Below are positions 1-64,000 of a stretch of DNA of 64,000 nt, piece after piece. The position numbers were made by a program, and so were the translations under genes. How positions within the stretch are numbered: the stretch's first letter is position 1; the number at the start of each line of letters is the position of its first letter. Source of the DNA: Chloroflexi bacterium TSY (GTDB taxonomy: Bacteria; Chloroflexota; Anaerolineae; Caldilineales; Caldilineaceae); NCBI GenBank assembly GCA_019217005.1, contig JAHBNG010000054.1, positions 26,838 to 90,837 of the forward strand, read 5' to 3'. The notes below the pieces were generated by a model. It saw only the letters and a list, made by a program, of their open reading frames with translations, was not told the DNA's origin and ran no database searches.

Positions 1-2
1 GA

Positions 3-1703
3 TTGGTCAAATCTGTCATCGCCATGTCAATTTCATCTTCGCTGAGCGTTGCCGCGCCTTGGCTGATCGGACGGGCAATCGACGATGGAATCCGGGCTGG
101 CTCCATGGGACAGCTTCGTCTTTGGACAGGGCTTTTCGTTTTGGCAGCGCTTGGAGAGTGGTACACAAATCGTATGCGCATTGTCGAGATGGCCTATGCT
201 GGAACCCGTGTCGTGGCCGATATGCGCAGTCAACTCTTCCGCCACCTACATAAGCTATCCCTCAACTTCCACAACAACTATCACGTGGGTCGTCTCATGG
301 CGCGCCTCATTGGGGATGTAGGCATTCTACAGGATTTTGTGACGTGGTCCATTACAGGCATGGCACGGTCAGTTTTTGTCTTCTTTGGGATTATCGTTGC
401 TATGTTCGCCATGAATTGGCAACTGGCGCTCGTCACCCTCTCGATTTTGCCCGTGATGATTGTTGTGACGAACTATTGGCGCAAACATGTGCGTCTTGTC
501 TACCGCGCAGCCCGCAGTCGTTTATCATTGATCAACGGATACTTGAATGAATCGATTACCGGTATCCGCGTGACCAAAAGCTTTACACGCGAAGAACGGA
601 ATTATCGTTACTTTGATGATCTGAATAGCTCTTACCTGGATGCCAATGTCAATGCAGCTCGACTAACTGCTCTCTTTTTTCCTGGCGTTGATTTCATGGG
701 TTCGCTCTCACTGGCCTTGGTGGTTGGCTTTGGTGGTTGGCTCGTGTTGGGCGATGCCGTGACGGCTGGTACATTGGTGGCCTTTGTTCTTTATGTGGAC
801 CGGTTCTTCGAACCTATTCGAGAAATGGCCCAGCGCTACAACACTTTTCAAGCAACCATGGCGGGATGTGAGCGGATCTTCAATTTACTTGACACCGAGC
901 CAGACCTTCAAGACGCTCCTGATGCCCGAGAGTTGCCGCCGATTCAGGGGCGAGTTGATTTCGAAGATGTACGCTTCTACTATAAAGATGATGAACCGGT
1001 TTTGAGAGGAATAAATCTGCGCGCTGATCCTGGCGAACGGATCGCGCTCGTTGGCGAAACTGGGGCAGGCAAGAGTACGGTTATTCGTCTTGTCTCTCGC
1101 TTTTTTGATGTGACCGGTGGTTCGCTCAAGATCGATGGGCATGACATCCGCGAAGTTTCGCAAGCAAGTCTGCGTTCGCAGCTTGGTATCGTGTTGCAAG
1201 ATACCTTCCTATTTGGTGGCACAATTGGTGACAACATTCGCTATGGTCGTCTGGATGCATCGGACGAGGAAGTTAGCGCAGCAGCCAAAGCAGTCGGTGC
1301 CCATGAGTTTATCAACGCCCTACCCGACGGCTACGAAACGACTGTTGGAGAAAATGGCGTCAACCTGAGCGTTGGTCAGCGCCAATTGCTTTCATTCGCC
1401 CGCGCGCTGCTTGCCGACCCGCGCATTCTCATTCTGGATGAAGCCACGAGCAGTGTCGATACGACAACTGAAAAACAGATCCAGAAGGCGCTCGACACGC
1501 TGATGACCAACCGCACGAGCTTTGTCATTGCGCATCGTCTCAATACGATTGTAAACTCCGATAAAATTGTGGTTTTGGACCAAGGGGAAATTATCGAGAT
1601 GGGCACTCATGCCGATTTGATTGAACGCCAGGGACGTTATTACAATCTCTATACCATGCAATGGGCCGCACAGCAGGGGCAGCCAAGTTTTAGCGAGAAT
1701 TAG
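3..1703 (+). CDS. ABC exporter, fused permease/ATPase (5' end outside window)
   Basis: Half-size ABC exporter: an N-terminal six-helix membrane domain (about residues 1-290 of the visible part) followed by a cytoplasmic ATPase. Visible ATPase motifs are Walker A GETGAGKST (351-359), a Q-loop LQDTF near 398, signature LSVGQ (455-459), Walker B ILILDEATS with D479/E480, and the switch histidine H511. Such proteins work as homo- or heterodimers that export lipids, drugs or peptides; the substrate cannot be read from sequence. The first codon here is only a TTG near the window edge, and exporters of this class are usually 580-620 residues, so the true start lies upstream. A partner half-transporter may be just outside the window. 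Confidence 0.93.
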   Translation: MVKSVIAMSISSSLSVAAPWLIGRAIDDGIRAGSMGQLRLWTGLFVLAALGEWYTNRMRIVEMAYAGTRVVADMRSQLFRHLHKLSLNFHNNYHVGRLMARLIGDVGILQDFVTWSITGMARSVFVFFGIIVAMFAMNWQLALVTLSILPVMIVVTNYWRKHVRLVYRAARSRLSLINGYLNESITGIRVTKSFTREERNYRYFDDLNSSYLDANVNAARLTALFFPGVDFMGSLSLALVVGFGGWLVLGDAVTAGTLVAFVLYVDRFFEPIREMAQRYNTFQATMAGCERIFNLLDTEPDLQDAPDARELPPIQGRVDFEDVRFYYKDDEPVLRGINLRADPGERIALVGETGAGKSTVIRLVSRFFDVTGGSLKIDGHDIREVSQASLRSQLGIVLQDTFLFGGTIGDNIRYGRLDASDEEVSAAAKAVGAHEFINALPDGYETTVGENGVNLSVGQRQLLSFARALLADPRILILDEATSSVDTTTEKQIQKALDTLMTNRTSFVIAHRLNTIVNSDKIVVLDQGEIIEMGTHADLIERQGRYYNLYTMQWAAQQGQPSFSEN

Positions 1704-1758
1704 GAGGAGGCTGAGGGAGAGGCCAAGGCTGAGGAAGAAGGAGATGATCTAGTATGGG

Positions 1759-1837
1759 AGTGTGTCCCAAAGTGTGTAAACGTAGTCGATTCTCTGACTA
1801 AGTGAGGTTTATTTACGCACTTTGTGGTACACACTCT
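1759..1837. repeat. 79-bp palindromic repeat, family A
   Basis: The arms GAGTGTGTCCCAAAGTGTG and the reverse complement of CACTTTGTGGTACACACTC pair across a spacer of about 30 bp. The same design and length recur at 21192-21270 and 26903-26981, and 76-77 bp versions at 9232, 54889 and 55003. It lies between the exporter stop and the response regulator. It resembles a MITE or REP-like element; no coding capacity. Confidence 0.8.
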
Positions 1838-1900
1838 TTAGTATAGAATCTTCTCGCAGACGATTACGCAATCACCTTTGCGAAGAATTGTTCTTCCCTG

Positions 1901-1952
1901 ACGCTGAATAAACTAATCGTTTGTTCTACAATTTGACGAAACGATGACCAAG
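1901..1952 (+). repeat. 52-bp dispersed repeat (copy 1)
   Basis: About 52 bp with roughly 85 percent identity to 36619-36670; the shared core includes GTTTGTTCTACAATT and GACGAAACGATGACCAAG. Both copies lie shortly upstream of a gene start on the same strand (18 bp and about 50 bp). They could be a regulatory site or a leftover repeat; nothing in the sequence decides. Confidence 0.5.
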
Positions 1953-1969
1953 GCCGAAACTTAGACTTC

Positions 1970-2701
1970 ATGACAATCATCCGCCTTTTGATTATCGCTG
2001 ACGACCATTTGACCCGAGCGGGTTTGGCATCATTGCTAAACAATCAGGAGCTGCTCTCAGTGGTTGGCCAAGTCGATAGTCCGATCGATGCGAACGATCT
2101 TATTCACCTTTACCGTGCCGATGTTGTTCTGTGGGATCTGGGCTGGGAAATCGACGCTACGCTTGAACATCTTGCTCGTTTGCTACAAAGCTCGTCTGGC
2201 GACGACCTATTGGATGATAAACGATTCGATAACCAATCATCAGACGAAAGTGAGCACCTGAATAACGATGCTCGCATCGTTGAAATTCCGCCCATTTTGG
2301 TTCTCGTTTCTGCTCCAGAAAAGGCACCCGTCATCTGGCAAATGGGGGTACAGGGTTTGCTCCTCCGCACAACTGATGGTAATGCAATGACAACGGCTCT
2401 GAGCGCAATTACACAAGGTCTTCTCGTATTGGATCCCGCACTATCAGCCTTTCTTCGGACACCTCAAATAACGCCCGAGGGCTCAGATTCTTCGGGCTTG
2501 GTCGACCCGCTTACTCCACGTGAGTTAGAGGTTTTACAGTTAGTTGCGGAGGGTCTACCGAATAAAACCATTGCTCGCCACCTCAACATCAGCGAACACA
2601 CGGTTAAATTTCATCTCAACGCCATCCTCGGCAAATTTAATGCCAGCAGTCGTACAGAAGCGGTTGTGCGCGCAACCCGTGCTGGCTTGATACTCATTTA
2701 A
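1970..2701 (+). CDS. NarL/LuxR-type response regulator with atypical receiver
   Basis: Two-domain transcription factor. The N-terminal receiver keeps the acidic pair D11/D12 and the phosphoacceptor D56 (in VVLWDLGW), but has about 40 extra polar residues after it. The usual conserved lysine is replaced by arginine (GLLLRTTD). The C-terminal LuxR helix-turn-helix is intact, starting LTPRELEVLQLVAEG with the recognition segment NKTIARHLNISEHTVKFHL. No histidine kinase is adjacent, so it is an orphan here. The arginine and the insertion suggest that phosphorylation control may be altered or lost. The stop codon TAA is the first part of the palindromic repeat that follows, so the original C-terminus may have been slightly changed by that insertion. 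Confidence 0.88.
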   Translation: MTIIRLLIIADDHLTRAGLASLLNNQELLSVVGQVDSPIDANDLIHLYRADVVLWDLGWEIDATLEHLARLLQSSSGDDLLDDKRFDNQSSDESEHLNNDARIVEIPPILVLVSAPEKAPVIWQMGVQGLLLRTTDGNAMTTALSAITQGLLVLDPALSAFLRTPQITPEGSDSSGLVDPLTPRELEVLQLVAEGLPNKTIARHLNISEHTVKFHLNAILGKFNASSRTEAVVRATRAGLILI

Positions 2702-2785
2702 GTGCTTATCCGAAAAGTTCTGTGACGATACATTCCCATTCGAGAGACTGGTTGGACTCACAACCACTTTTCGGATAGGTTCTAA
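2698..2785. repeat. 88-bp palindromic repeat, family B (copy 1)
   Basis: Ends are TTA...TAA with arms TATCCGAAAAGT and ACTTTTCGGATA. A second copy of about 85 percent identity is at 10021-10108. This copy supplies the stop codon of the preceding gene and its last bases (CTAA) are the target of the IS701-type element. Confidence 0.8.
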
Positions 2786-4394
2786 TGCTACTGTGCAGCA
2801 ATATATTGTGAAACACAAAGGAAATTCGTTATATTTCTGGGCATATTGCTAACAAAACGCAAACAGAATGCAAAGGAAAAATGAGATAGACTGAAGAGCC
2901 AATAAAATGAAGCAGTCTTCGATGAAAGGAAATCAAGATGAAACTTGCTCAAGCAGTCAATCAATATGACTACAGCCAACTGGAAAGCCCGCCGCTGCTG
3001 GAACTGACAGAAGAGCAACTGGCGGCACTGGCCGACCAACTCCAGGAGTATCATGCCATATATAGTCCATACTTCAGCCATGTGGCTCAGAGAGAGCATG
3101 CGTACCACTACATGCGAGGCTTGTTAGACCCCGAAATCAAACGCAAATCGGCCGAGAACATCGCGCTGGCGACAGTAGGAGAATCGGGTGTACGCCCCCT
3201 GCAAAGCTTTGTGGGTCAGAGCCGCTGGAGCGGTGAAGCGATGCTGGCGGAACATACTCGACAGACAGGTGAGTTGTTGGGAGACGCAAATGGCGTCTTA
3301 CTCCTGGATGGGAGCGACATTCCCAAGCAAGGAGAAGAGTCAGTGGGCGTCAAGCGGCAGCGGTGTGGCGAACTGGGCAAGATCGCCAACTGTCAAGCCG
3401 GAGTCTTCCTGGGATATAATAGCTCTCATGGCTATACCTTACTGAACTGTCGGTTGTATATCCCCCAAGAATGGTTTAGTGATGAGTATGCAGAGAAGCG
3501 GTACAAAACCGGTCTTCCCACTGACCTGACCTTCCAAACAAAAAATGAATTGGCTTGGTCCATGATTGAGCAGACGCACGCCCTGGGTGCGTTGCCCATC
3601 CGCTGGATCACTATGGATGAAGCCTTTGGCAAAGATACTCATCTGCTTGACTGCATTGATGGCCAAACCGCTTACAGCTACTTTGCTGAAGTGCCCAAAG
3701 AGACTCGTGTCTGGACCTCCAGCCCCCAGACCTATCTGCCCGCATCATCTGGACGCGGGCGCAAAGCTTCCAAGCTCCGCGTCCGGCCTGGTGAACCTAC
3801 GCCTCTCACCGTTGCTCAACTCGCTGACACCTTCCAGGAGCATGAGTGGCAACAGCATGTTCTCAAAGAGGGCTCCAAGGGCTTCATCGTTGCTTCCATT
3901 GCTTGTCGCCGCATTGTCTCTGTCCGCAATGGGCTCCCCGGTTCTGCTCTCTGGCTCATCGTCCGCCGCAATCCCGATTGCTCTCTGCAATACTTTCTCT
4001 CCAATGCACCCCTTGAGACTTCCTTGGATGACTTCGCCACTGTTTCTGCTTTGCGTTGGCCCATTGAAACCATTTTTGAACAAGCCAAGTTTCTCGGACT
4101 CAACGAATATGAAACTCGCAGTTGGCTCGGTTGGCATCATCATATGACCTTAGTCATTTTGGCCTTTGGTTTCTTGGCTCGTTCTCAGTTTTTCCTCAAA
4201 TATGATGCCCCCGCTCTCACTTTGCCACAGGTTGTTGAACTTCTCCATGCCGTTCTGCCTAAACCTGTCTTGACACTCGCTGAGACTATCGAGCGCCTTC
4301 GCTACAAGCAACGTCGTCTTGCTTCCGCTAAACGCTCGCATTATCTTGTGCAAAAATCGAACATTATCGAGCCTTTACTTGATGCACAGTAGTA
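2786..4394 (+). mobile_element. Complete IS701-family insertion sequence
   Basis: The element is 1609 bp. The left end TGCTACTGTGCAGCAA and the inverted right end TACTACTGTGCATCAA match at 14 of 16 bases. It is flanked by a 4-bp direct repeat CTAA (2782-2785 and 4395-4398), which fits the YTAR target known for the IS701 family. One intact transposase gene fills it. It is inserted in the last bases of a family B palindromic repeat, so it is younger than that repeat. Confidence 0.88.
2938..4392 (+). CDS. IS701-family DDE transposase
   Basis: Transposase of the surrounding element; cuts and rejoins the element ends through a DDE/RNase H-fold active site. Candidate catalytic residues are D124 (LLLDGSDIPKQGE), D227 (WITMDEAFG) and E377 in WPIETIFEQAK. 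At 484 residues it is in the usual range for the family and has no internal stop, so it looks functional. The ATG is preceded by AGGAAA about 6 bases upstream. The stop codon overlaps the right terminal inverted repeat, a compact arrangement typical of IS elements. Confidence 0.93.
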   Translation: MKLAQAVNQYDYSQLESPPLLELTEEQLAALADQLQEYHAIYSPYFSHVAQREHAYHYMRGLLDPEIKRKSAENIALATVGESGVRPLQSFVGQSRWSGEAMLAEHTRQTGELLGDANGVLLLDGSDIPKQGEESVGVKRQRCGELGKIANCQAGVFLGYNSSHGYTLLNCRLYIPQEWFSDEYAEKRYKTGLPTDLTFQTKNELAWSMIEQTHALGALPIRWITMDEAFGKDTHLLDCIDGQTAYSYFAEVPKETRVWTSSPQTYLPASSGRGRKASKLRVRPGEPTPLTVAQLADTFQEHEWQQHVLKEGSKGFIVASIACRRIVSVRNGLPGSALWLIVRRNPDCSLQYFLSNAPLETSLDDFATVSALRWPIETIFEQAKFLGLNEYETRSWLGWHHHMTLVILAFGFLARSQFFLKYDAPALTLPQVVELLHAVLPKPVLTLAETIERLRYKQRRLASAKRSHYLVQKSNIIEPLLDAQ

Positions 4395-4538
4395 CTAAGG
4401 CATTCCATAAAATAACCTAACCCTTTTTCCAGGTATGTACTCAACGAATGGGCGATGTGGAGGAATGATGCCTATGATACTCTATTTGCACGTACCTAAA
4501 TTCAAAATCGTCAGTTATACCGCCGTTAGGAGTAATTT

Positions 4539-5447
4539 ATGACAACAAATATTCTCCAGCAGTTATCTACCGATTTGGCTGGTCTTGTGGAATCGGCTGG
4601 TCCCTCCATTGTTCGAGTCGAAGGACGGCGACGCATGTCTGCGAGCGGTGTCGTCTGGACACATGATGGCGAGAAGGGTAGCATTATTGTCACGGCAAAT
4701 CATGTTGTGGAACGGGATGAAAATATTCGAATCGGTTCGGGTGATGGGAATGCAATCGAAGCGTCGTTAATTGGGCGTGATCCAACGACAGATCTGGCGC
4801 TCCTGCGAGCCAAAGCTGCGGACCTCGCAGCCGCCTCTTGGCTTGAATCCGACGCGTTGGGCGTTGGGCATTTGGTGTTGGCAATGGGTCGCCCGGGTCG
4901 CACTGTGCAGGCAACATTGGGGGTTGTGAGTGCATTGGGTGGAAAGTGGCGTACCTCAGCTGGAGGTGAAATCGATCACTATTTACAAACAGATGTCACC
5001 ATGTATCCCGGATTCTCCGGTGGACCACTGGTTGTGGCCGATGGAAAGGTGGCAGGCATCAATTCATCCGCGCTTTTGCGCGGGATTAGCATGACGATTC
5101 CGGCAACGAGCGTTCAGCGCATCGTTGAAGCTTTGCTGGAGCATGGTCACATGCCACGTGGTTATCTAGGGGTCGGTATTCAACCTGTTCGGCTACCAGA
5201 CGAACTGCAACAGTCATTAGAGCAAGAGACTGGATTGATGGTCATGTCTGTTGAAGCAGATGCCTCAGCCGCCAAAGCAGGTATGCTCCAGGGTGATATT
5301 CTCGTTCAATTAGATAGCCAACCTGTACGACACATCGATGATCTGCAGACGTTGTTATCGGGAGACCGGGTTGGAAAGGAGACAACGGTTGCGATTGTCC
5401 GGGGTGGGCGGACTCAAGAGCTAGCGATAACGATTGGACAAAAGTGA
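4539..5447 (+). CDS. HtrA-like serine protease with PDZ domain
   Basis: S1C-type protease followed by one PDZ domain. The catalytic triad is H55 (TANHVV), D85 (TTDLALLRA) and S160 (PGFSGGPLV); the PDZ starts near GYLGVGIQPV (about 203) and runs to the end. There is no signal peptide or membrane anchor, unlike most HtrA/DegP proteins, so it probably acts in the cytoplasm or loosely at the membrane. The start is supported by TTAGGAG about 7 bases upstream of the ATG. A second, PDZ-less relative follows on the same strand, suggesting local duplication. Substrates are unknown. Confidence 0.9.
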   Translation: MTTNILQQLSTDLAGLVESAGPSIVRVEGRRRMSASGVVWTHDGEKGSIIVTANHVVERDENIRIGSGDGNAIEASLIGRDPTTDLALLRAKAADLAAASWLESDALGVGHLVLAMGRPGRTVQATLGVVSALGGKWRTSAGGEIDHYLQTDVTMYPGFSGGPLVVADGKVAGINSSALLRGISMTIPATSVQRIVEALLEHGHMPRGYLGVGIQPVRLPDELQQSLEQETGLMVMSVEADASAAKAGMLQGDILVQLDSQPVRHIDDLQTLLSGDRVGKETTVAIVRGGRTQELAITIGQK

Positions 5448-5555
5448 ACATCGTGCAAAAGTGGATAGTTGTTGGTGGGTAGTGGATAGGAAGAATCGTA
5501 CCATGCGCTTTGCCTATAACTAACGAGGCTCCGCCTCAGACCAACAAGTGGTTAA

Positions 5556-5615
5556 TAGTGGATGGTTGATAGTGGATAGTGACTTGTGTAACTATCCACT
5601 ATCAACCATCCACTA
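5556..5615. repeat. Perfect 25-bp inverted repeat hairpin
   Basis: Arms of 25 bp (5556-5580 and 5591-5615) match perfectly around a 10-base loop. The motif GTGGATAGT recurs just upstream (5461-5490), and a similar ATCCACTATC motif lies at 25391-25420. There is no T-run after the stem, so it is more like a repeat element than a classic terminator, although it could stop or stabilise the upstream transcript. Confidence 0.7.
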
Positions 5616-5721
5616 TCTACAAATAGAGATCTCAAAACTTGACTCAAACACATCAACTTTCGGATCTCTAGCTTTCTAGTTGGGGGAAGTTAAGGAATGA
5701 GTGAAAAAGGGGTGAAGTTTC

Positions 5722-6345
5722 TTGTCTGATACGTTACATCAAGTTAATCAATCAATGCAGGATGTCGGTGGAGAGGTGTTGCGTAGTCTGGTCCAGATCC
5801 GCAGTGGACACCGCAACATTGGAGCCGGAACGATCTGGCATTCAGACGGCCTCGTTGTGACCAATGCCCATGTCGTTCATTCACGGGTCGTTGGGCGTAA
5901 TACCATTTCTGTGATTCTAGCAGATGGGGAAAAACTCGATGGACGCATTGTCGCGAGCGATAATGGACTTGATCTGGCTGTCCTACGCATTGATAAACAG
6001 GGATTACCAACAATCCAGATAGGCGATTCCCGTCAGCTCCAAGTTGGCGAAGTTGTACTAGCTTTTGGTCATCCGTGGGGCGTTTTGGGGGCATCTACTT
6101 CGGGGATCATCATTGATGCCAGTAATCGATTGCCAGACTTGGTAACGTCTGGTAAAGAATGGATTGCGGCCAGTCTCCATCTTCGTCCGGGACATTCGGG
6201 AGGTCCCATGGTCAATGTGCAAGGTCAGTTGATTGGAATCAATACATTGATGAATGGACCAGATGTTGGTGTTGCCATACCGGTGCACGTGGCAAAAGAG
6301 TTTCTCAAAAAGGCTTTTGATCAGAAGATGGCGCTACGGGTGTGA
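5722..6345 (+). CDS. Trypsin-fold serine protease, HtrA-like, no PDZ
   Basis: Protease domain related to the preceding HtrA-like gene, with triad H50 (VTNAHVVHS), D84 (GLDLAVLR) and S159 (RPGHSGGPMV). It ends right after the protease fold (207 residues), so the PDZ domain is absent rather than frameshifted away. No signal peptide is visible. The start is TTG, chosen because AAAGGGGTGAAG lies just upstream and no in-frame ATG fits before the conserved region. The two proteases are separated by 274 bp with a strong hairpin, so they may be transcribed separately. Confidence 0.87.
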   Translation: MSDTLHQVNQSMQDVGGEVLRSLVQIRSGHRNIGAGTIWHSDGLVVTNAHVVHSRVVGRNTISVILADGEKLDGRIVASDNGLDLAVLRIDKQGLPTIQIGDSRQLQVGEVVLAFGHPWGVLGASTSGIIIDASNRLPDLVTSGKEWIAASLHLRPGHSGGPMVNVQGQLIGINTLMNGPDVGVAIPVHVAKEFLKKAFDQKMALRV

Positions 6346-6347
6346 AA

Positions 6348-7286
6348 TTAGCTAACTTCGCTTGCGAGCAGCATTGGTCCTGTTGGCTGTTGGCTACCAC
6401 CAGCAGGTTCAATTGTAATGCCTACCCCTGCAAATTGAGGGACGCTCGCTGGTAGAGTAATTTCGGTCCAAGAGGGCTCTTGAGCGCTTTGTACAGATAC
6501 AAGGCTCGCTGGAATCTGATTGCCGTCTGGAAGGGAAAGCCAGAATTGATAGGTCTGGTCTGTTGATAACGGCTGCAATCCGCGAACGATCAAGGTGCCC
6601 TGTGCATCATTTAGGTAGAAAATTCCTTGAAGCTCGGACGTCCCTTCCGTCCCCGATAGAATCTCCGCTCGCTCAGCTCTAACCAATCGATCGATGCGTT
6701 CTCGACTGACCGCCAACTCTTCATGTTTGCGGGCCAATTCATCTGCAAGTTCCAAATTGGCATGAGCATATTCCGCTCTATTTGCCTGGAGGATCAAGTT
6801 TTGCAAAGAAACTTCTTCATTCAGACTTTCTAGTTCTTCATTACGCGCTTTCACCACATCAATTTGCTCATATATGACCGCGTTGACAGCAAGTGCCGTA
6901 CGTAGCTGACTGAAATGCTGTAGCTCGATTATGCCAACGACAATGAGAGCAATCAACGAAATCACAGCTAGCATATTCACCAAAGATCGAGCTGTCAACA
7001 GGCGGCGAACCCTGCTCGATTGATGATCGTACTGTTCAACCTGAGGGCTCCAAACAGGCTGAGCTCCATTGAGAGACATTGTAGGCTGAGGATTCTCTGC
7101 AAAAGTAGGTTGTGGTTCTGGGGCTGGGGAGAATGAAGAACTAACGGCGGAATGATCTAATGTCTCTTCGGTCCATAGATCGACAGATTCGTTGACAACT
7201 GTGGCCTCTAGGGTTGGATCTTCTACTTCTTTTGATTCATACCTTATTTTTGCGCAACGGGAAGGGAATTCTATTCGTTGACGCAA
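6348..7286 (-). pseudogene. C-terminal part of RskA-type anti-sigma factor, split by IS
   Basis: Carries a single membrane helix (around LVNMLAVISLIALIVVGIIE), a coiled-coil-like stalk, and the extracellular RskA domain (QGIFYLNDAQGTLIVRGLQP...YQFWL). The first residues of the readable frame (MRQRIEFPSRCAKI) come from the inverted end of the inserted IS. Host sequence starts at ESKEVEDP. Removing the IS and one TCATA duplication joins this fragment in frame to the cytoplasmic fragment at 8867-9117, giving ...DSPGYESKEVEDP.... As it stands, the membrane part is separated from the sigma-binding part, so control of the sigma factor is expected to be lost. Confidence 0.85.
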
Positions 7287-7383
7287 TAAGAGCCTGATTC
7301 TATTCGATCAAATTCGTCAAAATGCCGAAAAAAGGATAGCCTCAAAGAAATTCATTAGAGATACCCGATCCAAGGAGGCATTC

Positions 7384-8808
7384 ATGGCAATAGAATTCGG
7401 ACTAACGAACGAGATCAGCAATACTCAGTATGCACCATTAGCTGCGTTGCTGGCATACTACCATCAAGAGAAAGTGCTAACTGCGTTGAAGAAGATCGAA
7501 ATACCGGTCAAAACGTATGAATATACACCAGCAAGTAAGTTGGAACAGGTGCTGGTTAGCATATTATGTGGTTGCGCAACGCTGACTGAGTTCAATACAA
7601 AGGTCAGACCAGAAAGACTCCTTGCGAAATTTATGGGATGGAGCAGCTTAGTGAGCAATCAAATATGTCTCGTACATTAGACGCCCTAACTCTAATGAAT
7701 ATCGGTAGAGTGCGGTCAGCGAAATCTGCAAGCCTCTAAGCCAAATACACAACCACGATTGGCGAGGGTTCTTGTGGTTAGACTTTGACCTATCCGGATT
7801 ACCATGCGGCAAAAAGGGGGTGGTTCATTTTAGCTGGATAGATAGGTTTACACTTTTAGAAACAGAAAGAACGTTTATATTCTCTGATTTCGCCGGTTCT
7901 CAGAGAGAAAACGGTCTCATATAGATTTTTGTCTATATATCAAAAGTGTAAACCTAATTTTGAACCACCCCGCAAAAAGGCACAGAAAAGTCAAAAAGGC
8001 TATTTTAGCGGCAAAAAAACGCAACGGGACGCCAATTGGTCCGTGTAAGTTCGGTTAAATACCATGAAACGGTTTGGTCAGACCTCTATCCAGGGAGTCA
8101 GCATACAGCTCCATCGTTTCAGCCAGCCGTGCTTGCCACGGAAAGTTCATTAGAGTTAGACGAGAAAAAACGCGAGCGAGTCGTCTGGCGCACCGATGGC
8201 GGTGCAGGTAGTGAAGAAAATATTCGGTGGCTGCTCAACCGCAACTATCAATTTATGATGAAGGGCAACTCCAACCGTCGTGCCCATCTGTGGGCGCAAC
8301 AGGTGACTCGATGGGATCCTTGCGGTGACGTCTTTCTGGCTGAAATTCCATCACCTATCAAGTTTAATCGCCCTGTACGCATTTTTCTCAAAAAAAGAGT
8401 GAAAACGAGCAAATTTGTGTCAGTTACTACATTTCGACCATCAAATTGCCATCCAAGCGTCACTTCATTTCATATTATGACAATCGAGGTGCGGCTGAAA
8501 TCGAACAATTCCGTAATGATAAAATGGGGTTACACTTAGCTTCGTCGCAAGACCCTATTTCTAGCTCAAAATCTCTTATCCTTTTGGCTGATTTGGCGCA
8601 TAATTTGATAGGCCATTTCCATCAGCAAGCTCTCGTGGATACTAGATTTGAACCTTTCCGGCAGAAACGAATTGTTCGAGATCTATTACAAATACCTGGT
8701 TTTCTCTCTTTTCAGAACGGCTCACTTTCACGGATTGACCTGCTAAGTTCACATCCTTATTCTCGTGACCTTCTGATTTGCTTGAAATCCTATCTAGAGG
8801 CCGATTAG
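7384..8808 (+). pseudogene. Broken DDE transposase of the above IS
   Basis: The N-terminal 90 or so residues (MAIEFGLTNEISNTQYAPLA...) read well from an ATG preceded by GGAGG. The frame is then lost near 7655, where the reading continues in another frame as MSRTLDALTLMNIG. The 155-bp element and its duplication interrupt the middle. The catalytic region resumes as RVVWRTDGGAGSEENIRW near 8190, and the last part, YYDNRGAAEIEQFRNDK near 8470, again needs a frame change. This last segment holds the expected catalytic glutamate. At least two frameshifts plus an insertion make it a clear pseudogene. Confidence 0.8.
7817..7971. mobile_element. 155-bp miniature element (MITE), copy 1
   Basis: Starts GGGGTGGTTC and ends GAACCACCCC. 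Sub-terminal blocks AGGTTTACACTTTT and AAAAGTGTAAACCT extend the inverted ends. It is flanked by the 8-bp duplication GCAAAAAG. I found no difference between this copy and those at 27183, 56674 and 59611. No open frame long enough for a transposase, so it must move in trans. Confidence 0.93.
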
Positions 8809-8817
8809 AAACCCCCT

Positions 8818-9117
8818 CTAGTTGCATGAACGAATAGAATCACGCTCTCGTTGCGCAAAAATAAGGTCATAACCGGGTGAATCGTCGGCATCGCTATGCA
8901 CGAGTGACATCAAATGCTCTTTTAATTGCGACTGCATGGGATGATGTTGTGCCGATTGTGCAAGCAGCGTCACCGCCTCTTCTGAACGTTCGAGTTGTTC
9001 AATAAAATTACGCTGAATATCGATATACTGCTCAACCTCGCTCATCTCATCTACGTCGAGCGCTCCCAACACATAGGCCGGGAGAAGATCAACAACCTGT
9101 TCGTGTGATATAGTCAT
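8818..9117 (-). pseudogene. N-terminal part of RskA-type anti-sigma factor, split by IS
   Basis: Encodes the cytoplasmic anti-sigma domain (MTISHEQVVDLLPAYVLGALDVDEMSEVEQYI), the part expected to bind the ECF sigma factor encoded just upstream on the same strand. Host sequence ends at ...DSPGY; the following residues DLIFAQRERDSIRSCN and the stop come from the inserted IS. If translated, this would be a soluble anti-sigma domain without its membrane anchor. It might still hold the sigma factor, but could not be released by membrane proteolysis. The start ATG has AAGGAA upstream, though spaced about 12 bases away. Confidence 0.85.
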
Positions 9118-9231
9118 CGTGATTATTCATTCCTTAAACAGGGTATATGCCCCAAAGTATCAGCGGATCGCAATCGTGTCATTCCGTTCACATAGGGGGT
9201 GTATCGCACCAACGAAGTGAAGAATCTAGCG

Positions 9232-9308
9232 ATTGTGGTCTATTGAGTATATCAATGGAAGGGTTTCGCTGACCAAGCAGTCTCCATTTACACACTTTGG
9301 GACACACT
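9232..9308. repeat. Family A palindromic repeat, left arm decayed
   Basis: The right half (TCTCCATTTACACACTTTGGGACACAC) is close to the 54889-54964 copy; the left arm has diverged. It occupies much of the 195-bp gap between sigma and anti-sigma genes. Confidence 0.6.
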
Positions 9309-9312
9309 ATCC

Positions 9313-9933
9313 TTAAATACCAACATACCCAACAGCCCGCAGTATATATTCTAGCTTGCTCAGACCAATGCGAAGACGCGTTTTGATTGTACCGAGCGGT
9401 AGATCAAGATGTTTGGCAATTTCTTGTTGAGTCATGCCATCAAAATAAGCAAATTCCAAACAAATACGCTGTTCGTCTGGAATAATCTTCAGTGCATTTT
9501 GTAGCTGTTGCTGATTTGTCTGATACGCAATCGATGTCTCGACGATTGATAATTGTGTTGTCTGGAGTTGAGCGGTTCCTACTCCAGATATAGCGTGATC
9601 ATCGTGTGGAGTCAATAGATTGTCTGAAGTGGGAAGAGACTCGCATTGAGTAATCGTATGCCTCCGCCGGATGCTATCAATGCTTTTGTTGCGCGCAATT
9701 CGATGTATCCAAGTAGCAGCTGAACTGGTGCTACGAAACTCGGCCGCTTTTTTCCAAGCCTGCCAGAAGGTTTCTTGTACAATTTCCTCTGCAATCGAGG
9801 TATCTCTGACGATGCGGACAACAAGGTTAAAGACTATCTGCGCATATTGATCATATAAGTGTTCAAACGCAGCAACGTCCTGTTCGCTGATCAACTTCAT
9901 CAGCTGTTCATCTGAATAGTTGGAATATGCCAT
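9313..9933 (-). CDS. ECF RNA polymerase sigma factor (SigK-like group)
   Basis: Sigma-70 family, ECF type, 206 residues. Region 2 is at about 20-90 (FEHLYDQYAQIVFNLVVRIV...AEEIVQETFWQAWKKA...TWIHRIARNKSIDSIRRR). Region 4 is at about 140-195 (QQLQNALKIIPDEQRICLEFAYFDGMTQQEIAKHLDLPLGTIKTRLRIGLSKL). It directs RNA polymerase to a small regulon, normally restrained by the adjacent RskA-like anti-sigma factor. Because that gene is split by an IS, this sigma factor may now be constitutively active, or held permanently if the soluble fragment is stable. The protein itself is intact. Confidence 0.93.
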   Translation of the reverse strand: MAYSNYSDEQLMKLISEQDVAAFEHLYDQYAQIVFNLVVRIVRDTSIAEEIVQETFWQAWKKAAEFRSTSSAATWIHRIARNKSIDSIRRRHTITQCESLPTSDNLLTPHDDHAISGVGTAQLQTTQLSIVETSIAYQTNQQQLQNALKIIPDEQRICLEFAYFDGMTQQEIAKHLDLPLGTIKTRLRIGLSKLEYILRAVGYVGI

Positions 9934-10020
9934 GATTTTCAGTCTGCCACGTGCTCGATGAATTGTCTAGCATCCAAACGGATGAAAATGGATTGGGGCA
10001 TGTAATGGGTAGTTACTCAA

Positions 10021-10108
10021 TTAAGTGCTTAGCCGAAAAGCTCTGTGACAATCCATGCTTTCTCGAGCAGATTGTTGGACTCACAACCATTTTTCGGATA
10101 GGTTCTAA
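10021..10108. repeat. 88-bp palindromic repeat, family B (copy 2)
   Basis: Begins TTAAGTGCTTAGCCGAAAAG and ends TTTTTCGGATAGGTTCTAA. It aligns end to end with 2698-2785. It is uninterrupted here, confirming the repeat boundary used by the IS701 element at the other copy. Confidence 0.78.
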
Positions 10109-10221
10109 GATCAATAATGATTCTTATTAGTTTATCGTTATCTAATCCGACAATCCTTCAAAAAACGTAACTATCTAGCGAAGTTCCAATGCAAATCGTT
10201 GAGTAAGCTGGCAATAAATAA

Positions 10222-10245
10222 GAGGTGGACGACTTCGTCCACCTC
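10222..10245 (-). terminator. Possible terminator of the DUF11 protein gene
   Basis: Perfect 11-bp stem GAGGTGGACGA/TCGTCCACCTC with a 2-base loop. On the minus strand it is followed by TTATTTATTG, so it could end transcription from the large gene that stops at 10355. The T-run is imperfect. Confidence 0.45.
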
Positions 10246-10321
10246 CTATGTTACCTTGCTTTATTTTGCCTACTGATCGAAGTTGGAAGTCAGACTCTCA
10301 ATCTCTGTCAGAGAATCGACC

Positions 10322-10350
10322 GCATTTACATACTTTGGGACACGCTCTCA
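10322..10350. repeat. Half copy of family A repeat
   Basis: Only the right arm (GCATTTACATACTTTGGGACACGCTC) is recognisable, directly after the stop of the large secreted protein gene. Confidence 0.5.
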
Positions 10351-10354
10351 TCTG

Positions 10355-13300
10355 TTACCGCTTGATCAATGGAAGATATGCTACGGGTTCCATCACCGTT
10401 TCAACTGAATGCTCAAACTTCAATTCTTTGTAGGGACCATGCCAGCTTTTGGTACATTCGGTTTCGATTTCTTCCAACCAATAATAAGCAGTCGTCTCTG
10501 TATCAGACAATTCGTCCGTAAATCGATACTGAGAGCCCGATCCACCTTGACCCTTCGCCAAAATGATCTGTGAGGTAATCCGTACCGCATTCTTGCGGTC
10601 TTGATCCGGGCTACGCCAGATATGGTAGCCCCAAGTATTGCTCTCGTTGCTCGTCGTCCAGACAATCTCTAATGCCGTTTCAGTGCGCTGGGCCTGGAAA
10701 CCAGCGAGTGTTACCGCAGTCGGGTGACAAAGACGGATTCCCAGATCGAGAGTTAGATCGATGTCTCCAGAATAGAGGAATCCAGTTGTGCTCGTGCGAA
10801 TCTCTGTCTCGCCGATCGTGGCAATCGCATCCGAATCAACCCGATCATCTGAACCAATGTTTGAATTGGTTGGCATAAAGCTGACGGGTAGGTTTTTCAG
10901 ATCAAAGACGACATAGTAATCTCCAGGCGGTAGGTTTTCGAAACGATATCGTCCTTCCGCATTAGTGATTGTAGCCAACGGTATCCCTAATGTCCGTTCC
11001 ACAGGGTGCCCCGTGAGGGAATTATGGAGCACGACCGTTACATCACGGACCCCATTTTCTCCCGCGTCTTGAATACCACGTGGCATCATCTCATCATACC
11101 AAACATAATCACCAACCGTTACAGGACGAAAAAAGCCAGCGTCCCACGTTTCGTCGAATTCGCCCGAAATGAGTGTTGTGATGATTGTGTGACCGTTTAC
11201 GATATCTGCATCGGAATCTATCCGATCATCACTTTGTTGATCTTGTAAAGTGGGCACAAAATCAGCCGGCGTTTCAAATTGCACAGAATAGTCACCAGGC
11301 GTTAGCTCGCCGAATCGATAATGGCCTGTCTCATCTGTCAATATGGTTTGAATGAGTTGCCGATTGGCATCGTACAGATGTACGGCGACCCCAGCAATAC
11401 CTGGCTCATCATCACCCTGGAGTCCATCCGCATTTCGATCTTCCCAAACGTAGTTCCCAATCGCCGCCTTTTTCTCTCCCTCGTTCGGTGGGCAGATCGG
11501 GATAATTCGGATTGTGTCCTGATCTTGGTCTGTATATCCCCCGTCGATTGTCACTGTTGCTGTATTGTCGATCCAGGGAACGATTTCCTGACAATCATCG
11601 GTTATTGTTTCAATGGTTGTTGGGGCAACAACATGCACACGTCGACTCTCACCCGGTGCCAGACGACCAAACAGACAGGTCATCAACCCATTGACGATTT
11701 GACAGCCACTATCCGAACCTGCCGCATCAATCTGCCACTCAATACCAGGCGCAGTTGGAAGTGGGTCGGCCACGGTTACGTTCTCTGCTGCGACATCGCC
11801 GACGCTTGTGACAACAATCGTAAAACCAAGCGGCTTGCCAACAACCACGGGGGTTTTGTCGGCAGTCTTCGTGATTGTAATATCTGGTTCGCGCAGACAG
11901 AGAATCTGTATTGAGGCGTCATCCTGATCGGATTGACCGGTTAGGATTGTGACTTGCGCAATATTGTCGATCTGGGTCGCTACATCTTGGCAAGTGTTGG
12001 CTAGAAACCGCTGTGCTCGGTTTTGTCGAGTTGCCGATAGAACATGGACCCGTCGAATCTGACCTGGTTCCAGATCGCCGAAGTGACAGGTCAATACCTG
12101 ATTGGAGATGGCACAACCAGCGTCCGAATGTTGCTCATCAATCTGCCAATTCAAGCCCTCAATGACTCCTAAAACAGCAGGGAGAACATCTGTCAAAATC
12201 ACATCTTGCGCCTTCGTATTGCCATTGCTGGTTACAGTCATCACAAAGCCAATGGGTTCCCCAATCGTCACGACTTCTGCATCGGCAGTTTTGACAATGT
12301 CGATGCCAGGATGTGGCCGACAGAGAATCGTTATATGAGCATCATCTTGATCAGATTCACCAGTTAAAATGGTTACATAGCCAACGTTATCGATTTCTGC
12401 GGCAACGTCACGACAGGTCGCTGCGACCTCATCTGTTGCCAAAGCCGCGGTTGACGTTGTGACATGAACGCGACGTGACTGATTCGGCTCTAGGTCCCCA
12501 AAATGGCAAGTCAGCACCCCATTGTCGATGCCACAACCTATATCCGATGCAGCAGTATCAATGCTCCAGCTCGAGCCATCAATCGGGGGCAGGGGATCGG
12601 TTAAGGTGACTGCTTGTGCGGCTGTGTTCCCATTGCTGGTCACGGTCATTACAAAGCCAATGGGCTCTCCGGCAGTCACAACTTTAGCATCGGCAGTCTT
12701 AACAATGTCGATGCCGGGACGCGGCTGACAAAAAATACCCACGCCGGCATCGTCTTGATCGGTCGTTCCGTTATCAATTATTACAGTTGCGACGTTATTG
12801 AGTTGAGTCGGCCTCTCACAATCAGGCGTCGTTTCGGTCGTTGTTGTTGAGACGAGATGAACGCGACGAGATTCCATCGGTGCGAGATCACCAAAGGCAC
12901 AGGTTAGAATGTTTTGTTCGATTGCACAGCCAATATCTGACTGGGATGCATCGATACGCCAGCTAATTCCTGGTGCAAGTGGAAGGGGATCAGTCACGAG
13001 CACGTTCTTGGCTATATCGTCTCCGCTACTGGTCACAACAATCGAAAAACCAATGGGTTGACCAGCTTCTACGATTTCTTGAACGGCTTCCTTTTCAATC
13101 TGAATAGCGCTCTCTCGCGGGGGCTCTTGAGGAATTGGCAGATGCGTAATCAGATTGACCCAAACGGCACTGGTTCCCTTCACGGGTTCACCATCAATGA
13201 TGGTCTGGATCGAATCGAACTGCAGACACGCATAGGTTGCACCTGCTGGAACGTGGATCTGGTTGATGATATTGTCCCACTCACCCCCATCTCCATGCAG

Positions 13301-14104
13301 TGGATATGGATGTCCATGTGCGTGGGGCGGTTGGAACTGGTCGGCACCAGGGACGTTTATGAGCTCGGTTGGTAACGCATTCATTCCGGTCTGATACCAG
13401 AGAGCGTTACCCCTATGTGGGCCCTCTACACCACCAACAGCAAGATGGAATGTGAGCGTTCGATCGATGTCAGCAGCTTCAAATTGTGTGCAGGTCACTT
13501 CTGAGGCTGGACCGTTTAGTCCCGTACGCTGACGGGAGAAACTATCCAAGCCATAGTGCATATCGAATTGACTGATTGGACAGCGATCCGGATTCTCGTA
13601 AATGACGACCAGGCTCGCACCGTGTGGTTCAAAATGGACAAGCCCGCTTATTTCTGCTGTTGTATTGCTGTTTGCTGGAATCCGGGCCGCCAAGTTCTGT
13701 GAACGATAGCTATAGTAGTGGCGTTCCAAATATCCAGCATATTCTTCCTCACCAGCCTCAGCAATTACCTGGATCGGCGTGCCGCCATTGATTGTGAGCA
13801 CGAGTTCCCGATCTGCCCGACCCGGCTTTTTGTCACGCGCAGACCAAAAGAGATAGGCCGCAACGGGTTGCCCATCAACGTGTAAATCTACTGTGCCACG
13901 GTCAGCATAACGGAGCGCAACACCACTGGAAGTCATACAATATGGTCCGGAAAGCTGATCGGGCATTTGTGGCAGCGTCCCATCCGCAGCCAGTGCACTT
14001 TCTGGTCTTATAAGAGTGATGAAAAGCGCAAGGGCCAGTCCAAGGAAGGTCCATCGAATTGGGGCAAGATTTTGTCGAGGGGGCGTTATCATGTTCATCA
14101 TCAA
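10355..14104 (-). CDS. Secreted DUF11/SdrD-B repeat surface protein
   Basis: Large extracellular protein of 1249 residues. Signal peptide at 1-40 (hydrophobic FLGLALALFITLI, cleavage near ALAADG). An N-terminal beta-rich domain at about 41-330 is followed by four DUF11-like repeats starting near 341, 468, 605 and 748 (e.g. IVKTADAKVVTAGEPIGF). Two SdrD B-like domains start near 881 (IGNYVWEDRNADGLQG) and 998 (VGDYVWYDEM), then a fibronectin-like domain. The chain ends PVAYLPLIKR, a tail shared with five other exported proteins here. It probably serves in the cell envelope or as an adhesin; no catalytic motif is seen. It is transcribed alone, away from the sigma factor region. Confidence 0.88.
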   Translation of the reverse strand: MMMNMITPPRQNLAPIRWTFLGLALALFITLIRPESALAADGTLPQMPDQLSGPYCMTSSGVALRYADRGTVDLHVDGQPVAAYLFWSARDKKPGRADRELVLTINGGTPIQVIAEAGEEEYAGYLERHYYSYRSQNLAARIPANSNTTAEISGLVHFEPHGASLVVIYENPDRCPISQFDMHYGLDSFSRQRTGLNGPASEVTCTQFEAADIDRTLTFHLAVGGVEGPHRGNALWYQTGMNALPTELINVPGADQFQPPHAHGHPYPLHGDGGEWDNIINQIHVPAGATYACLQFDSIQTIIDGEPVKGTSAVWVNLITHLPIPQEPPRESAIQIEKEAVQEIVEAGQPIGFSIVVTSSGDDIAKNVLVTDPLPLAPGISWRIDASQSDIGCAIEQNILTCAFGDLAPMESRRVHLVSTTTTETTPDCERPTQLNNVATVIIDNGTTDQDDAGVGIFCQPRPGIDIVKTADAKVVTAGEPIGFVMTVTSNGNTAAQAVTLTDPLPPIDGSSWSIDTAASDIGCGIDNGVLTCHFGDLEPNQSRRVHVTTSTAALATDEVAATCRDVAAEIDNVGYVTILTGESDQDDAHITILCRPHPGIDIVKTADAEVVTIGEPIGFVMTVTSNGNTKAQDVILTDVLPAVLGVIEGLNWQIDEQHSDAGCAISNQVLTCHFGDLEPGQIRRVHVLSATRQNRAQRFLANTCQDVATQIDNIAQVTILTGQSDQDDASIQILCLREPDITITKTADKTPVVVGKPLGFTIVVTSVGDVAAENVTVADPLPTAPGIEWQIDAAGSDSGCQIVNGLMTCLFGRLAPGESRRVHVVAPTTIETITDDCQEIVPWIDNTATVTIDGGYTDQDQDTIRIIPICPPNEGEKKAAIGNYVWEDRNADGLQGDDEPGIAGVAVHLYDANRQLIQTILTDETGHYRFGELTPGDYSVQFETPADFVPTLQDQQSDDRIDSDADIVNGHTIITTLISGEFDETWDAGFFRPVTVGDYVWYDEMMPRGIQDAGENGVRDVTVVLHNSLTGHPVERTLGIPLATITNAEGRYRFENLPPGDYYVVFDLKNLPVSFMPTNSNIGSDDRVDSDAIATIGETEIRTSTTGFLYSGDIDLTLDLGIRLCHPTAVTLAGFQAQRTETALEIVWTTSNESNTWGYHIWRSPDQDRKNAVRITSQIILAKGQGGSGSQYRFTDELSDTETTAYYWLEEIETECTKSWHGPYKELKFEHSVETVMEPVAYLPLIKR

Positions 14105-14290
14105 GCTTGTTTTGAATTCTGTTTACTTTACCAAGATTGTGAGAAAGCCGGAGTGTTCCATCACCCTATACTGTGCTCTGTATGAAAACATGGTTTTGCT
14201 TTAACCGGTAGAATCGCAGGGAAAACCAGATTTTCGTCACAACCGCAGCACCACAGAGAGACAAACTTCGGTTTCAACAGAGTAAAATAT

Positions 14291-14402
14291 GGTTCTTTGA
14301 GTTTTGTGGGGGAAACAGCGGGTAGTTTGTTGGTTTGCTCGATTGTTCACCAACCATCTAACCAACAAAGCAACTGGCAACCACACAATTCCTCAGACAA
14401 CC
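14291..14402. repeat. 112-bp palindromic repeat, family C (intact copy)
   Basis: The terminal arms GGTTCTTTGAGTTTTGTG and the complement of CACACAATTCCTCAGACAACC are related inverted repeats. An inner inverted pair lies around TTGTTGGTTTG and TAACCAACAAAG. The same element at 27113-27387 has the 155-bp miniature element inserted in it. Confidence 0.7.
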
Positions 14403-14651
14403 TACATTATTTAGACTCAGTAGATAAACATGCGGTGAGCCAACACAACAGGGGATGAAAAATGTGTTAAAGTGTGGTGGCAGCCGCCGAACAGAAATCG
14501 GGAAAGGTCCGTGGTCAAGTAAAGAACGCTCAGTAGCTAGATTGGTGTACACCGACGCACCACGGGATGTGGACGTTCCTCGGGACGAAACACGCAGGGC
14601 AGACTGTGCTCACAATCGGGTACACATAAGCGGCTGCGAAAGGAAAGGAAG

Positions 14652-15876
14652 ATGGAAGTGATGTTTCCGAAGTGCAGCGGCCTGGATGTTCAAAGCGGAT
14701 GGTAGTGGCGTGTGTGGTAGATGAATCAGGAGGATGGAGCAGGTGCGCAAGCGATTTGGGACAACGACGGTCGAGTTGGAGGGGTTGAGGTCGTGGCTGT
14801 CGTCGTATGGGATCACGCATGTGGCGATGGAGAGTACGGGAGTGTATTGGAAACCGATCTACAATGTGTTGCATGAGCATTTTGAGGTCTGGATTGTGAA
14901 TGCCCGCCATCTGGCACAGGTGCCTGGTCGCAAGACGGATGAGAGCGATGCGGCCTGGATCACGAAACTGATGAGTTATGGACTGCTGGAGCGCAGTTTC
15001 ATTCCAGATGTGGAGCAAAGGGACTTGCGAGACCTGACGCGCTATCGGACGCGTCTCTTGCAAGAGAAGAGTGCGGCAGTCAATCGCCTGCATAAGGTGT
15101 TGGAAGATGCCAACGTCAAGTTGGGATCGGTGGTCACGAGCATCCAAGGTGTATCGGCACGCCAGATGATCGAGGCCCTGATTGCAGATGAGATGGACCC
15201 AGAAGCCATGGCTGACTTGGCACAAAAGCGGCTGCGGGCCAAGATTCCCCAGTTGGTTGATGCGTTGACGGGACTGGTCCGTCCTCATCATCGTTTTATG
15301 CTGCAAGAAGTTCTGCATCATCTCGATCACCTGAATGTACGCATTGATGCCCTCAATCAACAGATTGGGGTCCTCATGGCTCCGCATGCTGACCTCATCG
15401 CACGCCTAGATGCCATTCCCGGTGTGGGGCGAGTCGTCGCCGAGATAATTCTGGCGGAGATCGGTCCCTCGGTCGAAAGCTGGCCCTCAGCTAAGAAACT
15501 GGCCTCCTGGGCTTGTGTCTGTCCTGGCAACAACGAATCGGCGGGCAAACGCAAGAGTGGTCGCCGACGAAAGGGCCAGAAATGGTTAGTCACCGCCCTC
15601 GTTGAAGCGGCTTGGGCCGCCTCTCGCACCAAGGACACCTATCTCGCCGCACAGTTCCACCGTCTCAAGGCACGACGCGGAGCCAAGCGGGCAGCTATTG
15701 CCGTGGCCCATTCCATCTTGACCATCGTCTATCATCTCATCGACAAGCCCGATGCCGTCTTTGAAGAACTCGGCGGCGACTTCTTTCTCAAACGACGCAA
15801 GGAGCATGCACAAGCCGGCGCACTCAAAACCCTCGAGTCCCTCGGCTTCAAGGTTTTCTTGGCACCGACCGCCTAA
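14652..15876 (+). pseudogene. IS110-family transposase, frameshifted near N-terminus
   Basis: DEDD-type transposase. The long frame from 14734 holds the conserved middle and C-terminal parts: MESTGVYW, KTDESDA, the Tnp20 segment RLDAIPGVGRVVAEIILAE and CVCPGNNESAGKRKSGR. The true N-terminus, MEVMFPKCSGLDV from ATG 14652, contains the first catalytic aspartate but runs into TAG after one missing base near 14692. A second shift near 14727 is needed to enter the long frame. A complete protein would be about 408 residues. Without the first aspartate the 380-residue product should be inactive. The roughly 200 bp upstream may hold the bridge-RNA-type leader of IS110 elements. Exact element ends were not determined. 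Confidence 0.8.
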
Positions 15877-16726
15877 GTACGGTGCTCACTACAACTGATT
15901 TGCGTTGGGCACAGGCAACGACGCCACCCACTCTGGCGGGTCAACTTGGACCCGCTTCTTATTCAACGCGGCCTTTAACCCCTCTCTCTCTTCTCTTGCT
16001 GCCCTTTTTTTCAGGGCAGATCCAAATTTCAGGTTTTGAGAGAGAATTCTGGCTAAACAGTTGACATAAATACAAATTTGCCGGTCGATATCTAGTTTTT
16101 GCGTTAGATTTGGGCGATTTTCAGATATGAAATAGGTTGTTTTCTGTAACCGAAATCTGAATAAATGACTCCAAAATCCCTGCAATCTCGACTGAAAATA
16201 GCCAAAAACGCCAAATTTGGATCTACTGAGACTGCAAATTTCTGAATAAACGCCGCTCAGACTTCTGGAGACGGGAAATGCAAGGATCAGCCCACCTTAC
16301 AATACCAAGCGTCGAGAAAACGTCGATTCTAAGCGTCGAGAAAACGCCGATAAGCGTTATGTAATCGTCGGACATGCGTTCGGAAGCCGTCATCTCTGGT
16401 TTTGAATCCTGGCTATCCTAGTTGCAGAGAAATTGACGAATGATCTATCTCAATTCTTTCGGCATTTTCTCAGTCCGTAGAGCGGCCGTAGGCGTTGGGA
16501 CCGATTACAAGTATCAGATTCTTGAAAGTGCATGAACAATTCACAATTAAACTGATTTCTGTATAAAAACAGGATTTTGCTTTAGCTAGTAGAACTGTCG
16601 GGAGAACCACTTTCAGACGGTATGTATACGAGATCACTACGACATGATGACTGATCGATGTATACTTTGAACAGATCTGTTACAATGTGCTTTTTTTCTA
16701 GCATTGCTGACAGTTATTTCTGCATA
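15877..16726. other. Gene-free 850-bp region with short repeats
   Basis: No convincing gene. It holds a hairpin GCGGGTCAACTTGGACCCGC near 15936, a second hairpin around CTGCCC...GGGCAG near 15998, and a direct repeat AAGCGTCGAGAAAACG at about 16309 and 16334. A block near 16555-16616 resembles 14167-14230, sharing TTTTGCTTTA and the surrounding bases. A 211-bp segment with inverted ends is listed separately. Confidence 0.5.
16019..16229. repeat. Possible miniature derivative of the tyrosine-recombinase element
   Basis: Bounded by AGATCCAAATTT and AAATTTGGATCT. The right end TTTGGATCTACTGA (16216-16229) is identical to the right outer end of the recombinase element at 35331-35344. The left end lacks the last bases. 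It has no coding capacity. This could be a deletion derivative or an old target site. Confidence 0.4.
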
Positions 16727-16822
16727 GCTCATCTATGGAAAAGGTCTTTCTTCCAGAAATTGTGCAAATAGGTGATTGAACAGTCTAAATTTCAAGAAAT
16801 TGCACACTTTCGTCTGATGAGC
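16727..16822. repeat. 96-bp repeat with GCTCATC ends (family A relative, left copy)
   Basis: Ends GCTCATC...GATGAGC. It matches, in reverse orientation, 21365-21464; shared blocks include CTATGGAAAAGG, CTTTCTTCCAGAAA and ACTTTCGTCTGATGAGC. It ends a few bases before the open frame of the propeller protein and may carry its promoter. Confidence 0.75.
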
Positions 16823-16847
16823 GTTGCTTCATTGTGGATGTTTTGGC

Positions 16848-19400
16848 ATGTTCCTTATGGTGAATCGGTTTCTCCCATCGAACCTATCAGCACGTCATCT
16901 CATTTTGGGCACGCTGATTTTATTGATCAGTCTGCTTCTTGGGTGGGTTCTGCCTGCGGAAGCACAACGAACGAATAGAATCAATAACCAACCACAAATT
17001 CAGCCATTGTATTCACAGCAGGTTCTGAAAGGTCTCGGTCTGCGCTCCGATTTGATGCCGCTTGGTGTTGCAATTGAAAGAGAACCATCGAAACGTAGAG
17101 CAGATACAGCCTCTTTGCAGAATGTATGTAGCAAATCTATTGATCTCACAAGCAAATTGCGTAACGTGAGCCACGCGTCTGCCCAAAATAATAGCATTTG
17201 TACCAACTCGGATATCGACGTATATGAACGAGATGGTAAGACCTATGTAGTACAAGCGGGCGGTTGGGATGGTGCATGGACTTTAACGGATGTGAGCGAT
17301 CCCGCTCAACCAGTGATGCTCCACCAAACGATCTGGGATCGTCGATCATACACCCCTGACGTCAAAGCATTTCGACAAGAAAGCAAAGACTATATCGTAG
17401 TCAGCATGGAACGGCTAAACACAGATGGATATTGCGGCGTTGCCATCTTTGACGTAACTGATCCAACACAACCTGTCCGGACATATCCTGCAGATGGCGA
17501 AGATGGAGGGGGGGAAGATTGGTGCGATGTGCATAATCTCTTCGTCGAAGATGATGCTTCTGGAAATGGCGCCTATATCTATGTGACGGCAATGGCTCCC
17601 CGTGATTTACGCGTGCTTGATATCAGTGGGCAGTATGGTGGAGTGACAAACCCGGTTGAAATCGGCGGTTACTCGCTTGATACAGCAAACTATATTCATG
17701 ACATTACGGTGCTCGATCATACAGCTCATTCGGGAGGCACGATTGGCCGTCGGGTCTATATTGCCTATTGGGAACAAGGTCTTGTGATTTTAGATGCAGA
17801 TGATGTGACCCCGGGCTATCAACCAACGCCGATCGTGGATGGCGGCATTATTGATCCACCCGATAATTTTCGTACCCACCACGTAATGGCTAGTCCAGAT
17901 GGTCGCTTCGTCTTTATCCAGGATGAATATTATCAGAATCTTGGTCAAGAACCGGTACAGATGTGGAACGTGAGCGATCCAACTCAACCAACCTATGTTG
18001 ATGGATTGCGGATCGGATTTGATGTGCCTGATAGCGCCGCGCATAATCTGGAAACCAACTGGGCTCTTGACCCGGATCGGCTCTTTGTTGGCTGGTACAA
18101 ACAAGGGTTACAGGCCTGGGACTATACTTCTGCTGGTTTTGTACGCAACCATCCAGAACCACGCACGGGAATCCTCTACCATCAAGTGCAGACTGATAAC
18201 ACCGTCCCGGTCTATTCGGGTGCATGGGGGATACGATTAGCAGACATTGACGATAGTATCTATGCTTTTCAATCGGATTACCGCTATGGCTTGATTGTTG
18301 ACTGCTTGACGTGCACATCAGAAGAAGTGCCATCGCCAGTTGCAACAAATACATCGACAAGCACGGCGACCGACTTGACAGTGGTCACCCAAACTGCTAC
18401 ACCAACACTTACACCGACTCCGACGATTACTGAACCGGCAACCTTAACTCTAACACCTACGGCAACCCCAACAGAGACACCAACAAACATAGTGGCTGAG
18501 ACCTTGACACCAATTCCGACCCTAACGCCAACTCTTACTCTGACACCAACCCCAACTGAGACAGAGACAACGACTCCGACAGCAACATTAACATCGTCTC
18601 CAACAGCATCTTCGACGGCTCCGCCAACCATCCCTCCAACCATCACAGTTGCCCCAAGCGCAACGATGACCTCAGCCCCAACAGCGTCTTCAACCGTCTC
18701 TCCAACTGTGGCGGTCGCGCCGACTACGACGTTGGTTCCAACGGCTCAGCCAACTCTAAATGCAATTGTGTCTCCAACTGCGACATCAACAGTGCAGCCA
18801 AAGCCAGATGCGCCAACAAGTACATCGACCGCAACATCTATGCCTACGCATACAGTCACTCCAACCGACACGCCGCGCTTTACTGTGACGCCCAGTGCAA
18901 CTACGACTACAGCATCGCGTCTGCGTGTTAGTCAGACCTATATTCTTTATATAGACACAGATCGTTCTCAGACAATCTCCCCAGGAGATGTTCTGGAATT
19001 TGAAGTTGCTATCACAAATAGCACAACTGAGCCCATTCAGAATGTTCTTTTTCATGAGATATTTGTTTCTTATTTGAGTGTGCTCCCGGCTTCTATAGAA
19101 GTCCAAATTGATGACCAAAAATTCATCGAACGCTCTGAGCACCCGTCGATCATCGAGATGTCCATTCCCATACTGGCATCCTCGGCGACAGCGGTGATTC
19201 GTTTCCAAGTCGCCATCAGTTCTGATACGCCACAGGAGATTCACCAGCTCAACCTACAAGGCACGATACAAGCAGACGGAATTGACCGGATTTTCACCGA
19301 CGACCCAAGAGCGAGCGGAATAGCGGATCCTAATGTCCTGGCGATAAAGCGCCCGAGCTTATCGGCAAAGATTTATCTACCTTTCTTGACAGTCCAATAG
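16848..19400 (+). CDS. Secreted LVIVD-type beta-propeller protein with Thr/Pro linker
   Basis: Exported protein of about 850 residues. A hydrophobic signal segment (LILGTLILLISLLLGWVLPAEA) is followed by a propeller-like domain of LVIVD-type repeats (DIDVYERDGKTYVVQAGG, GVAIFDVTDPTQPVRTYP, DLRVLDISGQYGGV, PVQMWNVSDPTQPTYVD). Next come a linker of about 180 residues rich in Thr, Pro and Ser, a DUF11-like beta domain, and the tail AKIYLPFLTVQ. The start is uncertain: ATG at 16848 or 16857, both in frame before the signal segment; the frame is open further upstream with TTG. The next gene starts 7 bases after the stop, so the two are probably co-transcribed. Likely an envelope binding protein; no catalytic residues seen. 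Confidence 0.82.
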   Translation: MFLMVNRFLPSNLSARHLILGTLILLISLLLGWVLPAEAQRTNRINNQPQIQPLYSQQVLKGLGLRSDLMPLGVAIEREPSKRRADTASLQNVCSKSIDLTSKLRNVSHASAQNNSICTNSDIDVYERDGKTYVVQAGGWDGAWTLTDVSDPAQPVMLHQTIWDRRSYTPDVKAFRQESKDYIVVSMERLNTDGYCGVAIFDVTDPTQPVRTYPADGEDGGGEDWCDVHNLFVEDDASGNGAYIYVTAMAPRDLRVLDISGQYGGVTNPVEIGGYSLDTANYIHDITVLDHTAHSGGTIGRRVYIAYWEQGLVILDADDVTPGYQPTPIVDGGIIDPPDNFRTHHVMASPDGRFVFIQDEYYQNLGQEPVQMWNVSDPTQPTYVDGLRIGFDVPDSAAHNLETNWALDPDRLFVGWYKQGLQAWDYTSAGFVRNHPEPRTGILYHQVQTDNTVPVYSGAWGIRLADIDDSIYAFQSDYRYGLIVDCLTCTSEEVPSPVATNTSTSTATDLTVVTQTATPTLTPTPTITEPATLTLTPTATPTETPTNIVAETLTPIPTLTPTLTLTPTPTETETTTPTATLTSSPTASSTAPPTIPPTITVAPSATMTSAPTASSTVSPTVAVAPTTTLVPTAQPTLNAIVSPTATSTVQPKPDAPTSTSTATSMPTHTVTPTDTPRFTVTPSATTTTASRLRVSQTYILYIDTDRSQTISPGDVLEFEVAITNSTTEPIQNVLFHEIFVSYLSVLPASIEVQIDDQKFIERSEHPSIIEMSIPILASSATAVIRFQVAISSDTPQEIHQLNLQGTIQADGIDRIFTDDPRASGIADPNVLAIKRPSLSAKIYLPFLTVQ

Positions 19401-19407
19401 TTCATCC

Positions 19408-21175
19408 ATGAAATTTCTTATCCGCATTTTTCCGTGCTCATCTGAGTCCTTTTTTCATGCCAGTGTATTTGGGTTAAGGAACACCAAATCAGCCGTCCAT
19501 TTTGCATTATTGATCTTTTTGAGCCTGGGTCTCCTCTATTCATCCTCTTGTCAACATATTGTGGCGCGAAATGGAGCAAATACCGTCCCTCGCTTTGGTC
19601 TTTTCGAGGGCACTCATCAGGCAGAGAATCTCCCCGACAATCCATACATCTCCATTGAGGCCTTTGCCATTGTCCAACGAGGTGCTCATAGCTGGGGAAC
19701 ACTCCCTCTCTTTTGGGATGGTGGAACCACGTGGAAGCTGCGTATCAGCCCAGACTGCATGCAGGCAGAGACATGGACCTATACAATTAGCGCCAATGAT
19801 CGTGGGCTAGATGGTCAAACAGGCTCTTTTGTCTGTATACCTACCCCCAATCCAGGTAATCGGGGTAGCTTTGTGGTTATGCAGAGCCATCCACACCATT
19901 TTCAGTATCAGAATGGTGATCGAGTCTGGTGGTTTGGCGACACAAATTGGGATGCATTTGCCAACAACGCATTCGAGAACCTCAACCGCCAGACCTTTGA
20001 GCAATATATTGATCGGCGGGCGGCCCAAGGTTTTAACTATATTCATACCCATATCTTGACACCAAACTCAGCTGGTGGCCCCATCGGTGTGATTGCACTC
20101 CCTGACGAGAGGTTAAATCTGGCTTACTTTCAGGAAGCTGACGTTCGCCTCAATTACATCAATCGTAAAGGGATTGCTGTTGGCATGGGGAGGTGAGGAT
20201 GATCCCAATTGGACCGATTTCCCCTCGGATGAAGCAAGACGACGCTTTGCGCGATATATCTCTGCTCGCTACAGCGCTTATCGGACGGCTTTAGTCGTTT
20301 CTGGGGAATGGAACAAGGGCTCCAATGGCTCGCTCAAGGCCAGTTACATATCGATCGGGGATGAACTGCAAACGTATAATCTCCACAACCGGCTGATTAT
20401 GATTCATCCATCCGCAACAGCCCCGGCAGAAGGATCCGTGGACGAATTTAATGTGGAGTCGAGCTGGATGTCTCTAGCAGATTATCAACAATATTATGGG
20501 AACGCACCGCTCGAATCAACTGCCAACAGCAACCATCGTCGCAATCTCTATGATGAATTGATGCGGGCTAAAAGTCAGCATAACAAACCGGTCGTCAATG
20601 CGGAATATGCCTACTTTTTGCGTGATCGGAACGGTGATGGCACAGTGGATAAGCGCAATTCCCATACCCGTACAACCTTTCGCAGAGCATCTTGGTCAAT
20701 TGCCATATCTGGAGGCTATTTTGTGACCGGATTTGGCAATACCTACCATGGTGGTGTCAATCACATCGATTCCTCGCACCCCGAACACAATGATTACCTC
20801 CGAGCGGAACAAGATCTCATGCGACTCCATGAGTTTTTTACGCAGACAGGCGTTGCATGGTGGACACTCACGGCTCGTCCAGATCTGGTATCCGGCGATA
20901 CTCGCTATGCATTAGCCAACCCAATACAGGGAGTTTATCTAGTCTATACAGAAGGGGTGGAATCAACAGAATTAGATCTAGGAACATCCAGCGAACGCAT
21001 ATACAGCGTCAAACGTTACAACCCTCGCAACGGTCTCTACACCACTTTGAACAATCATGTCGGTCCTGACCCACTTGAATTGGTGTCGCCGGATATACAA
21101 GATTGGGCCTACTTGATCACCCCCATATCTCTTGGACTGAACCACGAACTGTTTATCCCGATCCTTCAGCGATGA
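19408..21175 (+). pseudogene. Secreted DUF5060/DUF4038 glycosidase-like protein, one frameshift
   Basis: The first frame (19408-20196) has a signal segment (HFALLIFLSLGLLYSSSC, perhaps a lipoprotein), a DUF5060-like beta domain and the start of a TIM-barrel DUF4038 domain (WWFGDTNWDAFANNAFENLNRQTFEQYI). It breaks in ...NRKGIAVGMGR. The second frame continues the barrel from LLLAWGGEDDPNWTDF to the end, including SGEWNKGSNG and VVNAEYAY, then a collagen-binding-like domain and tail LFIPILQR. One extra base in AAAGGGA near 20169-20175 explains the break and would restore NRKGLLLAWGGEDD. The family includes apiosidase-like glycoside hydrolases, so polysaccharide cleavage is the likely role. Real inactivation or a sequence error are both possible. 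Confidence 0.75.
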
Positions 21176-21191
21176 AAACCTAAATTCAAGG

Positions 21192-21270
21192 GAGTGTGTC
21201 CTAAAGTGTGTAAACGCAAACTGCTCAGTCAAGCAGCAACTCTCATTGACGCCCTTTGTGATACACACTC
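21192..21270. repeat. 79-bp palindromic repeat, family A
   Basis: Arms GAGTGTGTCCTAAAGTGTG and CCCTTTGTGATACACACTC. Same length as the copies at 1759 and 26903. Sits 17 bp after the glycosidase stop. Confidence 0.8.
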
Positions 21271-21364
21271 AAATTCTTCAAAGCCTACAACAATTGATAT
21301 GTCAGTAGAACGTCACCATTGTGTCATGGCAATTTGGCTATTTTCTGGTATCATTAATAGCAGC

Positions 21365-21464
21365 GCTCATCAGACGAAAGTATGCAATTCGCTGAGCATT
21401 CGACAGATTGATTGATCGTATATTTGCACACTTTCTGGAAGAAAGGCCTTTTCCATAGATGAGC
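21365..21464. repeat. 100-bp repeat with GCTCATC ends (right copy, inverted)
   Basis: Reverse-orientation counterpart of 16727-16822. Together the two copies bracket the propeller and glycosidase genes. Confidence 0.75.
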
Positions 21465-21500
21465 CAACGCGATTGATCATTTCGCTCTGGATAGATAACT

Positions 21501-22424
21501 ATGTCACGTACAAGATTAACATTCTTTGCCGTTCTCGCAATGGTGATGAGTATTGTTGCTGTCTCATTGGCAACTCAAGTTCTCGCTGCGGGAGTACTGA
21601 TTCAAATCTACATTGCCTGCAGCGTTTTCGCTTTGGGCGTCACGGCTCTTGACTTTATTGGTATCTTTGGACATGAAAGCACTCACGGTGACGCACATGG
21701 AGACCCCGTTGCAATCGATGGCTCGATAGATGGCGCAGGTGACGGAGCAATAGACGGGGTCATTGATGGCCCAGCCGATGGTGTAATCGATGGATCAGCC
21801 GATGGGGGCGATGTTGTCATCGATGGCGGGCTGGATAGCCATGTCAGTGATGTTGGCGACATGAGTAACATGGTTGATGTCACGGCTCACGACAGCGCGG
21901 TGGATCTACACGGTCCTGGCGAACACATTGAAGGATCTGAATTTGATGCAGGAGACGTCACACAGGGTGGTCGATATGGTCATGTTGTCGACAGTAGCAT
22001 TTCAGATCTTGATGTCCGACGCAGCCATATGGTTTTGAGTGCACTGGCCTACCTGCGGATGACAGTCTACTTCTGTTTGGGCTTTGGCCCGACTGGTTGG
22101 GCTGCTTGGTTGAGTGGCTACAATCTGCTCGCAGGTTTGGCAATGGCCACCGGCGTCGGGGTTGCTGCACTCTTCCTGGCCCAAGCCTTTTTCCGTTTCC
22201 AACGAAGCGACACAGATTCCTCGTTGCACAGCAGCGAGTTGCTACGCCAACCCGCCACTGTAACAGTACCACTCACTCATCAGACGATGGGCAAAGTCCG
22301 CATTCAGATTGGAATGAATGTTACGGAGCAGTATGCACTTGCCCAAAATGAACTGGCTGAGTTTAACAAAGGGGACAATGTCTATATCATGCGTGTCACC
22401 GATGAATGTGTCTACGTTGCGTAG
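21501..22424 (+). CDS. NfeD/YqiJ-like membrane protein with Asp-Gly-rich insert
   Basis: Begins with two hydrophobic segments (LTFFAVLAMVMSIVAVSLAT and VLIQIYIACSVFALGVTALDFI). These are followed by about 120 residues dominated by DG-containing repeats (VAIDGSIDGAGDGAIDG and so on), then membrane helices at about 180-240 and a C-terminal OB-fold-like domain (MGKVRIQIGMNVTEQYALAQ...FNKGDNVYIMRVTDECVYVA). The last domain resembles the soluble domain of NfeD proteins, which act in membrane quality control and lipid-raft assembly. The DG-rich loop is unusual and could bind calcium. No flotillin gene is adjacent. The family assignment rests on the C-terminal pattern, so it is moderately sure. Confidence 0.65.
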   Translation: MSRTRLTFFAVLAMVMSIVAVSLATQVLAAGVLIQIYIACSVFALGVTALDFIGIFGHESTHGDAHGDPVAIDGSIDGAGDGAIDGVIDGPADGVIDGSADGGDVVIDGGLDSHVSDVGDMSNMVDVTAHDSAVDLHGPGEHIEGSEFDAGDVTQGGRYGHVVDSSISDLDVRRSHMVLSALAYLRMTVYFCLGFGPTGWAAWLSGYNLLAGLAMATGVGVAALFLAQAFFRFQRSDTDSSLHSSELLRQPATVTVPLTHQTMGKVRIQIGMNVTEQYALAQNELAEFNKGDNVYIMRVTDECVYVA

Positions 22425-22551
22425 ATCATGGCGAGCGCATCAGTTTGTGGGCAACAATAGGAGTGTATTGCACGAGTGAAACAGCACACTCGTTAACCAT
22501 CTTCTTAATCATGCGATGCATTTGGCTCCAACCCGGATGCATCGCACGCAG

Positions 22552-23049
22552 TTAGTGATTATCAACCGCACCGTGGCATTTCTTATACTTTCTTCCACTG
22601 CCACACCAACATCGATCATTGCGGCCAAATTTTAGCGGCTCAAGCATGTCGCCTTCCAGATAATACCACCGCTCATCTTCCCAGATAAACTTTGACCTTT
22701 CATGCACTTGTACTGGCTCTACCACGCCCTGGACGTCACGTTCATAGAAAGCCACAAATTCTACGTATCCTACATTGGCCTCATGCGTTGATGTGCCGGA
22801 GTCTATGACTTGCAGTCCCAACCAATTCGTTGCTTGCACACTCTCCGATAGACGGGCACGGTCGTCCGGTTGTCGCTTTGAGGGATGATGTGTGGTGATG
22901 AGATAAGCGACATCACCGTTGCAAAACGCCGTATAGCGGGAGCGCATCAATTGTTCCGGTGTAGATGGCTTCGACTGCCCCGTCAAATAAGGCTGGCAAC
23001 ATTCGGTATGGTGCTCCCCGCTTCCGCAGGGACATAAAGTCCGCGTCAT
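22552..23049 (-). CDS. ychJ: YchJ-family protein with SEC-C motifs
   Basis: 165 residues. Opens with a cysteine cluster CPCGSGEHHTECCQPYL, has the conserved middle PEQLMRSRYTAF and WLGLQVIDS, and ends with a SEC-C zinc-binding motif NDRCWCGSGRKYKKCHG. The family binds zinc; its role is not well defined. It starts 7 bases after the stop of the ureohydrolase gene and is probably co-transcribed with it. Confidence 0.9.
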   Translation of the reverse strand: MTRTLCPCGSGEHHTECCQPYLTGQSKPSTPEQLMRSRYTAFCNGDVAYLITTHHPSKRQPDDRARLSESVQATNWLGLQVIDSGTSTHEANVGYVEFVAFYERDVQGVVEPVQVHERSKFIWEDERWYYLEGDMLEPLKFGRNDRCWCGSGRKYKKCHGAVDNH

Positions 23050-23056
23050 ATCCTAC

Positions 23057-24067
23057 TCAAAGATGATTTTTCTTTTGCCATGCGATAAGTGACATCATTT
23101 CGTAGACAAGATTGGCCGCCAGCAAACAAGTTGTCCCGGCAGGATCATAGGCCGGCATGACCTCAACCAGATCGTAGGCGATGATGTTGTGACTCAAGCT
23201 AGTGAGACCGCGTAGCAACTCCTGGCATTGTGCGCTATTAAAGCCGCCTACTTCAGGGGTTCCTGTGCCAGGCGCAAAGGTGGGATCAACAAAATCAATG
23301 TCAAATGTCAGATAGATCGGTCCATCACCGACTTTTTCCAATATTTGCTCCAGCGTTGGAGGAATACCCTGCTTATGCAGTTGGGGACCGTCGACGAGCA
23401 ACATACCTTCCGTTTTGGTCATTCGGTAATCATCTCGATCGTAAAGTGAACCCCGTAAACCGATCTGACACGAGCGATGCGGGTCAATTAAATTCTCTTC
23501 CAATGCTCGGCGAAAGGGTGTGCCGTGGGTGTCCCGATTCCCAAAGTAACCATGCCAAAGGTCACTGTGTGAATCAAAGTGGATCAGCCCCACAGGGCCA
23601 TATTTGGCGGCCACGGCGCGTAAGAGCGGGAGCGACACCGAGTGATCACCGCCAAGGAAGATAGGCGTCATGTCTTCATTTGCGATCACGTTGGCTGCCC
23701 CATCACGGATCATCTGATGGGATTCTGGGAGATAACCCGGGGCTGTCTGCAAATCGCCATAGTCAACACAGGAACAGTGATCGAAGAGCAACACATCAAG
23801 AAAGGGGTTATATGGGCGTAGCAACAACGAATGCTCGCGGATTCCACCAGGACCAAAGCGTGCGCCGACCCGAAAAGTCCCTCCCGTGTCAAAGGGGACA
23901 CCCACAATGGCAATGTCAACATTCTTCGACAAATCCGTGATGTGAGGCAGACGCATGAAGGTGCGAATCCCCGAATAACGAGGATACTCCATGGCGTTGA
24001 CTGGTTTGTACATATTGGATGATCCATTCAGATTGGTGGGGGAGTTTGTCGAAGAATTATTAGACAT
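23057..24067 (-). CDS. Ureohydrolase (agmatinase/arginase family)
   Basis: Hydrolyses a guanidino group to release urea; the substrate could be agmatine, guanidinobutyrate or guanidine itself. The binuclear manganese-site motifs are present: GGDHSVSLP, HFDSHSDLW and TFDIDFVDPTFAPGTGTPE. The longer open frame begins at 24109, but ATG 24067 (MSNNSSTNSP) is more likely because the sequence before it is part of a palindromic repeat. Length from there is 336 residues, normal for the family. The co-transcribed downstream gene is ychJ. A class III aminotransferase lies nearby on the same strand, which would fit diamine or guanidinobutyrate catabolism, but this link is inference. Confidence 0.88.
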   Translation of the reverse strand: MSNNSSTNSPTNLNGSSNMYKPVNAMEYPRYSGIRTFMRLPHITDLSKNVDIAIVGVPFDTGGTFRVGARFGPGGIREHSLLLRPYNPFLDVLLFDHCSCVDYGDLQTAPGYLPESHQMIRDGAANVIANEDMTPIFLGGDHSVSLPLLRAVAAKYGPVGLIHFDSHSDLWHGYFGNRDTHGTPFRRALEENLIDPHRSCQIGLRGSLYDRDDYRMTKTEGMLLVDGPQLHKQGIPPTLEQILEKVGDGPIYLTFDIDFVDPTFAPGTGTPEVGGFNSAQCQELLRGLTSLSHNIIAYDLVEVMPAYDPAGTTCLLAANLVYEMMSLIAWQKKNHL

Positions 24068-24084
24068 TGTAGGGATTGAAATTT

Positions 24085-24155
24085 GGACACGGATTTTTAG
24101 GATAAACACTGATCATCTCAGAATCAATCCGTGCAATCTGTGTTCATCCGTGTCC
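24085..24155. repeat. Palindromic repeat with GGACACGGAT ends (copy 1)
   Basis: GGACACGGAT...ATCCGTGTCC arms over 71 bp. The same ends bound 32811-32871. A third, variant palindrome with GTACTCAGAT ends lies at 59878-59959. Located upstream of the ureohydrolase start. Confidence 0.7.
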
Positions 24156-24180
24156 CACATTCTTAATCCTTATCATCTCT

Positions 24181-24266
24181 ATTAGACATTATAAGGATTG
24201 AAAATCTTTCAGAGAGAAACGGATTTACGGTCAGGCAGGAACGCTTAATCCTTATAATGTCTATTA
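24181..24266. repeat. Inverted repeat, 18-19 bp arms
   Basis: Arms ATTAGACATTATAAGGATT and AATCCTTATAATGTCTA. The left arm resembles the ureohydrolase start region (ATTAGACATTGTAGGGATT), suggesting a local duplication. Confidence 0.6.
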
Positions 24267-24312
24267 TATACTGCAAATGCTCATTCACGATAATCAGTGG
24301 CATGAAACACAA

Positions 24313-24460
24313 CGGTGTGTCCCAAAGTGTGTAAATGTAAACCGCTTAGGCTTTTCCAACAATTAAAATCCCTGATTTGATCTGGAAAAGCGCAAGCCAT
24401 TCCAGAGAAATCGACTTGGCAAATCAGGGATTTATTTCCCTGGAATGGCCTTAGTCAGAG
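24313..24460. repeat. Family A half copy joined to a complex palindrome
   Basis: Left arm GTGTGTCCCAAAGTGTGTAAA of family A, then interleaved inverted pairs AAATCCCTGATTT/AAATCAGGGATTT and GCCATTCCAG/CTGGAATGGC. CTTAGTCAGAGA near 24450 is the complement of the family A core. It looks like a repeat inserted within a repeat. Confidence 0.5.
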
Positions 24461-24578
24461 AGACGGGTTTATGCTGAGCTTATCCGTGTTAGTGAAACGC
24501 CCACTTCGTGAACATCTCTAAAAAGTCGTCTCCTAATTTCTGTCTCTATCATATCCAATGTAAAATTCTGGTAAACAA

Positions 24579-25376
24579 ATGGCCTTTAAAAGCAAAACGT
24601 ACATGGACATCAACTATATTCCCACTTTGCAAGTGCTGCAGGAACTGTATGAGAAGCCGCGCGATATGGACCGCTTTCAGTGGTATTTGCGCCAAATGCT
24701 CGGCGAAAATGAAGAGGGCGAGCAGGATGTGGTCTTGCCAATCGCCGCTGCCAATCCGATGGGTCGAGAACATTGTTTGGCTGCTGTCAACGCTTTGATT
24801 GAAATCGGAGCAGAAGCAGTGGCTCAGCAATCCTTTGAGGAAGCGTCCTACTCATTTGCCGATCTGCCCCAGACGGTTCATGCTGTCATCAACCTGCTGG
24901 ACGATATTGGTGGTGGGTGGACAAATCGTTATCTATCCGAAGGCTCATTTCGGATCGTCACTGACCCGCGTACAATGCAGGCTCTTCAGAAGCGCCCCAT
25001 CGTTTTGGTCGCATGTTGGTCGAGCGAAACTTACCAACCAGCGGATATCCGTGCCGAAGCACGTGCTGCTTTGTACCGCTATGTTCATCTACAACGGCAG
25101 GGCGTGCCCAGCACGCTCCAACAGATCATGACCATGGATGGGCTGGCGCGGGCTTTCGCCGGAGTTCGTCCACAGTTAGACCAGGACGAGTTAAGCTATA
25201 CTGCTGAAGTGATCGCCCCCTTTTTGCTGAGCACCAATTATGCTGAGCAATTTGCTTGCTTATTCGGCGATGAGGCGGCTCGCAACGTCGGTTACACGCC
25301 ACAAGGGGTTGCACCGTATGCGGGCTTTGAGTTGGCCTTGCAGGAAACCATACAAAACGAACGAGGCATCCCGTGA
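24579..25376 (+). CDS. Conserved-looking hypothetical protein
   Basis: 265 residues, not recognised. Soluble, acidic, no signal peptide or membrane segment, and no cysteine motif. Mostly helical in appearance. Features that stand out are QDVVLPIAAANPMGREHCLAAVNALIEIGAEAV, LLDDIGGGWTNRYLSEG and the conserved-looking C-terminus FGDEAARNVGYTPQGVAPYAGFELAL. It ends 25 bp from the stop of the convergent aminotransferase gene and shares the region with the ureohydrolase. The start ATG 24579 lacks a strong ribosome site; ATG 24603 is an alternative. Coding character is convincing over the whole length. Confidence 0.75.
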   Translation: MAFKSKTYMDINYIPTLQVLQELYEKPRDMDRFQWYLRQMLGENEEGEQDVVLPIAAANPMGREHCLAAVNALIEIGAEAVAQQSFEEASYSFADLPQTVHAVINLLDDIGGGWTNRYLSEGSFRIVTDPRTMQALQKRPIVLVACWSSETYQPADIRAEARAALYRYVHLQRQGVPSTLQQIMTMDGLARAFAGVRPQLDQDELSYTAEVIAPFLLSTNYAEQFACLFGDEAARNVGYTPQGVAPYAGFELALQETIQNERGIP

Positions 25377-25401
25377 CGGAACCAGCTTAATATACCATCC
25401 A

Positions 25402-26718
25402 CTATCCCCCATCCACCGTCATTTCTTGAACCCGCGCAAACGCATAATCCAATTTCTCCAGTGCTTCTTCTACATGTTTACGATCCGCGATCAGCGGCGG
25501 GGCAATGCGCAATGCGTTGCCATATAAGCCGCCTTTGCCGATTAAGAGTCCCAGACTGCGAGTTGTATTGAGCATTTCGTTGGCGTGTGCTGCTGCTGGC
25601 TCTTTGCTTCTACGATCGGTTACCAATTCGACGCCCTGCATCAAGCCTCGGCCACGCACTTCGCCGATGAGCGGATATTTTGTTTGTAACTCATGCAACC
25701 CAACTTCAAGCAGCTCTCCAATTTTAGCCGATCTCTCTGGACCATATTCTCGCTTCATCTCCTCGATCGTTGCTATCGATGCCGCACAAGCAACCGGATT
25801 GCCACCAAAGGTACTGAGCGTCAATCCCTTGCCGACCGCACTAGCAGCAATTTCTGGTGTTGTGGCAACGGCAGAAAGCGGCATCCCGTTGGCGATCCCC
25901 TTGGCCATCGTTATGATATCGGGCGTAATGCCAGCATGTTGGTGCCCCCACCAATGGGTGCCCGTGCGGCCAAAACCGGTCTGGACCTCATCAATAATGA
26001 CCAAACCACCATTGGCCCGCACAATCTCTGCTGCACCGCTCATATAGTCAGGGGGGAGGGTGATGAAGCCACCGACTCCTTGAATCGGTTCCATGATTAT
26101 GGCTGCAATCTTGCCAAAAGTCATTGTCTGAATGACATCTTCTAAGTCATCTAAACAGGCTTGGACAACCATCTTCTCATCCAGCCCAGCGAGCGCACGA
26201 TAAGCGTAGGGGGTCATTGCATGGCGCACATATCCGATATGAACGGGCCCCATTCGCCAGGCTGCTTGTCCCGTTAGCGACATCGCCATCTGCGATTTGC
26301 CACTATAGCCGTGCCGAAGCGCAATCACTTCCGTGTTGCCGGTATAAATTTGTGCCATCAAGACCGCTGTCTCGTCAGCATCTGTGCCGGTGGCTCCAAA
26401 GTAGAACGTATCCAATCCCTCTGGTGTAATTTCCGCCAGACTGGCCGCCAGATCGACATGCGCTGCGTTCGGATAGAGCGTGGACGTATGGAGCAGCCGA
26501 TCCACCTGCTTCTTAATTGCGTCGTTCACCGCAGGATTGTTATGGCCGACACTCGTTGTCAAAATGCCAGCAAAGAAGTCCAGATATTTATTGCCATCCG
26601 TATCCCAAACATACATACCCTCGCCTCGTTCCAAAGGCAGTGGATCACCATAATATAAAAGATGATTGGGCCAGAGATGTTTGCGTTGTTTATCCAAGAT
26701 AGCTTGCGTTTTGCTCAT
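25402..26718 (-). CDS. Class III PLP-dependent aminotransferase
   Basis: Transfers an amino group from an omega-amino acid or alanine to an oxo acid. The PLP lysine lies in ITMAKGIANGMPL, preceded by LVIIDEVQTGFGRTG, the aspartate that contacts the pyridine ring; LSTFGGNPVACAA is the usual later motif. The common SGTEANE motif reads GATGTDADETA, and the overall pattern resembles alanine-glyoxylate aminotransferase 2 and GABA transaminases. At 438 residues it is full length. Substrate is not decidable from sequence; a neighbouring ureohydrolase is compatible with 4-guanidinobutyrate or GABA use. Confidence 0.9.
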   Translation of the reverse strand: MSKTQAILDKQRKHLWPNHLLYYGDPLPLERGEGMYVWDTDGNKYLDFFAGILTTSVGHNNPAVNDAIKKQVDRLLHTSTLYPNAAHVDLAASLAEITPEGLDTFYFGATGTDADETAVLMAQIYTGNTEVIALRHGYSGKSQMAMSLTGQAAWRMGPVHIGYVRHAMTPYAYRALAGLDEKMVVQACLDDLEDVIQTMTFGKIAAIIMEPIQGVGGFITLPPDYMSGAAEIVRANGGLVIIDEVQTGFGRTGTHWWGHQHAGITPDIITMAKGIANGMPLSAVATTPEIAASAVGKGLTLSTFGGNPVACAASIATIEEMKREYGPERSAKIGELLEVGLHELQTKYPLIGEVRGRGLMQGVELVTDRRSKEPAAAHANEMLNTTRSLGLLIGKGGLYGNALRIAPPLIADRKHVEEALEKLDYAFARVQEMTVDGG

Positions 26719-26902
26719 ACAACACTTCGTTCCGTTTCTTTGATGTTCGGGTCGTGGCTGCGGGTTAAGTGACGCATTTTGTATAGACTTTGGTCGTAGC
26801 CTGAGAATCTTGCGTTCGTTGACTATCTATCACTTACCGGACAGCCACTATCGCTATTCGAATAGGCGATTCCAAAAAATAAATTATCCACAGAAAGATA
26901 TT

Positions 26903-26981
26903 GCTCATCTCCCAAATGTGTGCAGACAACGCATTGTCAGTCAGTAGAAAACCTAGCCACGCACATTTGTGGTAGATGAGC
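26903..26981. repeat. 79-bp palindromic repeat, family A variant
   Basis: Arms GCTCATCTCCCAAATGTGTGC and GCACATTTGTGGTAGATGAGC. The ends are those of the 96-100 bp repeats, while the length and the inner CCCAAATGTGTG match family A, so it links the two groups. Confidence 0.75.
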
Positions 26982-27112
26982 CAAGATATAATACGGCAAG
27001 AGTAACACGCATCCGGTTCAATGCAAATTTTAGTATAAGGAAGATGAACGCAAGCTCTTTTTCTAGATCACGACCGGAACGGCTTACAATTCTAGTTCGA
27101 ACAACCAATTGA

Positions 27113-27387
27113 GGTTCTGTGACGTTTTGTGGGGTAGATGTTGGATAGTTTATTGGTTTGCTGGTTTGTTTACCAACTATCTGGGGTGGTTCATTTTAGC
27201 TGGATAGATAGGTTTACACTTTTAGAAACAGAAAGAACGTTTATATTCTCTGATTTCGCCGGTTCTCAGAGAGAAAACGGTCTCATATAGATTTTTGTCT
27301 ATATATCAAAAGTGTAAACCTAATTTTGAACCACCCCAACTATCTAACCAACAAACCACCTGAAAACACACAATTCCTCAGACAACC
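27113..27387. repeat. Family C palindromic repeat, interrupted by the 155-bp element
   Basis: Flanks GGTTCTGTGACGTTTTGTGGGG and CACACAATTCCTCAGACAACC align with 14291-14402. The 155-bp insert and one 8-bp duplication must be removed to restore the repeat. It gives a filled site to compare with the empty copy. Confidence 0.75.
27183..27337. mobile_element. 155-bp miniature element (MITE), copy 2
   Basis: I see no difference from the copy at 7817. Flanked by the 8-bp direct repeat AACTATCT. Inserted inside the family C repeat upstream of the selenoprotein-like gene. Confidence 0.93.
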
Positions 27388-27422
27388 CCAGTTGATAACT
27401 GGACCAACAAACAAACCAACCG

Positions 27423-28220
27423 ATGACAAACACATTCATGGACATTTTAGAGAATCGAGATTCATGGCTAGCCGAATTCGAAGATGGCTGGCTTAAACAC
27501 TATTGGGACACAGGCGAAATCGCCTGGAAACTCTACAATCTGCCACGCAATCAACATGCACCTGCTGGTAAAGGTGTGGATCTGCGCAAAAGCCGCCTAA
27601 TGCTCATCTCGTCAGCAGGTGGGTACTTAAAGGACAGACAGGAGCCATTTGACGCCACAGACGATCTAGGCGACTACACCATCCGCACCTTTCCCTCGAC
27701 CACTCAACCCGAGCAGATTTCCTTTGCCCACGAGCATTATGACCATACGGCCGTCAATGCTGATCAGCAAGTTCTCTTTCCGCTGGCTCACCTGCATGAG
27801 CGAGTGGCGGCAGGCGCAATCGGCGAGCTTGCATCTGTGGTCAACTTTATGGGGTACCAACCAGTGGCGACACGCGTTGTGGATGAAACGATCCCTGCCA
27901 TTTTAGACGTGACCAAACAGGAGCAGGTCGACGCTGCGCTACTCGTTCCTGCCTGACCAATCTGTTCTCAGTCCGTGGGACTGATTGCACGTGCATTGGA
28001 GATGGAAGGCATCGCCACAACATTGACCAGTTGGAATGCAGGGCGCACTCGCGTCACCATGCCGCCCCGGGCCACCTTCACCCGCCTGGCACGTGGCGCC
28101 ACGCTCGGTCAACCCCACGATGTGGCCCAGCAGCGACGCATATTGGATGCCACGCTGGCGCTGTTGGCGGATGATGCACCGCAGAAGCCAGTGATGCTAG
28201 CGGAAGTGTATGAAGAATAA
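27423..28220 (+). CDS. GrdB/PrdB-family reductase-like protein, in-frame TGA (possible selenocysteine)
   Basis: Related to the selenoprotein B family of glycine/sarcosine/betaine and D-proline reductases. The frame from ATG 27423 meets TGA at codon 178, then continues without change of frame for 88 codons to TAA. The context is LLVPA-TGA-PICSQSVGLIARALEMEGI; this is the site where family members carry selenocysteine or cysteine, followed by Cys at plus 3 (UxxC). A hairpin starting 12 bases after the TGA could act as the insertion signal. Without recoding, the product would stop at 177 residues and lose the redox site. Total length 265 codons is close to PrdB. If selenocysteine is not made, this is a pseudogene. 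No reductase partner genes are adjacent. Confidence 0.78.
27954..27987 (+). promoter_or_regulatory. Candidate bacterial SECIS hairpin
   Basis: After TGA (27954-27956), CAGTCC (27969-27974) and GGACTG (27978-27983) form a perfect 6-bp stem with loop GTG. Flanking CAAT/ATTG can extend it across a bulge. The loop begins 18 bases after the TGA and has G at its first position, in the range described for bacterial selenocysteine insertion elements. Confidence 0.55.
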
Positions 28221-28324
28221 AGCAATCATAGTTGAGGCTGCGACCTCATTCGGATGATGGGGTATTGAATATTGCGTAATACTAGCTGAGGTCTTGGTTA
28301 TCTGCTGTATTTACCGGGCAGAAA

Positions 28325-28530
28325 GTTGCAGGATTTGGGTTGGTATTCTGCGTACAGCAACAAGGTCAGTTTCAAGTATACGTGGTTCGTGACGCAAACG
28401 GGAACGAATCTCTCTTTATGCAGAGGTAGTAAGTTTGGATGCACTCTATGTGGTCATTGATCTCACCAAGCAGCGCTTGCAGCTGTGGCAAGTCGGGATG
28501 GTCGAGTTCCGTGACAAGATTGATGACGAT
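28325..28530 (+). pseudogene. Decayed duplicate of the downstream immunity-like gene
   Basis: Nucleotides about 28335-28450 match 29105-29230 closely (GGTCAGTTTCAAGTATACGT and neighbours) but have frameshifts and substitutions. The next 70 bases match the sequence after the intact gene (29375-29440, CAAGTCGGGATGG). So the duplication included gene and 3' flank. No complete frame remains. Confidence 0.7.
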
Positions 28531-28633
28531 GTCGAGGCTGCCGAGCATTTTGTCACACACTACAAATTCGCGTACAATGGGATTCTTTGATGGGTGATAA
28601 CAATCTGATCGATGAATTCGGCTGGAGACGTAT

Positions 28634-28957
28634 GTGAGTGCTGACGATATTATTTGGGCGCCACATAGATATAAGCACTTTGCATCAACCAGATTATCAT
28701 GGGCTGAGATTGTGCATTCTACAACAAGAGGGCCAGCAAAATACTTGCCGAGGACAGACGTTGAAGCATTAGAGCGAGAAGTATGGAGTAATGGAATACC
28801 AACGACAAACGATAGGCCGTGGAGGGTAATGGAGTTTGATCGTATAATCGGTGCCAGTGCGGGCAGTGAGAGCCGGTGGGTACGCGTTGAGCAGAGTAGC
28901 AGCACAATTCATGGACACCCCATCACGCAGCAGCAGTATGAAAGGTTAACCCGATGA
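28634..28957 (+). CDS. Small protein, possible toxin-domain fragment
   Basis: 107 residues, not assigned to a family. The GTG start has GGAG 7 bases upstream. Polar, no membrane segment; contains IIWAPHRYKHFAS, AEIVHSTTRGPAKYLP and ASAGSESRWVRVEQSSSTIHGHP. The size, the histidines and the position just before a small gene overlapping by ATGA suggest the C-terminal toxin domain of a polymorphic toxin cut off from its delivery part. A degraded copy of the partner gene upstream supports this, since such loci often keep extra immunity copies. The toxin activity itself is inferred from context only. Confidence 0.55.
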   Translation: MSADDIIWAPHRYKHFASTRLSWAEIVHSTTRGPAKYLPRTDVEALEREVWSNGIPTTNDRPWRVMEFDRIIGASAGSESRWVRVEQSSSTIHGHPITQQQYERLTR

Positions 28958-29286
28958 CATTAGAAAAGATTTCGGAGAAAATAGATTTTTTGCCAGGCAG
29001 TGTTGTCTACGAAGAGTTAGCCCTTGATAATGAACTGACATTGGCTGACCAAGTCGACCGCCTGAACGAAGATCTGCTGCAAGTAGAATTCCCAGGCAAG
29101 GTGCTGCTGGATTTGGGTTGGTATCCTGCATTCAGCAACCAAGGTCAGTTTCAAGTATACGTGGTTCGTGACGCAAACTGGGACGAACCTCTCTTTTATG
29201 CAGAGGTAGCAAGTTTGGACGTACTCTATTCGGTCTTGGAGGCAGCACGGCGAACGGCAGCGGAAGCTGCCATGGTCGCTGTCTAG
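28954..29286 (+). CDS. Small acidic protein, possible immunity partner
   Basis: 110 residues, acidic, soluble, starting within the stop of the preceding gene (ATGA overlap), which implies translational coupling. Sequence features are ADQVDRLNEDLLQVEFPGKVLLDLGWYP and FQVYVVRDANWDEPLFYAEVASLDVLYSVLEAA. A mutated duplicate of its second half lies about 770 bp upstream. Acidic proteins of this size paired with a small basic partner are common immunity proteins. No recognised family. Confidence 0.6.
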   Translation: MTLEKISEKIDFLPGSVVYEELALDNELTLADQVDRLNEDLLQVEFPGKVLLDLGWYPAFSNQGQFQVYVVRDANWDEPLFYAEVASLDVLYSVLEAARRTAAEAAMVAV

Positions 29287-29447
29287 TATCGACAACAGAT
29301 AGCCGGAAATGCTCCCTCTGACACATGCTCCAAGATGAGACGAATCTGCTCTTGTTCATTCCCCTCGCTGCGCATTGACCTCATCAAGCAGCGCCTGTGG
29401 CTATGGCAAGTCGGGATGGTTGAGTTCGGTGGCGAGGATATTGCCCT

Positions 29448-30692
29448 CTATACTCCTTCAATCACCTCCAAACAACGATCAATCTCATCGGTCGTATTAT
29501 AGTGAACCAATCCAATCCGCAGCAATCCGCCACTCATCTCTACGCCCAGTCGTTCGGTGAGACGCATTGCATAAAAATTCCCATTCCAAGCATTGATATT
29601 TTCGGCAGCCAACGCAGCAGCAAGTTGGGCAGGTGTCGTTCCTTGCTTACGGATCGAAACCGTTGCCACGCGCTGACTGAGCGTGTGCTTTTCGCTTAAG
29701 CCATAGATGCGCACACGGGGAATCCCCGTTAAACCACGCATCAAGCGATCGATGAGCGACTGTTCATAGTCAAAGATGACGGGCCATGCGGCCTGTAGCT
29801 TTGCGCGGCGACTCGTGGTGGGAGATGCACCTCCATACGAGGCCCCTATATCGGCAAGGTAGTTGATGGCCGCCGCTGTCCCAGCCAATCCCTCGTGGTT
29901 CTTGGTCCCCGTCTCCCAACGGCCTGGAGACTCATCACTCGCAGTGGCCGCTTGATATTTGCGCAATCGATTCATGTGGGTGCGCTTGCCATAAAGCAGA
30001 CCCACATGGGGACCAAAAAATTTGTAAGCGCTACAAGCCAAAAAGTCGCAATCCAATTCTTTTACATTGATCAGCCCATGCGGAGCATATTGAACAGCAT
30101 CGATAAAAGTTAATGCATCGTTAAGAGAGGCCCAATTGATAATTGTCTTGATGTCATTGATTGTGCCTGTTGCGTTGCTCGAATAGCCAACCGCAACAAG
30201 CTTGGTTCGTGGATTGATCTTGGCCTGCATGTCGTCCATGTCGAGCGTACCGGTTTCGACATCGATATCCACCATTTGTAGGGTAGCGCCACGATCTTCG
30301 GCTAAGAGTATCCAGGGACTGATATTGGCCTCGTGATCAAGACGTGTGACCACGATCTCATCTTGGGGGTTGATTTCTGCAGCCAGTGCTTGACTAACCT
30401 GAAAGGTCAGGCTGGTCATATTATTGCCAAAGACCACTTCATCGACTTCCGCCCCCAAAAAATCGGCCGCGGCCTGACGAGCCTCTCGAATTGTTTCGTC
30501 CGATCGGAGCGATGTTTCAAATGGGCCTCCCGTATTGGCATTGCTACGGATCATATAATCTGTCATGGCGTCGATCACGCGCTGGGGAACCTGGGTGCCG
30601 CCAGGATTATCAAAGAAAATTGCTTGTCGACCGTTGAATAATTCGCGCAGAGCTGGAAAATGTCTGCGTAGCGCATATGCGTCAAGGACCAT
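29448..30692 (-). CDS. Class V aminotransferase, cysteine desulfurase-like
   Basis: PLP enzyme of fold type I resembling the cysteine-desulfurase-like group with the N-terminal signature FFDNPGGTQVPQRVIDAM. The PLP lysine is in CSAYKFFGPHVG; TRLDHEANISPW holds the conserved histidine and NATGTINDIKTI the cofactor-binding loop. The glycine-rich ETGTKNHEGLAGTAAAI is as expected. 414 residues is full length. There is no clear catalytic cysteine loop of SufS/IscS, so sulfur transfer should not be assumed. It begins 23 bases after the stop of sppA and is probably in the same operon. Confidence 0.88.
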   Translation of the reverse strand: MVLDAYALRRHFPALRELFNGRQAIFFDNPGGTQVPQRVIDAMTDYMIRSNANTGGPFETSLRSDETIREARQAAADFLGAEVDEVVFGNNMTSLTFQVSQALAAEINPQDEIVVTRLDHEANISPWILLAEDRGATLQMVDIDVETGTLDMDDMQAKINPRTKLVAVGYSSNATGTINDIKTIINWASLNDALTFIDAVQYAPHGLINVKELDCDFLACSAYKFFGPHVGLLYGKRTHMNRLRKYQAATASDESPGRWETGTKNHEGLAGTAAAINYLADIGASYGGASPTTSRRAKLQAAWPVIFDYEQSLIDRLMRGLTGIPRVRIYGLSEKHTLSQRVATVSIRKQGTTPAQLAAALAAENINAWNGNFYAMRLTERLGVEMSGGLLRIGLVHYNTTDEIDRCLEVIEGV

Positions 30693-30715
30693 GTTTTCAA
30701 ATGCTCCAATAGAAC

Positions 30716-32548
30716 CTAATCAATCTTTGGCAACCACTCGGCGATCATCCAAAAGCGCTCACGCCCCAAGAGAGTCTGAAGGTTTCCCGATAGTAACTGA
30801 ATGGTCAGATCGCTAAGTTCTTGAAAACTCTTCAGGCGCAGTTCCTCGCTCATTTCTTCGAATGGAGTTGCCACTTTGTGGACTTTGGGGGGATGGATAT
30901 TGACAATACGCGGTGGGCGGTCGGGTGGCAATTCGGCGAATTCGCAGGCTGCCTCAAATGCAACGTGAATACCGCCTAATTGATCGACGAGTCCATTTTC
31001 CACACCTTGGGTAGCTGTCCAGACTCGGCCATTGCAGATTTCGTCGAGATTCTCATAATCAAGTGAACGACCCTCAGCCACGCGCAACTTGAATTCGTGG
31101 TAGATATGCTCAATACTTCGTTGCATATGACGCGTCTGTTCAGTTGTCCAACAATTGGCGTCGCTTAGCAGACCCGCATTCGCACCACGCTCAATGATTT
31201 CGCGATTGGCTCCAATCTTTCCATAAGTCTTCTTGGTTACGGGCTTCATGCTAAAGACACCTATGCTGCCTGTGACGGTTGCAGATTGTGCAATGATCTT
31301 GCGACCGGGCGCAGAGATGTAATAACCGCCGCTGGCTGCAACACCGTCCATAAAGACAACAAGCGGCTTTTCTCGGTCCAATAGCGTCAGTTCGCGCCAG
31401 ATCAGATCACTGGCCAATGCGGAACCGCCAGGTGAATCAACATGGAGAACAACCGCATCGATCATCGGATCTTCCCTGGCTGCTCGGATCTGCTGTTGAA
31501 CCGTGCTGCTACCCATGGTTTGGCTACCAAACAGGGGCAGGGGCAGGGGCGAACTACGGCTTTTTCCCATCATGATCGCCCCCCCAACGCTGATGACGCC
31601 TACTGTACCGGAGAAAGGACCGCGCGCATACCGAAAGAGAAGTCGACGGGCCCGATCATATGACTTGAGAACGGCTGGTTTGTCTGTGTCAGCGAGCAGA
31701 GAAGCCAATTCATCTTCGTAGGCCAGACCATCAATTAGGTCAGCGTTCATTGCCGCTTCTGCCAAGAGCGGCGCCTCATCAATCAAGGTACGGACTTGCT
31801 CAACCGTCAGTTTACGCCCATTTGCGATTGTTTGTGTAATTGTCTCATAAATGCTATCGAGCAACCAGCTAATTTGGGCGCGGCTTTCTTCGCTCATGGA
31901 TGAACGGGTAAACTGATCACCGCCGCTTTTCCAAGGAGCAATTTTGACCAGATCAAACTCAATCCCCAAATAGGCAAGTGAATCTTTGAAAAAGCTCGGT
32001 TCTGAGCGCAGTCCCGTCACTGGCCACTCACTTTGGGGAGCCATATAAATGCTGTCGGCCCCTGTGGCGGCCAAATAACCCGCTGTACCACATGATTCAA
32101 TATAGACAATCACGCGTTTGGGTTGTTGGATCCGTACGCTCCTTACCGCTCTGCGTCGTTCTTGATCTCGCTGTCGGAGTCGTTCGAACAGCCCAAGCAT
32201 ACTTTGCGCTTGAGAGAGCGTCATCGTTGGCGATTTGAAAAGGAGGATGACGCCTTTTACTTGTGGATCGCCAGCAATTTTCTGTAGAGCCTCATCTAGC
32301 GATTCTAGACTAATGGGCGGTCTACGGAACGGTACAAAACCTGCCCACCAAGGCATCTGTGGATCCCGTTCCTCAATTGCACCATCTAACTCTATAATGA
32401 TGTAATCTGGAATTTGTTTGCGACGTAGAGAGCGATAGCCATTGGCAATTGCGCAGATAAACGTGCGCCACCTGAGCGCCAGTCGTGTGCCAAGGCCAAC
32501 TTTCTGAGGTTTTACCTTCCGCAGTTGTCTGTTTTCTGTCTCATTCAT
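30716..32548 (-). CDS. sppA: Signal peptide peptidase SppA, 67-kDa type
   Basis: Serine/lysine-dyad protease that degrades cleaved signal peptides. Two ClpP-like halves are visible, as in the long E. coli-type enzyme. The general base lysine is K207 (IAPWKSGGDQF) in the first half, and the nucleophile is S406 (MDGVAASGGYYIS) in the second half; VVLHVDSPGGSALAS forms the binding strand. The N-terminus is basic (NRQLRKVKPQKVG) but lacks a clear membrane helix, unlike E. coli SppA, so membrane attachment is unclear. It is the first gene of a two-gene unit with the class V aminotransferase. Confidence 0.93.
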   Translation of the reverse strand: MNETENRQLRKVKPQKVGLGTRLALRWRTFICAIANGYRSLRRKQIPDYIIIELDGAIEERDPQMPWWAGFVPFRRPPISLESLDEALQKIAGDPQVKGVILLFKSPTMTLSQAQSMLGLFERLRQRDQERRRAVRSVRIQQPKRVIVYIESCGTAGYLAATGADSIYMAPQSEWPVTGLRSEPSFFKDSLAYLGIEFDLVKIAPWKSGGDQFTRSSMSEESRAQISWLLDSIYETITQTIANGRKLTVEQVRTLIDEAPLLAEAAMNADLIDGLAYEDELASLLADTDKPAVLKSYDRARRLLFRYARGPFSGTVGVISVGGAIMMGKSRSSPLPLPLFGSQTMGSSTVQQQIRAAREDPMIDAVVLHVDSPGGSALASDLIWRELTLLDREKPLVVFMDGVAASGGYYISAPGRKIIAQSATVTGSIGVFSMKPVTKKTYGKIGANREIIERGANAGLLSDANCWTTEQTRHMQRSIEHIYHEFKLRVAEGRSLDYENLDEICNGRVWTATQGVENGLVDQLGGIHVAFEAACEFAELPPDRPPRIVNIHPPKVHKVATPFEEMSEELRLKSFQELSDLTIQLLSGNLQTLLGRERFWMIAEWLPKID

Positions 32549-32575
32549 GTGGGATTATTAATAGCTACATCATTG

Positions 32576-32627
32576 AAACTTCGGACAATTTTCTCTCGCC
32601 AGCAAACGAGCCGATTGTCCGAAGTTT
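32576..32627. repeat. Inverted repeat with 14-bp arms
   Basis: AAACTTCGGACAAT (32576-32589) and ATTGTCCGAAGTTT (32614-32627). The design resembles 47763-47828, which shares the AAACTTCG outer arm. Sits just upstream of sppA. Confidence 0.65.
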
Positions 32628-32810
32628 AAGTGGCGTCTCTTTAGGAACGGGAATTTAATAACTTGTACAGTGTGTGCGAGATTAGAGATTACAAGGGCCG
32701 AATCTCTCTATCTCTACTCTCACAATCTCCAAATGTCCAAGTTATTTTCGGCTCATTCCTTAATGACTCATGGAACGATGGTTCATCTAAATGAACCCAA
32801 AAAAGTATTT

Positions 32811-32871
32811 GGACACGGATTGATCGGATATTCAGGATTTTACCCGTGTGTATCTGTGAAAATCCGTGTCC
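32811..32871. repeat. Palindromic repeat with GGACACGGAT ends (copy 2)
   Basis: Outer arms GGACACGGAT and ATCCGTGTCC as at 24085-24155. The remaining sequence from 32549 to 33188 has no convincing gene. Confidence 0.7.
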
Positions 32872-33188
32872 CATTTGTGAAGATTTTCTAGTATTTACCT
32901 ATAACTTGGCGCAAAGTATAGGCGATACGAGAGACCCTGTCAACAGATTGCTTGTGTGATAGGCACAACGATGAAATTAAGCCACCCAAACCAGTATTTC
33001 AAATTCTTGACCTACTTCTTGTACAATCATTGTAATAAGATCGCTCAGGAATTCCATACATAAAAAAGCTTTCAGCTAATCAGCCGTCAGCTAGGTCGAA
33101 GCGACCACTTCGTGTTTGGTTACAGATGCGTAGCATCCACAGCCAGAATCTGGTTCCATCTAGTGGCTGATTTTATACTTTCCTATAC

Positions 33189-35344
33189 TCAGTAGATCCA
33201 AATTCTCGCGGAGAAGGCGTTCTCTATTACACGCAGTAGGCCAAAAAAGGGGTAAAATAGCCCTAGGAGGCCAAAATGAACCAAGAATTTAGCGCCGCAG
33301 TAACAGGATTCTGTGCCCATGTGAGAATGCTTTCTCCGCAAAGCGAAACTGTAAAACATTACGAAAGTGACCTAAATCAATTTGGCCAGGTGATAGAAAA
33401 AAGGCCAAGAGAGATAGGTCGCCAAGAGATAACGACGTTTGTAACGGCGCAACTCGAAGCGGGGATGAGCAGTGCGACGGTCAATCGCAGAGTGGCAACG
33501 TTGAGCCGATTTTTCGACTACTTGGCGGATGAGGCAGAAGACGAAAGCTGGTCAAACCCGGTGGTGTGGCGTCTACACCGACTGGATACAGGTTGCCATC
33601 TTCCCAGAGATATAGCGGAACGCATCGTCCGCCAGTTATGGGGGGAGCGTGAGTCAAGGTCAGATAAGAGACCAAGTGATGTTGGCCTTGATGCTCGACG
33701 TTGGCCTGCGGGTGGGCGAAGTGTCGAAACTAGAGATGGGCGATATTGAAGCTGCCATAAATCCGGACGAACTGTGGTCACTGCGCGTACGCGGCAAAGG
33801 GAACAAAGAGCGTCGAGTCTGGTTGACGCCAGAAACCACAGCGCTGTTGGTGAGCTATATGGATGAGCGTCCTGATGCAGTCGATAGCCATCTGTTTCTG
33901 ACTCGTCGTCACAAAGGCATCAGTGTCCGCGGAATCCAGGAGCGCCTCGATTATTACCGTCAGCAAGCCGGACTCTCCGAGAACGAGGTCTCCTGTCATC
34001 GCCTGCGCCATACCTTCGCCAGACGAATGGCAGAGTCGCGTATGCCACTGCCTAGTCTCTCTCATTGGTTGGGTCACAGTCAATTGAAAACGACCCAGAT
34101 TTACATCGATGGTGCCAATCCTGATATGCGAGCCGACTATGAAGCTGCTATGGAGCAGTTGTCTCGCCAAGCCGCATGCTCGGATATTGAAGGAACGACA
34201 TCTGCAATAGAGACAGAGAATACTGTGCCTTCTGAACATCGCACAGTGGAGCCAGCTGTTGGCATCTGTTTGTCTGCTGATGAGATCCGTCAACGTCTCA
34301 CCTCATTGCCGCTCTGGCTTCATCAACCCATCATCTCATTACTTCTCCACCAGCAATTACGCTGGAAAGCCCTCTATCGGCGGGAACGAGCCCTTCAGTG
34401 GCTTGGCGAACTCCAACGCGGTTGGCAATGGATGCTCGACCAGCGCATGCTCTCCAGCTTATCCGAACTAAGACGGCGCGATCTCCAAGACTACATCACC
34501 CACCTATGTGACTTAGAGTATTCCGTCCATACCATCAATCATTTTATTTGTACCCTCAAGTGTTTTCTGCATTTTGCTGAAGAATGTGGCCAGTCGATCG
34601 CTCCGGCTTTATATCGCATTCAACGTCTCAAACGACCCACTACCTTACCTCGTCCGTTGCGCCAGCATGAATTTGCTCAACTTGAACAGTTCGTCTTAAA
34701 CTCAACGGCTCAGAGCCTTTCTCCTTCCGACCTCCTTGACCGTGCTTGGTTTCTTATTCTGGTTGATGCTGGGCTACGTATGGGCGAAGTGCAAGCTCTG
34801 CTCGTTCGAGATGCCAAATCCCATCGTGACCGTCGGTTGCCTGTTACCCAACGCACTGCTCTTGCCATCGATGCCCATCTGCAACATCGCACCGATGACC
34901 TGGCTACTCATTCCCCGCTTTTACTACGCGATGGCTTACCTCTTCGAGCCAATTATGTGCGCAACCATCTTCATGCCTTTGCCGCCCAAGCTAACTTAGA
35001 GGGCGTCACTCCTCATCGCTTGCGCCATACCTTTGCCACCCGTTTGCTCAACAGTGGCCTTATGCCCATCACTACCTTGCAGAAACTCATGGGGCACACT
35101 CATATCGATACCACCATGCTTTATGCACAGCTCTACGATGAAACCATTCAGCAGCATTATTTAGCCGCTATGGCTTCACATTCTGTTTACGCTATCCCTG
35201 AACCTGACCCCGCTATTTGGGGTCCCACTTTGGAGAATGCCTTTGAATCAACTTTTCAACAGCAACCACTTTAACTTTTATGTCTACTGCGTGTAATCTC
35301 TAATGCTACCTCTGCGGATAAAAGGCACATTTTGGATCTACTGA
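33189..35344 (+). mobile_element. Tyrosine-recombinase mobile element with inverted ends
   Basis: The outer inverted ends TCAGTAGATCCAAA (33189-33202) and TTTGGATCTACTGA (35331-35344) match perfectly over 14 bp. Inner inverted blocks ATTACACGCAGTAG (33226-33239) and CTACTGCGTGTAAT (35284-35297) also match perfectly. The single gene between them encodes two joined tyrosine recombinases. Inner blocks may be recombinase binding sites. No obvious direct repeat at the flanks. The right end abuts the DUF58 gene, about 20 bp before its ATG. Confidence 0.75.
33276..35274 (+). pseudogene. Tandem double tyrosine recombinase, one frameshift
   Basis: Two complete phage-integrase catalytic domains in one frame. 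Domain 1 has GLRVGEVSKL, HRLRHTFARR, WLGHSQLKTTQIYI; domain 2 has GLRMGEVQALL, HRLRHTFATR, LMGHTHIDTTMLYAQL. Both therefore keep the Arg, HxxR, His and Tyr residues needed for cleavage. Each is preceded by a SAM-like DNA-binding region. The first 125 or so residues (MNQEFSAAVTGFCAHVRML...) are in another frame; the shift falls in the G6 run at 33640-33645, where ...VRQLWG can pass to SVSQGQIRDQ. Repaired, the protein would be about 665 residues. This may be a recent mutation, programmed slippage or a sequence error. ATG 33276 has TAGGAGG upstream. Confidence 0.82.
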
Positions 35345-35364
35345 TACTAAAAAAATTAGATCGT

Positions 35365-36546
35365 ATGCACAGCATCTTTTGGGCTTTACTCGTTCTTGCA
35401 CTCGTCGCAACCCTCCTACGTATGGATTGGGTTTACTACCTTGTTTATGTTGTAGGCGGTATTTGGGTCGTGAGTCATTGGTGGGTTCGCCGTTGTTTCC
35501 AGCTCGTGGACATTGAACGGGACATTGCACTTCATGCTTTCCCTGGCGAGACGATCCTAGGACGGATCAAGATGCGCAACCGTAGTTGGTTTCCCATGCC
35601 GTGGGTGCATGTACAAGAGTCTGTCCCCTTTGAGCTACAAGAGCAGAACAGTTATCGAACTGTCTTGACCGTTGGCGGTCGTGCGAACAATGAATACCCA
35701 TACCGGCTGCGCTGTAACAAGCGCGGTTATTTTCCGGTTGGTCCGCTGCGTTTGCAGACTGGTGATCTCTTCGGCTTTGTCAGCAGCGCATGGCAGGAAG
35801 GAAGCCAACCCTATGTCACAGTCTATCCTCGTGTTATCGCCCTGGAAAAGCTAGGATTGCCGAGCCGCTCACCGTTTGGTACGCTGAGTAGTCGACGGCA
35901 GATCTTTGAAGACCCGGCCCGTGTGGCAGGAGTGCGTGACTATGAATCAGGCGATAGTTTACGCAGCATCCACTGGAAGGCCACGGCGCGCGAAGATTCA
36001 CTTCAGGTCAAAAAACTTCAGCCAGCCATTGCTCTCGACGTAACGATTATTTTGGATCTCAACAGGAAGGCTTATCCAATACTCGGTGCCATTGGCTATA
36101 GCGAGTGGGCGATTACGGCTGCTGCATCGGTTGCCAGCCACATGATTATACAGCAGCGCCAACAAGTTGGATTGTTGACCAACGGCAAAGATTCGATTAG
36201 CGAAGAACTGCCACCAGCGATTCCGTCTCGTGCAGGGCGTGGTCATCTGATGAGCATCTTAAGCCAGTTGGCTCGCATACAATTGCATGAACTCGATACG
36301 ACATTATCAGAATGGATCCCAGGTCAATTGACCAACCTGGAATGGGGGACAACCCTTGTTGTTGTTGCGCCCACTCTCGACGAACAGGCTCTCTGGGCCC
36401 TACACAACGCTTACCGCCGTGGTTCAAATGTTGTTGCGCTGCTTTGCGCGCCAGAGAATGAGCTGGACTTGATTCAGGCACAGGGCAAACAGCTCGGTAT
36501 CCTGGTTCACAAAACGGTTTGGGAGCAAGATTTACATACTGTATAA
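35365..36546 (+). CDS. DUF58 domain protein
   Basis: Two N-terminal membrane helices (FWALLVLALVATLLRMDWVYYLVYVVGGIWVV), a beta domain with YPYRLRCNKRGYFPVGPLRLQTGDLFGF, and the DUF58 core VAGVRDYESGDSLRSIHWKATARE followed by a von Willebrand A-like fold (VTIILDLNR). Such proteins normally occur with MoxR AAA ATPases and transglutaminase/DUF4129 proteins. Here DUF4129 follows but MoxR is missing. The ATG at 35365 is chosen because the open frame before it is the end of the recombinase element; ribosome-binding sequence is poor. The insertion probably replaced the native leader. Confidence 0.86.
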   Translation: MHSIFWALLVLALVATLLRMDWVYYLVYVVGGIWVVSHWWVRRCFQLVDIERDIALHAFPGETILGRIKMRNRSWFPMPWVHVQESVPFELQEQNSYRTVLTVGGRANNEYPYRLRCNKRGYFPVGPLRLQTGDLFGFVSSAWQEGSQPYVTVYPRVIALEKLGLPSRSPFGTLSSRRQIFEDPARVAGVRDYESGDSLRSIHWKATAREDSLQVKKLQPAIALDVTIILDLNRKAYPILGAIGYSEWAITAAASVASHMIIQQRQQVGLLTNGKDSISEELPPAIPSRAGRGHLMSILSQLARIQLHELDTTLSEWIPGQLTNLEWGTTLVVVAPTLDEQALWALHNAYRRGSNVVALLCAPENELDLIQAQGKQLGILVHKTVWEQDLHTV

Positions 36547-36618
36547 TTATCACGTGCAATCGAAGAGATCCGCCGTTGGTCATCGTTGCGTCCAGATGGC
36601 AAAGTTTATTCGTTGGTG

Positions 36619-36670
36619 ATGCTGAACAAACAAGCTGTTTGTTCTACAATTCGACGAAACGATGACCAAG
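36619..36670 (+). repeat. 52-bp dispersed repeat (copy 2)
   Basis: Counterpart of 1901-1952; lies about 50 bp before the DUF4129 gene start. Confidence 0.5.
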
Positions 36671-36721
36671 ACCAAGAAATTCTAAGAAGAAATCCGAACC
36701 TGGACGAGAAGGAATATTTCG

Positions 36722-38500
36722 TTGCTTGAACAAAAATTTACAACATCGCCAACCGAATTCCAGCCTGCAATTGATGATGCCGAGAATGAACTTGGTTGGG
36801 TCTATTATGATCGTTCTTGGATTCGTTCTTTGTTGCGTCCATTTCTCATTGCTGTCCTGGCAGTTTGTATTACGGTTGCATTCCTTGCCTTTCTGCGCCA
36901 TATCATTTCCGACATTCCACCAGCCTACACAGCGAGTAGCATCTTTCTGGGTGTCTGCGCGGCACTCTTAGGATCCTTTTCGACAACATGGCTGGCTCAG
37001 CCAGGTCAGCGGGCCCGGCGCAATACAGGCATTCGCGCAGCTGAAATTTTACTGCTGCTTCTACTCGTTCGCCTGACATCGTGGATCACCGTCGGTAATT
37101 GGCCTACATTGATGAATTTCATTACACGTCCGGTCGAGTCATTAATGGATGGTGCTTTTATTCTCGGTGCCTTTATCGTCAGCCTGTCGTGGGTGCTAGC
37201 GACAACCCTAACGGGCGATCTACTTCGGATGGGACTACAACCCGATGAGATTTATGCTGCTGAACTCCGCAACAGTGGGACTCGGAATAGTGACGGAGAC
37301 CAGACGCCGCCAAACTATACCGATCGTCGAGGTGTCTTAAACGGCTTTATCGCTCGCTGGGTCGCAGGAGGCGTCTTTCTGGTTTTGTTGGCGGGCGGGA
37401 CTCGGTTAGGTCAAGCCGAAAATGGTTTTTTTGCATTAACCCAACAGAATATTGCGCCAGCCGTCATTACCGCAAACGTCGTTTACTTTCTCACTGGCCT
37501 CATTTTGTTGAGCACGGGGCAACTCGCCGTGTTGCGCTCGCGTTGGACCCTAGAGCGTGTCCCTAGTGCCCCGAATGTGTTGCGCAACTGGCCACTCTAT
37601 ACGCTCTTGTTCATTGTCGGAATCGGCATCTTGGCCATGCTGATGCCGTTTGGTGGTACCTTCTATCTTGCGCAAATCATCAAAACCATCGTTGCCACGA
37701 TCTATATGATCGTAACGACTGTTTTTCAGATCTTCGCAAGCATTTTTTTTATTCTTATGTCTCTCTTTAGTGGAGAACCTGTCGAAGAAGAGCCGCCTCC
37801 GCCACCAACCTTGGAGCCGCCTCCGCTTTTCCCCGAAGCGACAGAAACTGCCTCGAATGTACCACCGTGGCTTGGTGGCTCGATTTTCTGGGTGATTACG
37901 GCCCTCTTGCTCGGCTATGCGGCCTATATTTACTTCAGCGGTCGGGGTGTAAATTTCTCTTGGCTCAAGACGCTCTTGGCAACGTTACGCGCGCGCTGGT
38001 TAGAGCTATGGGGTGCGTATACTGAGTGGCAAGAGACGCGGGTGCGGGGTGATAAAGCAACGGGGCTTGCCAATGTTCCCTTCGTTGGCGAACTGACCTC
38101 CTGGCTGCGCCTACGCAATTTAGAACCAGACCAGCAGGTGCGTTACTTTTACTTGACTACGCTGCACCGAGCACAAAAAGCTGGTATCCCGCGTTATCGT
38201 TCCGAAACGCCAGCCCAATATGCGCCACGGCTTCTTCAACAACTCAGGGAGCGGTTATTAGAGAACGCCCCTCAGGCAAAGGACGATGGATCAAAGGGAA
38301 ATACGCAGGATAGCGAGCTAATACTTTCTGAGGAGACACGCCTGCTGGCTCAGGAATTAGAACGAGACGACGCAATCCATGAACTGACTGATGCATTCGT
38401 GCAGGTTCGTTACGCTGGGCAATCAACAACCGAAGAGCAGATCCCTTATTTGAAACGGTTATGGGAACGCATCAAACGGCGTTTGCGGTTTCGAGTCTAG
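36722..38500 (+). CDS. DUF4129-domain multi-pass membrane protein
   Basis: 592 residues with about eight predicted membrane helices between 38 and 410, among them FLIAVLAVCITVAFLAFL and ILLLLLLVRLTSWITV. A proline-rich loop (EEEPPPPPTLEPPP) is followed by a last helix and a cytoplasmic C-terminal DUF4129 segment (VRYFYLTTLHRAQKAGIPRYRSETPAQYAPRL...ELTDAFVQVRYAGQ). The same C-terminal domain ends many transglutaminase-like membrane proteins, but the transglutaminase domain itself is absent. TTG start with AAGGAAT upstream. Follows DUF58 after 175 bp and is likely its functional partner in an envelope process. Confidence 0.83.
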   Translation: MLEQKFTTSPTEFQPAIDDAENELGWVYYDRSWIRSLLRPFLIAVLAVCITVAFLAFLRHIISDIPPAYTASSIFLGVCAALLGSFSTTWLAQPGQRARRNTGIRAAEILLLLLLVRLTSWITVGNWPTLMNFITRPVESLMDGAFILGAFIVSLSWVLATTLTGDLLRMGLQPDEIYAAELRNSGTRNSDGDQTPPNYTDRRGVLNGFIARWVAGGVFLVLLAGGTRLGQAENGFFALTQQNIAPAVITANVVYFLTGLILLSTGQLAVLRSRWTLERVPSAPNVLRNWPLYTLLFIVGIGILAMLMPFGGTFYLAQIIKTIVATIYMIVTTVFQIFASIFFILMSLFSGEPVEEEPPPPPTLEPPPLFPEATETASNVPPWLGGSIFWVITALLLGYAAYIYFSGRGVNFSWLKTLLATLRARWLELWGAYTEWQETRVRGDKATGLANVPFVGELTSWLRLRNLEPDQQVRYFYLTTLHRAQKAGIPRYRSETPAQYAPRLLQQLRERLLENAPQAKDDGSKGNTQDSELILSEETRLLAQELERDDAIHELTDAFVQVRYAGQSTTEEQIPYLKRLWERIKRRLRFRV

Positions 38501-38560
38501 GCGCTTCGCGCCGACCGCCTGTATAATTGCAGGCGCAAACAACGAGGAGCTTTTGATCGA

Positions 38561-41500
38561 TCAGCCAACGTTTGCCAAATACTTCAGAACTTGCTCTTTC
38601 CGTTTCTCTTCACCAAATTCTTCATAGGTTGCCAATGCCTGTTGCCAATGCAGAATTGCTTCGTCCGGTTTGCCTTCGTGTAGTGCGACTTTCCCAAGCT
38701 CGACCAGGGCGTCTGCCTCATGATGACGCTCACGAATGGCGTGCAAGACATCGAGGGCCTGTTGTAGATAGCGGCGCGCCTGGTCATACTCCTCCAACTC
38801 ACTCATCAATTCGCCTAGATAAGAAAGAGTGCGTCCTTCGCTTGAGCGATCACCAATACTGCGATGGCTCTCCAAAGATTGTTCAAGCAATTCTTGCGAG
38901 CGTCGATAATCACCTTGGCGCTGACTGATACTTCCCATATTGCCCAAACAGGCGCTGACTCCGCGCACGTCACCAATCTGCTCACTGATCTGCAGTGACT
39001 CTTCATAATAGGCCATCGCCTGCTCCAGTTGCTCTTCTAGATCATAGAGGATTCCGAGCGAACGAAGACTATCAGATTCCAGTTTGCGTAGGTGGGCGGA
39101 GCGGGCCCGATCCAGACAGTGGCGCAGCTTGACCTGCGCTTCTACATATTTCCCTTGATTTGCCAAGCACATTCCCCAATACAACAAAACCATCGCAGCA
39201 GGTCGACCGACTTTGTCTTGATCGCTGAATCGCTCAACAAGAGACAATGTCTCCTGGGCCGTGCGAATCGCATCCGCATAACTAGCTTGCTTGAAATACA
39301 TGCGCGACTGGGCTGCAAACAGATGGGTCAATGCAAATTCTGCGTCGTTGGAGGCACTCGAGGTCCGTTTCAAATATGCCTGAATCGCCTCAATCGCAGC
39401 ACCAAAAGCTGATTCGCCTTCTGCACTCTGGCTGGTCATCACATAATAGCGCAGCAAGCCATGCGTACTCTGTACAATGGCATCAAGGTTCGTGTGCCCA
39501 ACAGCCCATTGCCATGCGGTACGAATATTATCGATACAGGTTTTTAGTTTGGCGACTGCAGAGGTCAGATCTACGCCACCAAGCGCTTCTTCTTGCGATG
39601 CAACGAGAGCCATATAATAGAGACAATGTCTCATGCCTGTCTCTCTCTTGTCGACTGCCTGATCAGCCAATTTCTCACCAGCATATTGACGCAGCATCTC
39701 ATGCATCTCAAACTGATTTGCAGTGGCGCGCCGAATCAGCGACTTGGTGAGAAGTGAGTAGAGATCCTGAGGCGTCGCATGGGCAATCTCCGCCGCAGCC
39801 TCTGGTGTAAAGCCGCCTTGGAAGACAGAAAGCCGTCGAAACAGTTGCTGTTCGTGAGGAGAAAGCAAGTTCCAGGAATTTTCAAAGACAGCGCGCAAAC
39901 TGCGATGGCGTTCTGGAACGTCGCGCATGGAAGTTGAAAGAAAGTCCAGGCTCGCTTGAATCTGGTGTGCTATCTGTCTGCATGAATGTGTGCGAATACA
40001 AGCTGCGGCCAACTCAACTGCGAGTGGAACCCCTTCGACCAAGCGGCAAATTGTCGCCGTGCTTACTGCCGTTTTGGGAGAGATGGCAAATGTCGATTGG
40101 ATGCGCTGAGCTGACTGCTGAAACAGCATCAGGGCACCAAAATCCATCAGATTTTGCTCCTCTAAAAAAATATCAGATTCACTGTCCGGCTCGGATTCAT
40201 TCAGATTCAGTGGTGGATGGCTCATTCCCTCGACATCCAGGATCCATTCGGCTCGCAGATGCAGTGCTTCCCGCGACGTGACAAGCACCTTGACATCCGG
40301 CGCATTCTGTACGAGCTCGACAATAAACTCTGTGGCATGTTCCTGTTCAGAGAGCAAGTGCTCATAATTGTCCAAAATCAGCAAGAGCTCTTTATTTTGC
40401 AAAGATTGAATCAGATAAGCGAGCCGCGCCTCCTCGCTCACGGCACGGCTTGGGAATTCCAGATCAAGTCCATCGGCTATGGCGCTAGTCAAGAATGCAA
40501 CCGACGCAATCGGTGCCAACGGAATAAAGGCCACACCATCTGCAAACTCTTCCGCTTTTTCCCGCGCAGCTTGCAATGCCAAACGTGACTTGCCAACACC
40601 GCCCGGTCCCAGCAACGTCAGCAAGTGACAATCTGGGTTGTCCAGCCGCTCGCTGATGGTTGCCAGTTCGTCATAGCGATCAACGAAGGGTGTATGTTGA
40701 ATTGGGAGGTTGAGGATTCGAGACTCGGAAGCTGAAGTAACAGATCGGTGAAGACGGTCCGAATTTGGCGCGTTCTGTGCGTCTAAAGAGTTGGTATGGA
40801 TCAGCTCCGCCAGTTCTTGTGTAGTCGCATCCGGCGCTACGCCCAACTCGTCATGCAAAATGCGCTGGCAACTTACAAATTGCGCCATTGCTTCAGGTTG
40901 ACGACCATCTAGCGCAAGTGCCACCATAGCCTGACGGTGCGCCTGTTCACGAAAGGAGTCGATTTCGAGCTGACGCCATGCGTATTGATAGGCTGCCTCA
41001 TAGCTGGTCTGCCAAATGTGGTGTTCAGCCAACGCATCTAAGGTTTTCAGTACCTCACGTCGAAACCACTCTCGCTGTAAAAGTGCCCACTCTTCAAACG
41101 ATTCGCTGTCGGCCGCCAGACCAGTCAGAAAATCACCCCGATAGAGTTCAACAGCAGTTGCGAGCTTCTGACAACAGCGCCGACACTGGATCAGCTCTTG
41201 ATGCTGGTGCTGGTTACACTCTTGCAATATGTTGGTGAGATCAACGGCATCAACATCCACACCCAACTTTGACTGAAACTGAACTTCTCGTCGCGTTACC
41301 AGAAACGGAGATTGGATGACACCTGCTTCGTTCAAAGCCCGCTGAAGACGGGTGAGCGATTGACGCAGGTTCTGACGCGCCACGCCCGGAGGACGCGCTG
41401 GCCAGAGCAGCTCGGCTAGCGTTTCACGCGCATGGCGCTGGTTGGATTCCAGGCCCAGATAAGCGATTAAAGCTTGAATTTTGTCGGAGGTCAATCTTGG

Positions 41501-41572
41501 AATGGGGACGTTGTTGTACGTAATGCTGAAGGGGCCAAGAAGAGCGATGTTTAGCGAATGCATAGACTTCAT
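38561..41572 (-). CDS. AfsR-like SARP/NB-ARC/TPR transcriptional regulator
   Basis: About 1003 residues. The N-terminal winged-helix DNA-binding domain (ALLGPFSITYNNVPIPRL...SDKIQALIAYLGL) and BTAD domain (VELYRGDFLTGLAADSESFEEW...CQRILHDELGVAPDATTQEL) are typical of SARP regulators. A central NTPase carries Walker A LLGPGGVGKSRLA near 325 and Walker B LLLILDNYEHLL near 400. C-terminal TPR repeats (AMAYYEESLQISEQIGDVRGVSACLGNMGSI and similar) sense a partner or signal. ATG 41572 is preferred over the upstream 41596. The protein is divergent from the surface-protein cluster that follows and may control it, but no target site is identifiable. Confidence 0.9.
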   Translation of the reverse strand: MKSMHSLNIALLGPFSITYNNVPIPRLTSDKIQALIAYLGLESNQRHARETLAELLWPARPPGVARQNLRQSLTRLQRALNEAGVIQSPFLVTRREVQFQSKLGVDVDAVDLTNILQECNQHQHQELIQCRRCCQKLATAVELYRGDFLTGLAADSESFEEWALLQREWFRREVLKTLDALAEHHIWQTSYEAAYQYAWRQLEIDSFREQAHRQAMVALALDGRQPEAMAQFVSCQRILHDELGVAPDATTQELAELIHTNSLDAQNAPNSDRLHRSVTSASESRILNLPIQHTPFVDRYDELATISERLDNPDCHLLTLLGPGGVGKSRLALQAAREKAEEFADGVAFIPLAPIASVAFLTSAIADGLDLEFPSRAVSEEARLAYLIQSLQNKELLLILDNYEHLLSEQEHATEFIVELVQNAPDVKVLVTSREALHLRAEWILDVEGMSHPPLNLNESEPDSESDIFLEEQNLMDFGALMLFQQSAQRIQSTFAISPKTAVSTATICRLVEGVPLAVELAAACIRTHSCRQIAHQIQASLDFLSTSMRDVPERHRSLRAVFENSWNLLSPHEQQLFRRLSVFQGGFTPEAAAEIAHATPQDLYSLLTKSLIRRATANQFEMHEMLRQYAGEKLADQAVDKRETGMRHCLYYMALVASQEEALGGVDLTSAVAKLKTCIDNIRTAWQWAVGHTNLDAIVQSTHGLLRYYVMTSQSAEGESAFGAAIEAIQAYLKRTSSASNDAEFALTHLFAAQSRMYFKQASYADAIRTAQETLSLVERFSDQDKVGRPAAMVLLYWGMCLANQGKYVEAQVKLRHCLDRARSAHLRKLESDSLRSLGILYDLEEQLEQAMAYYEESLQISEQIGDVRGVSACLGNMGSISQRQGDYRRSQELLEQSLESHRSIGDRSSEGRTLSYLGELMSELEEYDQARRYLQQALDVLHAIRERHHEADALVELGKVALHEGKPDEAILHWQQALATYEEFGEEKRKEQVLKYLANVG

Positions 41573-41596
41573 GCTATTGTGAGTGCATATTGTCAA

Positions 41597-42008
41597 TTTC
41601 GTGTTCTATAGAATTTGATGTGTGTTGTATGTTTTCTTTTCATTATCTCTTCCTACTTTGAAAATCTTCGGACCATCGCTCAGGATCGGGACGATAAGCT
41701 GTGACGACAACGGCTGGGGATATCTTACCTTTTTGTTCCTACTAGTCCAAATCGGCAAGAAGCAGAAAAAAATGTATCTGCTAAATCAAGTTCGCCTTGC
41801 TTGAATTATAGATTTACTGAGTCTATCGTATCTCCAGTCACGTTCCAGTCACGCTTCTCCAATAAAATGCAGACAATCCTTAAGTCTCTTCGTTTCCTTC
41901 ATGGTAAAATGGTTCCTCTTTGTCAACTACGTGAGCAGCGCTGCGTTAGCGCTAATGCTATTGCACCACAAAGACAATTTTGTAAAAATATCTGGAGTAC
42001 CAAATATT
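41597..42008. other. 412-bp gap without a gene
   Basis: Open frames here do not look coding. This is the shared upstream region of the divergent SARP regulator and the giant secreted protein, so promoters for both are expected, but no clear minus 35/minus 10 pair was identified. Confidence 0.4.
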
Positions 42009-45000
42009 ATGAAACCCTTTTGCACCTCAATCCTTGCCATCTTTTTGAATTCATTGATCGTTGTGTCCCTTTTCGCTATCGCACCTGCCACAGCAAGTGC
42101 AGCAGAATTCAGCGCTGTCGTGAACGATGCAACGTCCACTGGAGAAGCACTCACCGATCCAGATGCCGACCCCAACACCTGCATCGACGTTGGTGCAGGT
42201 ATTTTCATTAGCGCAACCGCCTTGAGCATGTTGCCCATCAAGAATATTTCAGTCATATTTGATCTGATTGCCCACTCTGCCAATTTGGGACTAAAACATT
42301 GCGTTCCTGTCCTAACGGTACCACCCAATAAAGCGATCGATCCACTCGATCCTCCCTCTGGCGTGACTGTGAGTGATAACAAGTGCGCTGTGGCCATGCG
42401 CATCCCGCTGCCGCAAAGCGCTCTCGATCAACTGATTCTGGACAAGCAGATCATCGATCTCGTCGTCAACGATCCGACAATCGAGCTACCAATTGAATTT
42501 GCGCTCGAACTGCGCAAAGCGCTCGATAGTGAATATGGCCATCTTTCGAACCAACTGACTGGCGAATATTCTAACATCATGGGCATTACCTTGCCTTTTC
42601 TCTCGCCAGCCAGCCAGGCATCCTACTGGGGCGATGTGGGCAAACCTGGCATCAAGCACTTCAATTCAGATGTTCTGATTGCGCTTGAGCATGGTGGGGA
42701 ACGGCTCGATAAGAACAAGGTCGAGTTTCAGACGGGTTCACACTCGCTGCGCTGGACCGCAGATACCCTGATCGAAGGGGCAGACCTCGTCTGGATTCCT
42801 GATCTCAGCAATGTTGGGCCTTGGGAAAAACCAGCCAAGAAAAAGACCTTCAAAGAGACGGTCAAAGGCTGGATCAAGGCCGCGAAAAAGGCCGCCAAGG
42901 ATACCTATACAGATATTGCCAAAAACGGCGCCAAAAAAACCAAGAAGAAGATCGCAAAAGCTGGCAAGAACAAACTCCGCAAACAAGCCATCACAAGCGC
43001 GGTTGGATATGTGTTGGACAACTACTTTCTAGCTGGTTACACCCACAACGTCACCTCCCGTGACGTGCAATTTCTCTACATCATCGATCACAACGCGCCA
43101 ACCATCACAGGCAACGAACCCATCCAGGTCGAGGCGTTGGAGCCAGGAGGCATCACTTCTGGTCGACATATCCACAAGCTGATGGAGCTTATTGTCGTAA
43201 CCGATGATTGTGACCTGGATCCAACACTGCGCTACAGCACACCCCGCTTTTGGCCCCTCAGCCTGCAAGAGGACGGCAGTAGTATCCCATCTGAGATCAT
43301 CTGGCGCGCCGAGGACAATGGTGCTGCAACCGCAACAGGTGGACGCAACAAAACAGAAGCGACTCAACAAGTAATGGTCGTTGACACCAAACCACCCATC
43401 GTCGTTGCCCCCCCCGCCCGTGATCATGGAAGTTAATGCGTCCGAAACGGTCAGCGTCTCACTCGGCATGGCCCAGGTCTTTGATGTAGCCGATCTGCGT
43501 CCCACCATCACCAACGATGCGCCAGAGCAATTTACACAAGGCGTCTATCGCATCAACTGGCAGGCTACCGATTTTTCCAAGAATGTCTCCGAAGCGACCA
43601 AAGACACCGTCCAGATCGTCAACCTGAAAGAACCAGGCACCAACAAGCTCCCGATTGCATTCGACCAGGTCGGCACGGATGCCATCGAAGCGACATCGTA
43701 CGAACCAATCTCGATCACTGTACGCGGTCAGGATGGCAATGCTGTGCCCGACCCGCTTTGGTTCTCCATCGAACAACAGCCTGAGAATGGCTTCTTTATT
43801 GCACCGCTTTATCCCTACTTTATTGATGACTATCGCATGACGGCTCGCTATAGCCCACAAATTGCAGCAACCAAAGGGGAGAGCTTTGCCTGGGAACTGG
43901 CTGCTGACCCGCAGAAGATGCTTGATTATGTGAAGGAACTCTGTGAAGAAGATATCCGGCGCACTGACCTGCCAAAAGATTTTGTCTCGCTCAATCCTGG
44001 CAGCGAATATATGGCCGTCGATGATGACGGCTATACCTACATCTATGACTCCTATTACAAAAAGTGTTCCCACGGCGGCAGTACTGTGTCGCCAAACGGT
44101 CCGCCCCGCATCTCGCTTTGGGATCCAGAAGGAGCGTTTGTTGGCAGCATCGACATCTCTAACAGCAGCACGCCTGTGACCGACATTAAGTTTGATCTAG
44201 GGCGAGGCTACATCTTCGTTGTAACCAACAACAGCGCCAGCAATTTCAGCTACATCACCCTCTATCGCATCAACCGGGACAACAGCGCCGAACCATTCGA
44301 ACTCATCAACTCATTTGACCTGATGAACCAGATCGAAGATACGCCTGACAATCGCCGTTTCCAATTCCATGATGCGAATTCTGCTGTGTTGGATTCCAAT
44401 GGCGTCCTCTATGTCTTGAGTCGCGCGCCTGAGCAAGGACTTGCCGTTTTCCAACTCACGGGTGATGAGCGCAAACCTCTGCGATTGATGACCCATCTCG
44501 TAGAGAATATCGTCAATCGCTATGACAATGCCGGCATCGACCTGCGCTTTCTCAGCAACCTGGCCCTCGACTCTGAAAACAATCTCTACTTCTTCGCTCT
44601 GCATGACACATTGCCAGACGGACGTCGCATCCGAACTGCCCGTATCTATAAATTTGGTGCCGCGAAGGTGAACGATGACGGCACGATCCAGCCTGGCGAG
44701 TTTATCGGCTGGTTGGGCAAATGTGATAGTGGCCCTGACTGCGACTACATCAACCAACGCAGCATCGGTTACAGCTGTACCGATGCAACCTGCCTAATCG
44801 ATGAGGGAAGCAGCGGCACGGGGACACGCGCTGGTCAATTTGGCGGAACCGATGTCAGCTATAAAAACGTGGCGATTGCAATTGATCCCAACGACGTGCT
44901 CTACATTACCGACTACGAGAATCAACGGGTGCAGCGCTTCTCCCCCGAAGGCTATTTTGCTGGGGACGCGACCTCGACGGGAGACGGCAGCGGGTTCGTA

Positions 45001-47334
45001 CTGGGCGATTTTGGCCGCCCCGACAACATTGCCGACAACAAAAGCAGCTTCTACGTGATGGATGGCTACAATGAAATTGTTCATGTCTTCGACGCCGCGG
45101 TGATCCACGGTATCGACGAACGATCAGCCTGGGTTGAATATCAATCCGAGAACAACTTTGTCGGCACAGATCGCTTCACCTTCAGCGCAACGGACGGCTT
45201 CCGCACCCGGGATGGCGACTTGCTCTCCAGCCGACCTGCCACAGTCGAGATCAACGTCAGCCGCAACTTCCGTCCACCCAAGGCCACGGCGGGTCTGGCC
45301 ATCAGCATGACCGAAGACATGCCGGCCAACCTGGTTTTGAGTGGTTACGATTTAGACGAAGATCTGGACACCCTTACCTTCCAAGTAGATAGTCAACCAA
45401 CTGAAGGCACACTCACGGGAACCGCGCCAAATCTGACCTACACCCCAAGGGCCGACTATGCAGGTATCGACCGCTTTACCTTTACCGTGAGCGACGGTCG
45501 CTTCACCTCTGAGCCTGAGGAATTTGTGATAGATATCCTCCCCGTCAACGACCCGCCGACCATCTCATCCAGCACCACGTCTCTCAAAGCAGGTGTTGGC
45601 TATCCCTTGGTTTTTGACGCAACAATCATCGATGCTGAAATAGAGGATCCATTAACAGTTCAAGTCAACTGGGGAGATGGCGTTGTCGAGAATCAAGGTG
45701 AACCGCGGGAGGATGGCACGGTAACTGGTCCATTGCTCGAGGAGAGCGGCACTGTGACGCGCACGCTGCGTGGGGCACATGTTTACAACAATCCCGGCCC
45801 CGTTCAACTCGTGGCTACCGTAACCGATAGCGCCGGTGCACAGGCTCGCGTCACCCTTCCTGTGACCGTTGAAGCAATGGCCGATTTAGCCATCGAACGC
45901 CGCGGCACCAATGCTGTGTCACTCGCTCGCTCGGCACTTTCCTACGAATTAGCCATCATCAATCGTGCACCAGAAAGTGGGGGGACAATAGGAACAGGAA
46001 TTGTCGTCAAGGAATCTCTTGGCGACGGGTTGACCTATCGCCTGGCCACAACCAATAGCGGCATCTGCAATGCATCGGGTCAAACCCTCAACTGCACGCT
46101 GGATCCGCTGGCATCCGATGCAACAACACTGATTCGCATTGTGGTGGATGCTGCAACAAGTCTTGCCATCGGAGAAGAGAGAGCGAGCCGCGCCGAGGTA
46201 AATGCAACCCAATCGGATCCCTTCCCAGAAAACAACATCGCCGAGGAGTCCATCACCATGCTGCCAGTGGCTGACTTTCTGGTCGACTCCTTCCGTGAGG
46301 GCAACGATGCTCAACCCGGCGATGGTCTCTGTTTGACGAGTGACGGTCAATGTACTGTTCGGGCGGCTGTACAGGAAGCCAACGCTTTACCAGGCAAGCA
46401 ATCCATCGCACTTGGGCGTGAGACCTATGCACTCAATTTGGACGCAAACACAGTTCTAGCGGCCTACTTTGGCGCAGTCGACCTGACTCCAGAGGACGCA
46501 TCGCTGACGGGCGATCTAGATGTCACCGACGATCTTGAAATCATTGGCCTCAATGCAGAAGAGACGATCCTCAACGCCAACGACCACGATCGGGTGATCG
46601 AAGTACTGAACGGTGCCACACTCACCTTGCGAGATTTGACGTTGACAGGCGGTGCCGCGCTCAATGACGATGATGGCGGTGGATTGCGCAACGTTGGAAG
46701 TACGGTCATCTTGCACAATGTCTCAGTGAACAGCAACCGTGCGGGCAGCGGCGGCGGCATTCAGAATCAGGGTAACTTGACGCTGGAAAATGTGACCATC
46801 AGCGGAAATCAAGCTGGCACAGGTGGCGGACTTCAGGCGTTGGGCGGCGATGCTTTTCTGCAGAATGTGACAATGATGGGCAACACGGCTTCTTCCGCGG
46901 GCGGTGGCATCAACAGCGGGAATGGCAACGATGTGCGCCTTGTCAGTACAATTCTGGTGGGCAACGCCGCCCCCATTGGTCCAAACTGCGGTGCCAGCTT
47001 CCGTTCAGAAGGCCACAACCTGCTTGACATTCTGAGCGACTGTTCCGTTTTAGGCGAAACAACCACAAACATCATTGCGAGCAATGCCTTGGATAGCATG
47101 AGTACGCTCATCCGCAATCAGAGCAGCACCCATCAACACGAAATGACCACCGCTAACCCTGCTGTGGACAGAGGTCGCTGTGACCTCTCTCGTGACCAGC
47201 GTGGCACAAAGCGTCCACAGGGAGATGGTTGCGATATCGGGGCGGTTGAGCTATTGGAGAGCATTGATGAACCGGAGCCTGAGCCAAATCCAGGGGGACA
47301 GCGGGTCGTCTTTTTGCCTTTCGTGACCAGATGA
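42009..47334 (+). pseudogene. Giant secreted multidomain protein, frame break at C8 run
   Basis: Signal peptide (ILAIFLNSLIVVSLFAIAPATASAA). The first frame ends at 43436. The second frame continues the same protein after a one-base shift in C8 (43408-43415), joining VVAPP to PVIMEVNASETVSVSLG. Total about 1775 residues. In order: a unique domain; a lysine-rich stretch at about 276-328; HYR-like domains around 370-520; an NHL-type propeller around 640-1030 (VAIAIDPNDVLYITDYENQRV); a cadherin-like domain near 1090; a PKD-like domain; a DUF11-like domain near 1290; then a CSLREA start (GDGLCLTSDGQCTVRAAVQEA) and right-handed beta-helix (GGGIQNQGNLTLENVTISGN). Tail VVFLPFVTR. Likely an adhesin or envelope protein. 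The C run may be phase-variable or an error. Confidence 0.78.
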
Positions 47335-47498
47335 GTGCTCTCTGAAAAATCAACGCATCGTCTTCTGCCTGGAAGTTCGTACTCTAATGGGGCTTCGAGA
47401 TCCACAGGATCTGAATTTCCAGGCCGAGCGCCGACTGAGATTTGTTCCAAACAACCCTCTGCAGATAGGACGCCCTTAAATTTGGGACAATCAACTAT

Positions 47499-47550
47499 CA
47501 GTAGACCGCAGTGGAGTCGCCATGCATGGCGACTCCACTGCGGTCTACTG
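47499..47550. repeat. Perfect 52-bp palindrome
   Basis: CAGTAGACCGCAGTGGAGTC and its exact complement meet at CATGCATG with no unpaired loop. Flanks CTAT and ATAG extend it with one extra base. No T-run follows. The rest of 47335-48116 holds no gene. Confidence 0.85.
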
Positions 47551-47762
47551 ACTATAGTATTCATTCGCTGTCTACCGTCTAGATTCAGTACCGGTTCAAC
47601 AAATTCTCACCTTCTCACCGACCCCTCTTCACCCCCTTTTCCTTTAAGCAACCCTCGGGCTTGTCACACAGGCAGGAACGTCTGCAAGACGTCAGCAGAG
47701 TGGTCATATTAGCGTCAGGAATCCTCTCTTTTGTCGAGTTATTATTCTAATAGAGAAGTCCC

Positions 47763-47828
47763 TTAAACTTCGTACTTTCGCAGCATTTTTTACGCTGGCA
47801 GAATTGCGGACGAAAGTACGAAGTTTAA
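47763..47828. repeat. Inverted repeat with perfect 18-bp arms
   Basis: TTAAACTTCGTACTTTCG and CGAAAGTACGAAGTTTAA around a 30-base spacer. Same outer arm as 32576-32627, so a dispersed family is likely. Confidence 0.7.
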
Positions 47829-48116
47829 ATTATGTGACTATCATGTAGGAATGAGAACTAAATAAATTCAGTAAGTTGTGCACGTCATTCTCGAGTGAAG
47901 CGAAGAATTTATGTGTAACTTATTGAATTTTGGTTCCTACGACAAAGATTCTATGTTGATCCGCAAAAGGCCTATCTAAATCTTTTATCAACTTTAGAGT
48001 ATCCAACGGCTCGTTCCATCTGTATTTAGGGTAGACGGAGAAGTTGCTCTTAGTCTATTGCGGTAAACAAAGAACAAAATATATGGATTTTGATGCCATG
48101 AAAGAGGAAACCCCCG

Positions 48117-49544
48117 ATGAAAAACTCACAAAACCAGAAGTATTGCCTGTGTGATATCAATAGAATTAGAACGAATTTTCTGAATCGTTTAGAGATCAAG
48201 CAAGCATGGATGATCATAATGGCTTGTGCTGCCCTTCTGTTTTTGCAAGCACAAATTGCCAATGCTCAAGATCAACCGTTACCAGAGACAGGAAATAGCG
48301 TAACGGCTTCATTTCAAGAACAGCTCGATACAAACAGTCCCTATATTATCGGTGGCTCGGACGCTGAGCCAGGTGAATGGCCCTGGCAGGTGGCGCTGGT
48401 CTATGGGTATTATGGCAATGCCTTTGAGGGACAATTTTGTGGTGGTTCGCTGATTGCGTCCGATTGGGTACTCACCGCCGCTCACACAGTGAGCGGCCCA
48501 TCCCCCAGTGAGATAGATGCCGTCATTGGCAGAACGGATTTGAGGGCGGACGCTGGCGAGCGTATCGCTGTTGCAGAGATCATGGTTCATTCTAAATATA
48601 GTCCGGGTAGCTCCTATGATCCGGATCTGAATCATGATGTTGCATTGCTACGACTTGCTGAACCGTCTACCCAGACACCGATTGCTCTTTACAACCCTAA
48701 AGATGAACCGAATGAGTTGCGCTTTCTGAATGCGACGGTTACAGGTTGGGGGTATACATCCTACAGCAGTTATTATGGCACTCTCAATCCGATCCTGCAA
48801 GAGCTCACCTTACCACTCGTCTCTCACGAGACATGCAATAGCAATGAGGCATATGCTGGAATCGTCAGCGAAAACATGCTCTGTGCGGGCTACCAGAAGG
48901 GCGTCAAAGGCGCGTGTTATGGCGATAGCGGTGGGCCATTGATGGTTTATGATGAAGATGATGCTCAGTGGTTACAGGTTGGGATTGTCAGCTGGGGAGA
49001 GGGCTGTGCCGAGGCAAATAAATATGATGTCTATACCAGAGTTGCCCAGTGCAGCCCATGGGCCTTAGGTTGTGTAGAGAATGTGCATTCATCCGCGTGC
49101 ACTGGTGGTGATTCTTATGAGCCAGACAACGCAGTCGAAGAGGCCACGCTGCTGACCTTGAATGAACCTCAAGAGCACAATTTCCATCAGCTGTCGGATG
49201 TAGATTGGTTTCACTTTCAGGCAGAGGTGAATCGAGCTTATCAGATCGAGACAATGTCGGTTCAAAAGGATACGCCGGCCGCAGATACATCGAGCTTAGA
49301 TAGTGAACAAATTGATGCTGATACCTACCTTTGGCTATACAGTCAAAATGGGCTTTCTGCGCTTGCAGCAGATGACGATAGCGGCATCGGCAAGGGGTCA
49401 CGCATCCTCTGGGTTGCCCCTCAAGCTGGTCGTTATTACGTTGCCGTGAATTCAGTCAGCAACGTTTCAGACGATCATGAAGCCTACTCGATCACGATCC
49501 GCAAAATGAACGTCGTATTCGCTCCTGTGCTATTGCAGAAATAA
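48117..49544 (+). CDS. Secreted S1 serine protease with C-terminal PPC domain
   Basis: Chymotrypsin-fold protease. Signal segment near 31-50 (WMIIMACAALLFLQAQIANA), activation site YIIGGSDAEPGEWPWQVAL, triad H123 (LTAAHTV), D174 (NHDVALLRL) and S271 (CYGDSGGPL). In chymotrypsin numbering the pocket base residue 189 is glycine (KGACYGDSGG), and residue 226 is aspartate (D304, NKYDVYT). This Gly189/Asp226 pair is that of crab collagenase rather than trypsin. A pre-peptidase C-terminal domain (DVDWFHFQAEVNRAYQIET) follows, and the chain ends VVFAPVLLQK. AGAGGAAA lies before the ATG. It is convergent with a C13-like protease 8 bp away. Confidence 0.9.
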   Translation: MKNSQNQKYCLCDINRIRTNFLNRLEIKQAWMIIMACAALLFLQAQIANAQDQPLPETGNSVTASFQEQLDTNSPYIIGGSDAEPGEWPWQVALVYGYYGNAFEGQFCGGSLIASDWVLTAAHTVSGPSPSEIDAVIGRTDLRADAGERIAVAEIMVHSKYSPGSSYDPDLNHDVALLRLAEPSTQTPIALYNPKDEPNELRFLNATVTGWGYTSYSSYYGTLNPILQELTLPLVSHETCNSNEAYAGIVSENMLCAGYQKGVKGACYGDSGGPLMVYDEDDAQWLQVGIVSWGEGCAEANKYDVYTRVAQCSPWALGCVENVHSSACTGGDSYEPDNAVEEATLLTLNEPQEHNFHQLSDVDWFHFQAEVNRAYQIETMSVQKDTPAADTSSLDSEQIDADTYLWLYSQNGLSALAADDDSGIGKGSRILWVAPQAGRYYVAVNSVSNVSDDHEAYSITIRKMNVVFAPVLLQK

Positions 49545-49552
49545 AATAGACA

Positions 49553-51691
49553 TTATCGCCGAACCAGCGGTAAGAAGATGTTACGTCCGGTATCAACATC
49601 GATTGAAACTGGACGTGCGAAGAGCCCTTCATTATCGTCGGCATAGATGACGATTCGATAGATCCCCCGTTCATCGAAGCCAGGGTATTCGGCCGCATAG
49701 CGGTTGTTGCCTTTTCTTTGCAGCACGATGGTTGGCAAAATAGATGTCTCCTGCGCTATCTCTTCGCCCTCATTTGGGGAGACGTAACTGGGGGAATAGA
49801 TTACCGCCCAGACGTCATCAACTTCTACATCGTCAAGAACCGTTGCTTCGATCACGCCTCGATTGCTCTCAATGCTGGTTGGACCCATTGCTTCGCGAAT
49901 CAATGGAGGCCAACTCTCTTCACTCAACGTCCCTGCGAAGCCAAAGCCACGCTGGGCCGCAATCTCGCCATCGCTTTGTTCATTGGGCACTCCATCCCCG
50001 TCCCCATCCAGCCAAGGTTGTTGGAGCGAATTGGCGGCTTGTGCGGCCGCTCGTGCAGTCTGAAAACTGCTGAAGATGCTTGAGCCTTGCTCTAAGGCAG
50101 GAATGAAATGATCAGAAAAATGGGCACCCTTCTCGGAAGCAAACGCCAGATTTTGATCGTTGGTCGAGGCGACCACGACGCGACCGGCCTTGCTCATCTC
50201 ATTCGGGCCTTGAATGAAGCTGCCAGCATAACACATTTCGATGAAGACGTTGACAGCCAGATCTGGTTTGCTCGCCTCAAGTTCATTCAACCAGCTGTCT
50301 AACTGACTTGGGGCTAACGTTTGACCTTGCGGTTTGTCTAAGTAGAGACCATTGACGACCCCGTGATCCATCAGATAGAGGGTCAGCGGACGGTTTGTTC
50401 CGACTTTGCTGGCTGCCCATTTGGTGATGCCATCGCGTACAGCGGCGGTTGTGGGTGGTCCGTCTACACGAGTGTCTTCTTCGTCATGACTTAAATAGAG
50501 GATGTCCTCATCTGCGTACCCTTGATTTCGAAAGAGTCGATAGACTTCCTCGGTGACATGGTCAATGTTGAGTTGAAGTGGGTCATTCATTTTGACTCGA
50601 CCTCCAACGAGAATCAAAGCCCCTGGCGGAGCATCAGTGGCTAAGGCACGTACCGATAGATTATAAACAGCATCAGATCCAAATAAATTGGCGTCATGAT
50701 TTGTCAAGCGCAGATAAATCGGCCCAGTGGACTTGGCGCGAAATTCGAGCCGCACGCCAACGCTGAACGAATTGTCCTGTGTCTGGTCTGGGTCACTCGC
50801 ACAGTCCGAATAGAGTTCTAACGCTGCATCGGCTCTTGATTGAGACGGGATCTGTGCTTCGAGCAGATAGATGGTATCGACTGTTGCATCGAAGGTGACC
50901 CAATCAACATCATTTTTCTTGTGAAAGGTATGCTCTTGGACGCGACCGTCGGACGGAATCGTTCTTGCCTGTGTACAACTATCGTCAATTTCAAATGCAT
51001 CGGGTGGTGGCAAAGTGGGAGTGGGCGTATTCGTTGGCGTGTTGGTTGGCGTGGGTGTAGGTGAATGAGTTGATGTATTGGTCGGGGTGTTGGTCGGCGT
51101 ATTGGTTGCCGTGTTCGTGGGAGGATTGGTTGGGGTGTTGGTTGGCGTATTCGTGACTGTATTGGTCGGTGTATTGGTTGGCGTGGGTGTGGGTGCAACA
51201 CCAATGCTGAAGTTAAGCGTGAAGTCACCAACTGTATCGTCAATACTAGTGACGATCACAGTGTAGAGTCCACTATCAGGCAATGGTTCGTTGATGAGTT
51301 GGACATCGGCACCAGCGAATGAACTTGTGTCACTGCCCAATTCAGACAAATCAGGGCTTAATAGTCTTAGCTCTAGACGCCGGGCACCTTCAGTCGTTTG
51401 GTTGGTGACCAGTAGCGTTGCTTGCTCCCCACTGTTTCCAATAAACTCGAAGCATTCCTGCTCACCGGCTGAAGGAATGCTGCCAGCTCGTTGACCATCT
51501 CCCTCAAGACGTGGACAACTCGCTTGATAGGCAACGCGCATCTGGTCAGATGCGCGTGTCACGGTGGGGAGCAGTTGGGAGAAAATCATGAGAAACAGGG
51601 CAAGAATCCCCCATCTCAATTTATAGCGGGAGATGGCTTTGATTCCACTGGACAACGGACTTCTCTGTACATAAGTACGTACAAACTGCAT
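49553..51691 (-). CDS. Secreted C13/caspase-fold cysteine protease with PPC-like domain
   Basis: About 712 residues. Signal segment LRWGILALFLMIFSQLLPTVTRA, a PPC-like beta domain, a Thr/Pro/Asn-rich linker (repeats of NTPT), a second PPC-like domain (DVDWVTFDATVDTIYLLEAQ) and a legumain-like catalytic domain. Candidate dyad H443 (LYLMDHGV) and C487 (VFIEMCYAGSF), with the family strand ALILVGGRV. Legumain-type enzymes cut after Asn or Asp; the specificity here is unknown. A final beta domain ends NIFLPLVRR. ATG 51691 is chosen because AGGAGGAAG precedes it by 4 bases, although the frame is open to a TTG at 51712. Upstream on the same strand lies the broken P450 gene. Confidence 0.87.
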   Translation of the reverse strand: MQFVRTYVQRSPLSSGIKAISRYKLRWGILALFLMIFSQLLPTVTRASDQMRVAYQASCPRLEGDGQRAGSIPSAGEQECFEFIGNSGEQATLLVTNQTTEGARRLELRLLSPDLSELGSDTSSFAGADVQLINEPLPDSGLYTVIVTSIDDTVGDFTLNFSIGVAPTPTPTNTPTNTVTNTPTNTPTNPPTNTATNTPTNTPTNTSTHSPTPTPTNTPTNTPTPTLPPPDAFEIDDSCTQARTIPSDGRVQEHTFHKKNDVDWVTFDATVDTIYLLEAQIPSQSRADAALELYSDCASDPDQTQDNSFSVGVRLEFRAKSTGPIYLRLTNHDANLFGSDAVYNLSVRALATDAPPGALILVGGRVKMNDPLQLNIDHVTEEVYRLFRNQGYADEDILYLSHDEEDTRVDGPPTTAAVRDGITKWAASKVGTNRPLTLYLMDHGVVNGLYLDKPQGQTLAPSQLDSWLNELEASKPDLAVNVFIEMCYAGSFIQGPNEMSKAGRVVVASTNDQNLAFASEKGAHFSDHFIPALEQGSSIFSSFQTARAAAQAANSLQQPWLDGDGDGVPNEQSDGEIAAQRGFGFAGTLSEESWPPLIREAMGPTSIESNRGVIEATVLDDVEVDDVWAVIYSPSYVSPNEGEEIAQETSILPTIVLQRKGNNRYAAEYPGFDERGIYRIVIYADDNEGLFARPVSIDVDTGRNIFLPLVRR

Positions 51692-51723
51692 CGGCTTCCT
51701 CCTCAAACTCAATCACAACTGAA

Positions 51724-52177
51724 TTATATATCCCAAATCACGTTCAATGCCTGCGGTTTTCGGAAGACGAGCCCGCGTGGCTTGGCGGCTTGGGACGCGC
51801 GCTCGGTTGTTTCCAGCCGCACGTTTTTGAGGCGCACAAGAATTTGCTCCAGCGCAAAGTGAGCTTCCAGTCGTGCCAGATGTAAGCCCAGGCAGACGTG
51901 TGGTCCTTGCGCAAAGGCCACGTGAGAGCGCAAATTTTGCCGCTCTGGATCGAAGCGATCCGGAGCGGCAAAGACCGTTGGATCGCGGTTGGCCCCTGCC
52001 AGAGAAACCCGCACCAGATCGCTGGCTTTGATCGACGCTTCGCCTAACTGAACGTCGCTTACGGCATAGCGATCGACAACGGCTGCGGCTGGCTCCATGC
52101 GCAGGGATTCTTCGACCACAGCCGGTATGACAGATGGAGCGGAGCATACAGAGGTCAAAAGAGCTGAATCAGTTAGA
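51724..52177 (-). pseudogene. Cytochrome P450, C-terminal part (split by IS)
   Basis: Contains the K-helix ExxR motif (VVEESLRMEPAA), PDRFDPER of the meander region, and the heme-binding loop FAQGPHVCLGLHLARLEA with the axial cysteine. Together with 53670-54437 it forms a full bacterial P450 of about 405 residues. Removing the IS and one TAGA duplication joins ...ALYFLLTDSALLTSV... exactly in frame. A product starting at the internal ATG 52158 would lack oxygen-binding helix I and could not work. Confidence 0.87.
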
Positions 52178-53669
52178 ACTTTACTTTCTGGTAAAAGAAA
52201 AGAGATGAGGGGAGAAATGTGACAAAAAGCGGTTAGCAGTTCATCCTAAAGGTAGAGAACCCAAAAAGGAGGAAGGAATGCTAACCGCGCCAGAAATAAC
52301 TATAGCAGTACTGATGAATGTATTGCAAGTAACGCCGATGGGAACAAACGTAAATGTAATGCGTCTGATGTGGGCAATGCTGAATGGGTCGTTTCTGAAA
52401 AGTCGAGGAGCAATCCATAGCGCATTGAAAGAAAGCGGGTTTGAAGATGAGGAGCTCCGGCGAAGCTTTCGATATGGATCATGGGATATCACAAGTCTGC
52501 TGGGGTCGTGGCAAGAAGAAGTGGAAAGGGGAATGGGAGGCAAAAAAGTTAGAAGGGTACCGAGTGAAAAGCATAGATATCACAGGGTTCTGGCGACCGA
52601 AGCTGCAAGGGAAAGTGAACCGACTCTATAACTCAACGGCTCGTCGGGCATTGCCCGCGCTCATCTTTGGAGTGATGATAAGCTCGGGGGAGATAGGCGG
52701 GAAGCGAGTGCCACTGCTCAAGGCAATCATGAGATGCACGGTTGGAACAAAGGAAAGTGAGTTTCGGAAAAAGCTGCTGAAAGAGACGAAGAAATCACTG
52801 GAGTCAGACGAAGTGGCGGTGGTCGATGCCGGGTTTACAATCAGAGAAATGCTAGAAAGCGGCATAGACCGATTTGTCCTGCGGGAAGCCATTAACTGCA
52901 CAGTGCGCCGCAATGAGTTCCCCAAACGCAAAGGAAAAGGCAGACCACCTGAATATGGTGATATTGTGCGACCGCTCTCTCGCAGCTATAAGGGAAAGCG
53001 ACTCGAGGCTACAACTCCGGACTCGTCTGGTCGCTTTCTCTATAGTGGTCGCCTGATTTGCTATCAAGCATGGCACAATCTCGTCCCCAGAACAACCAAG
53101 GTGGATACAGCCAACCGTACCTACTCGATTTACGTCATTCAGGATCCGGCCTACAACACACCTTTGGTTTTGGCGACCGTTATGACTTTGCAGCCTGAAA
53201 CCATTTATCTTGTCTACCTGGAACGCTGGCCTGTTGAACATCCCCCCTTGGCTTCCAAGCAGATGATTGGCTTACATCGTCAATTTGTTCATGCCGATGA
53301 GGCTTGTTTCCGCTTACCTGAACTGGGGCTGCTTGCTGGCAATCTTCTTTCCCATTTAGCCGCTTCTCTTCCTCCCATACCGACTGGCTACTGGGATCGA
53401 GAGCCTCAATCCACTCCCGGCAGGCTGCGCCGTGTTCTCTCGAGTGCTCTTTTTCCAACTCCTGACCAACTCGACCCTGACTTTCGGAAAAAGGCCTCGG
53501 TTTCACACCATTTCCCTAAAGGCGTTCTCGCTCATCGCCGCCTCAATGCCGCTGCTTAAACTAGCCGAGCACTATTTTTACATTTTATCCCGTTTTTTCA
53601 GGGTGGATTCTTTTTTCCGCCCCTTTCGGTTTGCCCTTTGTCACTCAAGCCTTTACCAGAAAGTAAAGT
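52178..53669 (+). mobile_element. Insertion sequence within the P450 gene
   Basis: 1492 bp. Inverted ends ACTTTACTTTCTGGTAAAAG and ACTTTACTTTCTGGTAAAGG differ at one base. Flanking 4-bp duplication TAGA (52174-52177 and 53670-53673). IS4-like in size and in its transposase triad, but the exact family was not determined. The perfect restoration of the P450 frame shows a simple, recent insertion. Confidence 0.87.
52278..53559 (+). pseudogene. IS4-like DDE transposase in two frames
   Basis: Starts at ATG 52278 after a strong AGGAGGAAGG. The first frame gives MLTAPEITIAVLMNVLQ...SWQEEVERG; the rest (EWEAKKLEGYRVKSIDITGF...) is in the plus 1 frame. The change must fall between about 52520 and 52550, which includes A6 at 52542-52547. 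Catalytic candidates all lie in the second frame: D in KSIDITGF, D in VVVDAGFTIREM, and E in YLERWPVEHPP. The arrangement fits either one lost or gained base or a programmed plus 1 shift used to make the full transposase. A minus 1 slip on the A-run meets TAG at once, so that mechanism is excluded. Confidence 0.78.
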
Positions 53670-54437
53670 TAGAAGAAAATAGAGTGCATTGGCGATCATC
53701 CCTTCGGTTGTCTCAATACCACCGAAGAGCAGCACAGCGGCATTAGAGATGATCTGTTCGTCACTTAACCCTTGTGAAACACCAGCCGCGGCTGCCAGCA
53801 AATTCGAATCTCCTGGGTTTCTCAACGAGGGGAGCAGTCGAGCGCTTAGGGCCGCAAATGCCTCTCGACCCTCTGCAGATACTGGTTCTCCAGCCGTAAC
53901 TCGCGTGACGGCATCGACAATGGCGTCATACAATCCAAGCACCTCGGGGACAGGTACATCCTCCATGCCCAGAGCCGTTATCATTGCTTTTACCGCGACC
54001 GGACCAGCGAAGGCACGGCGTAGTTCGGCATGTCCATTTCTGACAAAGCCATCGATCAACGCACAAATTTGCGCTGCTACTGGTTCACGAAAGCGTGTCT
54101 CGACCGCTCTTTTACGAAACGGTCGTTCGAAAGGGCCACGATGGCGCAAATGTGCATCCCCATCCAGCGATAACATGCTTGGACCCACCACCAGACCAGT
54201 CGAGAAGCCGGGGTGATCTACTGTATAGGTGGTGGCGTCGCGCATCACGCTGACTGCGTCGCCATACCGTGTCACCAACCATGCGTTGACGGCTGGCAAC
54301 CAAGAGACTGGTTCAGATGTGCGTAGTCTGTGAAGAACCGAATGGAGATCTTCTTCTAGTTCAGTAAGCGTGATGCTTGCGCCGATTGGAAATTGTGATT
54401 TCGTGGTCAAATTATTCTCTGGGTAGGTATGAATCAA
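53670..54437 (-). pseudogene. Cytochrome P450, N-terminal part (split by IS)
   Basis: Carries the N-terminal P450 fold (WLVTRYGDAVSVMRDATTY, MLSLDGDAHLRHRGPFERPF) and most of the I helix (AAVLLFGGIETTEGMIANALYFLL), which normally holds the oxygen-activating acid/Thr pair; here ETTE. The likely start is TTG 54437 (MIHTYPENN); no ATG is available in frame. The readable frame runs a further 72 bases into the IS. Heme-binding residues are on the other fragment, so the enzyme is inactive as sequenced. Confidence 0.85.
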
Positions 54438-54555
54438 GATGAAGCTCTTAATTTGTCATCACTAAGAGAGTATGTTACGATAGCATACACGATAAACAAA
54501 TAGTTGGTAAGAAAATCGAGCAGATGCGTTCACCATCAATGCCGCTCTGGATTTT

Positions 54556-54629
54556 GGGCGAGTAGCTCAGCTGGCTAGAGTACCTCGTTTACACCGAGGG
54601 GGTCGGGGGTTCAAGTCCCTCCTCGCCCA
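54556..54629 (+). tRNA. tRNA-Val (anticodon UAC)
   Basis: 74-nt cloverleaf. Acceptor GGGCGAG pairs with CTCGCCC, the anticodon stem is CCTCG/CGAGG with loop TTTACAC, and the T loop is TTCAAGT. Anticodon TAC reads GUA and GUG. The CCA end is not encoded. It lies on the opposite strand to the P450 fragment, with its own terminator. Confidence 0.96.
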
Positions 54630-54654
54630 CTAAAAATAATCTTTACTCGAAAAG

Positions 54655-54700
54655 AAGGTCGGGGTTGCTAACCTTGTCGTAAGTAACCCCGACCTTTTTT
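54655..54700 (+). terminator. Rho-independent terminator after tRNA-Val
   Basis: Stem AAGGTCGGGGTT/AACCCCGACCTT with an 18-base loop, ending in T6. It ends the tRNA transcript. Confidence 0.9.
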
Positions 54701-54888
54701 GTTCTGTTGACCCTATCATCGTCTAATATCTTTCATTTCAGACTGTGATGTAACTTTACTGATTCGCAAAGAACCTCATAATTTGACCAGTATATCAGCT
54801 TCATCTTGATTGTCAATCTCCAAAAAAGCACATACAAAATTGCGCCACCTTTTGACAAGTATACTTCTCTATGTTACAAGTTTTCCGG

Positions 54889-54964
54889 GTGTGTACCACA
54901 AAGTGTGTAATTGGAGTAGGTTCTCTGACTGAGCGATCTCCATTTACACACTTTGGGACACACT
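54889..54964. repeat. 76-bp palindromic repeat, family A
   Basis: Arms GTGTGTACCACAAAGTGTGTAA and TTTACACACTTTGGGACACAC. First of two neighbouring copies in front of the cupin gene. Confidence 0.8.
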
Positions 54965-55002
54965 GTCAGTTTTCCAGATAGATAAATTCCACAAATAAGA
55001 TT

Positions 55003-55079
55003 GGTATTCCAAATTGTGTGTAAATTTGATTTCTCTCCGAGAATCCAAGTAACTTTCACACAATTTGTGGTGTATCACC
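55003..55079. repeat. 77-bp palindromic repeat, family A variant
   Basis: Arms GGTATTCCAAATTGTGTG and CACACAATTTGTGGTGTATCACC; ends 20 bp before the cupin ATG, so it may lie within its leader. Confidence 0.7.
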
Positions 55080-55099
55080 TAAACAATAGGGAGAAGCTC

Positions 55100-55459
55100 A
55101 TGAGCCAAGAAGCTGTATTAAAGGCCAGTGATGCCGTTGTCGAAGAGTTCGATTGGGGCAATTTGCGCTGGTTCACGGGAAACAAGATCGGCAATTCTGA
55201 GACGACAACCGTCGGTCAATGCCTGTTGCAGCCAGGGGTTGAGAATTTTCGTCATTATCATCCGAATTGCGAGGAGATTTTATTGGTGAACCAGGGCAAG
55301 ATCATCCATTCCTTAGGAGAGGAACGGTTTGAGATGGAGGCTGGTGATACGATTGTGGTGCCACCAAATGTCGTTCACAATGCCAAAAATGTAGGGACGG
55401 AAGATGCTCTATTGACAATTATCTTTTCGACGCCAGATCGCCAGACGGTGGCTGTATAA
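55100..55459 (+). CDS. Cupin-domain protein
   Basis: Single small beta-barrel of 119 residues. Cupin motif 1 reads GVENFRHYHPNCEEILLVNQGKIIHSLGEE, with two histidines and a glutamate as metal ligands; motif 2 is GDTIVVPPNVVHNAKNVG with the third histidine. ATG 55100 has AGGGAGA 7 bases upstream; the frame is open further up, but that part is a palindromic repeat. It is followed by two Gfo/Idh oxidoreductases, so a sugar or inositol catabolic unit is plausible. Confidence 0.88.
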   Translation: MSQEAVLKASDAVVEEFDWGNLRWFTGNKIGNSETTTVGQCLLQPGVENFRHYHPNCEEILLVNQGKIIHSLGEERFEMEAGDTIVVPPNVVHNAKNVGTEDALLTIIFSTPDRQTVAV

Positions 55460-55491
55460 TCGATCAGCAAAGAACAAAGGAATTAGGAACC

Positions 55492-56655
55492 ATGAAGACC
55501 TATCGCGTTGCAATTCTCGGCTGTCGTTCCCGTGGCACGGCTGCTGCACGCGCTTACTATAGCCATCCCCGTACGCAGGTTGTTGGACTTTGCGATCTCA
55601 TCGTAGAGCGGTTGAATAAGTTGGGCGATGAGATTGGTGTCTCGGCCCGATTTACGGATCTGGACGAGATGATCCGTCAGGTCGAACCAGATATTGTTGC
55701 GATCCCAACTGCGCCTGCCTTACATTCTCCCTTAGCGGTTCGTGTCCTGGAACATGGCGTCAATATTGATGTAGAGAAGCCCATGGGACTCGACTTGATT
55801 GAAGCAGATGCGGTCATGGACAAGGCGGCGCAGGTCGGCGCACGTGTGGCCGCGCATCATCAATGGCGCTTGAGTGCCTATACCCAAGCCATCAATAAAG
55901 CGTTTCAGGCTGGCAAGATCGGAGAACTACGGTATATCTATGCCAGCGGTAAGGGCTACTACGGCGGCTTTGGCCTGATGGAGATTGGTACTCATTTACT
56001 CACCCACATGATTAAGTTTGGAGGTCATTGTCGCAACGTGGCAGCCCATGCAACGATTCGGGGCAACCCCATTACGCCCCAAGATGTAATGCCCGCACCG
56101 AGAGGAAACGGTACGATTGTAGGGGACTATGTAACAGCGACTCTTCAATTTGATAACCATGTGACCGGTACACTTCTTCAACACCGTTTTGATAGATTGG
56201 ACCTGGATGCACATGTGGTTGAACTCTACGGCACAGAGGGGCGTCTACTTTGGCATCCCCAGGAAGCATGATGGCTGCCGAATCCCCATCTTCTTCCCAA
56301 TGGAAAGCTGGATCAATGACAAACATTGGAACCAATCTACGCAGAGAGCTATGATCGATCGAAGGATCGCGGCGGTGGTTTAGGAGAAGGGGATTACTGG
56401 TTTGTGGATGAATATGTGCGTGCGCTGGACGAGGGGCGGGACCATGAGTGTAGTGGTGAAGAAGGACGCCACGTCATTGAGATCATGATGGGCATCTTCG
56501 AATCAGCTGCATATGGAACACGGGTTGAGCTACCTCAAGCCAACCGCAAACATCCCTTGATGCGCTGGCGAGAAGAGGCGGGTTTGGGACCTCTGGAGCC
56601 GATGCCTGCTCTGGATGCAGATTGGCTGGCCGAGGAAAAGAAACGATATGGATAA
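55492..56655 (+). pseudogene. Gfo/Idh/MocA oxidoreductase with two in-frame TGA codons
   Basis: NAD(P)-dependent sugar-type dehydrogenase. The Rossmann start is YRVAILGCRSRGTAAA, the substrate-binding lysine is in VNIDVEKPMGLDL, and the second domain has GLMEIGTHLLTHMI. The frame stops at TGA 56269-56271 (LLWHPQEA), resumes WLPNPHLLPNGKLDQ, meets TGA 56317-56319, then runs unbroken (QTLEPIYAESYDRSKDRGGG) to 56655. All three parts share one frame and make a normal 387-residue enzyme. Both TGA codons sit where tryptophan would fit, so two TGG to TGA changes are the simplest explanation. No SECIS-like hairpin follows. Confidence 0.8.
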
Positions 56656-56673
56656 AAACAGAGCATGAAAGGC

Positions 56674-56828
56674 GGGGTGGTTCATTTTAGCTGGATAGAT
56701 AGGTTTACACTTTTAGAAACAGAAAGAACGTTTATATTCTCTGATTTCGCCGGTTCTCAGAGAGAAAACGGTCTCATATAGATTTTTGTCTATATATCAA
56801 AAGTGTAAACCTAATTTTGAACCACCCC
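56674..56828. mobile_element. 155-bp miniature element (MITE), copy 3
   Basis: Flanked by the 10-bp repeat CATGAAAGGC, longer than the 8 bp at the other three copies. The duplicated stretch contains the ATG of the next gene, so that start codon exists on both sides of the insert. Confidence 0.92.
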
Positions 56829-56829
56829 C

Positions 56830-57954
56830 ATGAAAGGCCAAGAAACAATTCGAGTGGGTGTCGTTGGTAGCGGTGGGATTGCTCAAAATCAACATATCCC
56901 TGGTTATTTGCGGTGCGAGAATGTCGAAATCACAGCGCTCTGTGACATCAACGAAGAAGTGCTGCATACAACAGGTCATAAGTTCTCGATTCCTCATTTG
57001 ACAACAGATTATCGTGAATTGGTCGAACTTGAGACACTCCACGCCGTCGATGTCTGTACGGCACCCGACTCGCACTATCCCATTGCAATGGCTGCGATTG
57101 AGCAAGGGAAGCATATCTTCTGCGAAAAACCGCTCGCCATGAGCTACCAAGATGCGCGGCGTCTTCATGATGCCGCGAAAGATGCCGGGCTCACTACTGG
57201 CGTGGGGTTTGTTCATCGAGTGACGCCTGCTGCTCGATTGGCGCATCAGCTTCTGTCAGAGGGCGCGCTTGGTGACATCTATCATGTAATGGCCATCTTC
57301 TCCGCGGGCGGTGCGAACTATGCCGCACAGCCCATGCGTTGGCGCAACAGCAAGGCCATTGCTGGCGCTGGGGCACTTTGGGATCTGGGGTCGCACATGA
57401 TTGACATGACTTGCTGGTGGCTCAATCGGAGGATCACGGGCGTCTGTGCCCAAACGCGCATCTTTGTGGAGCAACGTCGATGGCCTGGAAGCGACACGCC
57501 GGTGCAAGTGGATGCTGATGATGCCTCGACTTTTCTGGTGAACTTCGAGGGTGGGGCATTGGGCACGTTCATCAATAGTTTTGTCTTCACGGGGCGGGGT
57601 TTTGACCAGCGAGTGGAGGTCTATGGTAGCAACGGTGCACTGCTTTACAACCAAGCCACGCCGCATGCGCTTCGCGTCTGCGTTGGTGAAGAGATGTTGA
57701 AGCTGAGCGCTGGTTGGGGCATTGGTCGACGCAAAGAGGAGCCATACCCGCTGGTTCCCATTCCAGAGAATTTAAAAGATCGATGGAGTGCCGATGGATC
57801 GTTTCCCCGTACCCTAACGCCCGATTTTATTGCAGCTATTCGAGGTGAAGAGGCGTTTTTGCCTACATTTTATGATGGAATGAAAGTACAAGAAGTGTTG
57901 GATGCTGCGTTATATTCTGCCGAAAAGGCAACATGGGTGAACCTACCACTTTAA
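56830..57954 (+). CDS. Gfo/Idh/MocA-family oxidoreductase
   Basis: 374 residues, intact. Rossmann fold RVGVVGSGGIAQNQHIPGY, then CTAPDSHYPIAMAAIEQGKHIFCEKPLAMS with the catalytic-site lysine (EKP), and a second domain with GGALWDLGSHMIDMTCWWL, including the conserved histidine. Likely oxidises or epimerises a sugar or inositol with NAD(P). The ATG 56830 directly follows the 155-bp element; the original ribosome site in front of the ATG has been pushed 164 bases upstream. Expression may now depend on the inserted DNA. Confidence 0.9.
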   Translation: MKGQETIRVGVVGSGGIAQNQHIPGYLRCENVEITALCDINEEVLHTTGHKFSIPHLTTDYRELVELETLHAVDVCTAPDSHYPIAMAAIEQGKHIFCEKPLAMSYQDARRLHDAAKDAGLTTGVGFVHRVTPAARLAHQLLSEGALGDIYHVMAIFSAGGANYAAQPMRWRNSKAIAGAGALWDLGSHMIDMTCWWLNRRITGVCAQTRIFVEQRRWPGSDTPVQVDADDASTFLVNFEGGALGTFINSFVFTGRGFDQRVEVYGSNGALLYNQATPHALRVCVGEEMLKLSAGWGIGRRKEEPYPLVPIPENLKDRWSADGSFPRTLTPDFIAAIRGEEAFLPTFYDGMKVQEVLDAALYSAEKATWVNLPL

Positions 57955-58133
57955 CTTCAGGTAGCGAATAATCATGGATAAGAAATGGAAGTTATCCATG
58001 ACAGTCCATGATGAACATAGGGCATTGAGTGGTCCAATCCGGGATTGCTCGCCCCGTGGTTATGGCCATCTAAACTTGCTTGGGACCTTGACTGCAAAGT
58101 TCGCGATTACCCTAATGATGAACATTCTCTAGC

Positions 58134-58162
58134 TTGACATATATAGCTTATTGGGTCATACT
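58134..58162 (+). promoter_or_regulatory. Sigma-70-type promoter of the toxin-antitoxin pair
   Basis: TTGACA (58134-58139), 17-base spacer, CATACT (58157-58162). Between it and the antitoxin ATG, GGTA occurs four times at 11-14 base intervals, a possible operator for the antitoxin. Confidence 0.6.
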
Positions 58163-58212
58163 GCCGGTACGGAAAAAGGTATGCATGTGGGTATAAATAT
58201 TGGGGTAACAAG

Positions 58213-58464
58213 ATGACTGTAAAAACTGCCATTTCTTTAGAAGATTCTCTTTTTGAAAAAGTTGAAGCGCTCATGAAAGAATTGCAGATTTCGCGTAGTC
58301 GTCTGTTTGCATTAGCTGTACAAGAGTTTATTGAACGACATGAAAATAGACGGTTGTTGGCTGCACTCAATGCCGCCTATGATGACTTTCCAGATGAAGA
58401 AGAGCGTGCAACACTGCAAGGAATCCACAAACGGCACCAAGGATTATTGGCTTCCGAACAATGA
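58213..58464 (+). CDS. Ribbon-helix-helix antitoxin, MazE-like
   Basis: 83 residues. The N-terminal ribbon-helix-helix motif (TVKTAISLEDSLFEKVEALMKELQISRSRLFALAVQEFI) binds DNA; the acidic C-terminus (DDFPDEEERATLQ) should wrap the toxin. It overlaps the toxin gene by four bases (ATGA), so the two are translationally coupled. Autoregulation is expected. Confidence 0.87.
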   Translation: MTVKTAISLEDSLFEKVEALMKELQISRSRLFALAVQEFIERHENRRLLAALNAAYDDFPDEEERATLQGIHKRHQGLLASEQ

Positions 58465-58814
58465 CAATAGAACAAGGTGATTTATTTTGGGTTGATTTAG
58501 AAGAACCGTATGGTTCAGAACCAGGTATCCGACGACCTCATGTTGTGGTTCAGAACAATCTATTCAACTATAGCCGAATTCACACAGTTGTGCTTTGCTC
58601 ACTTACATCGAATCTAAAGCGAGCAAAGGCGCCCGGCAATGTGCTACTCAACGCAGGCGAAGCCAATTTGCCTGAAACGAGTGTTGTCAATATTTCTCAG
58701 CTTGTTACGTTGGATAAACGGTTTCTTATCGATAAAATTGGAACTCTTTCACCTCGTCGAGTGCAGCAGATTGTTGACGGTATTCATTTGCTACTCGATC
58801 CGCGAGAATTTTGA
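58461..58814 (+). CDS. MazF/PemK-type endoribonuclease toxin
   Basis: 117 residues, PemK/MazF fold. Family motifs are QGDLFWVDLEEPYGSEPGIRRPHVVVQN (with the catalytic arginine region), HTVVLCSLTSN (catalytic Thr/Ser region) and SVVNISQLVTLDKRFL. It cleaves mRNA at short sequence motifs unless bound by the antitoxin. Full length and apparently intact. Confidence 0.92.
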   Translation: MTIEQGDLFWVDLEEPYGSEPGIRRPHVVVQNNLFNYSRIHTVVLCSLTSNLKRAKAPGNVLLNAGEANLPETSVVNISQLVTLDKRFLIDKIGTLSPRRVQQIVDGIHLLLDPREF

Positions 58815-58875
58815 CAATCATCTGACAATTAAGGCAATGAGTAGTACACACCTTGTTTAGGAATCGGAATGAAAT

Positions 58876-59586
58876 ATGCAAAACATCAAAGCACTCTTTT
58901 TCGACGTAGGTGGCACCGTCTTTGATTGGAAGAATACGGCCCGTGTAAACATCGAGAAGCTAGCCAAAAGGCAAAACCACCCAATCGATAGTGAAGCATT
59001 TGCCATGGATTGGCGAACGGAGATGCTCAACATTCGGCGAGACGTCAGCCACGGACATCAACCCTGGATGAACGCCGACGCTATGCATCTCCAAGCGCTT
59101 AACTCATTGAGGGAGAGATATCCCATTCTGGCATCCTTGGAGAATCCAATGTCGTTGGTCAAAGACACCTGGCATCGTCTGCGGACGTTTGATGGTGCCG
59201 CAGATGGGATTTCTCGTTTACGCAGTCGCTATACAGTTGTCGTTCTTACGATTCTCTCTTGGGAAAGTATCGTTGGTAGTTCGAAAGCTGCCAACGTCCA
59301 GTGGGACGGGATCTTGTCCTGCGAATTTCTGGGCTACTACAAACCATCTCGACAAGCTTATCTCAAAGGGGTGAGCTTGTTGGGATTACAGCCTGATCAA
59401 GCCATGATGGTGGCGGCCCATCCTTTTGATCTGGCAGGTGCACAAAATGCCGGTATGCGGACGGCCTACGTTCAGGTTCCAGAAGAAGATGTTGGCTTCC
59501 CAGAATCAGAACAGAATCGTGAATTTCACTTTGACGTGCAGGCGGCGGATTATGATGAGTTATGTAAAAAGTTGGGTGTGATGTGA
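58876..59586 (+). CDS. HAD-family hydrolase, haloacid dehalogenase type II-like
   Basis: 236 residues. The nucleophile aspartate is in LFFDVGGTVFDW, the lysine in GYYKPSRQAYLKG, and the acidic loop region reads MMVAAHPFDLAGAQNAGM; the loop 2 segment is VVLTILSWES, less usual than the SNG of true dehalogenases. The fold and size match type II 2-haloacid dehalogenases, but phosphatase activity is equally possible. It starts 61 bp after the toxin and may be read from the same promoter. Confidence 0.88.
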   Translation: MQNIKALFFDVGGTVFDWKNTARVNIEKLAKRQNHPIDSEAFAMDWRTEMLNIRRDVSHGHQPWMNADAMHLQALNSLRERYPILASLENPMSLVKDTWHRLRTFDGAADGISRLRSRYTVVVLTILSWESIVGSSKAANVQWDGILSCEFLGYYKPSRQAYLKGVSLLGLQPDQAMMVAAHPFDLAGAQNAGMRTAYVQVPEEDVGFPESEQNREFHFDVQAADYDELCKKLGVM

Positions 59587-59610
59587 GACCTAATAGATGA
59601 TTGTCTGGGA

Positions 59611-59765
59611 GGGGTGGTTCATTTTAGCTGGATAGATAGGTTTACACTTTTAGAAACAGAAAGAACGTTTATATTCTCTGATTTCGCCGGTTCTCAGAGA
59701 GAAAACGGTCTCATATAGATTTTTGTCTATATATCAAAAGTGTAAACCTAATTTTGAACCACCCC
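59611..59765. mobile_element. 155-bp miniature element (MITE), copy 4
   Basis: No difference seen from the other three copies; flanked by the 8-bp duplication GTCTGGGA. Inserted 24 bp after the HAD gene stop. Confidence 0.93.
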
Positions 59766-59786
59766 GTCTGGGAGGTTAATAAAGAT

Positions 59787-59827
59787 AAGGGCGAGAGAAT
59801 GGCGTTTTACCTTCCTCTCGTCCTTTT
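59787..59827 (+). terminator. Probable terminator after the HAD gene
   Basis: Stem AAGGGCGAGAG/CTCTCGTCCTT with one G-T pair, followed by TTTTGTATT. The 155-bp element has been inserted between it and the gene. Confidence 0.55.
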
Positions 59828-59877
59828 GTATTCCTGGAGATTTAACCAATTGTGCTAAGTAAATCTTGGAAAGGTTT

Positions 59878-59959
59878 GTACTCAGATATCTCAGATTTTC
59901 AGAGCCTGCCCTGAGTCTTCGAAGGGATTTATCTGAGTGAATCTGTGAAATCTGAGTAC
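59878..59959. repeat. Palindromic repeat with GTACTCAGAT ends
   Basis: Outer arms GTACTCAGAT and ATCTGAGTAC, with inner CTGTGAAATCT as in the GGACACGGAT repeats. Lies 30 bp from the ileS stop. Confidence 0.6.
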
Positions 59960-59989
59960 ATTTGTTTCTAAAGACTTTCTTGACTTTAC

Positions 59990-62900
59990 TTACGCTTTTT
60001 GCAACCCGACCGTAATTTCATCTTCCCCTAATTTGAAGCTGACCTGCTCGACGCCAGCAGGAGTAGCTCCGTTCACCTCCAAGCTGGTGGCCAATGTCTC
60101 CTCTTGTACATAGTCGCCAAAGCCAGCTAGTACTTCATTGACCAAGGCTGTGTCAGAGACAGAGAGCGCGATGCGGTCGCTGATCTCCAAACCCGCATCT
60201 TTGCGCAACTGCTGGATGCGACGTACCAATTCTCGGGCATGTCCCTCGCTTTCTAACTCAGGCGTCAGCTGTGTCGTGACGGCCACAAGATAACCACCAT
60301 CTTGCGCCACACTGAACCCTTCGCGCGGCGTGCTGCGGACTTCCACATCATCTGGCTCGATAGTGTATGTTTCTCCTTCAGCATTCAACTCGACCGTCTC
60401 ACCCGCCTGAAATCGCCCCGCCAATTCGAGTTGGTCCATGCTGCCCATCAGCTTGCGGATTACTGGATATCCCCTCCCATATTTCTGTCCCAACTGTTTC
60501 GGGAACGGGAAGACCTCCACATCGACCAAATTGCTGGTGCCATCTGCAAACATCAATTCCTTGACGTTGAGTTCGTCCAGAACCAAAGTTTGGAGCCGCT
60601 CTAAGCTGGTCTGCTCTTCTGGCTGACGGGTACGAACTACGACCCGGGCCAGTGGTTGACGGACCTTGAGATTGCCTGCTTGACGGGCGGCATGGCCCAA
60701 GCTTGTCACTTTTTGGACAACAGCCATATCGGCGCTTAACTGCTCATCCATGCGTACCTCACTGGCTTCAGGCCAGCGGCTCAGATGGACACTATCTGGC
60801 TCTGTTTCATCCAGGTTGCGCACGAGGTTGACGTAGATTTCATCGGCCACAAACGGTGTGGCTGGCGCCAGCAGTTTGCTGAGCGTCACCAATACTTGAT
60901 AGAGCGTATTGAGCGCAGCTGGATCACTTTCCCAGAAACGACGGCGACTCAAGCGCACATACCAGTTGCTGACATCATCAACGAAGGTGGCGACAGGGCG
61001 AGTTGCGCCAAGAACATCATAGGTCTCATATGCCTCGGTCACGTTGCGGACCAGCATATTCAGCTCAGACAACATCCAGCGATCAAGTAAATGATCAGAT
61101 TGCTCCGCTTCGTTACTGCTGGGTGTCCACCCTTCGCTCAAGTTGGCATAGGTTACGAAGAAACTATAGGTATTCCACAAAGTGTTCATGAATTTACGTA
61201 CCGTCTCGGCGACCAAGTTCATGCTGAAGCGACGGCTGTTTCCTGGCGGACTGGCGGTGTACATGTTCCAACGCGTTGCATCGGCTCCGTGCGTGCTAAA
61301 CGCTTCCCACGGATCAACCACATTGCCCTTGGATTTGCTCATTTTGCTGCCATCTTCGGCCAGGATGTGGCCCAAGCAGATCACGTTTTTGTAGGCGGGC
61401 CGATCGTGCAAGAGTGTGCTGATGGCGTGAAGCGAATAGAACCAGCCGCGCGTCTGATCTACTGCTTCGCAGATGTAGTCGGCCTGCTGTTGTTCCTCCC
61501 ACATCTCTTGGTTCTCAAAAGGATAGTGCCATTGAGCGATTGGCATCGCGCCACTGTCAAACCAGACATCGATCACCTCTGGCACACGCCGCATCACACC
61601 GCCATCAGGCGCATCCCAAGTGAGATCGTCGACAAAGGGACGATGCAGATCCACCTTGGAGACATCTATCCCCATGCGTTCGGCGAGTTCTTCGCGGCTG
61701 GCGATGCACTCCATGTAGGTGCTGCCGGGTGCATCACTTTTCCAGACAGGTAGAGGGGTGCCCCAGAAGCGCTCGCGTCCCAACGCCCAATCGATGTTGT
61801 TCTCTAGCCATTTGCCAAAGCGTCCACTCTTCACATGATCGGGCACCCAGTTGATCTGCTGGTTGTTGGCGACCAATTGATCTCTGTATTGGCTAGTTCG
61901 TACATACCAGGTTTCTTTCGCATAGTAAAGAAGTGGTGTCTCGCAGCGCCAGCAAAAGGGATAGGTATGTTCATAGGTTTCGCTTTTATAGAGCAAGTTG
62001 CGGCTGGCAAGCTCCTCTTCGATTTGCGGGTCTGCGTCTTTGACAAATGTGCCAGCCCAGGTCACTTCATCACGGAAAGTACCGTCAGGTTTGATTGTCA
62101 TGATGACGGGCAGATCATATTGGCGACCGACTTCCATGTCGTCAGCACCAAAAGCAGGTGCCATGTGGACGATGCCAGTCCCATCCGCCGTGCTGACGAA
62201 ATCAGCTGCTACGACGTAAGCATACTCTTTATCAACTTCAAGGAAGGTATAAAGAGGTTCGTAGTGCATGCCGACTAGATCCTTGCCGGTTAGAATCTCT
62301 AATACTTCATAATCTGGGCGCAGCACTTTTTCGGCCAGTTCTGAGGCTAAGTAGAGAAGGGCGCCACTCTCATCACGAACCTTTACATAACTGATCTTCT
62401 CACCCACGCCCAGGGCTGCGTTGCCAGGAAGCGTCCAGGGTGTTGTGGTCCAGGCAAGGAAGTAGGTGTTCTCTTGGTCTCTTACCTTAAACTTGACAAA
62501 GACGCTGGGATCTTTTGTTCCTTCTTTATAACCCAACGATAATTCGTGACTGCTCAGCGGTGTGCCACATCGAGGACAGTAGGGCACGACCTTGTACCCT
62601 TGATAGAGAAGCTCTTTCTCCCAAAATTGCTTCAAGATCCACCAGACCGATTCTACGTAATTGCTCTCCATAGTGACGTAGGCATCGTCCAGGTCAACCC
62701 AAAAGGCCATGCGTTCGGTGAGCCTTTCCCATTCATCAACATAGGTGAAAACAGAATCTTTGCAATGTTGATTAAACGCCTCCAGACCATAGGCTTCGAT
62801 CTGTTCTTTGCCCGTGATGCCAAGTTGCTTTTCGACTTCGATCTCTACTGGTAGACCGTGGGTGTCCCAGCCGCCTTTGCGTAGACAGTAGAATCCCTGC

Positions 62901-63136
62901 ATTGTTTTATAGCGGGGGAACATATCTTTGAACGCACGAGCCAACACGTGATGGATCCCAGGACGTCCATTGGCAGTGGGGGGGCCTTCAAAGAAGACAT
63001 AGCGTGGTCCATCTTTGCGTTCTTCCATGCTGCGGCGCAAGACATTTTTTTCGCGCCACATCTCCAATACTTTTTCCTCCATCTCTGGATAGTTGACGGA
63101 GGGAGAAACGTCAGAAAATTTGTTTTTTTGTTTCAT
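59990..63136 (-). CDS. ileS: Isoleucyl-tRNA synthetase, type 2
   Basis: Charges tRNA-Ile and edits valine. HIGH motif [10 protein letters not shown] near 60, KMSKS motif [11 protein letters not shown] near 600, and the editing domain between. [15 protein letters not shown] and the C-terminal organisation match the type 2 (eukaryote-like) class, which is generally insensitive to mupirocin. From ATG 63136 ([11 protein letters not shown]) it has 1048 residues; the frame is open further upstream, but that part is the T-box leader terminator. Control is by the T-box in front of it. Confidence 0.95.
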
Positions 63137-63480
63137 GATAATTGTTCCATAAGAATAAAAATAAACAACAAAAAACCCGCCCCCATATCGGGGACGGGCT
63201 TCAATCACAAGTCCGCGGTACCACCCCGGTTCCTGGCAAATTGCTGCACAATATACCAAGCACCTCTCTGCAGAGCCAACTGGTGAACCAGTCGAAAATT
63301 GTTGAGTCTGCCGTAACGATAACGTGTCACGAATCCGTCAGCGTCTACTCAATATACTTGGCTGTATACCTTTCGGGCTGCAACTCCGGAGGGATCTTCA
63401 GCGTTAGTTGATCAATCTGGCTTCCACCGTCCCAGAATCGCTGTATGACGCTCTAATGCCTACTCGTCTCCATCATCGTT
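63137..63480 (-). promoter_or_regulatory. T-box riboswitch leader of ileS
   Basis: On the minus strand the conserved T-box GGGGTGGTACCGCG (63227-63214) is followed by a terminator stem CCCGTCCCC/GGGGGCGGG and T6 (63198-63170). The T-box pairs with the 5' half of the competing stem. Upstream, AGTAG near 63460 and several stems form the stem I region, with ATC triplets that could be the specifier. Uncharged tRNA-Ile binding should allow read-through into ileS. Confidence 0.92.
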
Positions 63481-63521
63481 TTTTCATGTTGGGCAAAGTT
63501 TAACATTTTCCATAAAGTCTG

Positions 63522-64000
63522 TCAAGGGGGAATTTGAAATTCTATCTGCAAGATAGGTGCCGCTTCTGGCAATCCATCATATGATTCAGCCACCCGTAAA
63601 CCATCCCCAGACACAATAAACCCAAGACTGTTGCCATCTCGCCAGCCGTCGCGATTCACGATTTCTTGGACAACCGATGCCAAATTGACCGTACGGTGAA
63701 TCTCTCCCACTTGATTCCAAGCAGGCACATCTGACCATGTGATGAATTCCGTTGTCGTGGGACGTTGCGAGATGTTAAACTGATCCTTGCGATATTCAGC
63801 CACATCGTCGCTGGCTTCACCATGAAACACGAGAGTCGCTGGCCCATCTGTGCGCGCTTCGGTGGTAAAGTCAATATGGGCCGTAACAATTGTTGCGTTG
63901 CGCGGAATCTCTACATTTTGAAAGCGTAGGCCAATGAGTTGCTGCCCGTCATTATTCTCGGTCATGTCCAATTCATCGCTGTCGTGCTTAATATACTTGC
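63522..64000 (-). CDS. Secreted-type beta-domain protein, 5' end outside window
   Basis: The last 159 residues of a larger protein. The pattern SDELDM...QQLIGLRFQNVEIPRNATIVTAHIDFT...GEASDD...TWSDVPAW...VVQEIVNRDGW...GNSLGFIVSGDGLRVAESYDG...APILQIEF is that of a repeated beta-sandwich found in large bacterial secreted proteins. No stop or clear start is seen before the window edge; an internal TTG at 63971 is not the true start. It ends QIEFQIPP, without the tail of the other exported proteins. It reads away from ileS. Confidence 0.75.
   Translation of the reverse strand, partial: KYIKHDSDELDMTENNDGQQLIGLRFQNVEIPRNATIVTAHIDFTTEARTDGPATLVFHGEASDDVAEYRKDQFNISQRPTTTEFITWSDVPAWNQVGEIHRTVNLASVVQEIVNRDGWRDGNSLGFIVSGDGLRVAESYDGLPEAAPILQIEFQIPP

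Follow-up and report, generated by a model that had tools for sequence, protein, structure and literature searches.

We identified a PrdB/GrdB-like gene in which an in-frame TGA, at codon 178, is very probably decoded as selenocysteine, so that the gene gives one protein of 265 residues. The gene lies in the 64,000-nucleotide stretch of DNA analyzed here, which we call the window. An earlier reading of the window, made from the sequence only, had proposed a single 265-residue selenoprotein; a conserved TGA, a covarying hairpin, and the selenocysteine (Sec) machinery of relatives strongly support that proposal. The gene product would best be read as a stand-alone UxxC selenoenzyme. The features concerned are as follows.

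27423..28220, plus strand: PrdB/GrdB-like gene that would give 265 residues with selenocysteine at TGA codon 178
27954..27956, plus strand: in-frame TGA, codon 178, putative selenocysteine and first residue of the UxxC site
27963..27965, plus strand: codon 181, Cys, putative resolving cysteine of UxxC
27968..27984, plus strand: predicted SECIS hairpin with a 7-bp stem and a GUG loop, 18 nt from TGA to loop

An in-frame TGA and a covarying hairpin

Re-reading the frame from 27423 to 28220 confirmed the earlier observation of a TGA at codon 178 without a frame change on either side. The frame comprises 177 codons, the TGA, 87 further codons, and a TAA, and is unchanged throughout; the residues around codon 178 read LLVPA-TGA-PICSQSVGLI.

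A hairpin begins 12 nt past the UGA. Its perfect 6-bp stem (27969-27974 with 27978-27983) and its loop, which begins after 18 nt with G as the first base, are as the earlier reading described them, and U27968-A27984 adds a seventh pair. The bacterial SECIS model of PMC13188914 (Fig. 2 legend) has an apical loop of 3-9 nt on an upper stem of 4-16 bp, a G within the first two loop positions, 16-37 nt from UGA to the apical loop, and a minimum free energy (MFE) at or below -7.5 kcal/mol. Folding against this model, which had been suggested as a check, placed the window hairpin within all four limits: the loop is 3 nt (GUG), the stem 7 bp, the distance from UGA to the loop 18 nt, and the MFE -8.6 kcal/mol for the hairpin alone (-11.3 for the 38 nt after the TGA).

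By itself, the window hairpin is mildly unusual and is weak evidence, as 3.55% of synonymous recodings pair equally well, and its folding energy is not unusual (z-score of -0.46 versus dinucleotide shuffles). Forty-two places matching UxxCxxxxG yielded 38 distinct sequences, over which the hairpin is far from chance and covaries. Inner stem pairs were held in 227 of 228 cases (six pairs in 37 sequences, five in one), whereas sliding the 3' arm by 1-3 bases as a control left no more than 109 of 228. The mean number of pairs was 5.97 of 6, versus 3.88 after synonymous recoding. With numbering that starts at the T of TGA, two-sided changes are found in four pairs: 16-30 (CG/GC), 17-29 (AT/TA), 18-28 (GC/AT), and 19-27 (TA/GC/AT). 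The first loop base is G in all 38 distinct sequences. A separate branch, marked by UPDC and then N[VA]P, also has TGA at its nine loci; its predicted hairpin lies at a different position in seven of them, and the other two (L039 and L042) fold otherwise.

Conservation of the TGA codon and the residues beyond it

A scan of genome contigs, with one genome per species across 84,980 species, returned nine loci with a relative, eight of them labeled as Chloroflexota groups. Identity to these nine genome relatives is 57-73% by best segment. In all nine, the same codon is TGA, which is not chance, and the frame stays open beyond it. Profile scans gave the same picture in the class (13 places in 11 of 150 genomes) and in the order (31 places in 24 of 56 genomes), where each of the 13 and each of the 31 places has one internal stop, a TGA; both sets overlap with the nine relatives, some of which they include. 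The position of the TGA codon was checked directly for the motif-matched places of both scans, leaving out L033 and L035.

Residues C181, E193, R216, G229, and Q237 are invariant in an alignment of 49 rows (A2), and codon 181 is Cys in 97 of the 98 distinct full-length database homologs among the matches listed. At the level of the phylum, a sample of 301 genomes held 94 homologous places in 72 genomes. One TGA interrupts 81 of these places, more than one stop including TGA interrupts 2, and 8 have no stop; one TAG is found in 2 and one TAA in 1. In this sample, the TGA position was read directly only at fetched loci. Several genomes, G001, G004, G126, G170, G197, G441, and G480 among others, each have two or three different TGA-bearing PrdB-like paralogs.

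Selenocysteine machinery

The earlier reading had proposed a search for selA, selB, selD, and tRNA-Sec, and the nine relatives' genomes answered it largely in the affirmative. In all nine, selA is above the cut-off and tRNA-Sec above the gathering score; selB is above the cut-off in seven, with partial matches only in the remaining two. All nine also have selD, each copy with one in-frame TGA (G007 has its TGA on one of the gene's two contig pieces), so selD is a further client of the Sec system in these genomes. Inside the window we found no tRNA-Sec, and none of the 46 other window open reading frames (ORFs) picked (at least 90 amino acids [aa]; 46 of 46 scanned) matched selA, selB, or selD. 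Judging from its nine relatives, the organism of the window probably possesses the machinery and would itself decode UGA as selenocysteine.

In the class sample, selA is present in 130 of 150 genomes, including all 11 carriers of the gene; since it is so common in the class, its presence in all carriers is weak evidence alone. In the phylum sample, at a match threshold of E 1e-60, selA was found in 66 of the 72 genomes with a homolog. Three genomes (G293, G381, and G459) have a TGA-bearing homolog and no selA match at this threshold. Two of them, G381 and G459, have selB above the cut-off; G293 has neither, despite its TGA form. In G214, G336, and G419 the Cys form is the sole place, and neither selA nor selB is above the cut-off. 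Across genomes with the Cys form, selA is present in 7 of 10, so Cys forms do not track the loss of Sec machinery well.

Other residues at codon 178

The eight phylum places without a stop and the two with TAG encode Cys at the site and belong to a subfamily with the motif LTAG[U/C]PLCH. This subfamily has Cys in 10 fetched rows and TGA in 5 other fetched genomes, and Sec and Cys interleave on its tree, with four changes, at least three of them forced. In the window's own subfamily, the Cys form was not seen at codon 178 among the homologs examined.

A phmmer search gave 656 matches, and the best 120 consist of 116 proteins of 170-198 aa and 4 of full length. These four near homologs (47-61% identity) carry Ser, Gly, Asn, and Asn where the window gene has its TGA, and they group in a single supported clade within the window's subfamily, which suggests that Sec was lost there. 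The earlier reading had named close relatives with other residues as evidence that would count against it. Such relatives do exist, as these 4 of the 120 homologs listed, and we read them as cases of Sec loss. The homolog alignment that it had called for, to see Cys or Sec at codon 178, supports the selenoprotein reading: TGA is found in all nine genome relatives and Cys in another subfamily. The exchanges seen in the gene's own subfamily are only Ser, Gly, and Asn.

Among the matches listed, the 98 distinct full-length homologs (counted after removal of four duplicated rows) have Ser at position 178 in 90 cases, Cys in 3, Asn in 2, and Gly, Trp, and Asp in 1 each. A tree that included 60 of the 98 placed 52 of them in a single clade, distant from the Sec branches. 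P0124 and its clade make up a large PrdB-like group with Ser at the Sec position and the second Cys retained; in general, Cys is the more common replacement for Sec. The Trp of P0121 (PAWGLC) may come from a gene caller that translated a TGA as Trp.

Alternatives to selenocysteine at codon 178

If the TGA were a true stop, the functional product would have 177 residues, and the 87 codons downstream would be unused or form a second ORF from GTG 27975. Such an ORF, 27975-28220, does exist, and 122 of the 220 retrieved proteins among the matches listed, the window's own included, are shorter than 235 aa, with LVPS, LVPA, or FVPS as their last residues. We nevertheless consider a true stop very unlikely: the downstream frame is open in all nine relatives and carries the residues invariant over 49 rows, the AlphaFold2 model is confident through both halves, and another subfamily has Cys codons and reads straight through. 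With Sec at codon 178, the same 122 of 220 listed homologs instead expose a systematic annotation error, in that proteins annotated to end at the Sec codon have lost their active site. It is extremely improbable that the TGA arose by nonsense mutation or sequencing error in an ordinary gene with Cys or Trp at this codon. Errors or gene decay in this contig are possible, since two window genes look frameshifted (apiosidase-like, 19408-21175; integrase-like, 33276-35274), but the same TGA stands at the same codon in nine of nine other assemblies, and TGA is found at 83 of the 94 more distant places.

Family placement and the search for a partner gene

The protein scores just above the gathering cut-off of PF07355 (GRDB; 23.6 versus 22). 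Against the PrdB equivalog model TIGR04483 it reaches 103.3 bits, with a cut-off of 300 (E 1.3e-29, residues 53-250), and against TIGR01917, TIGR01918, NF040794, and NF040795 it reaches 23.6, 24.2, 30.6, and 28.2, with cut-offs of 602.2, 65.45, 800, and 775. The earlier assignment to a GrdB/PrdB type thus holds at the superfamily level (PF07355) and fails against the PrdB, GrdB, GrdF, and GrdH models. PF09338, which we take to be the pyruvoyl partner of the PrdA/GrdE type, was not found in any of the nine relatives' genomes, which are metagenome-assembled genomes (MAGs); the same search found it in 8 of the 301 phylum genomes. Because the PrdB and GrdB cut-offs are missed and PF09338 was not found in the relatives, the protein is very probably not PrdB or GrdB proper.

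We set the PF09338 table beside the homolog table for the phylum sample. None of the 76 highest-scoring homologs (117.7 bits and up) shares a contig with PF09338, versus 10 of the 18 lowest-scoring, which on this account look like true reductase subunits. In the window, none of the 46 other ORFs scanned is a partner gene, and no neighbor, transporter or other, is conserved beside the gene across the nine loci. Together with the search of the relatives, these results support the earlier view of a stand-alone protein.

It is highly unlikely that the protein serves a D-proline or glycine reductase as its selenium subunit, with the partners elsewhere in the genome. The similarity to TIGR04483 speaks for such a role, as do four phylum genomes (G272, G363, G422, and G459) that hold both a high-scoring homolog and a PF09338 gene, although on different contigs. 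The score far below the PrdB cut-off, the failure to find PF09338 in nine relatives by a search that does find it elsewhere in the phylum, and the lack of contig sharing among the 76 top-scoring homologs all argue against it. On balance, we think it more likely than not that a large PrdB-like branch, widespread in Chloroflexota, has separated from the reductases that depend on a pyruvoyl partner, and that its members act by themselves as Sec enzymes on a substrate not yet described. If this is true, many sequence-based annotations as PrdB or "selenoprotein B" refer to a different enzyme. Nine genomes in which PF09338 was not found thus carry selenoproteins akin to D-proline reductase, a group whose role can be tested.

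Predicted structure and possible chemistry

The AlphaFold2 model (pLDDT 96.2, pTM 0.93) has a strand at 171-175 and then a helix at 179-194. Sec178 would sit between the two, which would place Cys181 in the first turn of the helix. Structural matching of the model gave no match pointing to function.

In the most probable course of events, the hairpin downstream of the UGA recruits SelB carrying Sec-tRNA-Sec. In the finished protein, the Sec178 selenolate would most likely attack an oxidized or electrophilic substrate, with Cys181 resolving the product to a selenenyl sulfide and a donor of the thioredoxin kind regenerating the protein. We give this redox cycle of selenolate attack, resolution by Cys181, and a thioredoxin-like reductant an even chance of being right.

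Catalysis by GrdB and PrdB proceeds through attack on carbon. By analogy, the protein may cleave C-X bonds by nucleophilic attack instead of serving as a thiol or peroxide reductase; Sec would then act on an activated carbon (e.g., of an alpha-halo acid), as proposed for the GrdB-like FarB. We hold this to be possible but rather doubtful. In PMC10838667, the Sec of a GrdB relative is proposed to attack the C-F bond of fluoroacetate, but FarB is also proposed to work together with a GrdE-like partner, FarE, and we found no such partner in the nine relatives. Nor is a transporter or any other gene conserved beside the gene. Thiol/peroxide chemistry and attack on activated carbon are both candidates.

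Surroundings of the gene in the window

Near the gene are genes for an arginase-family protein, two aminotransferases, and an S49 peptidase. Just upstream, 27162-27358 has nested inverted repeats (32 nt at 75%, 15 nt perfect), like a small MITE-type element. Just before the small ORF 28954-29286, a diverged second copy of part of that ORF (28320-28440 and 29100-29225) looks by eye like a decayed duplicate. The apiosidase-like gene (PF13204) at 19408-21175 runs over two frames, covering profile positions 5-103 and 103-278, by frameshift or assembly error. The integrase-like gene at 33276-35274 is spread over two overlapping frames, with the N-terminal SAM-like domain in one and two catalytic stretches in the other. 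On the minus strand, a 144-aa ORF (51724-52158) is a fragment that aligns solely with the final third of cytochrome P450 (profile positions 325-455 of 462), and a T-box leader just above the gathering score (63187-63485) precedes the gene for a class I tRNA synthetase (59990-63259).

Comparison with known systems

Among the closest known systems is PrdB (TIGR04483), with which the protein shares homology over residues 53-250 and the UxxC motif, the latter as given in the tables of PMC13188914 and PMC9312934. It differs from PrdB in missing the cut-off, in the lack of a detected PF09338 partner in nine of nine relatives, and in having no conserved neighbor. With GrdB, GrdF, and GrdH (PF07355, TIGR01917, TIGR01918, NF040794, and NF040795) it shares a PF07355 score above the cut-off and, by the same tables (PMC13188914, PMC9312934), UxxC. 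Unlike them, it has 265 aa, aligns from about profile position 208 on, and falls far below the NCBIfam cut-offs, and no GrdE-type partner was found in the nine relatives. We found no description of a stand-alone PrdB-like branch without a pyruvoyl partner in the literature searched.

The "Proline reductase PrdB" sequences of the Sargasso Sea and GOS surveys can be set beside the protein by description, as they have UxxC and, in the GOS table, pfam07355 (PMC1088965, PMC2398784). The survey passages that we used count 42 and 235 PrdB sequences, place PrdB-type selenoproteins among the most abundant in marine surveys, and give the name PrdB without mention of a partner test (PMC1088965, PMC2398784). 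Direct relatives are already present at NCBI as "glycine/sarcosine/betaine reductase selenoprotein B family protein" from Chloroflexota MAGs (e.g., P0005, P0018, and P0019). These entries stop at 173 aa, which is the TGA, and so do not reach Sec, Cys181, or the C-terminal third. PrdB-type selenoproteins are thus already known, and the window gene adds a member.
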